From Heterostelium album PN500 (taxonomy: Eukaryota > Evosea > Eumycetozoa > Acytosteliales > Acytosteliaceae), in NCBI RefSeq assembly GCF_000004825.1, contig NW_008805104.1, forward strand, positions 62,001 through 126,000: a DNA stretch of 64,000 bases, given 5' to 3'. Under the pieces are notes generated by a model, which worked only from the letters and a program-made list of their open reading frames with translations, ran no database searches and was not told the origin of the DNA. A program made the position numbers and the translations under genes. Shown here piece after piece: positions 1 to 64,000 of the stretch; position 1 is the stretch's first letter, and every line of letters begins with the position of its first letter.

Positions 1-484
1 AAAACATCATTAGTATATTAGTTATGCTTATCATTAGTAATAATGTTTATATATTATATACTTACAGCTTTATATTCATATTGTTTATTTCTAGCTAATA
101 CATCTGACATGATTTTTAAAATAAATATGTAAAAACTATAAAAATAAAAAATCTAAATTTAAAACTAAATAAAAACAATAACTAATATTATATATATACA
201 GTTAAATATATATGTATAATATCAGAATGTAATTATAATTAGAAAATTGATTGTTGAACTTTTAAAAAATTGTTTAGTTTTTCAAAAAATTAAAAAAATC
301 GTTACATTTTGTTTGATTGACGAAATTTTTTGAAAAAGGAAAAAAAGAGATATTCGATTCATAATAGTAGAACTTCAATATACAATATATATATTTATAA
401 GATAATTAATAATTATAATAATATGAACAATATAATAATATAATATTAAAATATAGAAAAAGAAAACAAAAACAAAAAGAAAGA
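1..484. other. A/T-rich intergenic sequence
   Basis: No gene is seen. The stretch is almost entirely A and T and presumably carries the promoter and 5' leader of the RRM-CID gene that follows. Confidence 0.5.
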
Positions 485-2489
485 ATGGAAGGAAATTCAC
501 ATGAAATGGATATGGATATTGATGATACACCTATCAATCAACAGCAATATTATCCGAATCACTCAACAGCTGTTGTACAACAACAACAGCAGCAGCAGCA
601 GCCACCACCTCCACCACCTCCACCATCTTCACCTCCACCACCACCTCCACCTATTACATCATCGTCATCAACAGAAACACCTCCACCTCCACCACCTCCA
701 CATCCACATACACATACACATCCATCTTTGAATACTACTACACACCAACCAACAACAGCACATCTAATACATCATCCATATTACACAGCATATCCACCAC
801 CACCGACATCTCCCACTACCTATGGTAAATGTTAAAAACAAAAACAAAAACAAAAATAAAAATCTTAAAAATATTAACATTTTTGGTTATATATGCAAAT
901 GCAAATGCAAAGATTATTATAAAAATCAACAACAACAACAACTTTTCTTTAGACAACAACAGCAACAACAGAATGTTGCAACTGCTTCGGTAAATGGTGG
1001 TGTGGTATTAGCTAATACCAATGCTGCTGCTGCTGTTGCTGCGAATACAACTACACAGTTGATTGTCACTCAAGAGGTTTCAAAGATCTGGGTTGGTAAT
1101 CTTCCGGTCGATGTCAGCGATGAAGAGATCAGAATCTACTTTTCACCGTATGGTAAGATCGAATCGATAAAGATAGACGGTCGATGTGCATTCATAAAGT
1201 ATACGGAGCACGACTTTGCTGACAACGCTATCAAAGCGACCAACGGAACCTACTTCAAAGGCAATCGTATTAAATGCAACTGGGCAAGCATCAAATCGTT
1301 TGCAAAGATGCCTGGGCTCATTGCAACTACGCCATTGCCAACACCGATTCCTCCACCTCCACCACCATCTCCACCTTTATCCTCAACGACAACATCAGCA
1401 ACAGCAACAGAGTCAACAACAACAACAACTTCAGTATCATCGACAACAACTACATCACCAACAGCAACAGCATCGACTTTAAATACTTTAAACACTTCAA
1501 ATAATACAACAACTTCACCAACAACAACAACAACAACAACAACAAGCTCACCTACAACTACAACAACATCTTCTAATAATAATATTACTTCAACATCAAT
1601 TCCTCCTCCTCCTCCACCACCTTCTTCTTCACCTCCATCAACTCATTCACAACAATTTAGCAATACAAATACAGTTACAACACCACCATCTTCATCACCA
1701 CCTGTAAGAAATAGTCATTTACCAACATCCTCACCACCAATGTCAAATATAGCGTCGTCCAACGGTAACATTAGTAGACCAATGTCATCGATCTACGATA
1801 ATCATCATCAACAACAACAACAACCATACTACTCATCATCCTATCACACTCATAATGATAATAATGATTATGAATCAAATGATGTAAGTAATATTATTAT
1901 AGTTTTTAAATAACACAAGTTACTAATAGTATTTGTTAATACTAAACTAGTTAATTTATAAGAAAAGTCAAACACTATCATATCCACCATTCGATCATAT
2001 GTTACCAGAGGAGAATATTCAATTGAATTATATATTAGATCACTTGACATCCACCTATAAATCGATTAGAGAAGCAAAAGATTGGGTGCTTTTACATTTC
2101 AGATGCGGAAAATCAATCATGTCCATTATATTACAATGTTTCCAAGATACAAGAACCAATTCATATCTTAGACTTTCTTTATTATATTTATTACATGATT
2201 TATTATGTTTTGGGTATGTCATTATGTTTATTGATTCAAACATAAATAAATATTTCCACTTTTTACTAATAACTCTGTTTCTATCTAAATTAGTTTAATA
2301 AGAAGAAGACAAATAGATCAACAAGATGCAGTTTCAGATTTAATAGAACCATATCTAATAGCTATTTTCAAATCGATACAAGATCAAACCAATATAATAC
2401 AACAAACTCAATTAATTTTAGAACTCTGGGAATCAAAAAGAATCTACCCATCAAGATTAATTCAATCTTTAAAAGCAACTTTAACATAA
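485..2489 (+). CDS. RRM and CID domain RNA-binding protein
   Basis: Proposed exons are 485-824, 913-1883, 1963-2213 and 2294-2489, giving about 585 residues. The N terminus has Gln and Pro runs. An RNA recognition motif lies at about residues 170-240 (KIWVGNLPV and RCAFIKY as RNP2 and RNP1), followed by a long Pro/Ser/Thr linker and a C-terminal helical CID/RPR-type domain from about residue 440 (LNYILDHLTSTYKSIREAKD, later LILELWESKRIYP). Known RRM+CID proteins (SCAF4/8, Nrd1/Seb1, U2SURP) couple RNA binding to RNA polymerase II or splicing, so a nuclear role in RNA processing is inferred. The first intron is uncertain: the better-looking acceptor at 951-952 would break the frame, so I used the weaker AG at 911-912. 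The other splice joins keep phase. Confidence 0.8.
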
Positions 2490-2701
2490 TAAGTAATATT
2501 ATTAATTTAATAAAGAAAAACAATGGTTGTATATATATCTATCTAATCCATCCAATAATTATCATAATCTTTAAAATTTTTGTATACATATATTTGTTAA
2601 GATTTATAGTTTTTTAGTTTTTAGTTTTTAATTTTTTAAGTTATATTTAACATATATTGTTTGTTTTGGTTATTATCTTATCTTTAATCTTTATCTTTAT
2701 C

Positions 2702-4174
2702 TTATAGATAAACTTGATCTATTGGTGCATCATCTATATAGTTGATAGATGCTAAACTGTCAAACATGACGGTGTAGAGGTAAAGAATCTTTTCGATGGT
2801 CTCTGGGTTCTTCTTCCAAATCGATTCGGTACTGTCGATCTCCAGACACAGCTGATAGACACCATCGGGGAACTCCAGCGATGAATCTTGTTTACACTTG
2901 ACACGATCCTCTTTCTTCAACTCCAAATTGATACCGCAATTGTTGAATCCGACCGATGGCAACAGATGCAGCTTCAACGACATCAATGCCTCTCTCAAGA
3001 AAGGCCGTTTCTCAACCAGCCACTTTGTCTCTTGTTTCGTCCATTTCGAATCGGACTTTGTCAAGAACAACTTTTCGAATTCCTTATCGCTGCAATCCAC
3101 CGACTTGGTAAAAGACAACAACTTCTCAATCGACGAGAAATACGATAGACTTTCAATATTAAACGATAGATCATTTGTTAATCTAATAGGTGTCTAATAA
3201 TAATAATGTTAATTAGTTCGTAAAAGTTCGGTTTAACACTTTTAATAATAATTATAATAATAATAATAACTGTTGTTTTTTACAATAAATAAATAAACTT
3301 ACTTTTAATTTTAATACAAAATAAGGTTCATTATCTTTGTTATCGGTTTCAGTTCTCTCTACAACGGTTACTATCCATTCGTTCTTGTAGAGGATGTGAC
3401 ACGGTCCGATGGAAGTGGTGGTATCGTTGAGTACTGGGTAGACACGATCGTCCTCCTCCTTCTCCTCTTCGGTCTTGAACAAACTCTTTGTCTGCTTTTT
3501 CTCTTCTTCCTTCTCCTTCTCTTCGTCGTTCTTCTGTTGCTGTGACTCTAGCAGTTGCTCTTGAATCGATTGATCCTTCTCACGCACCAGAACATCCAAT
3601 ACCTGCTTTCTCGATTCACACAATGGTGATTCATAATTTATATTATATTCACCAAGAACATATCCTTTATCGTTTTCATCTAAATTGTAAATTGTTATAT
3701 CGTTATCATTAACAATTATTGTTAACAAAATAATCAAATTATCAATAATAATATCTGTAACATTAAAAACATACATGGAATAGGTTTAACTTTAGATACA
3801 TGTATTCTCTTTGATTCTAATTTACAATTGATTAGACACCAACATTGTGATTTTGGTTTCTCCTCTGAAGTAGTAGTTGTTGTCGATGTCGATGTTGTTT
3901 GTGTTGTTGTTGTTGTTTTTTCTTTTTTATCATTTTCATTATTTAAAGTTGAAGAAGAAGAAGATGTATTAACATTTATTTGATTTGTACAGAAATATCT
4001 TTTATTGTTGTTGCTACTACTAATACAACAAACTATACTATTACTACTGCTGCTGCTTCTTAATATATGTCTAAATTTACTATTACTACTGCTGCTGTTG
4101 TTATTTATATATTTTGTACAACCAATGTTTCTCTTGATCGTATTTACAATACCTAGATATTTAAAACTTGACAT
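2702..4174 (-). CDS. Unknown protein, possible mitochondrial presequence
   Basis: Three exons, in order of translation 4174-3775, 3679-3303 and 3193-2702, join in phase to give 422 residues. I do not recognise the family. The N terminus is basic, Ser/Asn-rich and nearly free of acidic residues for about 60 residues (MSSFKYLGIVNTIKRNIG), as in dictyostelid mitochondrial presequences. A Thr/Ser/Lys low-complexity stretch follows, then a conserved-looking core that includes CWCLINCKLESKRIHV, then a Glu/Lys-rich charged insert, and a C-terminal domain ending near YLYTVMFDSLASINYID. The splice sites are good (GTATGT, GTAAGT donors; TTTAG, ATTAG acceptors). Mitochondrial location is inferred only. 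Confidence 0.7.
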
Positions 4175-5435
4175 TATTATTCTTATTATCTTTTTTTATT
4201 ATTATTATGAAATAATATATCTTATTGTTAACATATATTTATAATTTAAAATATATATATCTAAATAATATGATATCTATTTATTTTTAATTTAATTTTT
4301 TTAAATTAAAAAAAATGATCAAGATTTTGTTTTGTTCAAAACTGCACACCTTCTTTTTTTTTTTTAACAACCTGGTCACCTGGGTTCATTATTTTCTCAA
4401 ATTATGATGGAGAATTGTTGTTTAGATAAATATGGCTGTACTTGGAATATATATTCATAAAATTTCAAACATATTACCAATGATTCATTTATATTTCTAA
4501 ATATTTAGAAAGGTTAATAATTGATTGAGACTCTATAAGGATGAGAAAACATAGAACTTGGTGCCAAAAAAATAAAAATAAAAATAAAAAATACTAACAA
4601 AAAGGTAATATTGGACAATCATTGTTCTTGTTATTTTTACTGTAATGATCTTAATCTACGAACTCTTATTAGTAAACTTTACCTAGGTAAAAATAATCAG
4701 TAATCATGAACAAAAAAAAAAAAAATCTCCAAAAACAAAGTTTCATTTTTTTTTTTTTTCATCTAAGTTCCCATTAACCTTTTGCTCGATCATCTGAAGG
4801 ATTCGAAACTTTTTTTTGAATGTGGACCAAAATCGAAAATTTTCATCAATTTTACCACCACTTTCACTTTGCTGGTTAATGTTTTTGAGTAAATCTAAAA
4901 AAAAATAAATGATATATCTTTTTTTTTTTTTGATTTCAGAAATCTTTTTTTTATTCAAATTTAATTTCTTTTTTTGTTTTCTTTCTCCATCGAAATTTAA
5001 TTAATATCTTAGTGCAATTGTGTTTGTCAATTCTAGTTTCACAATTCTCGTCATTCACTCACCTAACGTCAACAAAAGATATTCATCCTTCATCATCCAA
5101 TTCCCACCAAAACTTCTTCGACCGCGCTGCAACATCTGCTTGTCTCTTTACACCCAGCAAGCTCAACTCCAGCAGTAGCAAAAAAATCATCCTCACTTTT
5201 TTGTTTTTTTTTTTTTATCTTTCAACAACAAATAATATCTACATTTTCTTTTTGTTCTTCCTTTTCGCATCAACACAAATCAAATTAATACTATTAAATT
5301 TATTTTAAATTGATTCAATTAAATTTAATCAACAATTTGGTGTAAATTTAGAAATCCTTTTTTTTTTCTTTATTTATTTTTATTTTTAATAATATTTATT
5401 TATCCATATACAAATAATTATAATTTCATAGTAAA
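4175..5435. other. Intergenic, low complexity
   Basis: About 1.2 kb of A/T-rich sequence with several T and A runs. An open frame at 5012-5308 is Ser/Phe-rich and has no recognisable domain; it more likely belongs to the leader of the next gene than to a separate one. Confidence 0.4.
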
Positions 5436-6725
5436 ATGAAAATTGTAATATATCTTTCCGCAATTTTATTTATTTTTTCAATATTTTATAGTGGTGGCGT
5501 GAATGCTCAGTGTTCAGGTTCACCAAATCCATATCCAATATATACAGAGGCAGCAGTTTTAGTGAATACCAGTAGCCATGGTAAACTCTATGTAACTGGT
5601 CCCTCTGACAATCTAGTCAATATTTTGAATGTATATGGTACAGCTTATCAACGTGGTTTTGCACATGGTTCTCTCATGAAAGCACAAGTCGACAATGTCT
5701 ATGCAGATTTCTTTGGATTCATTACTGAGATGGTCAACGAGTTGGTCAAGAAGTACGCTGACTACTTGCCATTGGAATTCGTAGATCTCATTGAAAAGGC
5801 TGGAATTGGAGCAGCCCTCGATTTGACTGCTGTCCTCACCAAGGATTTTACTCCACAACATTTCTTTGATGAGATGCAAGGTTTGGCCGACGGTAGTGGT
5901 ATTCCATACAAGACCGTTCTTCGTCTCCACATGTTCCCAGAGTTGATCAAGGCTGCCTGTTCCATGATTGGTGCATGGGGTGGAGCTACTGCCAACAGTG
6001 GACTTTTACAATTGCGTGCTCTCGACTTCAACCCAGAAGCACCACTCCGTTACCATCCAGTCGTTATTGTTTCACATCCAACCGACGGTGGAAACACTTT
6101 CTCGTCGTTGGCATGGGCCGGTTTCATCGGAACCATGACTGGATACTCACAGAGAACCGCTATTTGCGAGAAATATTGGTTTGCCTACAACGGAACATCG
6201 AGCCGTTCCGGTACCCCATGGCATTTCCTACTCCGTGACATTCTCCAATACGACAGCTCGATCGACGATGCTTTGAATCGTATTTACAACGCTCACCGTA
6301 CTTGCTCCATCTATGTTGGTCTCGGTTCCAACACCACCAACGATTTCCGTGCTGTCGAATACTCACACCAAGTCGTACGTGTTTTCGACGACCAAACACC
6401 ATTCCCAGCTTTCGCTCCACAGCCAGCTGCTCATCCATTAATTCCCGAAGTTGTTTACATCGATAAACACGTCCAACCAAGCAACGATGCTTGTCTCTCC
6501 TCAGTTTTACAGAAGCAACACGGAGCAATCAACGTCCAAACTTACATCGATATCACTGGTCTTGCTGAAACTGGAGATCTCCATGCAGCAGTCTACGACT
6601 TCACAGCCAACCAAATGTATGTTTCAGTTGCCAGTCAAGACCCATCGGTCATTCCAATCATCCCTGCCTATCAACGTCAATTCCTTCAAATCGATTTAGA
6701 ATATTTCTTCAATGAATCATTGTAA
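5436..6725 (+). CDS. Secreted Ntn-hydrolase (acid ceramidase/AAT-like)
   Basis: Intronless, 429 residues. A signal peptide is clear (residues 1-25, cleavage near VNAQ|CSG). The mature protein looks like the C45/acyltransferase Ntn-hydrolase group: a long pro-region, then the probable autocatalytic nucleophile Cys175 in KAACSMIGAWG, with the RALDF motif at 194-198. This family (acyl-CoA:6-aminopenicillanate acyltransferase, acid ceramidase, phospholipase B-like) cleaves itself before Cys and then hydrolyses amide bonds, often in lysosomes. I recall dictyostelid dcd1-type proteins as close relatives, but that is from memory. G+C is high for the window and codon use is strongly biased, suggesting good expression. 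The substrate is not known. Confidence 0.85.
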   Translation: MKIVIYLSAILFIFSIFYSGGVNAQCSGSPNPYPIYTEAAVLVNTSSHGKLYVTGPSDNLVNILNVYGTAYQRGFAHGSLMKAQVDNVYADFFGFITEMVNELVKKYADYLPLEFVDLIEKAGIGAALDLTAVLTKDFTPQHFFDEMQGLADGSGIPYKTVLRLHMFPELIKAACSMIGAWGGATANSGLLQLRALDFNPEAPLRYHPVVIVSHPTDGGNTFSSLAWAGFIGTMTGYSQRTAICEKYWFAYNGTSSRSGTPWHFLLRDILQYDSSIDDALNRIYNAHRTCSIYVGLGSNTTNDFRAVEYSHQVVRVFDDQTPFPAFAPQPAAHPLIPEVVYIDKHVQPSNDACLSSVLQKQHGAINVQTYIDITGLAETGDLHAAVYDFTANQMYVSVASQDPSVIPIIPAYQRQFLQIDLEYFFNESL

Positions 6726-7295
6726 TAAATATATTTAAAAAAAATCATCTTCCCTTATTAAAAAAAATTATATACTCAAAAATTATTAATATTCAAATAA
6801 TGTCTAGACAATAAATAATATTACAATAAAATAAACATTATTTCTATTTCAATCTGCAAAAACCTAAATTGGTTGTGGGTCTTTTGCAAAAAAAACTCGG
6901 TTTTTTTGTTTTTTTTTAAAATTTTGTTTTTTTTTCCATCTTATTTGGATCCAGATCCAATAGGAGACATGTTTAATGTTTATTTATTTTAAAATGAAAA
7001 AAAGATCAAGATCCAATTTTTGGTCCTCATTGCCCTAATAAATCGAAAGCCAACTATTTTCTTTTCATCCGATATTGTGTTAATTCCAGACTGTATTTAG
7101 AAACAAAAATTGAAAAACAAAAGGTCCCTTTAGATCTTAAATATATTCAAATTTTAAAACCTTTTAATAATTATTTTATTTCTTTGTTTTGATAAAATTT
7201 TAAATTTTTATTAGTGAATAATAATTAAATAAATATTTATAAGTGTTTTTTTAAAATTTTTTTAATATTAATAAATCAATATAATTTTTAAAAAA
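6726..7295. other. Intergenic, A/T-rich
   Basis: No open frame of note. Homopolymer T and A runs, consistent with a terminator-plus-promoter spacer between two same-strand genes. Confidence 0.4.
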
Positions 7296-9127
7296 ATGGA
7301 AGTTGAAGAGTGTCAAGTACAAATTCTTAAAGACACTTCCTTAAATAGGGAGGATAAGTCAAAGAATAAAGTAAAGTTTGTAGCTCAAGAAAAGAAAAAA
7401 GAAGAGGAGCAAATATTGCCACTTGAAAATGGATGGAGTTTTTGGGAAGACCATTATATAAACCACGGAGAAAGAGCTACTCAAGAAGAATATTTGGCTT
7501 CATTGAAGCAAATTTCATCTTTTTCATCAGTTCAAGTAAATATTATGATAATATTGATAATAAAATTAAAACAAATTTATAATTTTGAATTTAAATACTA
7601 TATTTTTAGGGATTTTGGACTGAGTTTAATAAATTACCTCATTTGTCAAAAGTTCCAAACAATTCTTGTTTTCATTTAATGAAAAAAGATGTACGACCCA
7701 TTTGGTAAGTTTGAATTGATATTAAATATTTTTTTATTCTAATTTTTTTATTATTATTTATATTTAAGGGAGGATCCAGAGAATGAAAATGGTGGAGTTT
7801 TAATTTTAAAAGTAAAGAAATATTTTACGTATGTAGATAAAAATATTTACAAAAGTTGGATTATTAATATTAAAATTATAATAAAAATCTTTTTAATAGT
7901 GACGAAATTTGGAATGAATTAGTATTATCTGTCATTGGTGAGCAATTTAGTTCATATCTAAATTCTGATGATGATATATGTGGTGTTTCCATTCGAAAGA
8001 AATCTGGGATGGATTTCAATATGATCCATATCTGGAATAAAACATCGAGTGGTCAATCTGCAATTACCAGAGCTCTGAAGCATTTAGTACCATTTTTACC
8101 TGATGGTTGTATTAATCAATATTATCGAAGTAAGCTTAAAAATAATATTTATTTTCATAATATCTTTAAATACTAATATTTTTGATTGTTTTTAATTATT
8201 TTAGTTCATGCCCAGGATCAATCGAAAACAATGAAACATAATGATCATCCACAACCAATTCAACAAAAAGATGAGGAATCCGTCGAGTTGGAGAGCAAGA
8301 TTGATGAACTAAAGAAAGAGTTGAAGAAGGAAATTTCGATTTTAAATCAAATTAGAAGTGCAGAGGCAAAGTTGGAAATGGAAACAAGTCTTGCTGGTAC
8401 ATCGATTAATAAAGAGATTGAGAAGCAATTCGATTTTGAGCTAGAGAAGGAGGTGGAGAAGGAAATCGAATCAAAGGAATTGGAATTGGAGGAGGCAGTC
8501 TCAAAGAAGCAAATGAATGATGGCAAGCTTGCTAAAGATGGATTAGAGGAGTTCGTTGAGAAAGAAGAGGCAGCCGAGAACCAGAGATTGGCGGCAGCCG
8601 AGAAAAAGAAACAAGCTGAAGCAGAGAAGAAGCGAATGGAAATGGAACAGAAGCGACGTTTGGCTGAGGAGGCAGAAAAGAAGAGACTTGCACAGGAGAC
8701 ATCCAAGAAACGTTTGGCAGAGGAAGCAGCCGAGAAGAAACGCATGGAACAAGAAGAGGAGAAGAAGCTCATGGAGATGGAATTGGAGAAGAAACGACTG
8801 GAGAAGGAAATTGAAAATCAGCGTTTAGCTAAAGAGCGAAAAAGATTGGAAGAGATCGAACTTGAGAGAGAGTTGGAGGACGAATTGGTAGAGGCAATCG
8901 AGGAGAAGATCGAGAGGGACATTGAGGAGAAGATCGAAAAGCGTGCATTCGGTAAGAATATGAGTAGCAACAACGATCTAAAGATGAATACAAACTCTAC
9001 CAAACAACAAGCAAAAGAGTTGAAGAAAGAATTTGACAACGACAACAACAACAACAAAAAAGATTTCAAATCCAACATAACCAAAGCAAAGGTATATGAT
9101 GTTCCAACACTTGAAGAAGATGATTAG
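7296..9127 (+). CDS. Class II eIF4E (4EHP-type) with coiled-coil tail
   Basis: Exons 7296-7535, 7610-7704, 7769-7828, 7900-8129 and 8205-9127 join in phase to 515 residues. Residues about 40-205 form an eIF4E fold: WSFW (47-50), PIWED with cap-stacking Trp112, GEQF, DICG and HIWN with Trp177. The position of the first cap-stacking Trp (human eIF4E Trp56) is Tyr66 in QEEYLASLKQI, as in eIF4E2/4EHP, which binds the mRNA cap weakly and usually represses translation. The last 300 or so residues are Glu/Lys/Ala-rich and predicted coiled coil (many AEEKKR-type heptads), which is not usual for this family. Splice joins are clear, so the fusion is unlikely to be a modelling error. The partner of the tail is unknown. 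Confidence 0.88.
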
Positions 9128-9243
9128 TTAATCATCAATCATTTCCATCAAAAAAAAAAAAAAAAAAAACAAAAAGCAAAATAAAGAGAAACTAACTTGT
9201 AAATATAATAATAAAAATAAACAACAATTTTAACTAAATTGGT

Positions 9244-9638
9244 TTATTGTAATAAAGGTAAAAGTTTTCCTTGTTCGTTCAATTTCTCTGTGTCTAAAAT
9301 TTTTAAAAAAAAAGTAAAGTAAAGATTGATTAGTTTAGTTTAAGCATCACTCTTTTTTGGTTATATTGTGATCACATGATTTACATACCTGTACATCCAC
9401 CAATGAACTTTTGATTGATGAATACTTGTGGAACGGTTGTGATGTTACTGATGGTGCTGAGAGCTCTTTGATATTCGGAGGTATTTGGGAGTTGGTCGAT
9501 TTCAACGACATGTGGGTGTTGTCCAAGCTTGGTTAACAATGATTTCACACGAATGCAATATGGGCAAGTGCTCTTTGAGAAGACAACCAACTTGTGTGCT
9601 TGAATGAGTTGTCTAATAGCTGCTGATAATTCGGACAT
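9244..9638 (-). CDS. Dithiol glutaredoxin
   Basis: Two exons (9638-9389 and 9293-9244) give 99 residues, the usual length of a one-domain glutaredoxin. Active site CPYC at residues 25-28 ([10 protein letters not shown]), the [14 protein letters not shown] segment with the cis-proline that binds glutathione, and the GGCTD motif, which is split by the intron. It reduces protein disulfides and glutathione mixed disulfides. No targeting peptide, so probably cytosolic. Confidence 0.95.
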
Positions 9639-9939
9639 TCTAATATTTTATATTGATATATGTTTGTAAATATATAAATTATTTATTTTATTCTATTTTG
9701 ATTGATAACTAAAATAACTTTTTTGATTATATTTATATCTTCTTTTGAATGTCAAAAATAAATTTAAATGTGCAATTTAAAAAAGAAACTTGGGTGTTTT
9801 TTTTGTGTTAAAAAAAAAAAAAAAAAAAAAAAGAATCTTCGAAATATTTTTGTGTTGTTGTCATTGTTTCCAATGATTCCTTGTGTGTGTGTGTTATAAA
9901 TATATTTTATTTTATTTTATTCTATTTTATTCTTATTCT

Positions 9940-10784
9940 CTATTGACTTGATACACACACTGATACACCTAAAATAATAAATATCATACCTATATAAGAT
10001 TCTAGAATGATGATGTTTCATTAGTTAAATTTCGATCGTTTTATTTTATAATTATAATTCATTCATTTTAGTGGTAAACAATTGTGTAATAGTAAAACAA
10101 CATCATTTCCTCTCTTTCTGATAATTAGAAATTAAAACCTGACAGCACTTGTCTATCTATGAATAACAACAATAATAATAACAAAGATGATACTTACTCA
10201 AACCTAGTGTTTTCTCACCCAGTAGCATTCCAGTGAATGCCGTAAATAAGAAAGTCAATGAATTCGATACCGGTACAACAAGTGAAATATCTATAGTTAA
10301 AATAGTTTTAGTAATAAAAATCTTATTTGTTTGACAATTGTATCTATAATCTATTAACATACCCATATGTCTTAAAGTATAAAAAAATATTATTGATCCA
10401 CTTAAATTAATTAACATTGGTATGAAATACTGTGTGTTGTTTATTCAAACAAGATAAGATAGATGAAGAAGGTAAGGTGTGTTAGTATTAATATAACCGT
10501 TGTTGTTGTATTACTTGTGTCACTACTTATAAAAATATATATATTTACTTTTGGTTTTGTCCATAGATATACAAACTCTCCAATGAACTGACCAATTGCA
10601 CTATCTTTCTTTACAGATGATACACCTTCACTTCCTCTCTTTATCAGTGGATTTGTACATCCCCAAACCATACCGACAACAATCAAAGACAGTGCATCAC
10701 CTATTAACAATCAATATTAATATCATTTCATAACTTTATAAACTTATATATATAACTTTATTCTATAACCTTACTTAATAACAT
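9940..10784 (-). CDS. tmem234: TMEM234-like small membrane transporter-fold protein
   Basis: Matches TMEM234 (drug/metabolite transporter fold) in order: GMVWGCTNPLIKRGSEG, then INLSGSIIFFYTLRHMD, then LVVPVSNSLTFLFTAFTG and GEKTLG. The exons are small: 10784-10775 (only 10 nt, MLLS), 10700-10549, 10429-10363, 10290-10198, a proposed 18-nt exon 10156-10139 (RQVLSG), and 10-codon end 9968-9940 (VSVCVSSQ stop). The first four joins are well supported by phase and splice signals. The 18-nt exon needs a 41-bp intron upstream and a poor donor, so the C terminus may be slightly wrong. About 120 residues, four predicted membrane helices. The function of the family is not settled. Confidence 0.72.
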
Positions 10785-11162
10785 ATTTTTATATAAATAC
10801 TTCAAATAGTTTGAAGTTCAAATCAAAATCTTTAAAAAAAAAAAGTCAAATTATAAATAATTCCTTTTTTAGTTGTATGTAACAAATGAATTGATTGAAT
10901 TTTCCAAAAATAATTAAAAATATTAAAAACTTAAAAAAAAAAAACAGTTGGTTGGTCTGCTAAGCATTCATTTCATGATTATTCGTTTTTTCCATTAACA
11001 AAAGTTAATTTTAGAAATTATTAAAATATTTATGTTTATGTGTAATAGTATGACTTGTAGTACATCAATCTAAATTTGTTTTTAAAGAGTAGAAGTAGTA
11101 GTAGTAGACATAACATAAAATATAATAGTATAATAGCTAATTAGGAACTTTGAAATATAGAT
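10785..11162. other. Divergent intergenic spacer
   Basis: Lies between a minus-strand and a plus-strand gene, so it should hold two promoters. Only A/T-rich sequence and A runs are visible. Confidence 0.4.
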
Positions 11163-13037
11163 ATGATTTTAACAGTTAAACATTTTCTTTTTCGGAAATT
11201 TGGAAATGATACATCAAATATAATTTGGTTAATAGTTTTATGTATGTGTTTTTAAACATATATGTGTGTGACTAAAATAAAAGTAGAGGAATCGGAATCA
11301 ACAATAGTTCTAACTAGTTAACAACTATTTTTATAGATCTTTTTCAAGGTATACCGGTTGGTTTAGCATTCTCTACTATACCTTTTCTATTGCACAAGAG
11401 TGCCACTTACACTCAGATCGGTATATTCTCGTTTTCAGGATTTCCCTATTCACTAAAGATTCTGTGGTCTCCGTTCGTCGACAGTATCTACTGGCCAAAG
11501 TTTGGTCGGCGTAAATCATGGATCGTTCCTATGCAGCTGATGGCCGGTGTCACATTTCTCCTGTTGTCGATGCACATCGAGCAGATGATTGAGAACGCCA
11601 AGGAGACGATCTGGTCACTGGTGGCGCTCTTTTTCTTCCTCATCATATTGATGTCCACCCAAGACATTGCCGTCGATGGCTGGGCACTCACCATTCTCTC
11701 CAAGCAGAATCTACACTACGCCTCGACCTGCCAGACCATTGGACTGACCTCTGGATTCTTCATGTCGTACACCATCTTCCTGGCGCTGAACTCTGCAGAG
11801 TTCTCCAATAAATACCTGAGAATCACACCGCAGGACACCGGTGTGCTGACACTCAGCAACTACTTTGTATTCTGGGGATTGGCGTATATTCTCATAAGTG
11901 TTTATCTCGCCGTTTCGAAATCGGAGGATCGACAGTCCGACTCGGATGTCTTCTCAGAGGTTTCCTCACCGACATTCGCCGCTACCAACAAGAAGATAGA
12001 GGATCACCATACTCATGACTATCAACAACAGCTAGCACAACACGACGCTATTGAAGATCGGTCGGATGACGTCGAGGATATCTCATCGAAAATGGCACCC
12101 ATTCAAATCTATAAGAGTCTATGGAAAATCATTACACTGCCTCATATCCAAACATTATCAATCTTATTTTTAACTTGTAAAATAGTTTTTCAATCGAACG
12201 ATGCATTGTCTCTACGTCTCTTGGAGAAAGGAATGAAGAAAGAGGATTTGGCATCGTTTTCAATCATTCAATTCCCTTGTACATTATTATTTTCTTTGAT
12301 ATCAAGTAAAATGATAAAAGATAAACCATTATCATTGGTAAGTAATCAAAATAATAACAAATGTTCTATCTAAAAACTTATTCATTTACACTAACTAATT
12401 GTTTTGTTAACAACATAAAACAGTGGACCAACGCATACTTGCTTGGTATTATAGTTGTATCTTTAAACATGATAGCACTAAGTAATTTTCAAACAGGTTG
12501 GTTCTATTATTTATTATTACTATCGATTTCACTGTTCAGTTCATTCGTTTCAACAACAATGCAAGTTGCACAAGGTTCATTCTTTTTAAAGATAAGTGAT
12601 AAAGCTATTGGTGGAACTTATCTTACATTGCTGAATACAGGTATGTGTGTAAATAACATATTGTTAGATTATTGTTATTATTATTGTTATTGATTGTTGA
12701 TTCATTCTAATTTCAAACTCTACTAATACCACTTTTAGTTTCAAATATGGGTGGAACATGGCCAAAGTTTCCAGTTTTATATTTAATAGATTATTTCTCA
12801 AAGAATATTTGTAAAATACCGAATGGAGAAACCATTAAATATAAGGGTATCAGTGAACAGATCATCCAGCAATGCCGACAACTCGGTGGTAAGCTTGAAA
12901 CAGTGCACGACGGTTACTTCATTGTCACCTTTGCATTGATCATATACGGCCTCTTTATGTATCGAGTACTACAAAAGAAGTTTGTTCCAATTCAACAAAT
13001 AAAACCTGTTCCAATCAGAGGTATATATAAATTTTAA
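11163..13037 (+). CDS. slc33a1: Acetyl-CoA transporter (SLC33A1/AT-1 type)
   Basis: Exons 11163-11241, 11337-12337, 12424-12640 and 12739-13037 give 531 residues. The first exon was found by extending the family motif upstream: IIWLIVLYLFQGIPVGLA spans the intron. Other family landmarks are LKILWSPFVDSIY, GRRKSWIVPMQ, TQDIAVDGWAL and VSNMGGTWPKFPV. About 11-12 membrane helices are predicted. In animals AT-1 moves cytosolic acetyl-CoA into the ER lumen for acetylation of lipids and proteins. A hydrophilic loop at about residues 280-330 (Ser/Asp/His-rich) is less conserved. The start ATG has a purine-rich A/T context. Confidence 0.93.
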
Positions 13038-13415
13038 TAATATATATATATTTCTAAAACTGTCGACAAATAAGCAAACACAACGCAACAAACAAACAAA
13101 CTCAATCACTCTTAGAGTAAATCTTACTTATTTTCTTTTCTTTTTCTTCTTTCTATTATCCTTATTTTTGTTTTGATATTTTAGTTTTAGAATTAACAAA
13201 GATAACAGTTCAGTGATATTGAAGATTTGATGAATATTTAGATTGTTTTTGCTCTAATAAATTCCAATATTATTAATGTCTTTTTTGATCATCTGATATC
13301 GATCATTTTCATTGAAAATAGTTTTTACTGCAAAACAAACAGAAACAAAAAAGAAAATTGTTTTTTTAATTAAACACTTTTATTTTTTTAAAAAACATAA
13401 TGTTAGTTAGATAGT
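13038..13415. other. Intergenic spacer
   Basis: Nothing recognisable; A/T-rich with a T-rich stretch before the next ATG. Confidence 0.4.
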
Positions 13416-14167
13416 ATGTCAACAGATAATAAAGAAAAGCAGAGTGAACCTCAACAACAACAACCTCAACAACAAGATGATAAAATTGGAAAGGTAGTCA
13501 ATGTTAGTTTGACCTTTGTAAAACATAATAATAAATATCTTTTAGTACAAGAGAGGGATCATAGTGTAAGTTATCCATTCTACCTAATAAATGAATAATT
13601 GATTGAATTTAAGGTATTTACAACTATACAGTGGTTTAATCCAGCAGGAAGAGTTGAAAGGGGAGAGACTTTCCAAGCAGCAGCACTGCGAGAAGCTAAA
13701 GAAGGTAATAAAGATAAAGAAAATGAATGGTCTAATGTATTTACATAATTATTAAATCAACTAACTAATTGACATGGTTATTCAATTGAATATATATAGA
13801 ATCTGGTGTAGATGTTAAAATAGATGGCATAATCAAAATACTTAATTCACCTCAATTTGGTTCTTGGCCAAGTAGAATGCTTGTCTATTTCATGTGTAGT
13901 CCTGTCTGGAGTGGAGGTGATTATCCACCTACAAAAACAACGGAAGATGAACATTCACTCCAATCGAAATGGTTTACCGTAGAGGAAATCGCCCAGTTGG
14001 ATCTTAGAAGTCAATCGGTCATTGAGATCATTCGTTATATAGAGTCACCAGATTTCAAGTTATACCCCGCTGATTTGATTTGTTTAGAGGGTAAGAGCTG
14101 GTGGGAAACTCCAAATAACCCAAAAACAACAAGTAAACCAACATTAAGAAAAAAGTTTTTTGGTTAA
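13416..14167 (+). CDS. Nudix hydrolase
   Basis: Exons 13416-13565, 13614-13704 and 13800-14167 give 202 residues. The Nudix box is complete across the second intron: GRVERGETFQ followed by AALREAKE|ESGV, i.e. the G-x5-E-x7-RE-x2-EE-x-G pattern with the metal-binding glutamates. A Gln/Pro-rich N-terminal 25 residues precedes the fold. Nudix enzymes hydrolyse nucleoside diphosphates linked to another group; the substrate cannot be told. The first intron is only 48 bp. Confidence 0.92.
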
Positions 14168-14285
14168 ACATGTTAACAATTTTTTTATTTCTAAATTTGT
14201 AATAATAATAAAATAATAATAAAATAATAATAAAATAGTAATAATAATAAAAAACAAAAACTTAAACACTCCAACATTGCAATTC

Positions 14286-17200
14286 TTAAGAGTATGTAAT
14301 TAAGTACTCTGGATAAGCACGATTATTCTCATAAACCATATAAACATAACTGCCTATAATTATAAATATTTATTAATAGAATTAGTTTAATTTGTTTTTG
14401 AAATCAAATCATTACTATAAAATTGGAAACTTACCTTGAGTCTCACCAGAAACAGTGTCATAGTATTCAGCATATTCTTTGGATGTCTCTTTCTTTGGTG
14501 GCTTTTTAAGTGGTTGATTTGGCATGACATGGATACAATCACCAATAAATACTCTCGCCAAGAACATCTGTCGCTGTGGTTGCTCCCTGGCTTTTACTTT
14601 GTATAATATACTAGTACTATCTTCAGTGCTCGTGTATGAATATGAATAGTTATGAGAATATGATGCATTCTTGAAAAAGATATGATTTTAGTTTGAAGGT
14701 TTTTGATTAAGATATAATGAATTCAACAACATACCTTTGCAAAATAAGTGGCTAGACCCCACATTCCATTTGCTGAGAATCTGGTTTCAAAGCCATCTTC
14801 ATCGTTGTAATTAGCTCTGGACCGTTGTTTCTGGTTCCATGGAAAAGCATCATTTCATGACTTTCGATCTCTTGTTCTTCATTTTAGGATTGATCTTCTT
14901 CACCATTTGATCACGACGAGTTGAATACTTCTCCCACAACAAATTGTTTTGAATCTTTTCGATCTTGATAATTTGGTTTGATAGAGTTTCTCTGAATCTG
15001 GATTCAACTTTGTTCCACTCATCGGATGATTGCACCAATGAAACAATCTCCAAGTTCTTCTTGCCAGGCTTACCCCATGGGTATTTAATTGAACCATCAG
15101 ATACAATAGAGAACAATAGTTTCATCATCTTGTTCTCTGCATTCAAAGTATATTGAATTGGTCCATCCAGTTGGATTACTTCTTTACTCTCCTTAATTTT
15201 ACAATGATGATTTGTTGCAATCTTGTTGAGCTCTGGTTGCAAACGTTGATATTGATCTGAAGTAATCTGGACAATTCTCTTCTCATGGTAATTACTCTCA
15301 ATCTCTGTCTTTAAGTATTCAACACATCTCTTTGAAGATTCTTCATTTGGACAACTAATCAGAATAGTTTGAGTTGGTTCCATCTCTGAATCTGATTCTT
15401 CATCTTCTTTTGAATTAATGTCCAAATTTCTTTGAGTTGGTTTGGTGGCTTCAACATAGTCATTGAACGATTCTTCATAGGATTTTTGACGTAAACGGAA
15501 TGTATTGGTGATTCTATTGTTGACATACAATGAAATGGTTGAATCTTGGAAATTGATTGTTGCATCTGGATTTTCGATACGAATTTTCATTGATCTTTCA
15601 AATGCCAAGCTAATCTGATTTCCAACGTCTCTCAGATTGACTTGCTGTCCTCTGGCATCCAAATAATACCATCCATATTGCTTCTTGGCATGCATCTTGA
15701 CTCTTTGGATTGGTCGTAAATTTCTCATGTATTTGGTGTTCATTTCAGTCATATTCACCAAATCAATGAGATATTTGTCACCATTCTTTTGCATGTTGAT
15801 ATCACCTTGCACCTCTAACTTCTTTTCCTTCTTGAGGAAAGCAATTTCAATCTGATAGTTTTGATCTGGATCGAAGGATACATAACTACCGTCATTCTCT
15901 TGCCATTTCCATTGATACATTGGATCAAATGTTGCATTTGAATATTTGAATGGCTCCGGTGTTTCCACAGCTTCCTTGATAGATGATGTTGAAGAATTTG
16001 TTGAACCAAAGCCAAACATACTGAAGAAGTTGGTTGACGGGTTTGTTGTGCTTCTATCAAGAACGTCATGGAGATGTTTAAGAACTTCGTCATCACGATC
16101 ACAAAAGATGATCTTATGAATTCCAGGATTCGATTTGATGAAAGTCAATGAAGAGTCGATAATACACTTGGCAGCAATCGGCTTTGGAATTCCAAAGATG
16201 CCAGAGCCTATAGCTGGAATTGAAATGGAGAGACATTTGTTATCAATTGCCAATTTAAGACACTCTGTAATTGCTTTGGTTAAGAGTGTCTTACATATTA
16301 AATCCTTGTTGCTATCCCAAATTGGAGCGACTGCATGAATCACCAGCTTAAAATCTAGACGACCTGGACTGGTTGCCATTGCTTTACCAGTAGGAACTGG
16401 TCCATTCTTCTTCACAAAGTCTGTACACATCTTACGGAATTCGACACCGGCCGCATCGGCAATCTGAGCAGCAATACCACCATAATGTTGAAGCTGTTCA
16501 TTAGCAGCATTGACAATACAATCTGTCTTTTCCAAAAGAATGTCACCACGATTCACTTCAAAGATTGTTTCACCAACTTTCTTGGAAATCAATGTTTCAT
16601 TGGCATCTATATTCTGTTGAATCAGCATCTTGTATTTATCGAGGAACTTGTTATTGAAAGTCGGTTTGAGCAGTTCCAATGCGACTGGACTGGGAACTGA
16701 ATGTTTGACAACGATTATATTCTTTACCAATTTCGCAAGCAGCTGATAAACATCCTCGTAGGCAAGTAGAACGTCTTCTTTCACTCCACTAATTTGAATT
16801 GATTTATCCTTCTCTGCGAACTTGACTTTACCATGCTTGGACTGAAGGAAAACGAATTGGTTTGCCTCGATCTTGGTAAGCAGATTCCAATGGTAGATGG
16901 GTCGAATATCGAGTTTCTTTGTGAATTTCACCTTGTCTTTAATGAAATCATTCAAAGATTCGATAGCATCGTCCAGCTCTGTTTGATTCTTGCAATAGAC
17001 TTTGAATCGTTTTTGATCATTCAAGAACTCCATCTTGAGAATATTGTTGGATTGCAAGAAACTTACTGGAAATTCAAGATGACCTTTAATTGGATTTTCT
17101 TCTATTGACGGCCACACTTTATCAACAGGAACCATGCTCTCCAAAAACGACTTGATATCTTTCCAATAGGTAGATAGCGATTGACCAACGACGATGATAT

Positions 17201-20200
17201 GATCTCTAGCTTCGGTGTATGCCATCTCAACGTCATATTTCTCATTCAGCTCTTTTCTTAGATCAACTAGATTGTGAATTGTAAGGTGGTATGATGAGAT
17301 ATCGTATCTTTCCATCTTCAAGTTCTTGACAATCGATTTAATGTGTGTCTTGGCTCTCTTGATGTTTGAATGAGTTCCTCGATAATTGATACTCTGGTCT
17401 TTCTTATCGTATTTCAATTGAACATCGAATTCATTCTGGATTTTCATCAATCTCTGGGTACTGGCAATAAGATAATTGAATTTGAATTGCTCTCCTTCAA
17501 TTATATGACGCTCGGTAGTCGAGAAAGATTCACGCTTCGATTGAATCTCTGCAACGAGTTTCTTGACATCCGATTGCCATAGACCTTGAATAGCAACTAA
17601 CTTTAGATGTTGAACAACTTTAATACGATTGGAATACCTGTCTGCGAAATGCTTGAGAATGAATCGTTGTTCATCGATGGAAACTGATTTCAGTTCATGA
17701 GCACGACCTTCATTCATGTTCTTCAGAGCATCAACCTTCTTCTTCAGGTTCTCATAGTCACGTTCGCGGTGAATAAACAATTGAAATTTCACATCTCCAT
17801 ATTCTTCTTTGAATTGCTCTTCATCTTCACTATATTCATCACTTGAATCTTCATCTGATGAGATATCTGAAGATGAAGAAGAAGAAGATGATGATGTCGA
17901 AGAAGTTGATCTATTACTAATAAAAATGAAATACAATATGTTAATAAAATAATCTACATATTTATATAGTTAAACTTACTTCTTTCCTCTTGATCTTGTC
18001 TTTTTAGTAAAAGGTTTATCAAAGTGAGAGTAAACGATATCATTCTTGAAGTAATCTTTCAAAAAAGGAGAAATTTGAAAGAATTGGGTTTTTGCAAATG
18101 ATTTTGAAAAATTAGTTTGCTCAATTGATTTCTTCATTTTCAAAACATGATCTTCTGCCTCTTTCACCTTCTTTTCATCACCATTGATAATCAATCCATT
18201 CTTTGTCTCTGTTACGACGACATCATGGAAATCAGATTTGATCAAACGTTGGAAGAAAAAGAGTTCGGCTTGCGACATTTCCATTTCGACACGAGTGTCT
18301 TTCTTCAAATTGGATTGAATCCACTGTTTAAAGTTGGATAGGTTCTTCTTTTCACCACAGAGTATCATTGACTTCTCACCGAGATGAAAACTAACTGAAA
18401 ACTCTTGCTTGACTGACTCTGAAACCAGAGATAAACCTTTGGGTGGTAACTCATGTTCTTCGACTTCGACCTCTTTCAACAACCTTTGGATATCCATAAC
18501 TTCATTGTCAGCACCAGAGAATGTAACATCGATTGTCCAAGTATCTTGACCTTTTCTATCTAATACTTTGTAGTTAATCGATTTACTGTTGGGTAGTTCT
18601 TTGAAGATAGAGCTTATAGTGGAAGACAACAAATTCTTCTTGATATCAGTGTCAACTCTAAAGAAGTAATTGATTTCTTTGATATCGTTGATCTTTTGTT
18701 TGAGTTGCTCTTGTGCTTCGTTGATATTATCTAATGGTGATGATAATTTCAATGAATAATTGGCACCAGTCTTTTCAATCTCAATAGAAGCATTGAATTG
18801 TGTGTTGATTTGTTCGAGAACACCTTTCATTGAACCTTCCAACAATTTGACTTTCAACTCTGGCACATCAATCAATCTTGACGCCATTCTTCTTGTCTGA
18901 TCTTCTTTATCGAATATCCAAACTTGGTGTGAATACTTTGGACCGTTTGTTTTCTTTCTTTCTCTTCTCTCAGAGCGAACATTGGCATACTTGATATTGA
19001 TACTTCTAAGATCAAGAAGTTGCTTCTTCTCCTCTAAAGACGAAAGTGGGATGATTAAATGTGATTTCTCAAATCTAACCTTTCCAACAGGTACATTGAT
19101 GATCTTTTCAATAGTGGTGGCAACATCTTTTAGATTCATACCATCTTTGTAGGGGAAGAGGTACGCAATGATTGAAGGAATCTCTCCTTGGAAATCTCTA
19201 AAACTAAACTTAAAACCATCTTTAGATTCTAGTCCTTCATCGGAAAGAATCTTGGCATGAGAATCTCTATCCAACTCGATATAAGCAACTTTGGCCCGAA
19301 TTGTAATGAATTTAACCTTGTATTTCGACTGAGATAGCACCTTTTCCAAATCAGACGCATTCATATTCTTGCCTACAATGGTTGTTGCAACAAATTTTTC
19401 CTTTCCCTTTTTGGATTTAGGGGCTTGGTTGGTAGAGGATTCATTAGATTTAGAAGATGAAGTAGTTGAAGTTGTCTTTTCTTGAGTTGTTGAAATAGAT
19501 TTCGATGGATTAGAATAAGTTGGTTGAGATGGTTGAGATGGTTGTTTTTGTTGATTAGAAGTTAGATGAGTATTAGGTGAGTTGGAATTTGGTGAAGTAG
19601 AGGTTGGTGTTGAGGATGGAGTAGTATGAGATGATAAATTTTCATTCATCTGCAAACTTATCTCATTCTTATTGGCAAGGATTGAAGTCTTGATTGGTTT
19701 GCTTTTGAATGAAATAAATCCGGAAGTTTCATCAAGTGGCATTATTTGGAATTGGTCAGTACCGGTCAAGCAAAATAGTGTTGCTCTTATCGATGAAACA
19801 AGGACACTTGATTCACTAAGTTTGTAGACAACGGTCATTCCTTTGTTAAACTTTGAACACAGGGCATTTTTCACTTTCAATTTGGATGGGACACCTGCAA
19901 TCTCTATTTCCTCAAGTTCTTCGGAAATAACATGGAGGTCATCGAAATCAGATGATAAGTTGATATCATATTGACTGAGTACCAAACTGACACCGTTGCC
20001 ATTTTCATACAAATAAACATTGGTATTCTCTTTTAACATATTAAAAGAGATCTAAATTATTTAAAAATAAAAATATTAATATTTAACTAATAAACTCTTT
20101 TCTATTAAGTTATTAAAAATTTTATACTTACAATTTGATTTGATATTTTAATTGGAGTATCAGTTAGCATATCAAATTCTTTGGGTGAATTTAAATTAAA

Positions 20201-20398
20201 TCTAACCGTTTTAGTTACATCATTGAGTTTGACATCTTCAAGATCTAAATCAGTCATTATTTTGATTATTTGAGACAACTTCTCAATAGATACTTCAGAT
20301 GGTAGTTTGGTCGAGCTGATTGGTATTTTAGAGCTCAAAGTTGAGACTCTAAAATCTTCAAATACTATCTTTGGCATAGTATCAGTTTCCAATCTCAT
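14286..20398 (-). CDS. Macro-WWE-PARP protein, copy 1 (frame broken in ART domain)
   Basis: Exons in order: 20398-20132, 20051-17980, 17916-14735, 14669-14435, 14353-14286, about 1,940 codons. N-terminal half: repeated KH-like or RRM-like segments separated by Ser/Thr-rich linkers. A macro domain lies near 16620-16050 (VNRGDILLEKTDCIVNAANE, then AIGSGIFGIP), a WWE domain near 15930-15700 (YQWKWQENDGS), and the PARP catalytic domain near 15050-14286, with HGT, Tyr and the final PEYLITY Glu as the H-Y-E triad. This architecture is that of PARP14-like mono-ADP-ribosyltransferases. Compared with copy 2 there is a missing base near 14875 and another near 14809, both within the catalytic domain; each breaks the frame and together they remove the HGT-to-GFESR part. 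It may be a decaying copy or a consensus error. Exon boundaries match copy 2. Confidence 0.85.
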
Positions 20399-20777
20399 TT
20401 TATACAAATAAGATTAATTCTTTACAAATAAAATTTAATAAAATATTTGATTGTTTTATAGTTTAATGAATAAAAATATATAAAAAGATAAAAAGAATAT
20501 TATAAACAAATAGAAATTGATAAATGAAATTAAAAAATAATAATAATTTACTTTTACCAAAAATTTTAGCTATCACAGAGTGAACTTAAATCTTCACTTT
20601 TGGATTTAAAAAAGGGGTTAGAAACTGATGGATGGAAAAAGTTGGTTGATGTGATTGAGTGCCCAATAAATAAATAACACACAAAAGAAATTGTTACAAA
20701 ATATTTTATTTTAAGTTATTATTTAAAAAAAAAAAGTACTATTATTATTGTTAGACCAAGTATTCTACAAATATATA
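20399..20777. other. Spacer between the two PARP genes
   Basis: About 380 bp carrying the promoter of copy 1 and the 3' end region of copy 2. A short GAACTTAAAT-containing segment near 20582 also occurs upstream of copy 2 near 27076, so part of the promoter appears duplicated with the gene. Confidence 0.4.
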
Positions 20778-23700
20778 TTATTTATCACTAAGATATGTAA
20801 TTAAGTACTCTGGATAAGCACGATTATTTTCATAAACCATATAAACATAACTGCCTATAAAATATGGTTAAATTAATAAGAATTAGTAAACTGAGGAAGG
20901 AATTAATAGAAAAAACAAAACATACCTTGAGTCTCACCAGAAACAGTGTCAAAGTATTCGGAATATTCTTTGGTTTGTTCTTTCTTTGGTGGTTTTTTAA
21001 GATTTGGTTGGTTTGGCATGAGATGGATACAATCACCAATCAATACTCTCGCCAAGAACATCTGTCGATAGGGTTGTTGTCCAGGATATCCAGTTCGAGG
21101 ATTTCTGTATGCATACTCATGAGAATATGATGCTTTCTATAAAATGGGATGATATTGATATTTTAATTAAAATTGGTCTTTGATAAGTCAATCAATAACT
21201 ATTTTATGAAATATATTACCTTTGCAAAATAAGTGGCTAGACCCCACATTCCAGTTGCTGAATATCTAGATTCAAAACCATCTTCATCGTTGTAAATTAG
21301 CTCTGGACCGTTGTTTCTGGTTCCATGGAAAAGCATCATTTCATGACTTTCGATCTCTTGTTTCTTCATTTTAGGATTGATCTTCTTCACCATTTGATCA
21401 CGACGAGTTGAATACTTCTCCCACAACAAATTGTTTTGAATCTTTTCGATCTTGATAATCGGGTAAACCGTATGGGATTGTGTTTCTCTGAATCTGGATG
21501 AAACTTTGTTCCACTCATCGGATGATTGCACCAATGAAACAATCTCCAAGTTCTTCTTGCCAGGCGTACCCCATGGATAATCTATGGAGGTATCGGGTAC
21601 ATTGGAAAACAATAGTTTCATCATCTTGTTCTCTGCATTCAAAGTATATTGAATTGGTCCATCCAGTTCGACCTTACATCTTTACTCTCTTTAATTTTAC
21701 AATGATGATTTGTTGCAATCTTGTTGAGCTCTGATTGCAAACGTTGATATTGAGCTGAAGTAATCTGGACAATTCTCTTCTCATGGTAATTACTCTCAAT
21801 CTCTGTCTTTAAGTATTCAACACATCTCTTTGAAGATTCTTCATTTGGGCAACTAATCAGAATAGTTTGAGTTGGTTCCATCTCTGAAACTGTACTATCT
21901 TCATTGTTGCCAACTTCCATGGTTCTTTGAGTTGGTTTGGTGGCTTCAACATAGTCATTGAACGATTCTTCATACGATCGTTGATGTAAACGGAATGTAT
22001 TGGTTATTCTATTGTTGACATACAATGAAATAGTTGATTCTGGGAAATTGATTGTTGCATCTGGATTGTTGATACGAATTTTCATTGATCTTTCAAACGC
22101 CAAACCAATTTGATTCCCAATGTCTTGAAGGTAGACTTTTTGTCCTCCGGCACTCAAATAATACCATCCATATTGCTTCTTGGCATTCATCAAGGTTCTT
22201 TTGATTGGTCGTAAATTTCTCATGTATTTGGTGTTCATTTCAGTCATATTCACCAAATCAATGAGATATTTTTCACCATTCTTTTGCATGTTTAGATCAC
22301 CTTGGACTTCCAACTTCTTTTCCTTCTTGAGGAAAGCAATTTCAATCTGATAGTTTTGATCTGGATCGAACGAAATAAAACTACCATCATTCTCTTGCCA
22401 TTTCCATTGATACATTGGATCAAATGTTGCATTTGAATATTTGAATGGTTCTGCTTTTGAAGTTGTTGTTGATGTTGAAGTTGTTGAAGTTGTTGAAGTA
22501 GAGGTTGATGATTCTGTACTACCTTTTGTAATTCCAACTGCCTTGTTTTCTGTTGTCTCTGATTTGGAAAACAATTGGATGATATTGGTAAGAATTGAGG
22601 TTGTCTTCTTGTCAAGATACTCATAGAGATGCTTAAGAACTTCGTCGTCACGATCACAAAAGATGATCTTGTAGATCTTGCCAGGATTTTCTTTGATGAA
22701 ATTCAAAGTAGAGTCGATAATACATTTGGCAGATGTTAACTTTGGAACACCATAGATGCCAGAGCCTATAGCCGGAATTGAAATGGTAAAACATTTGTTT
22801 TGAACAGCTAATTTGAGACTACTGTCGATTGCTTTCTTCAATAAATCTTGACAGACACTGACTTTCTTACTGTCCCAAATTGGAGCGACTGCATGAATCA
22901 CCAGCTTAAAATCGAGACGACCTGGAGCAGTTGCCATCGCTTTACCAGTAAGAACAGGTCCATTCTTTTGCACCCAATCCGAGCATTGCTTACGGAACTC
23001 TGGACCGGCTGCTTCGGCAATCTGTGAAGCAATACCACCGTAATGTTGGAGCTGTTCATTAGCAGCATTGACAATACAATCTGTCTTTTCCAAAAGAATG
23101 TCACCACGATTCACTTCAAAGATTGTTTCACTAACTTTCTTTGAAATCAATGTTTCATTGGAATCTACATTCTGTTGGATCAACATCTTGTATTTATCAA
23201 GGAAATAGGTGTAGAATGTTGGTTTGAGCAGTTCAAGAGCAACTGGATTCGGAATGGATTGTCTGACTGTTGTGATACCCAATACTAACTTTGAAAGCCA
23301 TTGGTGTAGGTCATCGTAAGCAGGTAGAACATCTTCTTTCACTCCACTCATTTGAATTGATTTATCCTTCTCTGTAAACTTTACTTTTGGATGCTTCGAT
23401 TGAAGTTGTTTGAATTGCGCCAACTCGAATCTTGTAACGAGAATCCAATGGTAGTTGGAACGAACATCCATTCTCTTTGTGAATTTCACTTGATTCTTGA
23501 TCATATCATTCAAAGATTCAATGGCATCGTCCATCTCAGCTTGATTCTTACAAAAGACCATGAATCGTTTCTGATCTTTCAAGTACTTAATCTTCAGAAT
23601 ATTGTTGGACTCCAAGAAACTCTCTTCGAAATCCATATGGTTCTTAATTGGTTCATCCTCCATCGAAGGCCATATCTCCTCAACTGGAACCAGACTATCG

Positions 23701-26700
23701 AGTAATCCCTTGATTTCGCCCCAAGAAGTAGATAGTGACTGACCAATGACAATAATATGATCTCTAGTTTCGGTGTATGCCATTTCCACATCGAATTTCT
23801 CATTCAACTCTTTTCTAAGTTCAACCAGACGATTGATTGAAAGAAGGTATGACGATATATCGTATCTTTCCATCTTCAAACCTTTAACTATCGATTTAAT
23901 ATGTTTCTTGGCTAGCTTGATGTTGGTGTGTTGACCATTGTAGATGATACTCTGATCTTTAGTGTCATACTTTAATTTTACATCGAATTCATTCTGGATT
24001 TTCATCAATCTCTTATCGGTGGCAGTAAGATATTGGAATTTGAATTGATCACCTTCAATTACATGACGCTCAGTCGTGGTGAAAGATGCACGTTTAGACT
24101 GAATCTCTGAAACTAGCTTCTTGACATCCGATTGCCATAGACCTTGAACCACAACCATCTTTTGACGCTGAAAGATTGTAATACGATTGGAATACTTGTC
24201 GCCAAAGAACTTGAGAATGAATCGTTGTTCTTCGATGGAAACCGAATTAAACTCATAGGCACGACCTTCATTCATGTACTTTAGTTCGACAATCTTTTTC
24301 TTTAGGTTCTCATAGTCACGTTCACGGTGAATAAACAATTGAAACTTCACATCTCCATATTCTTCTTTGAATTGTTCTTCATCTTCACTATATTCATCAT
24401 TTGAATCTTCATCTGATGAGATATCTGAAGATGAAGAAGAAGAAGATGATGATGTTGTAGTTGTTGTTGTTGTTGTTGTTGTTCTATTGATTTTAATGAG
24501 AACAAATAATGATTAGAAAACACATTTTCTTTCGGTTTAAATAAATATAAATTAATTACATACCTTCTCGGTCTTGGTTTTTTAGCAAATGGATTGTCAA
24601 AGCGAGTGTAAACTATATCATCCTTGAAGTAATCTTTCAAAAAAGGAGAAATCTCTGTCATCAGATTTTTCGCAAATGATTTTGAAAAATTGACTTCTTC
24701 GATCGACTTCTTCATTTTCAAAACGTGATCCTGTGCCTCTTTTACTTTCTTTTCATCACCATTGATAATCAATCCATTCTTAGTCTCGGTTACAACGACA
24801 TCATGGAAATCAGACTTGATAAGAAATTGGAAGAAAAACAATTCGGCTTGTGACATTTCCATCTCTACACGAGTGTCTTTCTTCAAATTGGATTGAATCC
24901 ACTGTTTAAAGTTGGTAAGATTCTTCAGCCCACCACATATTATCATTGATTTCTCACCGAGATGGAGACTAACTGAGAACTCCTGTCTGACTGACTCTGG
25001 AATAAGTACTAACTCCTTAGGTGGTAACTCATGTTCTTCGACTTCGACCTCTTTCAACAACCTTTGGATCTCCATAACTTCATTGTCAGCACCAGAGAAT
25101 GTGATGTTAATAGACCATGCTTCTTTACCCTTTTTCTCTGAAATGGAATAGTTAATCGATTTACTGTTGGGTAGTTCTTTGAAGATCGAACGTATCATGG
25201 GGGACAACAAATTCTTCTTGATATCAGTGTCAACTCTAAAGAAATAATTGATTTCTTTGATATCGTTGATCTTTTGTTTGAGTTGCTCTTGTGCTTCGTT
25301 GATATTATCTAATGGTGATGACAATTTCAATGAACAATTGGCACCATTCTTTTCCATCTCAATGCTAACATTGAATTGTGTGTTGATTTGTTCCAGCAGT
25401 CGCTTCATTGAACCTTCCAACAGTTTAACTTTCAACTCTGGCACTTCAACCAATCTTGACGCAATTCTTCTGGTCTGATCTTCCTTATCGAATACCCAGA
25501 GTTGATGCATATGTCTTTTCTTTCTTTCATCTTTAGTGGCATCAGCTCGGAAATTGCCACACTTGATATTGATACTTCTAAGATCAAGAAGTTGCTTCTT
25601 CTCCTCTAGTGACGAAAATGGAATGATTAAATGTGATTTCTCATATCTAATCTTTCCAGTGGGTGCATTGATGAGCTTTTCAATTGTATTTCCTACATCC
25701 CAGAGATTTATACCTTCTTTGTATGGAAAGAGGTATGCTTTAATTGCTGGGATCTCTCCTCCAAACTTTTTAAAGCTAAACTTAAAACCATCCTTAGTCA
25801 TAATAGTTTTATCAGAACGTATCCTTTCATGTGACTCTTTATCCAACTCTACATATGCAACCTTTGCACGAATTATAATAAATTTCACCTTGTATTTGGA
25901 CTCTGTCAATATCTTGGTTAAATCAGATGGACTGATATTCTTTGGTATAATGGATGTTGCAACAAATCTATCTTTTTTTGGTTTTTTATTGTTGACAACT
26001 TGAGGTGTCGTGGTTGTTGTTGTTGTTGTTGTTGTTGCTGCTGGTGTTTTAGATTGTTTAGCAGTAGCTGGTTTGGGAATGGATGAAGCTGATGGAGAAG
26101 TAGTTGCAGTAGAAGTTGGTGTGGTAGATGGTTTTGATAAAGGTTGAGTATTTTGATTTAGTGGAACTTGCAAAGTAATCTCCTTATTGTTGGTTAAGAT
26201 AGATAGTTTAATTGGTTGGCTTTTGAAAGTGATAAATCCACAAGTTTCATCTAGAGGCATTATTTGGAATTCTTCAGTACGAGTGATGCAAACTAATGTC
26301 TCTCTTAAGGTGGATGCCAGAACACCTGGCTGGGTGATGCGATAGGTAATAGTCATTCCTTTGTTGGGATTCGAACAGAAAGCACTCTTAACTGTTAATT
26401 TAATGTTGACTCCTGGTATCTCTATTTCCTTTTGCTCTTCTGAAGTCACTGTAATATCATCGAAATTCGATGAAAGATTGACATCATATTCACTCAGCAC
26501 CAAATTTACACCATTGCTATTTTCAAAAATATAAACTTTGGTTTTATCTTTCAAAATTTCAAAAGAAATCTAAATAATATTTTTTATTAATATTTGGTAT
26601 GTAGCTATTTACAAGTTGGTAGTCTTTTTCTTTTACTTACAATTTGATTTAATATCTTGATGGGCGTATCAGTGAGCATATCAAACTCACTAGGTGAATT

Positions 26701-26907
26701 TAAATTAAAGTTAATTGTATTAGTTTCACCATCTAGTTTGGCATCTTGTAGATCCAAATCGGTCATCAACTTTATCACTTGAGACAACTTCTCAATAGAT
26801 ACTCCAGTTGATAACTTTGATGTTGTAATTTGTATTTTAGTGCTAAAATTTGACACTCGATAATCATCAAATACTATGATTGGTGCGCTAACAACCTCCA
26901 ACCTCAT
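20778..26907 (-). CDS. Macro-WWE-PARP protein, copy 2 (one indel before ART domain)
   Basis: Exons in order: 26907-26641, 26569-24564, 24483-21220, 21136-20926, 20854-20778, about 1,940 codons. The same domain order as copy 1: N-terminal KH/RRM-like region, Thr/Pro linker, acidic Ser/Asp/Glu stretch, macro domain near 23120-22620, WWE near 22410-22200, catalytic domain near 21540-20778. The catalytic signature is intact: LFHGTRNN, GFESRYSATGMWGLATYFAK, and YPEYLITYLSDK at the end, so the His-Tyr-Glu triad is present. Near 21670-21675 there are two extra bases relative to copy 1, which break the frame between the WWE-linker region and the catalytic domain. First exon length (267 nt) is identical to copy 1. 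Likely role: ADP-ribose reading and mono-ADP-ribosylation; substrates unknown. Confidence 0.85.
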
Positions 26908-27477
26908 TTTAAAATATATTTAAAAAAAATAAATAAACAAATACCTAAAAGAATAAAATAATAAATAAATATAGAATGAGATAATTATATTTGAAATGTA
27001 CAAATATATTGTGTGGTATAAAAATTATGTGATACACCAAATCAAAATAAATTGATTAATCTTTTTACTAAAACAGAACTTAAATTTTTGCTTTTGTGTT
27101 CAAATTATAGTGGAAAGTTACATAATTCGATGATCATCCTTTTTACCCCAATAAATCTAAAACACACCATTGAGATTCAGCTGGTTGTTATTCATTTTTT
27201 CAAATTAGAAAGATTTTGATGATTTACCCCGCAAAAATTAAATATTTAAGTTCTCAAAGACTTTAATGAAAGGTTTTGATTTGGTCGTTATTCGAATATA
27301 AACATTTCTTTTAATGGATATTTTGATTTCAAGAACAATCAATTAATTGTTAATGATTTCAATATTTATTCTTTTGATCTTACAAAATATAACAATCAAA
27401 TTTCTCAATAAAAAAAAAAAAAAAAAAAAAACAAAAGTTATTTGATTTTTATATTATTATTATATTATATATATTTT
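26908..27477. other. Intergenic spacer with A-run
   Basis: A/T-rich, including an A run at about 27412-27431 just beyond the stop of the next minus-strand gene. No gene seen. Confidence 0.4.
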
Positions 27478-28862
27478 TTAATTATTAATTTTAGATGGAT
27501 CAGCAGCCACGTATTTTGGTAGTCCTGTTGATTTGTCGATGAGCGATTCGGATTCATCTAGGATCTGTGGACCTGGACCAATCTTTGTGTGGAGGATATA
27601 TTTGAGAGAATCGGCAAAAGTGACCTCTGGTGCAAAGAGAGTCTGGATATTCTTTGGTGGTTGATAGTGTTCGATCTTTTCGATGTTGGACTTGTCGCTG
27701 CCTCTGTAGTAGGTGGAGAGATCGGAGCCTGGGAAGTGTTTGGTGAAGAGTGCCAACGCTTCGACGACGTTCTCCTCGGGCAAGTAGATGCAGGCGTTGG
27801 GACCGGCGTCAAAAGTGTAGGCGCACTTGATCTTTCCACTCATTTTGTTGTATTTGTGAACGAGGTTCATGATGTAACGCGATGTGTCGTTGAGGTAGTA
27901 GATGGCCGGGTCGGTAGTGGCGCACACCTCGTGGAAGTCGTCGGAATCCTTCATGGTGATATCACCGAATGTCTGGAAATCACGTGCCTGAATCGCAGCT
28001 TCGATGTCACGCATACGCTGTGGCACGATGGTGGCGCAACGCTCCTTCATCATCGGTGAGGTGGCGGCAGATCTCTGCATTCCATCGGTCGACGATGTCT
28101 CCTTCTTCTTGTCGTTGACGACGAGCACAATGATGTTCATCTCTGGCCAGTGAGTTTCCGGTGCAACTTGGACGGCGATCGAATCGGACCCGTCCGACTC
28201 GGCACCCATCTCCCACTTGACGAAACCACCGTAGACACTACGGCATGCACTACCGGAACCGATACGAGCGATCGCAGAGATGTCTCCACTCACTCCGTAG
28301 AGTTGTGCCAAAACGTACACCAAACAGGCGTATCCACTTGCCGAACTTGCCAAACCGGCTGCGGTTGGGAAATTGTTGATCGAACAAATGTGAACGAAAT
28401 GTTTCTTATCCATCAATTTAGTTGCACGTGATCTGATCATTCTCAATACATTTTGATAACGTGTTGTATTGATATCTTCTTTCCTTTAAATTATTAATAT
28501 AATATGTGTTGTTTTTTTTTTTTCAGAGTTAGAAAAATTGTAATTTTTCGTGTTTGAAATTATTTCTAAATAAAAGTGGTGACTATATATATATGGTATG
28601 TTTTTATATATAACATATATGTAATATTTTTATATACATACTTTCCATTCAACCAAATTGCATCTTCAGTGAAATTTTCAGATGCTACGGCAGTGGTTGT
28701 TGTTTTAAGATCGTCTTGATGTAAAGTACCACTGAGCGATGAATTGAGTGGTAAAATCAATTTTTCATCTCTCTTTCCCCAATATTTAATGGTTGCAATG
28801 TTAACTGGTGCTGTACAAGTAATTGATGACAACATTTTTTTACTACTACTACTCTTAGACAA
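27478..28862 (-). CDS. mvd: Mevalonate diphosphate decarboxylase
   Basis: Two exons (28862-28642 and 28483-27478), 408 residues, the usual length. It catalyses the ATP-dependent decarboxylation of mevalonate 5-diphosphate to isopentenyl diphosphate, the last step of the mevalonate pathway. Visible signatures: [20 protein letters not shown], the GHMP kinase ATP loop [22 protein letters not shown], and the catalytic Asp in [10 protein letters not shown]. Coding G+C is high compared with neighbours, consistent with strong expression. Start chosen as the first ATG; a second in-frame ATG nine codons later ([12 protein letters not shown]) fits the family start better and may be used. Confidence 0.97.
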
Positions 28863-29576
28863 ATAATAATAATACTAGTTACTTTCTTCTAATTTCTTAA
28901 AATATTTTAAATATTTTAGATAGATTTTTATATTATAGTGTATAGTGTAATATACAATTAAAATATATGTGAAAGATAAAAAAAAAGAGAGAAGAAGATA
29001 CTACTTTTTTTATTTATAAATTTGTTTTGTTTGGTTTTAGTTTTTTTAAAAAAGGAAAGATGTTTTTTTTTTTTTTGAAAATTTTTTTTAAAATAAGTTA
29101 TATGGTATGATTTTTGGCTCATTTGATCATATTATTAATACCCCCAATTTGTCAAAAACAAAAAAAAAAAGATAAAAAAACAACAATCTTGCTCATTGGT
29201 TGGTGCACTCACACCTTTATCAAAATCTCGTTGAGTAAATTTTGTTTTTTTGTCAAAACTATTAATTTTTATAAGATCTTTTATTTATAAATTGAAATAA
29301 ATTAGTTGTCATCCTATTAATTGTTTTATGTGTGTCTATTGTTTGTTTGTTGCCTATTGCAATTCATATCATATTAATAAAAACAATCGCTTAAATTATT
29401 ATTGAATTATTTTTATTTATTTGTTTTTTTTTTTAAAAAAAATAGCTCATAGTTCAATTTTTTTATTTTTATTTTTTGAATTAATCCATAATCCAAGAAG
29501 TCGACTGAAACAAGAAAACAGTTTGTTTTATTGGGTTTTGTTTTTTTTTTTTTTTTAATTTTTTCTATGAAATTTG
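28863..29576. other. Intergenic, T- and A-runs
   Basis: Very A/T-rich sequence with several T9-T16 runs. No coding signal. The segment from 29577 on belongs to the deiodinase 3' region described separately. Confidence 0.4.
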
Positions 29577-29712
29577 GTTGACAGAGATTGTTTGATGTTT
29601 CATCTCCATAGATTCTATGCAAAAAGAGATTGGGTAGTTGAACGAGAGAGACACACAGAGAGAGAGAGAGTAATTGTAACAATTATAATGCATTGTCGAT
29701 AATCCCACCAAC
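29577..29712 (-). other. Relict SECIS-like 3'UTR segment of the Cys deiodinase gene
   Basis: Read on the minus strand, this segment aligns with the candidate SECIS of the neighbouring Sec gene: both share the flanking GATATCAGTTGGT, and the 3' half TCTATGGAGATGAAA then CAAACAATCTCTGTC (neighbour: GCTATTGAGATGAAA). The 5' half differs. The ATGA core of the neighbour is ATTA here (29674-29671), and a CT/GT microsatellite (about 29645-29670) has expanded in the strand that would form helix II. The SECIS fold should therefore be lost. This lies roughly 170-300 nt after the stop codon of the Cys gene. Confidence 0.7.
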
Positions 29713-29883
29713 TGATATCATTCATATCTTGTTATCTGTTTTCAACAACAACAATAACATTTTTATTATTATAAACGAATTAATAATATTTATTTTATTA
29801 ATGAAGTATATATATATCTAATTATTCTATCTACTTTTCTGTCAAGATAATTCTTTTTTTTTTTTGTAAAAGTTTTGTTCAAT

Positions 29884-30777
29884 CTAGATTGAAGAGGGTT
29901 TGAATCTATCTATTAAGTAATCCCTAAGTTCTTCTGGAGTAGATTTAAATGGACCTGGACCACTAATATCATAATTCATTAGTTATTATTTTCGAAACCT
30001 TTCTATCCATTCATTAATACTTACCCAACATAAGAGAATTTCTTATTCTCCAACACAAAAAGACGTAGAGGAGTATTATCATATTTTTCATTAAAATTAT
30101 TGTCAATTAAATCGACTAGATAAGGAATGGAAACAGGACTAAATTTTTGCAGTGCTTCAACAATCTTTAATCTCTGTTGATTTAATAAGTAAATAAAATG
30201 TTATTGTTTGTATTATAAGTCGATATTTTCATTATTTCATTCATACCTCTTTCATTGTTTTTGGTTGTTTGTGAGCTGTACTGATTTCATCACCACCTAT
30301 AATCCAACCGTCGGCAGTATGTACTTCCGCCGTATATACAATGTAGAAGTCGCAATACTCTGCAAACTCATTGGCTATGGCCTGGATCAATTGCAACTTG
30401 TTACGGAATGGAATACAAGTGAAACTACCACAGTAGAGGACAATAGGTTTGGCATCTAGCTTCTCCATCATTCTATAGAGTGTTGTGTTTCCCTTCAAGT
30501 AGTACTCTATTTTGTCTGAACCGGTTTGGTAGTCTAGTAGAATCGCATCGGGACAGGTGTCGCCAGCCACTGGATAGCTATGTTTGTGAAACACATAGCT
30601 AAATAAAGACCATAGTTTATCATAATTCCCCCATAAGTTACTGGTTACAGTATTCCAGTAAAACCAAAGTGGTGGATTGAACCCATTCCTATAAATTGGA
30701 GGGATACTCTTCAAAATACTCTCATATGATTTATCATCTACAGCTTGATCTTGAATACAATTGGTACTACTATCCAT
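29884..30777 (-). CDS. Iodothyronine deiodinase-like protein, Cys form
   Basis: Exons 30777-30247, 30173-30025 and 29962-29884 give 252 residues. The thioredoxin-fold deiodinase core is clear: PIVLYCGSFTCIPF, AEYCDFYIVYTAEVHTADGW with the conserved His, then PYLVDLID, RLFVLENKKFSYVGGPGPF and PEELRDYL. The catalytic position, selenocysteine in most deiodinases, is Cys121 (TGT). No N-terminal membrane anchor is seen, unlike vertebrate enzymes. Tandem paralogue of the next gene, with the same two introns at the same positions. Deiodinases remove iodine from phenolic compounds; for an amoeba a general reductive dehalogenase or redox role is only inference. No in-frame ATG lies further upstream in this exon, but a short 5' exon cannot be ruled out. 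Confidence 0.88.
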
Positions 30778-31066
30778 TTCTTTTTGATCTGTCAATGATA
30801 AATAAATTATTAATAATATTAGAAGAATATATAAATAAATTAAACTAATATTATATATATATATTATAAATAATATTATTATATATATATAAATTAATTA
30901 AATAGTTAAATACCTCAAATTTCATAATTTTAACGGTGGTATATTAAGTGCATGTTGAAATAAAGAAAAAAACTCCTTTCATTTTTAAATCTATTATAAT
31001 TAATCTTTTTTATTTACTTTTAATAATATTATTTAATAAAATTATAACTCATAGTTTGAAGGTAAT
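30778..31066. other. Intergenic, A/T-rich
   Basis: Promoter region of the Cys deiodinase gene. Contains runs of TATA-like dinucleotides near 30850-30890. No gene. Confidence 0.4.
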
Positions 31067-31080
31067 GTCAATTAGGTAAA

Positions 31081-31110
31081 CAAAAAAGAAATCATATGAT
31101 TTCTTTTTTG
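31081..31110. repeat. Perfect 30-bp palindrome
   Basis: CAAAAAAGAAATCAT followed by its exact reverse complement. It lies downstream of the SECIS candidate of the Sec deiodinase gene (about 60 bp further 3') and could form a hairpin near the transcript end. Confidence 0.8.
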
Positions 31111-31166
31111 TTTTTTTTGAATTGATAGTGATTATTGTTGGGTTTTCAAAACATATGAGATAACAG

Positions 31167-31262
31167 AGTGGTTGATGACAGAGATTGTTTAATATTTCAT
31201 CTCAATAGCTTCTAATTAAAGATTAGGCAGTTGAGAGTCATTACAATGTCAATCTACCAACT
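31167..31262 (-). promoter_or_regulatory. Candidate SECIS element (selenocysteine insertion)
   Basis: Read on the minus strand, about 100 nt after the stop codon. It shows the eukaryotic SECIS order: ATGA at 31241-31238, an unpaired AA at 31224-31223 about 13 nt later, and TGA at 31199-31197. The two cores directly flank a helix of TCTCAA (31236-31231) with TTGAGA (31205-31200), so the tandem G-A quartet would sit at its base. A basal helix could form from GACATTG upstream and CAATCTCTGTC downstream. Helix II is short and interrupted, so folding software is needed. Confidence 0.7.
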
Positions 31263-31357
31263 GATATCTTGTTATTAATTTCTTAAAAATAGTATTCTTT
31301 TTTAAATAATGAATTAGTTATTCTCTAGGCCTGTTCTTACTTGATTCACTGTTAACT

Positions 31358-32349
31358 CTAGTTTGTTGATGGTAGAGCAGATGCTTTAAATCTCTTTGTT
31401 AAATACTCCTTAAGTTCTTCTGGAATAAATTTAAAAGGACCTGGACCACTGAAATAATTGATTAATTAAATGTGATATTTCAAATCGATTAATTAATTTA
31501 TATAGTTTTAATACTTTACCCAACATAAGAGAATTTCTTATTCTCTAATACAAAAAGACGTTCTGGAATAGCATCATATTTTGCATTGAAACCATTGTCA
31601 ATTAAATCAACTAGATAGGGAATGGTAACAGGACTATACTCTTGTAATGCTTTAACTATATTTAATCTCTGTTAAATTTGTAGAGTTAAAAAAAAGAGGT
31701 TAATTATAAAAACATATCCTTTAGAAAAATGAATAGGATTATTTCTTACTTCTTTCATTGTTTTTGGTTGTTTGTAACATGTACTGATTTCATCGCCACC
31801 GATAACCCAACCATCGACGGGATGCATCTCAGCAAGATACAATATGTAGAATTGGCAATACTCTGCGAATTCATTGGCTATGGCCTGGAACATAACCATC
31901 TTATCACGGAATGGAGGTCAAGTGTAACTTCCACAGAAAAGAACAACAGGCTTGGCATCGTTCTTCTCCATCAGGCTGTAGAGTGAGGTATTTCCCTTCA
32001 AGTAGTACTCTATCTTGTCGGAACCTGTCTGGTAGTCTAGTAGCATAGCATTGGGACAGGTGTCGCCAGCCACTGGATCAATGTGTTTACGATACATATG
32101 GGTATAGATATGCGATAGTTTGCCAAATCCATACTTCCAAAAGTCACTAAAGAAAACATTGAGCAGCTCCCAACGAGATGGATGGAATCCATTCTTATAA
32201 ACAGGATCTATGTTTTCAAAAACACTATCGCATTGCTTATTAACTACACATTCTTGTCCAGCAACACCACTACAAGATTCAAATGAATCATTATCCTTTT
32301 TTAAAATGCTACCAGTATCCGATTCTTTTCTATCTATTTTTTCAGTCAT
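31358..32349 (-). CDS. Iodothyronine deiodinase-like selenoprotein (UGA = Sec)
   Basis: Exons 32349-31750, 31668-31520 and 31448-31358 give 279 residues if the in-frame TGA at 31920-31918 is read through. That TGA is codon 144 and sits exactly at the active site: VVLFCGSYT-U-PPFRDKM, the GS-x-T-U-P-x-F motif of deiodinases. After it the frame continues with no loss of conservation (NEFAEYCQFYILYLAEMHPV, DGWVIGG), across both introns to the C terminus. A SECIS-like structure follows about 100 nt after the stop. Together these indicate a selenoprotein rather than a pseudogene. Intron positions are identical to the Cys paralogue. Deiodinase-like selenoproteins are, to my knowledge, reported in dictyostelids; substrate in amoebae unclear. 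Confidence 0.9.
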
Positions 32350-32717
32350 ATAAAAAAATTAAAAAGATAAAAAAAAAAAAGATATAAATATCTTATATAT
32401 CTATATCTTTAATTTATTTATTGAAATGAAAATGAAAATGAAAAATGAAGATTATTATCAATGTAGATTTAATTAAATTAAATTCAAAATTCAATAAATA
32501 AATAGATAATTATTGTTTTGGTTTAACCCATTATCAAACAATGAAAAAAATGGTAATGGGGTGTTTTGTCATTTTATCAAAGATTTATTGGTTGGTATAG
32601 GAATTGGTCAGTGACATTTTTTAATTTGAAAGGTTGAATTAAAGCTTATTAAACCTCTTTATGTTCATTTGTTTTTTTTTTTAAATATTATTATAAAAAG
32701 ATATTAATTTATTTTAT
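32350..32717. other. Intergenic spacer
   Basis: A/T-rich; promoter of the Sec deiodinase gene and 3' end region of the LSG1 gene. No further feature seen. Confidence 0.4.
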
Positions 32718-34768
32718 TTATGATGACGTTGATGTGGTAGTTGTGGTGGTTGTTGTGGTAGTTGAAGTTTCTGATTGTGATGATGATGATGATGATGATG
32801 ATTCTTGTTTTTGTTGTTTTAATTTTAATGCCATATCTTTAAGAGCTTGTTCTTTCAGGTGTAACTTTTGTAGTCTGGTGGAAATCGATTCTTCATTGTG
32901 TACGTAGACCGGTCTTGTAAATCTAACATCTTCACCGGTGACCTGTTTCTTTTTCTTGTTCTTCTGAGACTTTGTTTTGGCAATGACATTCTGTTGTACA
33001 TCGTAGTTACTTTCACTCTCTACACTGACGTCGTAGGTCATCTTTTTCTTCTCTTTGATTACCGGTGCGGTTCCGTTGGCGGCGCTCAAAGCTGCTGCTG
33101 CCGCTTCAACGGCGGACTTTTGTTTTCTCTGGAATTTCTCGGCGTCGTATCCTGGAGGTGGATGACAGTAGAGCAGCTTTCCGGCGACAAAGTCCTTCAA
33201 TATGATACGGGCGGCACGCGACTGGTCGGGAGCACCGTGCACAGTCATGAAACCACGCATGTACGCGTAGACCGACAGCACCTCGGCACCTGTGGGGGGA
33301 CGGTCTTGTGGCTCGTGCTCCTTTGGCTTGGGGATACCGATGGAGTAGACCTCCTCGATGTAGGAACGGGCGACCTTCTCACAGATGGCGTCGACCGGCG
33401 ACACAAAGTCACGCAACTGGTCGATTGGCAGCAGACCGTTGATGACCATCTCTGCCTTGGACGACAAAAGTGTTGGGAAAACTAGACCCGGACAATCGAG
33501 CAGAACGACGTCGTCGTCGACAATGATGGTCTGTACGTATTTTGTTTTACCGGGTGTTGGCGCGACGGCGACTTTCTTCTCACCGTAGAGCACGTTGATC
33601 GTACTGGACTTACCGACGTTGGGATAACCAGAGAGACCGACAACGATACGACCGTCGAAACGATTCTCTTGGAGTGGCGCGGGACACAGTTTCTTGAATT
33701 CCTCGAGAATCTCTTCGCGAGTGTAGATCTTGATTTCCTTGTCTTCGGCGGCGTTGTTTCCCTCGATGGCGCGACGTGTCTCTTCGATATCGATGTCGGC
33801 ACCCTCATCGATCAAACGGTAGATCTGCTTCATCTTTTCAATCTTTAGCTGCTCTTTGTGCGCAGAGAAGAATCGATAGTTTATATTCTCCGAGGCAAAG
33901 TATTGTGCCCACTTTCTACGCTGTGCCTTTGTGAGAAGATCGGCCTTGTTCACAATCAACAAGTTGGTCTTCTTTACATTCAGCTCCTTTGCGTATCTCT
34001 CGAGATCCGGTGAACGGAACAACAATGGATTACGAGCATCGACAATCTGCACCAAAATATCACTCTTTTCTGTAACTCTCCAAAGTTGTTTCCAGACTTC
34101 CGGATTCTTTTCGAATGGAGTTATAATTAAACCTTCATCTTCTTCCAACCTATATAGATCAGTTGTTAAATATTATCAAGTTAATAAAAGTTGATTTGTT
34201 TTAGTTTTGTTTCTTTCTTACTTTGCTAATGATCTTCTCCAATTGTAGAATGATGTTTTCTCATTTTCAAGGAGTTGTTCGGTGGTTGTGTTTTCATCCC
34301 AGTACGGTCTTCTTGGTACGGTCAATGAATTCCAAAATTGATTGTTCTTTTCCTGTAGTTTCTTGTGCTCCTGTGTCTTTGCTTCTCTTTCTTCCTTTGA
34401 GAGTACAGTTGAGGTTGTCTTCATCAACACAACTACATTCTGTTTCTCTGCTTCGAAAATCTTTTGTTCCATCTCTGAAACCTCCAAGAAGTTCGCCAAC
34501 TGATTGTTCTGATCTGTATTTGAATATAATTTCTTTCTTTCATCTTTTGGATCTATATCAGTTGTATACATCTATAATAATAGTAGATAATAATAATGAT
34601 CAAGAAACAAAAATATTAGTTTCAATCTCGTCATTCTCCCAAACAACAACAACAACAACGACATACAGCAACAGTTTCTTGATTAATATTTCTACCAAGT
34701 TTCTTATTTCTTGATTTAATCAATACACGACCAAGAGATGCATCACTTTTCTTTGATTTTGGTGCCAT
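32718..34768 (-). CDS. lsg1: LSG1-type 60S ribosome export GTPase
   Basis: Exons 34768-34667, 34571-34222 and 34149-32718 give 627 residues. A circularly permuted GTPase: the G4 motif NKADLL (about residue 217) comes before G1 GYPNVGKSSTINVL (about 324), followed by G2/G3 TPGKTKYVQT and DCPGLVFP. The N terminus MAPKSKKSDASLGRVLIKSR, WRRSLAK and the C-terminal Lys-rich and Ser/Thr-rich tail fit the LSG1 family. LSG1 acts in the cytoplasm in late 60S subunit maturation, releasing the export adaptor NMD3. Coding region is unusually G+C-rich for the window. Confidence 0.95.
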
Positions 34769-35240
34769 CTTTTATAATTTATACTGTGTGTTCGAGCGAG
34801 TGATAGATAGAAATCACTATTCTGATACTATTTATCTTTTTTAAAATTTGTACAAAACTAAAAAATATATATATTTAGAAAATAATAAAAATAATAATTA
34901 TATTTTATTTGATTTTATCTATAAAGTAAATAAATAAAAAAATAAAAGAAAAAAAAGGTATTTATTCTTTTTGTTTATTGTTAACAATCGTTGTTTTGGT
35001 TCTTTCGTGTTTTGTGAAATTTTCAATTTTTTTTAATTAATTTATTATTTAATTTTTTTTTATGAAAATTGTGTGTGTTGGAGAATGACGGAAGAGAAGC
35101 AGAACACAGCAAAAGAATAAGTTGTTACTTTAAATGTGATTATATTATTATTATTACAAATTTGATGTATTTATTAATGTGGTGATTGGTTATTGTTATT
35201 TATATAAATAAGTATGTGTGTTGTTGTTGTTGTTGTTTTT
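34769..35240. other. Intergenic spacer
   Basis: About 470 bp of A/T-rich sequence, with a TTG repeat at about 35221-35236 next to the following gene's stop. No gene seen. Confidence 0.4.
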
Positions 35241-36156
35241 TTAAAGTGTTTTAAATTCAGTACTTGTAACTCTCCAACCAAAGTTTACTTTCTTTTCGAT
35301 TGTTATCAATGCGAATCTGGAGAATTTAAGTGGGCCTGGGTTAACTATTTGTGTTTTACGGTGGGTTGACATTCCCGGACTGAAGTGGGTGTGACCGTGA
35401 ATGTTTAGGAAGATCTGATCGTTGTGCTCCGCAATGAAGGTGTCGAGTAATTTGCTACCGCTATGAATCGGTTCGACCGATGTATCGAGACGATCGATTG
35501 TGGTTGTCGATGAGTCGGGTCCGACGTGTGTCATCAGCAACACCGAGTCATTCTCTTTGATGGAGCCGGACGACGACGCTTCTCTCCAGGTGGCGTCTAG
35601 CTCTGACTTTAGCTGAGAGTCACTCTTGAACGGATAGCCTACCCATACTTCTTTGTCACCGCGGTAACCCGGGAGACTTCCACCAAGACCGAGCAACACT
35701 AGATCCTCAGCGATTCTAATGGTGTGACGATGCGCATTGCGAGCAAAGTTGGTGAGACGCGGACGTTTGTCGAGTGCGTTCAACAGCGTTGTTTTGGCAT
35801 CGTGGTTACCAGGCACATAGATAACATTGTAGTGTATGTTCTCTAGCATCTGTAGAGCGGTACTCATCTCACCCTCACAGACATAGACCTTCTCCATTTG
35901 ATCCTCTTCCATCGGATCGAAATTTGCAATATCTCCACTACACAATACATAATCCAATCTAGATCAATTACAATCACAATCAAATATAAATAACAAAGTT
36001 AGTAGTTGTATATATACAATAACAATAGAATATTACATACTTTTCTTTATTTTCAGATATATATTTACCAAGAGCATTTAGATTTTCATAATGTAAATGT
36101 AAGTCTGTTGCTAACAATATTCTTAATTTTGTTTTATTAATATTATTATTTTCCAT
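35241..36156 (-). CDS. Calcineurin-like metallophosphoesterase
   Basis: Exons 36156-36041 and 35958-35241 give 277 residues. The metal-binding motifs are all present in order: DLHLH, GDIAN, GNHD, THVGPD and the final GHTH. The first two motifs flank the intron, confirming the join. No signal peptide. The family hydrolyses phosphoesters; the closest subgroup (UPF/YfcE-like small MPEs) has varied substrates, so no specific reaction can be assigned. Confidence 0.92.
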
Positions 36157-36341
36157 TTTTATTAGTATTTATCTATCTATCTATCTATCAAGATTATTAA
36201 AGCTAATTGATTTGCAAATTAATATTATCACTAAGATCAATATTTCTTAAAAAAAATTAATTAATTTTAGATGAACATGTGGTGAGGTGGTAATATCAAC
36301 ATCAGTTGTTTACAAAGTTTTTGAATTATTTTACACTTTTA

Positions 36342-36417
36342 TTAAATATTGTTATTGTTATTATTGTTGTTGTTATTGTTGTTAATAGAGTTATTTAAAT
36401 TATTAGTACTATTGTAG

Positions 36418-36500
<83 letters not shown>

Positions 36501-38125
36501 AGTATTGTTATTAATACTATTGTTGTTAATATTATTGTTGTTGTTGTTGTTATTTGGTGTATTTAAGATGTTATTACTGTTGCTACTACTATGTAAAAGT
36601 TGAGATGTAATGTTTTTACCATCTTCAATGATTTTGAAACCAAATGATGCTCTTATATCTTGTGGTATCAATTCGAATTGCTTTCTAGTTAGTTTTGCCT
36701 TTTTGAATAGACTTTGTCCACCATTCTCATTGGTCAATGTTCCAAGAGTATTCCAATCCAACAATGCATTTCTTAGATCTGCACTTGTAAAATGACAATT
36801 ATTCAATCTAGACACACAGCAGTTATTATAAAAATAGAGGTTGTATGTTAATATATATATGATATATTATAGTTATTGCTGTTATAATTATTATATTGTT
36901 ACAATAAATAATAACTTACTTTGCACCTGTAAAATCACAACCTGTTAGATCAGCCTTTTGAAATTTGGCATGTTCGAGGTTGGCATTCTTAAAGATACCG
37001 TTGGTGATGATCGCACGCTGAAACAACGAGCCTGTACATGCTGCCTGTGTGAAATTCGTAGAGTGTAGATGACAGTTATTGAAACTGGCGTGTGAGAGAT
37101 TAGCTTTGACAAACGTCGACTTTGAAAGTACACTCGATGAGAATATAGTATTCTCTGCCACCACCAAATTAAAACAACATTTCTTTCCAGTTGACTTTGA
37201 TTTTTAGTTAAACAAAACAAAACATAACAAAACAAACAAAAAAAAATTAATATTACTTGATTACATTTACAATTACATTTATAAATCTACTAATCTCTTC
37301 ATTCATACATACATGTAAGAATGTAGAAAAAGAAATTCTACATCTTTCGAAATCACACTTTGAAATGATACTATGACTAAAATCTTCTTTTATGAAATCA
37401 ATAGATGATAAATCAATTTCTATCTATAATAATAATAATAATAATAGTTAATTCAATTGAGTTGAGTTAGTTAATAAATAAGTTATGTTTGTTTAGTTGT
37501 TGTTTAGTTGTTGTTTTGTTTTGTGTTTTGTTGTACTTACAATTCTCTTGTTGTTGAATTTTATATTTCCTTTGTTGAGTAGTACCTCTTTTCTTGTAAA
37601 GTCAGACTTGTTGTTTAACATCTTCTCGATGAGTTTGGTGAGAGAGTGAATCTGAAAGAATTGTGCTTCTTGCAGTACACCCTGTATCGATATACCGTCG
37701 TCTATTATCAGTTGTTTCGATGTCGGTGATCTAAGATGATTGAGCAGCACCCTAAAGTATTTGGGATCGCGATCAATTAGGAACGCGCCATTCTGATCTC
37801 TTCTCGATGATTGTAGCTTACAATCTCTACTAAACTAAAAAAGTAAAACAAAACAAAACAAAACAAACAAAAAAAAAATAATTATAAATAACTATTCTTA
37901 TTTGAAGAACAAACAAACAAACAAACAAACAAACAAACAAATCAATCATTTATGACAGATATAAAACTAATTTGTTTGTTTATTTGTAAATAGCAACTGC
38001 TAACTTACCATTTTATATAATACAGAATTTACATCATATGTTAAAGTTGATCGTGTGGTATGAAAGATTTTCCCACCCACATTGATCTTTAACCATTCAT
38101 CGTCTTCTAAATGTAGTAATTCCAT
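36342..38125 (-). CDS. kctd9: KCTD9-like BTB/T1 and pentapeptide-repeat protein
   Basis: Exons 38125-38009, 37834-37541, 37423-37313, 37194-36920 and 36807-36342 give 420 residues. N-terminal T1/BTB domain (EWLKINVGGKIFHTTRSTL, then GAFLIDRDPKYFRVLLNHLR), then pentapeptide repeats of the A(N/D)Lxx type (for example FVKANLSHASFNNCHL, FQKADLTGCDF) and finally a long Asn tract from AAC/AAT codons. In animals KCTD9 is a cullin-3 adaptor. The codons just before the chosen ATG (GGDIIINFE) resemble the human sequence upstream of the T1 domain, so there may be an upstream exon I could not place. Confidence 0.85.
36418..36501. repeat. (GTT)n microsatellite encoding poly-Asn
   Basis: About 28 TTG/GTT units on the plus strand; on the coding minus strand they read AAC and give an Asn run in the KCTD9-like protein. 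Confidence 0.95.
37909..37941. repeat. (AAAC)n microsatellite in an intron
   Basis: About eight AAAC units within the first intron of the KCTD9-like gene. Confidence 0.9.
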
Positions 38126-38653
38126 TTCAAAGTTAATGATAATATCACCACCTAATAAACATAACAATATCAATCAATAAGAACCTAAAAAAAATTGTGT
38201 CGAAATTAAAATTTAAGTTTTAATCAAAAATTTTTTTTTCCTTTTTAGTCATTACATAATAGAAGAGGTTCTAATAAGAATCATAGACAGATAGTACGAT
38301 AAATCACTAAAATCCCTGTACACAAATCACTTTCAATTTGATATCAAATCTATCTTAACTATAATATATAAATTTATTTTTTTAATTTTATAAGATTTTA
38401 TCTGATTTTTTTATGTAATGGCGTTACTGGTAAAACACCAAAAAATTCTTTGGTTTGTGAAAAAAGTTGATAACATTCTTGACAAACTTAGAAATAGTAT
38501 CAAGATTCGTCGTTTTTTAACATTTTTTTTTTTTCTTCAATGACAATATTAATTTATAATATCAATTATAATTATTATGATTATTAAATATAGTATAATA
38601 TTAAATAGTAAATAAATAAATAAATAATATAGACCATATACATGTATATTTAA
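38126..38653. other. Divergent intergenic region
   Basis: About 530 bp between a minus-strand and a plus-strand gene; may hide a 5' exon of the KCTD9-like gene. Otherwise A/T-rich. Confidence 0.4.
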
Positions 38654-40330
38654 ATGATTTATTTTAAATATTTAATGTTGCTTTCAATTTTGTTATTTTA
38701 TTTAGTTTCTGGAAAAGTATATAGTAATAATATTATAAATATTGAAAAAAATGTAAATGTAAATATTAAAACATTTTACGTTGACTATCGGTCGAATAAT
38801 CAATCGAGTTTCTGTGGTGAATCACCACTTCCAAACCAGTCTTGTCAATCCATTCAAAGGGTGCTTGACATTTATAAACAATTTCATTTCGCGGATGGAT
38901 TGAAAATTGTTATGGCAAACGGAACCTATAATTCCAGTGGTAATAGTGAATTATCGGTATTCGATATTGATTTGACAATTGGAGGTGGTGAGGGTGGACA
39001 AAATAGCGGTGGTGTTGATGATGATTTTGGTGGTCTGAAGTGGGTACAGATAGATCTTGGTGGAAAACAATTTATAAATATGTCTGAGCCAAAGGATGGG
39101 AAACCCGAGGGTATTTATACACGACTGACTCTGAACAATCTTTTGTTCAGAAATGGTTATGCTAGCGGAGAGTTTGGTGGCGCTGTTGTGTTGTCCAGTC
39201 ATCTCCACTCGAAGATCTCGCTCACCATAAACAATTGTACTTTCATAAACAATACCGCAGAGTTTGGGGAACATTGGGGTGGTGTGATCACCATTCGGTC
39301 ATCGTCTATTGTGCCGGTTAACTTTACTCTACGAGGGTGTCTCTTCCAAGAGAACAATGGAAATTCTCGCCAGGTTATATTTGCCGATCCGTCCAATACA
39401 GTCATTGAGAATTGTAATTTCTCAAACAACAAAGTATCTAATTTCATTGTAAATATTGGCTTTGGATCTATTGTTATAAAGAAATCTAGATTCATTGATA
39501 ATATCATAGAGAAAGGTTCCTTTGTTAAGGCATTTAGTAATAATGGCTTCAAACCAGCTGTTATCATTGGTTGCAGATTTATTAATAATTCCGTAAGCAG
39601 TCCTGCTCCGTTTAATGGAATGTCCACTGTATTTTACATATGGCAAACATCATCAGTATTCACCAACAATCTATTCCGGTCAAATGTTAATTGTTCTCAA
39701 ATACACTTTGACAATACCATTGTAATATCAACAAGAATCTACAACTCTACATTTTCAGAAAACATTGGTAACTCTGGAGTCGGTATCTACTCAAGATACG
39801 GAACGTTATTCATCGCAAATTCAACATTCAATAACAACACTGGTTACCTAGGAAATCATCTCTATATCGACGGTGCCAAGAAAGTTAGTATTCTCAACTC
39901 TAGCTTTAGCAATAGTCCACCATTAAACTTTGGTGATGGTCAATCAATCTATTTATTCTATGCTAAAAATGTTAGTATTACCCATTCAAGTTTTTCAAAG
40001 AATGGCGATATCAATATATATTGTTACGCTAGTCATGTATTCACACAAAACAATACGATGGGTGGAGATTCAAAGTTAGTTAAATGTGGTGTTAATTGTC
40101 ATGTTCGAGGTCAGCAAGAAGATTGTTTAAACAAAGCAGATTCAAGCGATAATTATCCCAATCCCAACGATAAACAATCAACCTATGGTATATTAGTAAT
40201 GTCAATAGTAATATTAGTTTCATTAATAATCGTGATGGTCGTCATATATATTAGACTTAAAAAAAGAAATTATAATAGACTTGTAAATTCAACATTAGAT
40301 AGTGAATCACCAAATTTATTAACAAATTAA
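38654..40330 (+). CDS. Type I membrane protein with parallel beta-helix ectodomain
   Basis: Intronless, 558 residues. Signal peptide (residues 1-24), then a large ectodomain made of beta-helix coils of the type LTINNCTFINNTAEFGEHWGG, SRFIDNI and STFNNNTG, as in pectin-lyase-fold proteins, with many N-glycosylation sites. A single membrane helix is predicted at about 508-532 (GILVMSIVILVSLIIVMVVI) and a short basic cytosolic tail. It is a more distant member of the same broad family as the minus-strand genes at 41.7-46.4 kb but has no introns. Cell-surface adhesion or recognition is an inference. Confidence 0.85.
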   Translation: MIYFKYLMLLSILLFYLVSGKVYSNNIINIEKNVNVNIKTFYVDYRSNNQSSFCGESPLPNQSCQSIQRVLDIYKQFHFADGLKIVMANGTYNSSGNSELSVFDIDLTIGGGEGGQNSGGVDDDFGGLKWVQIDLGGKQFINMSEPKDGKPEGIYTRLTLNNLLFRNGYASGEFGGAVVLSSHLHSKISLTINNCTFINNTAEFGEHWGGVITIRSSSIVPVNFTLRGCLFQENNGNSRQVIFADPSNTVIENCNFSNNKVSNFIVNIGFGSIVIKKSRFIDNIIEKGSFVKAFSNNGFKPAVIIGCRFINNSVSSPAPFNGMSTVFYIWQTSSVFTNNLFRSNVNCSQIHFDNTIVISTRIYNSTFSENIGNSGVGIYSRYGTLFIANSTFNNNTGYLGNHLYIDGAKKVSILNSSFSNSPPLNFGDGQSIYLFYAKNVSITHSSFSKNGDINIYCYASHVFTQNNTMGGDSKLVKCGVNCHVRGQQEDCLNKADSSDNYPNPNDKQSTYGILVMSIVILVSLIIVMVVIYIRLKKRNYNRLVNSTLDSESPNLLTN

Positions 40331-40545
40331 ATAAACTATTATTACTGGGTGAACATGTGATTGTTATTCTATATATGTATATATTTATATTGTTGAATCT
40401 GATATCATGCAATAGAGTTATCTTTTTTATTAATTTAAATTTTTGTTTGAAAAAAAAAACAAATAAAAATAATTAAAATTCCTTTTTTGATTCAATTTAC
40501 ATCTTTTATTTTGATTTATTGATTCGACTGTCTGTAAACCTTCCT
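40331..40545. other. Spacer
   Basis: Short A/T-rich spacer; no feature seen. Confidence 0.3.
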
Positions 40546-41406
40546 ATTGTAATTATAGAAGATGTGTTAATTCTGGTGAAACTTGTGGAGGAAACGATAT
40601 AGCTCTATGGTATGTGTAATAAATAAATAATATTATTCTTACTACTATTATTGTTTTATTAATTAGTTAATTTTAAAATAGAGGACCTATTTGTTATCAC
40701 CATATCGATGTCTTGTAAATATTTATTTGATAAATGAATAGTATAAATAATTTCTTTGTTTATTTATTGAATCACATTATTTTTATTTTTAATAATTTAG
40801 ATTGGAACATGTCAACAACCGGTGAAACAAGGTGGAAGTTGTGAATATACTTTCGATTGTAATCATATGGAGGGCGATTACTGTGTTGAGACAGACCCAG
40901 GTGTTAAAGTTTGTTTGCCAGCCAACTTTGGTTATTTCAATGAAGAGTGCACTCGTCAATCCTATTGCATTTTGGGATTGGAGTGTAATACCGACAATAT
41001 CTGTGATGTAGATAATGGAACTTGTATCCCAATAAGAGTGAGACCCAACTAGTGTATCTTATTCTCCAATATCAATGATTGTACATCAGCATTGTGTGTG
41101 CCACAACCCAACTTGAATCCACATTTCGGTATCTGTAAGATAACAACAGAGGTAAGTGATCCTTATATAACAACAAGAACAACATGTGATTTCTTTAAGA
41201 ATCAATATGTATGTAATTAATTAAAGATCATTGACAAGTTTATTTTCGAGTCTAACTTTAATATGTTAATATTATTATAAAAAGTGTATTATAACAAATG
41301 GAACATCGTTTGGAAAGTGTACGAATTCACCAGAACCAACATATAGATTATGTAACAGGAGAGAGGAGTGTAATCATTATGAATTCTGTCTATGTGATTT
41401 TCAATA
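40546..41406 (+). pseudogene. Cys-rich secreted-type protein gene, probably broken
   Basis: Pieces of a Cys-rich protein appear in order at about 40556-40610 (RCVNSGETCGGNDI), 40683-40715, 40801-41052 (PVKQGGSCEYTFDCNHMEG, FGYFNEECTRQSYCILGLEC), 41053-41150 (NINDCTSALCVPQPN) and 41285-41406 (CTNSPEPTYRLCNRREECNH). An in-frame TAG separates the third and fourth pieces with no room for an intron, the first join does not keep phase, and no start or signal peptide is visible. It resembles secreted Cys-rich dictyostelid proteins with evenly spaced cysteines. I regard it as a remnant, though unusual splicing could rescue part of it. Confidence 0.6.
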
Positions 41407-41728
41407 ACCCACGAGCAAACGGTAGTAACTGTTACAAATTATTATCTGTATGTTAATCGATTCTATTATTAAATGTATATCATCATTATTAATTTTATTA
41501 TCTACTGTACATATGTTTAGATTATCATTAGTATTGTTATTATTAATGATATAAATATCTTTTGCACAACTATTGTTTTTCATATCTATCTTCTTACACT
41601 CTCTGACAATATTTAATATTTGATATAATAAATATTAATAAAAAAATTATAGAAAGGAGTTTTAACTTTACAAATACACTTTCAATTTAATTGTATCAAA
41701 AATTTTTTTTATTACATGAGAATGAAGT
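41407..41728. other. Convergent intergenic region
   Basis: About 320 bp between the plus-strand Cys-rich remnant and the minus-strand beta-helix gene. A/T-rich; nothing else seen. Confidence 0.4.
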
Positions 41729-43983
41729 TTATTTTCTCACACCTTTGATGATGGCAACGATGAAAAAGAAAAGAGAAGCGAAACAAGTTGCAAATAAAAA
41801 TGCCAATGCCAAAAGTGGATTGGTATTTTGATCGTTGCTGTCAGATTGTTCATTTGAAGATGAACCTGAGTAGGATGAAGTGGTGGTGTACCAACTCGAT
41901 GTTGATGATGAACTGAAAGATGGCCATCCAGTTGTGAATGATCCAGTTGTCGATGAGAAAGTAGACCATCCGGATGTCCATGATCCAGATGTTGATATTG
42001 ATGATGTTGTTGCCCATCCTGATCCATCGGAACCTGTTGTGCCTGATGAAAAATCACTTGTTCCTGATGAGTATTCAGTTGTTCCTTCGGTTGTGAAAGA
42101 TGGTATGGGTGTTTGTGTTGGTGTAGGTGTTGGATCTACCATATTATCAATTTGTAAACAAGTATTTGGAGTTGTTTGTGAGCCAAAGAATAATTGTGAA
42201 TTGATTGGACAATCATCTCTATTGTTCAAATTTTGAATATTATATTTCAAATAATTGGTATAATATGGTGGGAAATGTTGATATACACTAGGGTATAATA
42301 ATTATATTGTTTTTCACATTAGTTATTTTAGATTATTAAAAGAATAGCTGAGAGATAAAATAAATATAATGGATTGTATATAAAGCATGATACCTACAAA
42401 GTTGGTAAAAAGAATTTACCACCAATCAATCGAATGGAGCTTTGGGAATTGAAATATATACTGGCGGAAGTAGATATTCCACGATTATTCTTAAATATCG
42501 CTAGTGTTAAATTGAACGCACCACTTTCACGGTCTTGTACTTGAGTTGCCTGATTGTATGAAAAACAATAAATTAATATTTAAACAAGTTTGTAATTAAA
42601 TGATACTTACAATTCCACCACCATAAAGTGCAATATTATCTGTGAATAGCGAATATGATACATCAAATATAATAAGTCCTTGAGTATTTTGTCCTAAATA
42701 CTAATTATTATTAATTTATTGTTTCTATGTTAGTAACTATTAATCGAAATAAATATGAAATATAAATAGATAGTTACCAAAGCACCACCATATCCATTAA
42801 TTGCTTTGTTGGAATCAAAGTTATTGGAGTAAAGTCTAACATTTCTTTCAGAGCAAACTCTGACTGCACCACCACTACCAGTGATAGCTGTATTATAAAG
42901 GAATACATTGCTGTTGATTTGAACATTTCCGAAATCTGAATAAATGGCACCTCCATGTTGATTAGCAGTGTTGTTAGAGAAAATTGAATTATAGACATTA
43001 ATTGATGATCCAATTGTATAGAGAGCACCACCGTAAGAACCTACATTATTGTAAAATCTTGAATTGAAAACATTAAGTGATGGAGTACTATCCAATATTC
43101 CAATAGCTCCACCTATAAGTTTTATGAAAAAGTAATAATATATGTTAGTTGAATTGAATATATTAAAAATGGTGATGTTTAATGGTTAATATATTTACCA
43201 GGTCCATTTGATGTACAATTGATGAAAAGTGAATCGGTGACAGTTGCAGAAAGTCTGTAGAGGGTGACAGCACCTGATTCAATGAATTGACTGTTGGAGT
43301 GAGCATTTCTAATTGTAACATTGTGCAAATTGAGTTCGGAAATTCTGTTATTCTCCCCATTCATATAGATGCAACTTCTTCTTTGAGTGTTCTCGTCATA
43401 GCTTGCACAATCAATTTCAATACTTGAAATATTGACTCTAATTTGGGAATCTGTGACTATATTTAAGAAATAATTATCCTATTAACAATAAATATATAAA
43501 TAGTTATTAGTTGGTAGTTATTTAAAAAAATAAAAATTTTAATTAAGATATGGATTAAATATTCGATTTATTTTAATTTTGAACAGTTTCTTCTTTACTT
43601 ACATAACATTTAAAAGAGACACCTGAAGATACATTGAATGGTTTGATATTGACGAATAGATCGTTACTCAAAGAGATTGAAGTGGGTTGAACACAATCAT
43701 AGACACCATCTTTAACCAAGATATTGTAGGTTCCGAATTGTTGAGCTTGACCTGATGATAAACATGCTGTGATCGATGGACATATCATAACATCGTATTG
43801 ATTGTATGTTGTACAATCCATCGAGTATTTATCATTGTTAATTCTTTGATCTACAATACATCGAGGAATCGATGAGGAGGCAGCATCGATATCACTTGAT
43901 GACACTGATACTGACCATGAACATACCAACAACAATGTTGATATAAATATAATACTTTTATATCTATAATTACTAATAATCAT
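41729..43983 (-). CDS. Beta-helix membrane protein with Ser/Thr-rich stalk, copy A
   Basis: Six exons in phase: 43983-43603, 43478-43199, 43112-42778, 42700-42611, 42549-42398, 42287-41729; 598 residues. Signal peptide (ends near SVSVSS), an N-terminal module (CIVDQRINNDKYSMDCTTYN, ACLSSGQAQQFGTYNILVKD), then beta-helix coils (SRFYNNVGSYGGALYT, SIFSNNTANQHGGAIYS, NNFDSNKAINGYGGAL), a Ser/Thr/Gly/Trp-rich stalk (GSWTSGWSTFSSTTG), and a membrane helix near the C terminus (LLALAFLFATCFASLFFFIVAI) with a short basic end. Nearly identical in its first two and last exons to copy B at 51.3-53.5 kb but diverged in the middle exons. Probable cell-surface protein; ligand unknown. Confidence 0.85.
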
Positions 43984-44386
43984 TTTAAATTCACAATTAT
44001 TAATTAAATTAATTGAATAACTATGATTTGCCTTTAAAAGAACAGGAAAAAGGAATAAAAAAAAAAGAAAATGTGGTTAAGCTTTTTAGGTGAGTCACAA
44101 GCCGATAAGAACTAATTTTAAACACAGTTTTATCAAGCACACAACCCTGCACTTTAAAAAAAAAATTTTGAGCCCAATATCCAACAATAATTCTAAAGAT
44201 AATAGTTCAGTACATTCCATTTCGATCACAAATAGAACTAAATTTTTTCTTTGTGTTAAAAATATCTATTTTGTTAAATATCCAGATTTTTGATCCAAAA
44301 AGATTCTTTTTTTTTTTTTGATGTTGTCATTATATTATTGGAAAAGTTAGGTTATAGAAATGATAATTTATTTTACAAAAGAGGAA
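43984..44386. other. Intergenic spacer
   Basis: About 400 bp; promoter of copy A and the 3' end of the next minus-strand gene. A/T-rich, no gene. Confidence 0.4.
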
Positions 44387-46414
44387 TTATAAAATATAGA
44401 ATCTAATTTGGAAAGCAATTAATGAAAGAGCAAAATATAAACATTTGTTAATATCGCTTGATAATTGGGAGCCCGAGTTGGTTAATGGTTTAATTACTTC
44501 TGAACCATCATTTCCACTTCTTTGGTTAGGATATATCTCTTCTGAACTTCCACTTTTTGTGTTCAATTCTTCAGAACCTCTTCCAGGTAAGTTAAATTCT
44601 TCCAAACTGCCACTAGTAGTATAATTCTGAGAGTTATTTCCTGGAAGTTCTGTAGTGTTAAATACATTGTATTCAATCTTTAAACATTTACTCAGTATTG
44701 AATTTGGATAAAAGAAAACTTGCGAATCGAAAGGGCAATCTTTTGAAGTTTCATTGAAATATTCGTATTTTAATACTGTGTCATAGTAGTCTGGGAAATT
44801 CTTTGTACTATTTCAAAATTTAATTAATAATTTTTTTAAAAATTTAAAAGTTATACCTTTATCTACTTACTCTTTTGAAGAAATAAATCTACCACCCGTA
44901 AAATTTATATTTTTATAATAGATATTAGGGAAATATATACTGTCTGCTGAAATTAAAGCATCATTACCTATAAATTCAGTACCAATAAAATCAAATACTC
45001 CTGTTGTTGTAATTCCCTAAAAATAGTATTTAGAATGTTAAATTGAGTAAATTATTTAACAAATGTTTTATGGATCTTACAATTGCTCCACCAAAAGCAG
45101 CAGTGTTATTTGAGAATCTTGAATTAGTTATTCCAATAGAAACATTTAATGAATATGAAGATAAAAGCTAAAATATTTTTTAAAAAAGTTAGATTAACAT
45201 TAAAATTGTTTAAATTTAATACTATATTTACCAAAGAACCACCAAATCCATTTGAAGCTGAATTCAACTCAAAAATATTATTATTGAGTTTTGAATTATC
45301 TGATTTAATAGTAACTGCACCACCACCTTGATTTGCTTTATTTTTTGAAAAAAAGCAATTCGAAATTTTAGTTGACATGGTTGAGTAGAGTGCACCTCCA
45401 TTGAAAGTTGCCGAATTATTTACAAAATGAGAGTCATTCACCTGGGTACTGATACCTGGACCGGTATAGATAGCACCTCCATAAGATCCTTTATTATTTA
45501 TAAAAGTAGAATTTGAAACTGACATTGTACATCTCACGTCTCCATATACACCAATAGCTCCACCTATAAATTTGTATTAGATTCGTATATATATGTTAAA
45601 TATATTTTTAAAAATAAATACCTTTTGACGAACAGTTAATAAATTTAGAATTTATTATTTCCAATGACACTCCAAAAAGAGAAACTACACTTGATTGTTC
45701 AGAATCATTTATTATCAAAGCATTAAGAACTGTAACATTGTTCAATTTCAACTTTGAAATAGAAGAAGGGGAATAGATTTCTTTTTTTATATAGATAATA
45801 CTGCTAGTAATACTAGGGTCATTCGAAGTACCATCTATTTCAATTCCTGTAATATTTACTTCTAATGAGTATGAAGTTGTTAAATTTAAGAATAAATTAT
45901 TTCCCTAAAATTAAAAATTAATTTAATATTATATTGTATTAATTAATAAGCTAGATGAACTTACAATACATTTAAAAGATACTTTTGATGATTCATTGAA
46001 AGGTTTAATATCAATAAATAAATTACGGTCTAACAATATCGGTTTGGTTTGAACACATTCATGTATACCATCTTCAACCAAGATTTGATACCTATTGAAT
46101 GTCTTTATATAATTTGATTGAAGACAAGCTTCTATAGATTGGCAGACTAAAACATCTTGTTCATTGTTCTTGCAATTCAAAGAGAGTGCACCGATATCTC
46201 TTAGCTTCTCGACAATGCAACTTGGACTACCTTCTCTTACATTAACATCCCTAGCTAATACTAATAAACCTGAAAACACTAAAAACAAAATAGAATAAAT
46301 AAAAAAATTGAAAGTTAATTCTAATTGACATTTAGAAATCAAAAAACTAGAATAACAATGATTTATATCGGTCAGCATAACCCAAATTAATATTTTTAAT
46401 CTATCTGTTGACAT
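44387..46414 (-). CDS. Beta-helix protein, probably GPI-anchored
   Basis: Six exons in phase: 46414-45965, 45904-45622, 45563-45232, 45167-45081, 45016-44871, 44807-44387; about 572 residues. Same exon plan and phases as copy A, so a true paralogue, but diverged throughout. Coils such as STFINNKGSYGGAIYTGPG, SHFVNNSATFNGGALYS and FSKNKANQGGGAVTI are visible. Instead of a membrane helix with a basic tail it ends in a small-residue site (NSGSQLSSD) followed by a hydrophobic end (INKCLYFALSLIAFQIRFYI), the pattern of a GPI-anchor signal. The start is uncertain: the hydrophobic segment FFIYSILFLVFSGLLVLA, likely the signal peptide, lies about 50 residues after the chosen Met, so a later start or a missed intron is possible. 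Confidence 0.75.
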
Positions 46415-46456
46415 TATATAAAAAAAAAAATTCAGTTGTAATCTTTTCATCTTCAC

Positions 46457-46570
46457 CAGTTTTTCAAAAAATATACAAATAAATTAACACAAAATAAAAT
46501 GGGTGTGGTAAAACACATATGTGTGATCAATAGTCATCCACAGAAGTAAAATGTAAAAAATTAACAAATT
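46457..46570. other. Spacer
   Basis: Short upstream region of the preceding minus-strand gene; no feature seen. Confidence 0.3.
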
Positions 46571-46580
46571 TTGTTTTTTT

Positions 46581-46700
46581 CTAGTTAATCTTTCTTCAGA
46601 GTCTCCTGTAACTCCTCATACAGCATATCCGTCAATACCAATAAGAATTCATGAGAATCTAGTTGTTCTCCTCTAAAAGCTTCAAGTTTTTTGATCCAAC
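46581..46700 (-). pseudogene. Fragment of a ubiquitin-specific protease
   Basis: On the minus strand about 37 residues read through to a stop with no start: FRGEQLDSHEFLLVLTDMLY preceded by WIKKLEA and followed by EELQETLKKD. This matches the QQDAHEF(L) block of USP-type deubiquitinases. The next upstream sequence (about 46700-46800) has another coding-like stretch in a different frame (FEESRLLKYFDQAKDINI), so this looks like a broken gene piece. Short, so confidence is moderate. Confidence 0.5.
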
Positions 46701-46799
46701 TATATTAATATCTTTTGCTTGGTCGAAATATTTTAATAATCTAGATTCTTCAAAAACATTAAAGTTTGAATAACAGAATGAATAATAATAAAATATCTA

Positions 46800-47371
46800 G
46801 ATATCATCAATAAAGGAATCCCATACACTCCTCTTTAAGTTTAACAAAGACAATTAGTACTAATACTAATATTATCAATTCGATCAAGTAAATCAGACAA
46901 TAGAGAGAAATAAAAATCATGTTTCAAAATTAACATAGTATACTATAGTACAATACAACATAACATTGTTGGATCATTACAAACTAATTTTACTAAATCC
47001 ATTCCCCGACCTATTGAAAAGACTTGTATAAATAAATTGGACATTAAATTGTGTAGAAAGAGGGTGACTTTGAAATATTATTAATATAACAATTCTTTAT
47101 TTTTAAAACTAATTTTTTTGTTTTTATTTTAAAAAACTAGTTAAAGTATAATTTTAATGGTGAGAAACATTGCAAAGACCTCAAGGATTAGGTAATGGTT
47201 CTTAACAGTAAAAGTCACAGATATCACACCGGATCAAGCTTCACCAATTACAACAGAAAAAGGAACTTAGGTCCAAAACTATTAGAGTTTGAAAATAATG
47301 TACCACCTCTAAAAATTGTGAAAAACAGCCACAACCACTATCATTGAAAAAAATTTCACACATGTATTTAA
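46800..47371. other. Non-coding stretch with gene debris
   Basis: A/T-rich. Near 47213-47270 on the plus strand a short frame reads VKVTDITPDQASPITTEKGT, loosely like an IPT/TIG domain repeat, but is too short to call. Confidence 0.3.
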
Positions 47372-47462
47372 GTTTTTTTTTTTTTTAAACAATAAAAAAA
47401 CTTTTACTTATACATTTGTAAGACAATAGCTTCCAAAGAGAACAATATTCTTTCGATTCAGA
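47372..47462 (+). repeat. Left terminal inverted repeat
   Basis: 91 bp, pairs with 48156-48246; differences only near GTAAGAC/GTAAAAC and AACAATA/AACGATA. Confidence 0.9.
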
Positions 47463-48155
47463 TCTGGTGGTATTGTAGTCAGAGTTGTTGTAGTTGATGG
47501 TGTCATACATAATTTAGATGATTTTCGAGTTAGGAAAGGTCCTAATATCTCTTCTACATATTTAAGTATTATTCTTATATGTAATTCATTGATTTTGTTG
47601 GTATGACTATGATTTCTATTTGGAAGTGATTGCGGGGTGGAAATGGTAGAAATTCATTGGGATATAGTTTACATATTTTATGAAGTGTTGTAGTAGTTGA
47701 TGTTTTGTTGTTTATATTTATAGTATGATTTACCTCTTAATTTGTTGTCATCATTATCGTCATCATTATTATTATTATCTTCAAAATCTAATATACTGAA
47801 TCTATTACTATTAATACTACTACTACTATTACCTTTACTGATACTACTACCAATGCTACTGCTACTACCTTTACTTGTACTACTGTTATTATTCTTATTA
47901 TTGTTATTGATATTGTTTTATTAATTATATCGTTGTTATTTCCTGTCTCCTTTGCCTTTTCTTCTCCAATCTTTCGATCTACAGCCATGATTGCGTGATT
48001 AAATATTCTTCTATTTCTCCAATTCATTGCTTTTTTCTCCTCTGGAGAGATCTTAGGTGTTGTACTATGAATTCTGGTCCACCTCTGACACGTTTATATT
48101 CTGAGAAAGTACTATAGTTCTCATTACTGTATCTAAAGTTTATATATCTCGTAGT

Positions 48156-48246
48156 TCTGAATCGAAAGAATATCGTTCTCTTTGGAAGCTATTGTTTTAC
48201 AAATGTATAAGTAAAAGTTTTTTTATTGTTTAAAAAAAAAAAAAAC
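48156..48246 (-). repeat. Right terminal inverted repeat
   Basis: Reverse complement of 47372-47462 with two mismatches. Confidence 0.9.
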
Positions 48247-48261
48247 AATTTAGTGGGTGGT

Positions 48262-48968
48262 ACTGATCAAAGATTGGTAAGTTCATTTTCAATGTAATTA
48301 ATCAATTGACAATCCTAAAACTAATAAAATCAATTCAAAAGTATGTTATAAAAAGATAAATTTTAAAGATAATCAAAAATCTTATGATAGTGCATTAAAT
48401 GAAATAAAAGCATTGGAATTACTCAAAGGTAATCCAAGATTTGTTCAACTTGTTGACTATCATCATGATAAAGACAATCAAATCTTTCATATCATCACTG
48501 AATATTGTGATGATGGTGATCTTGCTCAAAAGTATCAACATTTATCTGATCAAAATCAGTATGTATCGATATAATTATTCATTTGATTTTTTATCTAGAT
48601 ACAACTAACCAATTTTAAAAAGAAATATTAAAGAATACATTTCATAACTTTTCAATATTCTTTTGGATCTTGATAAACATGGAATTGTTCATTGTGATAT
48701 CAAGCCATCAAATATATTTATAGAAGAAACCTTAAGTAGTTGCACTTTGATTCTTGGTGATTTTGGATATTGTAAATTCATTGACGAAACACCAGTCTCT
48801 GAATATCAAGATACTATTGAATACATACTTGAAACTAGTTTGCGTGATCTACATTTGAAAATTAACAATCAAGAAATATCAGAGCCAACTATTTGTAAAA
48901 TAAACCCAAACACACTCATAAATGCAACTCGTGGAACAATTACTGCAATACTTTTCGAAAATGCTTAA
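48262..48968 (+). pseudogene. Protein kinase fragment
   Basis: Reads as part of a kinase domain: YKKI (ATP-site Lys region), ALNEIKALELLKGNPRFVQL, FHIITEYCDDGDL, an intron from about 48559 to the AG near 48623, then ISxLFNILLDLDKHG, the catalytic loop HCDIKPSNIF and LILGDFGYCKF. The loop has HCD in place of HRD. An in-frame TAA stands where the family has Gln (before LFNILLD). After the DFG region the sequence leaves the kinase family and stops, so the activation-segment APE motif and C-terminal lobe are missing, and the glycine-rich loop is not seen. It starts directly beside the right arm of the TIR element, so the element may have broken it. Confidence 0.7.
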
Positions 48969-49414
48969 ATAAAAACATTTAAATTATTTATTGAATTTAA
49001 AGATATTAAACTTTATAAATTTTAAAGATGTATTAAAACCCATTTCTTTGAGAAGTAGAACATATTGAAACTAAATTTATTAACTATTAAATTTTCTATT
49101 TTTATTTTTTCATTATTTTTATTGTAAGTGACTTTCCTAATACAATTAAAATAATCTAGATAATCTAAATAAAAACTATATAATAAAATTGTTATATTTC
49201 TTAATTATTGATATTAATATCTCATAATAAAATTAAGATAATTTTTACCAACAAAAAAAAAAAAAAAAATTGGTAAATGTGTTGATAGAGCAATTTAAAT
49301 ATCAATTATCTAGATATATAAAATAAATAGTGTGTTTTTAAAAATAGAATTAAAATATTTAAAAGATATTTTTTATTATTAATCTATCTATTTATATGTT
49401 TTTAATAGGTAAAA
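48969..49414. other. Intergenic spacer
   Basis: About 450 bp, very A/T-rich, with an A run near 49253-49269. No gene seen. Confidence 0.4.
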
Positions 49415-50043
49415 ATGGTAGTTTTAGATATAAAACCTACATGTATAGGAAATTCCCAATCTCTTCATATTCATACAGAAAAATTTACAATCAAACATTT
49501 TTTAGGAATTAAAAGACCAAGTTATAGAATCATACCATATGATATTAGAATTTCAGCATATTTATCTAAAGAGGAGTTTGAAGAGATTCTCTTTGAAATA
49601 AATAATTATAATACAATTAAATATCCATATTTAAATATAGTAATCTTTGTATTAATGATATTAGGTTTAATTCTATGTTTTTTAAGTCTTATCGATAAAA
49701 ATAATATTTTTTGTTACGTTGCCGTCGGATTATTTACACCTATATTGCCCATTGTTTTTTGTTCTAATAAATTAACCTCTGAAGTAAGATTAATCTTAAA
49801 AAAAAAAATAAAAAAAAGAATTATTAAAATAGATATTAAAATTGCAATTTCTTCAAATAGTATTTAAAAAATATACGATTGGCTGTTGTCCTTTTTAATA
49901 AAAAGTATAATATAAGAGGTTTGCACTTTGTCGAGGCAAAAAGAAAAAAGCAAGTTAGATGTTATCCAAGAACTGGAGCAATATTCATTATCCTCCCAAA
50001 AGAAGAGAACCATCTTGATATGAATATACCATCAAATAAATAA
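49415..50043 (+). CDS. Unknown protein with two membrane helices
   Basis: Two exons (49415-49783, 49861-50043) join in phase at GAA|TAT to give 183 residues. I do not recognise it. The N-terminal 70 residues are soluble (ending LSKEEFEEILFEINNYN), two membrane helices follow (LNIVIFVLMILGLILCFLSL and IFCYVAVGLFTPILPIVF), then a C-terminal soluble part with LAVVLFNKKYNIRGLHFVEA. The 77-bp intron is A/T-rich with GTAAGA and AAATAG borders. The first exon alone would read on into a Lys/Ile-rich tail, which is intron. Some resemblance of the N-terminal part to palmitoyltransferase-subunit (ERF4/GOLGA7) proteins is too weak to use. Confidence 0.65.
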
Positions 50044-50146
50044 AAAAATTACAAGGTTTTTAAGTTTTAAAATGTAATTTTTTTAAGTTAAAAATAAATT
50101 ATAATATCAATAAATTTACAATTTAAATTACAAATTATTATTAATT

Positions 50147-50822
50147 TTATTCGATTTGATCGAAAAGATCATCAATAGAATCAGATTTCGATGGTTGATT
50201 GTTGTTGATTGCAATGCTTGCGTTTAGAACCGAGGAATTCTTTTGATTCTTTTTCAGTGATTTCACTTTCATCACTTTCATCGTTTGTGATCAATCCGAT
50301 CTGATTTGTAACGATCAGTTGCCAAAAGTCATCACGCTTCTTTGATTCGTAATAATCACGAAGTTCAACGACACTCCAATGCCTTCTGATAGAATTGATC
50401 TTTGAATCGTTTACCAGTTGGACAATAGGTTGTTTCATTAATGATATCGCTTTGTCTACCAGATCGATATCACGTCTTGCCAACTTATCTTTGAAGCTCT
50501 GCACGGGATTGATCGAACCGACTTCACTGACGTAACCAGACACCAACTTGTCGAGCGAGTAATCTGCAAGATCGTCTGCCTTTCTCTTCTTCGATGTGTT
50601 GGCATCGTCTGTCACATAGGAATCCAAACGAATCTCTTGTTGTTGTTCGACCAACATTCCATCTTGCCATCGATATTTCGGTTCCGATTTAAAGTTGGTG
50701 GTTTTCGTGAGTGGAAACAGTGTTTGGAAGTTCTTTATTGCATCTTGTGCATTCTCCATAATCACTTCATCGGGATTGATATACTTAATATATATATTTC
50801 GGTAGACATACAGCAGAGGTAA
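50147..50822 (-). pseudogene. ku80: C-terminal fragment of Ku80
   Basis: About 220 residues matching only the last third of Ku80 (XRCC5): AIKNFQTLFPLTK, a linker, NPVQSFKDKLARRDIDLVDK, then DFWQLIVTNQIGLI with ITEKESKEFL, and in another frame the extreme C terminus DSIDDLFDQIE. In animals that end recruits DNA-PKcs. The vWA and DNA-ring domains are absent: the sequence upstream of 50823 is a GDSL-lipase piece on the other strand. There is a one-base frame change between KEFLG and PSKSDSIDD (about 50190-50250). It is most likely a truncated duplicate of a Ku80 gene elsewhere in the genome. Confidence 0.75.
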
Positions 50823-50853
50823 CTAATTGAAAACATGTTGATCTATTTAGATT

Positions 50854-51099
50854 ATGATGTACTTACAACAATTAAAAATGTTTATTATCTATCTTCCATT
50901 TTTGACTGATACCGTATTCCCATCAACTGCTTTGTCACCAATCGATTGTTTCCATCCAAATGTCGACGGTCAAAAGCCCAAGACCATTGGACTTTGGATT
51001 AATCTAAGAAAAAGCCCAATTACCTCGGTAACTACTTCTACTACTTTGGTCTGTGGTGCTCCATATGTTCCAATCTATGACCCATATTCATTGATTTAA
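50854..51099 (+). pseudogene. C-terminal fragment of a GDSL/phospholipase B-like lipase
   Basis: About 80 residues: PFLTDTVFPSTALSPIDCFH, then PNVDGQKPKTIGLWINL, the final catalytic Asp-x-x-His block of animal-type phospholipase B/GDSL lipases, then a short tail to a stop. The catalytic Ser block and the rest of the enzyme are absent because a Ku80 fragment in the opposite direction lies immediately upstream. A remnant, head to head with that fragment. Confidence 0.65.
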
Positions 51100-51278
51100 A
51101 AAAAAACAACAAAACAAAAAAAAACTACCTAATTTGAAAAAAAATTATAATATAAATATATATCTAAAATATATCTATATTCATTCGAAAATACCTTATT
51201 TGTTGAAATTGTAAATAAAAATATAAATAATAAAAATTTAGAAAATTTTAATAAAATTAATTGCGCATTCATATCATT

Positions 51279-53464
51279 TTATTTTCTCACACCTTTGATG
51301 ATGGCAACGATGAAAAAGAAAAGAGAAGCGAAACAAGTTGCAAATAAAAATGCCAATGCCAAAAGTGGATTGGTATTTTGATCGTTGCTGTCCGATAGTT
51401 CACTTGAAGATGAACCTGAGTAGGATGAAGTGGTGGTGTACCAACTCGATGTTGATGATGAACTGAAAGATGGCCATCCAGTTGTGAATGATCCAGTTGT
51501 CGATGAGAAAGTAGACCATCCGGATGTCCATGATCCAGATGTTGATATTGATGATGTTGTTGCCCATCCCGATCCATCGGAACCTGTTGTGCCTGATGAG
51601 TATTCAGTTGTGCCTGAGACTGCTGGTGTAGGTGTTGGATCTACGATATTATCAATTTTTAAGCATGAATATGGATATGATTGTGCACCATAGAATATTT
51701 GTGAATCGGTTGGACATGCTGTATTATCAATATTGTTCAAATTTTGAATATTATATTTCAAATAATTGGTATAATATGATGGGAAATGTTCATAAACACT
51801 ATGGTATGTTAAATATTTTGTAATTTTTCATTAGTAATTGAATAACTGAGAAACTGAACAAATCGAAATACATACTTGGTTGGTAAATAGAAAGTACCAC
51901 CAATTAATCTAATGGAGGTATAGAAGAAATAGAAACTGGAGGCAGAAGATATTGCACGGTTACTGTCAAAACTGGTTTGTGTTAAATCGAAAACTCCAGT
52001 TTGTGCTTGAGTTGCCTGATTTTATTCAAAAAAAAAAATATAAAAGTAAGTAATCAAATAAAATATAAATAAAAACAAGCTTAACTTTAATGACCTACAA
52101 TACCACCACCATAAGTTGCAACGTTATTTGCGAATGATGAATCAGTTACTACAAAAGTAGTCAATTCTTGAGCATTTGATAATAAATACTAATAATAATA
52201 ATTATTGTTGTTGGTGTTGTTATGTTAGTAATTATTATTAATTGGAATCTAAATATTTTGAAATAGTTACCAAAGCACCACCATATCCATTAATTGCATT
52301 GTTGGAATTAAAGTTATTGGAGTTAAGTAAAACATTTCCAGAACTAATGATAACTGCACCACCACTATTAACAGCAGTATTGTTGGCGAATACATTATTG
52401 CTCATTTGAACATTTTGAGAATATGTGTAGACCGCACCTCCATAATACGATGCATAGTTGTTAGAGAAAATTGAATTATAGACATTAATTGATGGTCCAT
52501 TTGTATAGATAGCACCACCGTAAGAACCGACATTATTGTAAAATCTTGAATTGAAAACATTGAGTGATGGAGTACTATCCAATATTCCAATAGCTCCACC
52601 TATAAGTTTTATGAAAAAGTAATAATATATGTTAGTTGAATTGAATATATTAAAAATGGTGATATTTAATGGTTAATATATTTACCAGGTCCATTTGATG
52701 TACAGTTGATGAAAAGTGAATCGGTGACAGTTGCAGAAAGTCTGTAGAGGGTGACAGCACCTGATTCAATGAATTGACTGTTGGAGTGAGCATTTCTAAT
52801 TGTAACATTGTGCAAATTGAGTTCGGAAATTCTGTTATTCTCCCCATTCATATAGATGCAACTTCTTCTTTGAGTGTTCTCGTCATAGCTTGCACAATCA
52901 ATTTCAATACTTGAAATATTGACTCTAATTTGGGAATCTGTGACTATATTTAAGAAATAATTATCCTATTTACAATAAATATATAAATAGTTATTAGTTG
53001 GTAGTTATTTAAAAAATAAAAATTTTAATTAAGATATGATTAAATATTCGATTTATTTTAATTTTGAACAGTTTCTTCTTTACTTACATAACATTTAAAA
53101 GAGACACCTGAAGATACATTGAATGGTTTGATATTGACGAATAGATCGTTACTCAAAGAGATTGAAGTGGGTTGAACACAATCATAGACACCATCTTTAA
53201 CCAAGATATTGTAGGTTCCGAATTGTTGAGCTTGACCTGATGATAAACATGCTGTGATCGATGGACATATCATAACATCGTATTGTTGTATGTTGTACAA
53301 TCCATCGAGTATTTATCATTGTTAATTCTTTGATCTACAATACATCGAGGAATCGATGAGGAGGCAGCATCGATATCACTTGATGACACTGTCCATGAAC
53401 ATACCAACAACAACAATGTTGATATAAATATAATACTTTTATATCTATAATTACTAATAATCAT
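51279..53464 (-). pseudogene. Beta-helix membrane protein, copy B (one-base frame break)
   Basis: Exons correspond one for one to copy A: 53464-53088, 52965-52686, 52599-52271, 52188-52099, 52015-51876, 51798-51279. Exons 1, 2 and the stalk/membrane part of exon 6 are almost identical in DNA to copy A, introns included. Exons 3, 4 and 5 have changed much more at the protein level, for example SIFSNNYASYYGGAVYTYSQ against SIFSNNTANQHGGAIYSDFG. One base is missing in exon 1 near 53283-53290 (TTYNQYDV in copy A), which breaks the frame after about 60 residues. All other joins and phases are intact, so it is either a very recent pseudogene or a consensus error. Confidence 0.75.
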
Positions 53465-53689
53465 TTATATATTTAATTTAATTAATTTGAAAATAAATAG
53501 AAAAAATTTTTTTGTCTTTTAAAAAACAATTTGGAAGGCTTTCCTGATTTCTGAAGAGAAAAATTTTGCAAATATCAATTGATTTTACGACGTGTTCTTT
53601 TTGAGATGAACATCTTTGATCAAAAAATGATTTTTAATTTTTATTTTTTTTGATCAAAATGTGCCTCACGAGAATTCTCTTTCAATTTT

Positions 53690-54460
53690 CTTTAAAATTA
53701 TAAACTATTGGGATCAACAATGACCTGTGAACCATCTAGACAAGTAGCTCATAATTGTATAATGAAATTCGATAATAATAAGCAGGGAAACTAGTAATAT
53801 ATGTAGAATCAATTGATCTGAAATACTCGTAAAATAATCATGAAAAGTGGTGTTGATACTAAGAGTCTTGTTTTTTTTTTTTTCTGTTTAAAGTTTGTAC
53901 CATTGCACCTCCATGACCTCTTAGAGCAGAGTTATTATAAAAAGTATATTAAAAGAAGATGAGATTTTATCGGCAAACATACAAGTCCTCCACCATCAAT
54001 ATTTGCAATATTGGAAATGAAAATAGAGTTGCTAATATCGGCATATACCCATTTGGTGTATAAGGCACCTCCTATATATGTTGTATTGTTCTCGAATGCA
54101 CAATTATCCATATGGATAGAACCTGCATCAAAAAAGAGAGATCCCCGATCGGCACTAGTACAGTTTATAAACTTTGAACGAATGGCATTGAATTGTTTTG
54201 TTTTCGTATTATCCGACAGTCTAATTGCTCCAACCTGATTGATTTATAGAATCAAGATCATTATATATAAGAAGTAAAGGAATCAGGAATCTATTCGTTT
54301 TTGTTTTAAAGAAAAAGAAAAGGAAAAGGAAAAATTTTATGAAATCATTATTTTCCTAGAGTTAATATTATTGTTTTGTTTCATTTCTTCAATAAACTTT
54401 ATCTAGATTTTACTACATACTTGACAATAGAAAGAAACACCTGAATCTTATAATATGAAA
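53690..54460 (-). pseudogene. Remnant of another beta-helix family gene
   Basis: On the minus strand, pieces of all parts of the family occur in order: GVSFYCQ near 54430 (end of exon 1 in the family), then 54239-53990 VGAIRLSDNTKTKQF, SKFINCTSADRGSLFF, CAFENNTTYIGGALYT, SIFISNIANIDGGGL, then NNSALRGHGGAM near 53920 and FPAYYYRISLYNYELL near 53770. Exons 2 and the stalk are missing and the frame changes between pieces. A degraded fourth minus-strand member, directly upstream of copy B. Confidence 0.65.
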
Positions 54461-57400
54461 ACAAAATTAAAAATTAAAAATAGGTGAAGCAAGTATTTAT
54501 TTTATTTAATTCAAAAATGGAGATCGCTTTTAATTAATCGATCATGATCATGATCATATCAGAAACATTTAAGCAAATTATATAAACTAATCGTTATATT
54601 AATATCTATATACAAAAATATAATAATCGATGCAAACAAATATAATAAACGATGTAAACAAATATCTTTATAAAAAATAAAATGATCAGCTAAACAAAAT
54701 TGTGTTTTTTAAATCAGTCCTACACAACAAAAAAATAACCATTAAAAGAATTCTGTACTTTTGTGTGAGTCCGTGAAACCGTTAATTAATTATGTAGACT
54801 AAAAAAAATTTTTTTTTTTTTTTTTTTTTTTGGATCCTAAAATAGTTTTTTTTTTTTTTGTAAATTTTAGATGGCTGTGGGCTTATTTTTGATCAAAAAC
54901 ACAATTTCTTTTTGGTGGGATTGATTTGTTTGCCCTTTTGTCGATTTCACTTGAGTGGCACACACACAACTAAAGTGAATGGTGTTTTCACCTAACTCAA
55001 CAACCATCACCACATTGATCTAAATTGAATTAAAGTAAAATTTTTATTTAAAATATTATCAGGATGTCTGACCTCAATGATTGAAAGACATTTTTAAGAT
55101 ATTATTGTTTTTTTTTGTTATTTATTTTTGGAGCAACTTATCACCTGACTTGACATTCATCATTTCTACAACAAAATTTACTTTTTGTAGTTTTATTTTT
55201 TATCATCTTATTTATTTATTTATTATGTTAGATTAAATAATTTAACCACCCCGTTCATAATTAGAAGAGTAAACTCTGTATTTTAGTAAATTTTATTCAA
55301 TTAAAAAAAGTAATGAGTTAGCAACAACAATAAAAAAGCAGAAATAATAAAGAGAATTAGAATAGAACAACGATAAATCAATAAAAAAAAAAGGTAAATT
55401 AATAAGAAAATAAATAATGATTGATTTGATTAGATATGAATCATTCATTTATTATACATTTTGTTAAACAGTAAATTTCAGATTGTTTTGTTACGTTGGT
55501 TTAACTTCTTAAAATAAAAAAACTAAAATGAGCAGATAGATCTCATTTTAAATCTAGCTACTTCTTTGTTTACTATTTTTTATTCACAATTCACCCATGG
55601 GACTTGAAAGTTCCATTTCGGTGAACAATCACCAAACAAAACAGCACTGCAGTAACACTAAACAATTAGCAATTTGCAATCGGCAGTCAGACAAACAAAA
55701 CAACAAAATTTCATTTCAATCTTCAAAAAGTGTAACTATAACTTCAAAATTGTCGATTGACAATCAACAACCAACGCATACGCACACAGTCAAACAACAC
55801 AAACCACAAATTTCTCAAATATCAGAATCAATCAAAACAATCAAACAATTAATCATTGAATGTTAAAAAATAAATTGATGATGATGAAACAGTTTCAATC
55901 AATAATCGAACGTAAAGAGGAAAGTTTGTTGTTTTTGTAGAAAAGGTTTACCATCTCCACATGTGGTAAACCTATGTGTGGGGTAGTGTGTGTTAAAGAA
56001 AGAAATACGACAGACTGTCAGAAATGTTAATTTTATCATCCATCAATAGGATAGACAAGTTGTTTATTTTCAGAGTCAACAACAACAAATTTATAATGAA
56101 ACAAAAATTGCTATTATTTTTTCTTTTATTTCTTTATTATCATTAGAGTGAAGTGTAGTATGTTTTTGTTGTTCTTTTTTTTTATATATTTATGATAAAT
56201 TGCTATAGCAGGTTAATCAATATTATTGATATTAATAATAAAAACACAACCAACCCAATAATCTACAATATCTTTACTTTTTCCATACACACACACACAA
56301 ACACACATACACAATCACTTACTCACACACTTACACACATAAACACATTATAATAGATATTTGCTTTATAAAGTAGAGTAGTATTCAGCATATATTGTTA
56401 TTGCTGTGGTTTGTTTTTGTTTTAAATCATCTATGCATGCACCAACCTACCCTTGTATTTTTCTATTTTTTTTGCAAATTTTCCCTCCAAACCAACAAAC
56501 AAAGAGGTTTTTTGCAAAACAATCAATCAAACCCTCTTGCATTTTATTTTTTTTATGTTTTTTTAACCACATTGTAATTACAATAAATAACCGGTTTCAT
56601 TCTCATTTTCGATTTTATTCAATGCATTGTATTGCAATCTATTAATAAAAAAACAAAACACATTATACTTTGGTGATTGATCAAATATAATTATATGTAC
56701 AACAACAATAATAATATAAATTGTATCATTATATCACATTTATTCTTATTATATATTTTGTAATAATTCAATTCAATTTAATAATATTTATAAAGTTAAA
56801 AGAGGTAGATAGAGTTAGATAGTTAGAAATATCAATGACATTAATAATATCTCTGTAGATTAGTCAAATCGTTTATATATTATTATCACTAGAACAACTA
56901 AAAACAGTCAGATAGTTCTGTCAAACAGTCAGTCAGTCAGTCACACTGCAAAAACAGTAAAAAAAAATAATCAAAAAACACACACACAAAGAGAGAGAGA
57001 GAGCAGCAAGCTAACTATCTAAAGTTTGGAATCATATTACTAATTAATTAAAATAGTGGTCATTTTCATTGCGTTTCTGTCGTGTTGTTATTATTATTGT
57101 TGTTGTTGTTGTTATTGTTATTATTAATTCAATTGGTACAATATTATTAATCAATATGTTTATATAATTGGCTATTGGACAACATCGTCAACCAGCTACA
57201 CAGACTATTGCAATGTTGATCTTTTCCATATTAATATCATTGTTTGTTGTGTGGATTGGAAATTTAACATTTGATTTGATTTGATTTGATGATGATGATA
57301 ATGATGTTTATAATTCACCATTGTGTTATGTAATTGTTTGTTTGTTTTTTAATTGATTTCAATTTAGAAGTAGTTCTTTCTTGTCAACTTAATATTATTA

Positions 57401-58422
57401 TTTTCAATTCATATTACTAATATTCATATTCATATTCACATTACTATAATACAAATAATAATAATAATAATTTTGCAAACTTAATATTTCTTATATATAT
57501 TTTAATTTATCAATTTATATTAAATAATTTATTTATTTATTTAAACAGTAGATAATCACACACACACTGAAATCACATTACTAAAAGTCAGAGTTATTTA
57601 AACACTTACTTATCACTTAGCACTATCCTTTTTTATTTGATAATTATCGTCATCACCACCACCACCTCCTCACTACCACCATCACACCATAGTAACCAAC
57701 AAAAAGGACCAAAAACTCCAAAAAATCTAACATAATAATAATTAATAACCCCACATCCAACCAATTAGTAATAACCACAATTCGATCGATAATCGACTAT
57801 CTAATAATCTATCAATCAAATAGCAATAGATTATAATAAAACAAAACAAAACATAACAAAACAAAACATAACAAACAGAACAAATAGCAAAAGCAGACAA
57901 ACAAGACAAGAGATCGACGAACACAACAAAGACAGACAACAGATAGATATATTTTAATTTAATTATTTCACAAATAAGAGTTTATCTTTCATTTCATTTC
58001 ATTCATACAATTCATTATTATTAGATATTATATTATCTATTTTTGTATTAGTTCAATATAATAATAATATTATAATAATAAATAAGAATTTGAAATATAC
58101 ATGAAATTAATATAACTAACTTTAATTTTCATTTATTTATTTATATATTTCTTATATTTATAGTTAATCAATCAATCAATCATTCACCAACTCACACACA
58201 CACATTATTTATTTATTTATTTACATTTATTTAGATTTAGCACGAAAACAATAAAAAACAATAGAAAAAAGATAAAGATATTAGACTAATAAATTAGGAA
58301 AAACAAAGAAAAGCAATAATAATAATAATAATATTAATACATATTTATAGTTAGAAATAGATAGAAATACAACAACAACAACAACAACAACAACAATAAT
58401 AATAATAATATAGATAACAAAA
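54461..58422. other. Long region without a recognisable gene
   Basis: Nearly 4 kb, the longest such stretch here. Very A/T-rich with many simple repeats: T runs near 54810-54860, CA repeats near 56287-56340 and 56980-57000, GTCA repeats near 56932-56942, ATTT repeats near 57525-57545. An 89-codon frame at 55597-55866 is Gln/Lys/Thr/Ser-rich with no domain. It probably contains the long 5' leader, promoter and perhaps leader introns of the flippase gene. A hairpin is listed separately. Confidence 0.5.
55944..55973. repeat. Inverted repeat, 10-bp arms
   Basis: AGGTTTACCA and its exact reverse complement TGGTAAACCT, separated by 10 bases, with an inner CCACATGTGG palindrome. It stands out against the surrounding A/T-rich sequence. 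Confidence 0.8.
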
Positions 58423-61400
58423 ATGTCAAGCAAAGGTTCAACACCAACGCTTGAAAGTCCGAATTCATCATTTAGAGAAAGACGAAATTCAACGTCTTCG
58501 ACATCATCATCATCGCCATTTCTAAATAATAGTTATCGATCACACACCTCACCACTTACACCAAGAGGCGGTGGAAATATGCCTGGTATTCAACTCGAAG
58601 AAATCTCAAGCAGCACCAGTAACCTCAATCCAGCCGGTTCAACTCAAAACAATAATAATAATGACAACGACACAAACAATAACAATATATATAGAAAACT
58701 AAAGAATAAACTTGTAAGTTGTTGTGAAATTAAAACAAGCTGGAAATGGAAAAAAACAACTGGAAAGAAAAAGAGGAAAATATTTAAAAACTGGAAACTG
58801 AAATATTAACATTTGTTGTTTTCATCTATATCTAGTTTAATAGAGATAATTTTAAAGGTCATGCAAGAACTGTATATATAGGAAATGAAGAGCAAAACAA
58901 AACATCAAAGTTCTGTAACAATGTTGTAACTACATCGAAATACAGTATTATAACATTCTTACCAAAGAATCTTATCGAGCAATTCAGTAGATTAGCAAAT
59001 TTCTATTTTTTAATTATATCTGCAATTCAAGTATGTAGTAGTAGTAGTAGTAGTAGGATAGATATTGATAGATTGATATGATCGAATTAGATGATGGATT
59101 ATGGATTAGTTTGGTTTATTAATTGTTATCAAATTTGTTAATCTAGATTATTCCAGGTATTTCACCTACAGGTCAATTCACAACGTTGGGACCATTGTTG
59201 GTGGTTCTAGCGATTACAGCTATAAAGGAAGCGTATGAGGATTTTAGAAGACATCAGCAGGACGATCGTGTTAACTATAGTCGTACGGAGATTCTGGTGG
59301 GCAACAAGTTCAAGGAGATCTACTGGCGAGATTTAAAGGTGGGCGATATCGTGCGTGTCAGCAACCGACAGTATATCCCGGCGGATATCGTGGTGCTGGC
59401 AACCTCGGAACCACAATCGATATGCTATGTTGAGACTGCCAATCTCGACGGTGAGACCAACCTGAAACTGAAGCAAGCGCTGCCTGAAACTGTTGGTCTC
59501 ATCGATGAGGACACTCTCAACTCTTCGACACTCAATGAAAACACACCGTCGCTCACCGACTTCCAGACCTATATAGAGTGTGAACATCCCAATAACCGAT
59601 TGTACACATTCATTGGCTCACTTTACTCGGGTGGAAAGGGACATCCGTTGTCACCGAAACAGGTGCTTCTGCGTGGCGCGATGCTGCGTAACACCAAGTG
59701 GGTGTATGGCAGCGTGATTTACACGGGTCGCGACACCAAGCTGATGAGAAACAGCAACGATACGCCATCGAAGCGATCGGGTGTCGAGCGAAAAACCAAC
59801 ATTTTCATCTTTACCATCTTTATATTTCAGATACTGCTTTGTATTGGCTGTGCCATTGCCAATACCTCTTGGACCGCGGAGAACAAGACCGCTTGGTATT
59901 TGATGTGGGATATCTCTGCGAGCAAAGGTGGAGCGCTGTCGTTCCTCACGTTTTTGATTCTCTATAACAATCTAATTCCGATTTCGCTGTATGTCTCGAT
60001 GGAGTTTGTCAAGGTTTTCCAGGCGATGTTCATCAACAACGACATTCAGATGTACTATGCGGACAATGACACTCCTGCACTCGCCAGAACATCGAATCTC
60101 AACGAAGAGCTCGGTCAAATCGAGTACATCTTTAGTGATAAAACAGGAACTCTCACACAAAACAAGATGGAATTCAAAAAGTGTTCGATTGCCGGTCTCT
60201 CCTATGGAAATGGTAGCGGTGAACTGACCGACGCCACCATTGGAATGATGATGCGTGAAGGAAAGAATGGACAACAACAACAGCCAGACGAGAAATCAAT
60301 TAACAATAACAATGCGGATCTAGAAGCAGCAGCTGCTAGTAGAACAAGTAGTAATAGCAGTATAAACAATGATTCCAGTACCAATAGTAGTAATAGTAGT
60401 TTGGGAGGTGTTAACCATAACAATAGCAACAACAACAATAGCAATTGTAACATTCCAAATTCGAAATCAACAACTGGTGGCGGTGGTCCAATACCTTATC
60501 ATGTGGAATTGAAGAAACAATTGTCTAGCGCTGATCCCTATAGAGTTCAGGCAATTAGAGAGTTCTTCCATGTTTTGGCAGTGTGTCACACTGTGATTCC
60601 AGAGGAAGAGAATGGAAAGATCTACTATCAGGCATCGTCACCCGATGAGAGTGCATTGGTCAATGCATCCAAATTGGTGGGATTCGATTTCATTCGTAGA
60701 AATACCAAGTCGGTCACCATCGTAAACGATGTAGGCGAAGAAATGGAATTCCAGATTCTCAATGTTTTGGAGTTCAACTCCACAAGAAAACGTATGTCTG
60801 TGATAGTTCGTCATCCAGATGGCAGACTTTTACTTTATACCAAGGGTGCTGACACTGCTATTTTCGAGAGGCTGGCACCTAATCAACAACATGCCGATGC
60901 TACCATTACACATCTTCAAGAGTTTGCCACTGAGGGTCTGCGGACTTTGTGTGTCGCCTATCGTGAGCTGGAACCAGCGGTATATGAAGCGTGGGCTGCC
61001 GACTACTACACTGCATCCAACACCATTGTCGGACGTGAAGCTGCTCTCGATCGTATGGCCGAGGCAATCGAGCGACGTCTGCTGCTGCTGGGTGCAACCG
61101 CCATCGAGGATCGTCTGCAAGTTGTTGTGCCAGAAACCATTTCCAAGTTGAGAAGTGCCGGTATCAAAGTTTGGGTGCTCACTGGTGACAAACAAGAGAC
61201 AGCAATCAACATTGGATTTGCATGTCAGCTGCTTACTACACAGATGGAATTGATGGTTGTCAACGAAACAACACCGGAGAATACATCTTTGGAGTTGACA
61301 CGTCTTTGGGACGAATATAATAACGTGGCATCCTCTATCAATCGTAAGAATATGGCGTTGATTGTCGATGGTTCAACACTGGTTTTCATTCTCGAGAGCA

Positions 61401-62602
61401 AAGAGATGTCGTTGGCATTGCTTCGTATTGCCTGTCTCTGTAAAGCTGTGATAGCGTGTCGTGTTTCGCCAGCGCAGAAAGCTCAGATTGTCGGATTGGT
61501 TCGTGACAATATCCGAGTGACAACACTCGCCATTGGTGATGGTGCCAACGACGTCTCGATGATTCAGCGCGCACACGTTGGTATTGGAATCAGTGGTGAA
61601 GAAGGTCTACAAGCTGCGCGTTGCTCCGACTACTCTATTGCACAATTCCGATTTTTGGCACGACTTCTTTTGATCCATGGACGTTACAGTTATCGTCGTA
61701 TCTCCAAGCTCATTGTATATTGTTTCTACAAGAATATCACATTGTATATCACACAGTTTTGGTTCACCATTTTCAATGGATGGTCGGGCCAGACCTTCTA
61801 TGAACGTTTCACACTGACTGCCTATAATATCGCATGGACATTCTTCTCGATCATTGTTTTTGGAATTCTCGATAAGGATGTCAGTGAGGCAGCCGTTATG
61901 GAGAATCCACAACTCTACCAAACTGGACCGAGAAATTACTATTTCAATTTGCGTGTATTCTGGGGATGGGCAGTCAATGGATTGTTCCACAGTCTCCTAC
62001 TATTTATATTCCCAACCTTTATTTTCTCACATGGTTTGGCGTACGAGTCGGGTCGTGTCATTGACTTGTTCTCTGTTGGTACCGTCGCCTACACCTGTAT
62101 CGTCATCACAGTCAACCTCAAGTTGGCACTGGAAATTCGCTACTGGACTTGGATTAACCATCTCACTGTCTGGGGATCGATTGGACTTTACATTCTCTGG
62201 CTACTGGTGTTTGGAAAGTTCTGGGAGATTGAATCACTCGATGTTGGAGTAGACCTCTTTGATATTGTCTATCGTATTGGTCAATCCTCTTTGTTCTATC
62301 TCTCAATCATTTGCGTACCTGTCATCTGTCTATGGAGAGATTTTACATGGAAATACTTGTTGAGAACGAATATTCCTCGTTCCTACCATATCGTACAAGA
62401 GCTGCATCAAAAGAAACCAAAACAAAAATCACAACAAAATACCAATCCAAAGAAACTATGTAAGTTTTAATTAATTAATCTTTTTTTTTTTAAGAACAAA
62501 TATTAATATATTGTTTTTTTTTTTAAATTATTAGATACTGGCTATTCATTCTCACAAGAACCTGGACAAGCAGATGTTATAAATAAAAAATATAGCCAAT
62601 AA
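58423..62602 (+). CDS. P4-type ATPase, phospholipid flippase
   Basis: Exons 58423-58713, 58836-59030, 59147-62459 and 62535-62602 give 1,288 residues. The Ser/Thr/Asn-rich N terminus (about 90 residues) is followed by SIITFLPKNLIEQFSRLANF, TANLDGETNLKLKQ, the TM4 motif PISLYVSMEFVK, the phosphorylation motif FSDKTGTLT with Asp493, KGADTAIFERL, and the hinge GDGANDVSMIQ. About ten membrane helices. An Asn/Ser-rich insert (about residues 540-600) lies in the nucleotide-binding region. It belongs to the DRS2/ATP8-like group, which moves phosphatidylserine or phosphatidylethanolamine to the cytosolic leaflet of Golgi, endosomal or plasma membranes with a CDC50 partner. The last exon (YTGYSFSQEPGQADV) carries a typical P4 C-terminal FSQ-type sequence. 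Confidence 0.96.
59036..59056. repeat. (GTA)n repeat in a flippase intron
   Basis: About seven GTA/TAG units at the start of the second intron. Confidence 0.85.
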
Positions 62603-62662
62603 TGTGTAATATACATTATTATTTATTATCAAAATTTTTTTTTGATTTATTTATTTTAAATA

Positions 62663-63015
62663 TTAAATACATCTTTTGCCTCGTGGCTGGCATGTACCTC
62701 TACAAAATATTTGGTTATTTTCACATATAATACCCATAAAGCAATGCTGAGTAAGATAATTCATACATTTGTGACCACAAACAACATGTCCTAACGGACA
62801 TATTAAGCCTGGTTTAGGACATGTATATAAACCTGGATCATAACATCTGATATTAATAAAAAAATGATTAGTTAAAATTTGTATTTAAAAGATGATAAAT
62901 ATTATTCTTACCTCTTTGATCCACATGGAAGTTGGAAAACTGGACACCTAATTGAATTTACATAATCTATATTTAAGATAAATATAATTATCAAAAATAA
63001 TAAAACTATTTTCAT
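62663..63015 (-). CDS. Small secreted Cys-rich protein
   Basis: Two exons (63015-62912 and 62846-62663) join in phase at Lys-Arg to give 95 residues. A strong signal peptide (MKIVLLFLIIIFILNIDYVNS) is followed by a 73-residue mature peptide with 12 cysteines, evenly spaced (for example CYDPGLYTCPKPGLICPLG, HKCMNYLTQHCFMGIICENN, CRGTCQPRGKRC), and a basic C terminus. No known family recognised; the pattern suggests a disulfide-rich extracellular peptide. Function unknown. Lies tail to tail with the flippase gene, 60 bp apart. Confidence 0.8.
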
Positions 63016-63743
63016 ACATATATATATTTTTTAAATATTTTCCTCTTCTTTATTGTTCTAAACACTAGTAACTATCAATCATCAAATTTGGGATTGAATT
63101 AAAAAGAAATTATTTTTTAAATTATCACTTGTATGTCATTATTTTTATTATGTAAGTTGACTATGTGAATTATTTATTGTTTTATATGAAACCAATATAA
63201 ATACAATTTTGAATAGTATTAAGTTCATTGGTGTGATTACTGATCGGTTATTAATCATCTAATAGTATAAAAACATTGATTTTAAAGTAACATCATTAAA
63301 AATACACTAACACCAACATTTTTCACTCTATTGTTGTTGGTGTAGTGTGGTGGTTAATCACTTCTATTTTTTTTTTTTTTTGTACATCACTAATGACAAA
63401 ATTCGAACCGTTTGATTGTTTTGTACAAATTGTTATAACTTTTGATTAGTTAGGGATAAAAAAAATTATATTTATTTATTTGTGTTCAACCTAATATTTA
63501 ACTTTATTATTTTGGTCTTATCCAGTTAGTATTATAATTTAGAGATGACAAAAATTATAAAGTTGATCTTCTAACTTCAAATCTCTATTGTTTTTCTAAA
63601 AGTCAATTTAAAATATAATTTTAAATGTACTAATTTATGAAATAAAACATAATAAATAAATAAAAAAAAACAATTTTTTTCAGTGACATTGATTTTTAAA
63701 GAGATAAAATTTGATATTTATTTTTTGCAGGATTTATTTGAAG
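63016..63743. other. Intergenic spacer
   Basis: About 730 bp of A/T-rich sequence; promoter of the small secreted protein gene and the 3' end region of the last gene. No gene seen. Confidence 0.4.
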
Positions 63744-64000
63744 TTAAATTGGAACTATTATTATTCCAGCTCTTAAACCATTTCTGACACTTGGATTTGG
63801 AAATAAAATCTTAGCATTGTCTTCATAAACTGAATATTCTTCTTCTGTGCTTCCATGTGACAGCAAGAATCCTTTTTCCAAATGTGTAAAATTTTCAATA
63901 CTAAGATCTAGGTTCAATTTGAAACTATCTGTCTTTTTAATTATTTCTCTAGATACTTTAAATAGTTGTAGATTGTTAGCACTGTCCAAGTCGATACATC
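63744..64000 (-). CDS. 3' end of an unknown protein (runs off the window)
   Basis: The frame enters from the right edge and ends at 63744; about 85 residues are visible (for example SFKLNLDLSIENFTHLEKGF and KILFPNPSVRNGLRAGIIIV). No start lies inside the window and I recognise no domain. Codon use and conservation-like composition suggest a real exon. Confidence 0.55.
   Translation of the reverse strand, partial: CIDLDSANNLQLFKVSREIIKKTDSFKLNLDLSIENFTHLEKGFLLSHGSTEEEYSVYEDNAKILFPNPSVRNGLRAGIIIVPI

Follow-up and report, generated by a model that had tools for sequence, protein, structure and literature searches.

A gene on the minus strand of the stretch of DNA analysed here (64,000 nucleotides, termed the window), running from position 32349 to 31358, very probably encodes a selenocysteine (Sec) deiodinase-like enzyme of the PF00837 family, in which a UGA codon would be decoded as Sec by means of a SECIS element, and the tandem neighbour of this gene, which carries Cys, would have arisen from a Sec ancestor. 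The open frame, the position of the UGA, a SECIS-like element in the 3′ UTR and genes for the Sec machinery are all present in the genome. A broken SECIS behind the Cys copy suggests the direction in which the pair has changed.

A deiodinase-like frame with TGA at the catalytic codon

The gene is composed of three exons separated by GT-AG introns (Table 1), and its spliced frame of 840 nt specifies 279 residues (an estimated 32 kDa or so) followed by a TAG stop codon. Its sole internal stop is a TGA within the sequence CGSYT-TGA-PPF. The spliced protein scores 102.7 bits with the Pfam model for iodothyronine deiodinase (PF00837; cut-off 27), and the match extends over residues 121-269. Furthermore, the frame can be aligned, straight through the TGA, with the crystallised chains of DIO2 (9h48; E 2.3e-21, residues 129-271) and DIO3 (4tr3; E 8.5e-19, residues 131-268), which are the only two distinct PDB sequences that match the gene at E up to 0.001. 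In both chains Cys presumably replaces the native Sec. The TGA falls at this catalytic deiodinase position, with the frame kept on either side. When the amoeba's own genome was searched exon by exon with PF00837 at E up to 0.001, only this gene and its tandem Cys copy were matched.

These results bear out a first-pass annotation made from the sequence, which had described an otherwise intact three-exon frame with a TGA as its single stop, located at the selenocysteine position of deiodinases between GSYT and PPF, and a tandem paralogue with Cys (TGT) at the matching codon. The coordinates given there are exact, and the deiodinase model that it proposed for the spliced frame gives a score over the cut-off.

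Pfam also identifies three neighbours on the same strand, namely a mevalonate diphosphate decarboxylase (27479-28485), an MMR_HSR1 GTPase (32719-34172) and a metallophosphoesterase (35242-35963).

Table 1. Features of the tandem deiodinase-like genes, in window positions
Feature	Position	Strand	Remarks
Deiodinase-like gene with predicted Sec, exon 1	31750..32349	-	200 codons, TGA among them; PF00837 102.7 bits (spliced protein)
In-frame TGA, codon 144, predicted to be read as Sec	31918..31920	-	aligned with catalytic position of DIO2/DIO3 chains
Deiodinase-like gene with predicted Sec, exon 2	31520..31668	-	spliced frame
Deiodinase-like gene with predicted Sec, exon 3	31358..31448	-	TAG at end
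SECIS-like element, 3′ UTR of Sec gene	31190..31246	-	UGUAAUGAC, helix II 8/10 pairs, CUAA apical bulge, UGAAA
Tandem Cys paralogue, exon 1	30247..30777	-	PF00837 93.7 bits
Cys codon TGT, corresponding to the TGA of the upstream gene	30415..30417	-	codon alignment
Tandem Cys paralogue, exon 2	30025..30173	-	spliced frame
Tandem Cys paralogue, exon 3	29884..29962	-	TAG at end
Broken SECIS, 3′ UTR of Cys paralogue	29579..29719	-	3′ arm kept, best stretch 29641-29579; CT-rich run inserted

A SECIS-like element in the 3′ UTR

The features of a eukaryotic SECIS (AUGA/GA core, helix II and AA bulge) are found in the 3′ UTR of the Sec gene, in an element that starts 111 bases 3′ of the stop codon. 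The surrounding region (31275-31150) folds with a z score of -3.25, and one of 200 shuffles was as stable. In the minimum-free-energy fold of the element, CUAAU pairs with AUUAG, an arrangement in which the AA bulge would be hidden. A search of positions 29300-32800 with Rfam at E up to 10 returned seven matches, none of them a SECIS, which we treat as a limit of the Rfam library. Because of this competing fold and the missing Rfam match, we compared the element with others of the same genome.

The 32.9 Mb genome was scanned with a pattern consisting of UGUAAUGA, AA and UGAAA, in which helix II pairing had no part; helix II pairs were counted by script. The UGUA, AUGA and AA of this pattern come from the literature, and the choice of UGAAA as its end and of its spacings followed inspection of the deiodinase, SPS2 and Sep15 elements. 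Since the pattern was partly fitted to these three elements, the fact that they match it is no test, and only the helix count is taken as one. The scan yielded 54 matches, compared with 20 for the reversed pattern. Five of the 54 have at least eight of ten helix II pairs, a level reached by 1.05% of shuffled interiors (equivalent to about 0.6 of 54). All five are located behind genes with an in-frame TGA, specifically Sep15, SPS2, the deiodinase and two glutathione peroxidases. The deiodinase element has the fewest helix II pairs among them (8/10). Over the five elements, standard pairs occupy 47 of 50 helix II cells, in contrast to 61 of 180 when the arms of unrelated elements are crossed, and every one of the ten positions exhibits two to five different standard pair types.

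We also constructed a model (R2) from the SPS2 element and the two glutathione peroxidase elements, leaving the deiodinase element out; two of its three members had been found with the scan pattern. R2 ranks the deiodinase element first in the window with 27.3 bits (E 0.0037), the next match having 16.4, and it assigns 27.8 bits to the Sep15 element, which was also left out. This is the test that counts, as a model built from the deiodinase and SPS2 elements (R1) gives the deiodinase element 63.6 bits by circular reasoning.

Two other patterns were tried and set aside. The first, with a GATGA end, was not specific (122 matches, 70 when reversed). The second, derived from the deiodinase and SPS2 elements, gave three matches and none when reversed, and is not an independent test. 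Its third match (C17) straddles the stop at the end of a frame of 92 residues that has no TGA and receives 14.5 bits from R1, and was rejected.

Selenocysteine machinery and other predicted selenoprotein genes

The first-pass annotation had named the Sec machinery as one place where its reading could fail. Genes for every factor sought were found in the genome. A tRNA-Sec gene with anticodon tca scores 66.5 bits (cut-off 47) with a model that also finds matches in all 14 prokaryote controls, five of them over the cut-off. SPS2 scores 179.5 bits (cut-off 125); the selD model likewise matches every one of the 14 prokaryote controls, two of them above its cut-off. SepSecS is represented by matches of 215.5 and 193.1 bits. 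A single open frame of 132 residues in locus L012 corresponds to eEFSec: among the matches listed (the best 60 of 95), the highest are 5izk and 7zjw, both eEFSec, at E 1e-30, followed by SelB at 1.3e-17. SBP2 is likewise recognized from one open frame, whose sole match is 7zjw (E 9.4e-25). None of the 25 genome matches to selB is over the NCBIfam cut-off, and the top one, in locus L005, looks on reading like mitochondrial EF-Tu and was rejected as eEFSec.

Several other genes of this genome would also encode selenoproteins. The SPS2 gene (locus L004) carries an in-frame TGA at 1298-1300, in the context KLKG-U-GCK, and a SECIS-like element at 2658-2716 that has CUAAUCUU in common with the element of the unrelated deiodinase gene. 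Sep15 (L055, minus strand), whose match, at E 0.00194, contains one TGA and so escaped a search limited to E 0.001 by its score, has its TGA at 1578-1576 (CR-U-KLG) and a SECIS-like element at 1132-1075 whose ten helix II positions all pair. Two tandem glutathione peroxidases, first turned up by the SECIS scan, occupy 2744-5800 of L088 (G000 C15, about 65.7-68.8 kb). Both have TGA at the catalytic codon (NTASF-U-GMT and NTATF-U-GMT) and SECIS-like elements in which nine or all ten helix II pairs are present; judged from a hydrophobic N-terminus noticed on reading, they are perhaps secreted. A SelK-like gene (L057, around 1500-1900) ends in G-TGA-AR-TAA (G-U-AR), and no UGUAAUGA-type SECIS could be found behind it. 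As far as the available part of the paper goes, the five selenoproteins listed for Dictyostelium discoideum do not include a Sec glutathione peroxidase (PMC2375036). Since such genes are present here, these amoebae may not all have the same set of selenoproteins.

A route for decoding can be proposed from the established eukaryotic Sec pathway. Once the gene is expressed, the SECIS, some 110 bases past the stop codon, would recruit SBP2, which would bring eEFSec carrying Sec-tRNA with anticodon UCA, and codon 144 would thereby be translated as Sec. SepSecS and SPS2 would supply the charged tRNA. The selenol may then serve as the nucleophile of the enzyme, in a reductive dehalogenation or another redox reaction.

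Two other fates of the UGA can be imagined, namely readthrough with another standard residue, or termination to give a 143-residue protein with some regulatory role. UGA followed by C, the arrangement in this gene, is a readthrough-prone context. However, a product ending at codon 143 would be without most of the catalytic domain, and both proposals are at odds with the SECIS-like element and with the presence of all of the Sec factors that were sought (tRNA-Sec, eEFSec, SBP2, SepSecS and SPS2). We consider either fate extremely improbable.

A tandem copy with Cys in place of the TGA

The Cys copy encodes 252 residues, lies downstream on the same strand, and has both of its intron positions in common with the Sec gene. 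The proteins are identical at 63 of 120 aligned residues before codon 144 and at 97 of 131 after it, and dN/dS (NG86) falls from 0.57 in the first part to 0.31 in the second. Synonymous sites differ by about 37-41%. The introns of the two copies barely align, with best local scores of 16 and 22 against shuffle means of 16.4 and 19.0. After the codon there are 56 columns at which DIO2 and DIO3 agree, and the TGA copy retains 27 of them compared with 25 for the Cys copy. The TGA copy thus drifts no faster than its neighbour, the difference between 27 and 25 being too small to say more. Before the codon, either copy keeps five of nine such columns.

At the start of the Cys copy (30795-30777), on reading, TTG seems to stand in the place of the ATG of the Sec copy; the frame is open upstream, and the first ATG lies further in.

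The comparison is relevant to the proposal that the TGA is a nonsense mutation in a young pseudogene and that the Cys copy is the functional gene. One base separates the copies at this codon, and a pseudogene of recent origin would look intact downstream. In neutral trials in which half of the observed changes were placed randomly after the codon, 18.8% of 5000 remained free of stops, and therefore the stop-free downstream frame is weak evidence on its own. Nevertheless, the stop sits at the one codon where a Sec codon is expected, the part after it is the better conserved one, and a SECIS-like element is found behind the TGA gene whereas the broken one belongs to the Cys copy. A pseudogene is very unlikely on this evidence. 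The assertion of the first-pass annotation that conservation runs on past the TGA agrees with the two identity values, and its preference for a Sec codon over a decaying gene gains support from the SECIS-like element, the Sec-machinery genes and the DIO alignment.

A decayed SECIS and the probable direction of change

Local alignment of the Cys-copy 3′ UTR to the region that holds the SECIS-like element of the Sec copy gives a score of 64, compared with scores of 39 or less in 1000 shuffles and 30 or less in 404 other stretches of the window. The best local stretch has 51 identities in 59 ungapped columns plus four gap columns (counted by eye). Where the 5′ core should align there is no AUGA, a CT-rich run has been inserted, and the 3′ arm is kept. 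With filters off, R2 gives no match above 6.1 bits in this 3′ UTR.

We know of no purpose that a SECIS serves in a gene without an in-frame UGA. Because the Cys copy retains a broken one, Sec is probably the older state of the gene pair and Cys the derived one. The two 3′ UTRs also speak to the idea that the TGA is a sequencing error and that the true codon is Cys, as in the neighbour. A SECIS-like element would be purposeless behind a Cys codon, and behind the Cys copy it has in fact decayed; an error of this kind is hardly credible.

A Sec ancestor may thus have been duplicated in tandem, with one copy later exchanging Sec for Cys and its SECIS subsequently decaying, as the relic suggests. 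What is preserved of the relic has evolved at a slower pace than the introns and the synonymous sites, as is evident when its identity is set beside introns that barely align and synonymous sites that differ at more than a third. Most simply, the Cys copy would have remained dependent on Sec long after the duplication; alternatively, gene conversion of the UTR could account for so well kept a relic. We lean towards a Sec-to-Cys switch caught part-way, in which both tandem copies were long Sec-dependent before one of them became a selenium-independent Cys enzyme. If this is true, selenium-dependent and selenium-independent versions of one enzyme would be present side by side in the cell.

An AT-rich perfect palindrome with two 16-base arms was noticed on reading at 31080-31111, in the interval that separates the deiodinase SECIS from the Cys copy. 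The only matches that Rfam has for this sequence are weak ones to MIR5998.

Comparison with known deiodinases and SECIS relics

Deiodinases are best known from animals, and Sec and Cys copies adjoin here. The pair, differing at the same codon within one amoeba genome, therefore constitutes a natural experiment on what selenium adds and on how Sec is lost.

Vertebrate iodothyronine deiodinases possess an N-terminal membrane anchor. No clear hydrophobic anchor was found in either copy (best 19-residue Kyte-Doolittle means of 0.79 for the Sec protein and 0.90 for the Cys protein), and in this respect the Sec-gene protein differs from the vertebrate type. It shares with DIO2 and DIO3 the PF00837 domain, the motifs GS-x-T-U-PPF and HPxDGW, and a C-terminal GG-x-GP stretch, and is identical to them at 46 of 143 and 43 of 135 aligned residues, respectively.

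The closest precedent comes from D. discoideum. In the available part of their report, Lobanov and colleagues describe a homologue of thyroid hormone deiodinase that has UGA-coded Sec and a 75Se-labelled band of the corresponding size, and a UGUA that precedes the core of Dictyostelium SECIS elements (PMC2375036). The present gene has both the UGA and a 3′ SECIS-like element with UGUA before the core, but is accompanied by a tandem Cys duplicate whose SECIS is broken. When compared with the descriptions in the same partly available paper, the elements differ in the apical bulge (CUAA here, by reading; AAA in D. discoideum), in the mismatch beside the core (C-U here, by reading; U-U in D. discoideum) and in the mini-stem, which is called extremely long in the D. 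discoideum deiodinase SECIS (PMC2375036).

The D. discoideum homologue is named didA (DDB_G0275741) in the accessible portion of another study, which states that DIF dechlorinase activity is normal in didA nulls, with the data not shown there (PMC3205185); DIF is accordingly a weak candidate for the substrate. It is probably the gene called dio3 elsewhere. Thyroid hormones, according to the part of the selenoprotein paper available to us, are not known in amoebae (PMC2375036). A 2026 paper, likewise available in part, reports that the tRNA-Sec gene of D. discoideum is apparently repressed at all stages analysed (PMC13063481), which bears on how strongly such genes are expressed. Our literature search, which mostly covered papers outside subscription journals, found no report on the selenoproteins of Polysphondylium (Heterostelium) pallidum.

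Cys deiodinases, resembling the downstream copy in having Cys for Sec, have been described in Nematostella (PMC3473315) and in marine bacteria (PMC1088965); the available parts of those papers do not describe Sec and Cys genes arranged in tandem with a remnant SECIS. Fossil SECIS elements of SelK in Drosophila persimilis and D. willistoni (PMC2500217, available in part) similarly represent a decayed SECIS behind a selenoprotein gene. That case rests on a comparison between species, whereas the genome studied here still contains the Sec copy, right beside the Cys one.

UGA-coded deiodinases were therefore already known as a kind, from the available part of the D. discoideum work (PMC2375036), and the present gene adds a member. 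The SECIS-like element in its 3′ UTR and the broken SECIS of the Cys copy are new beyond the first-pass annotation. What is less expected in this setting is that the gene has a Cys twin followed by a SECIS relic, and that two Sec glutathione peroxidases occur in tandem.
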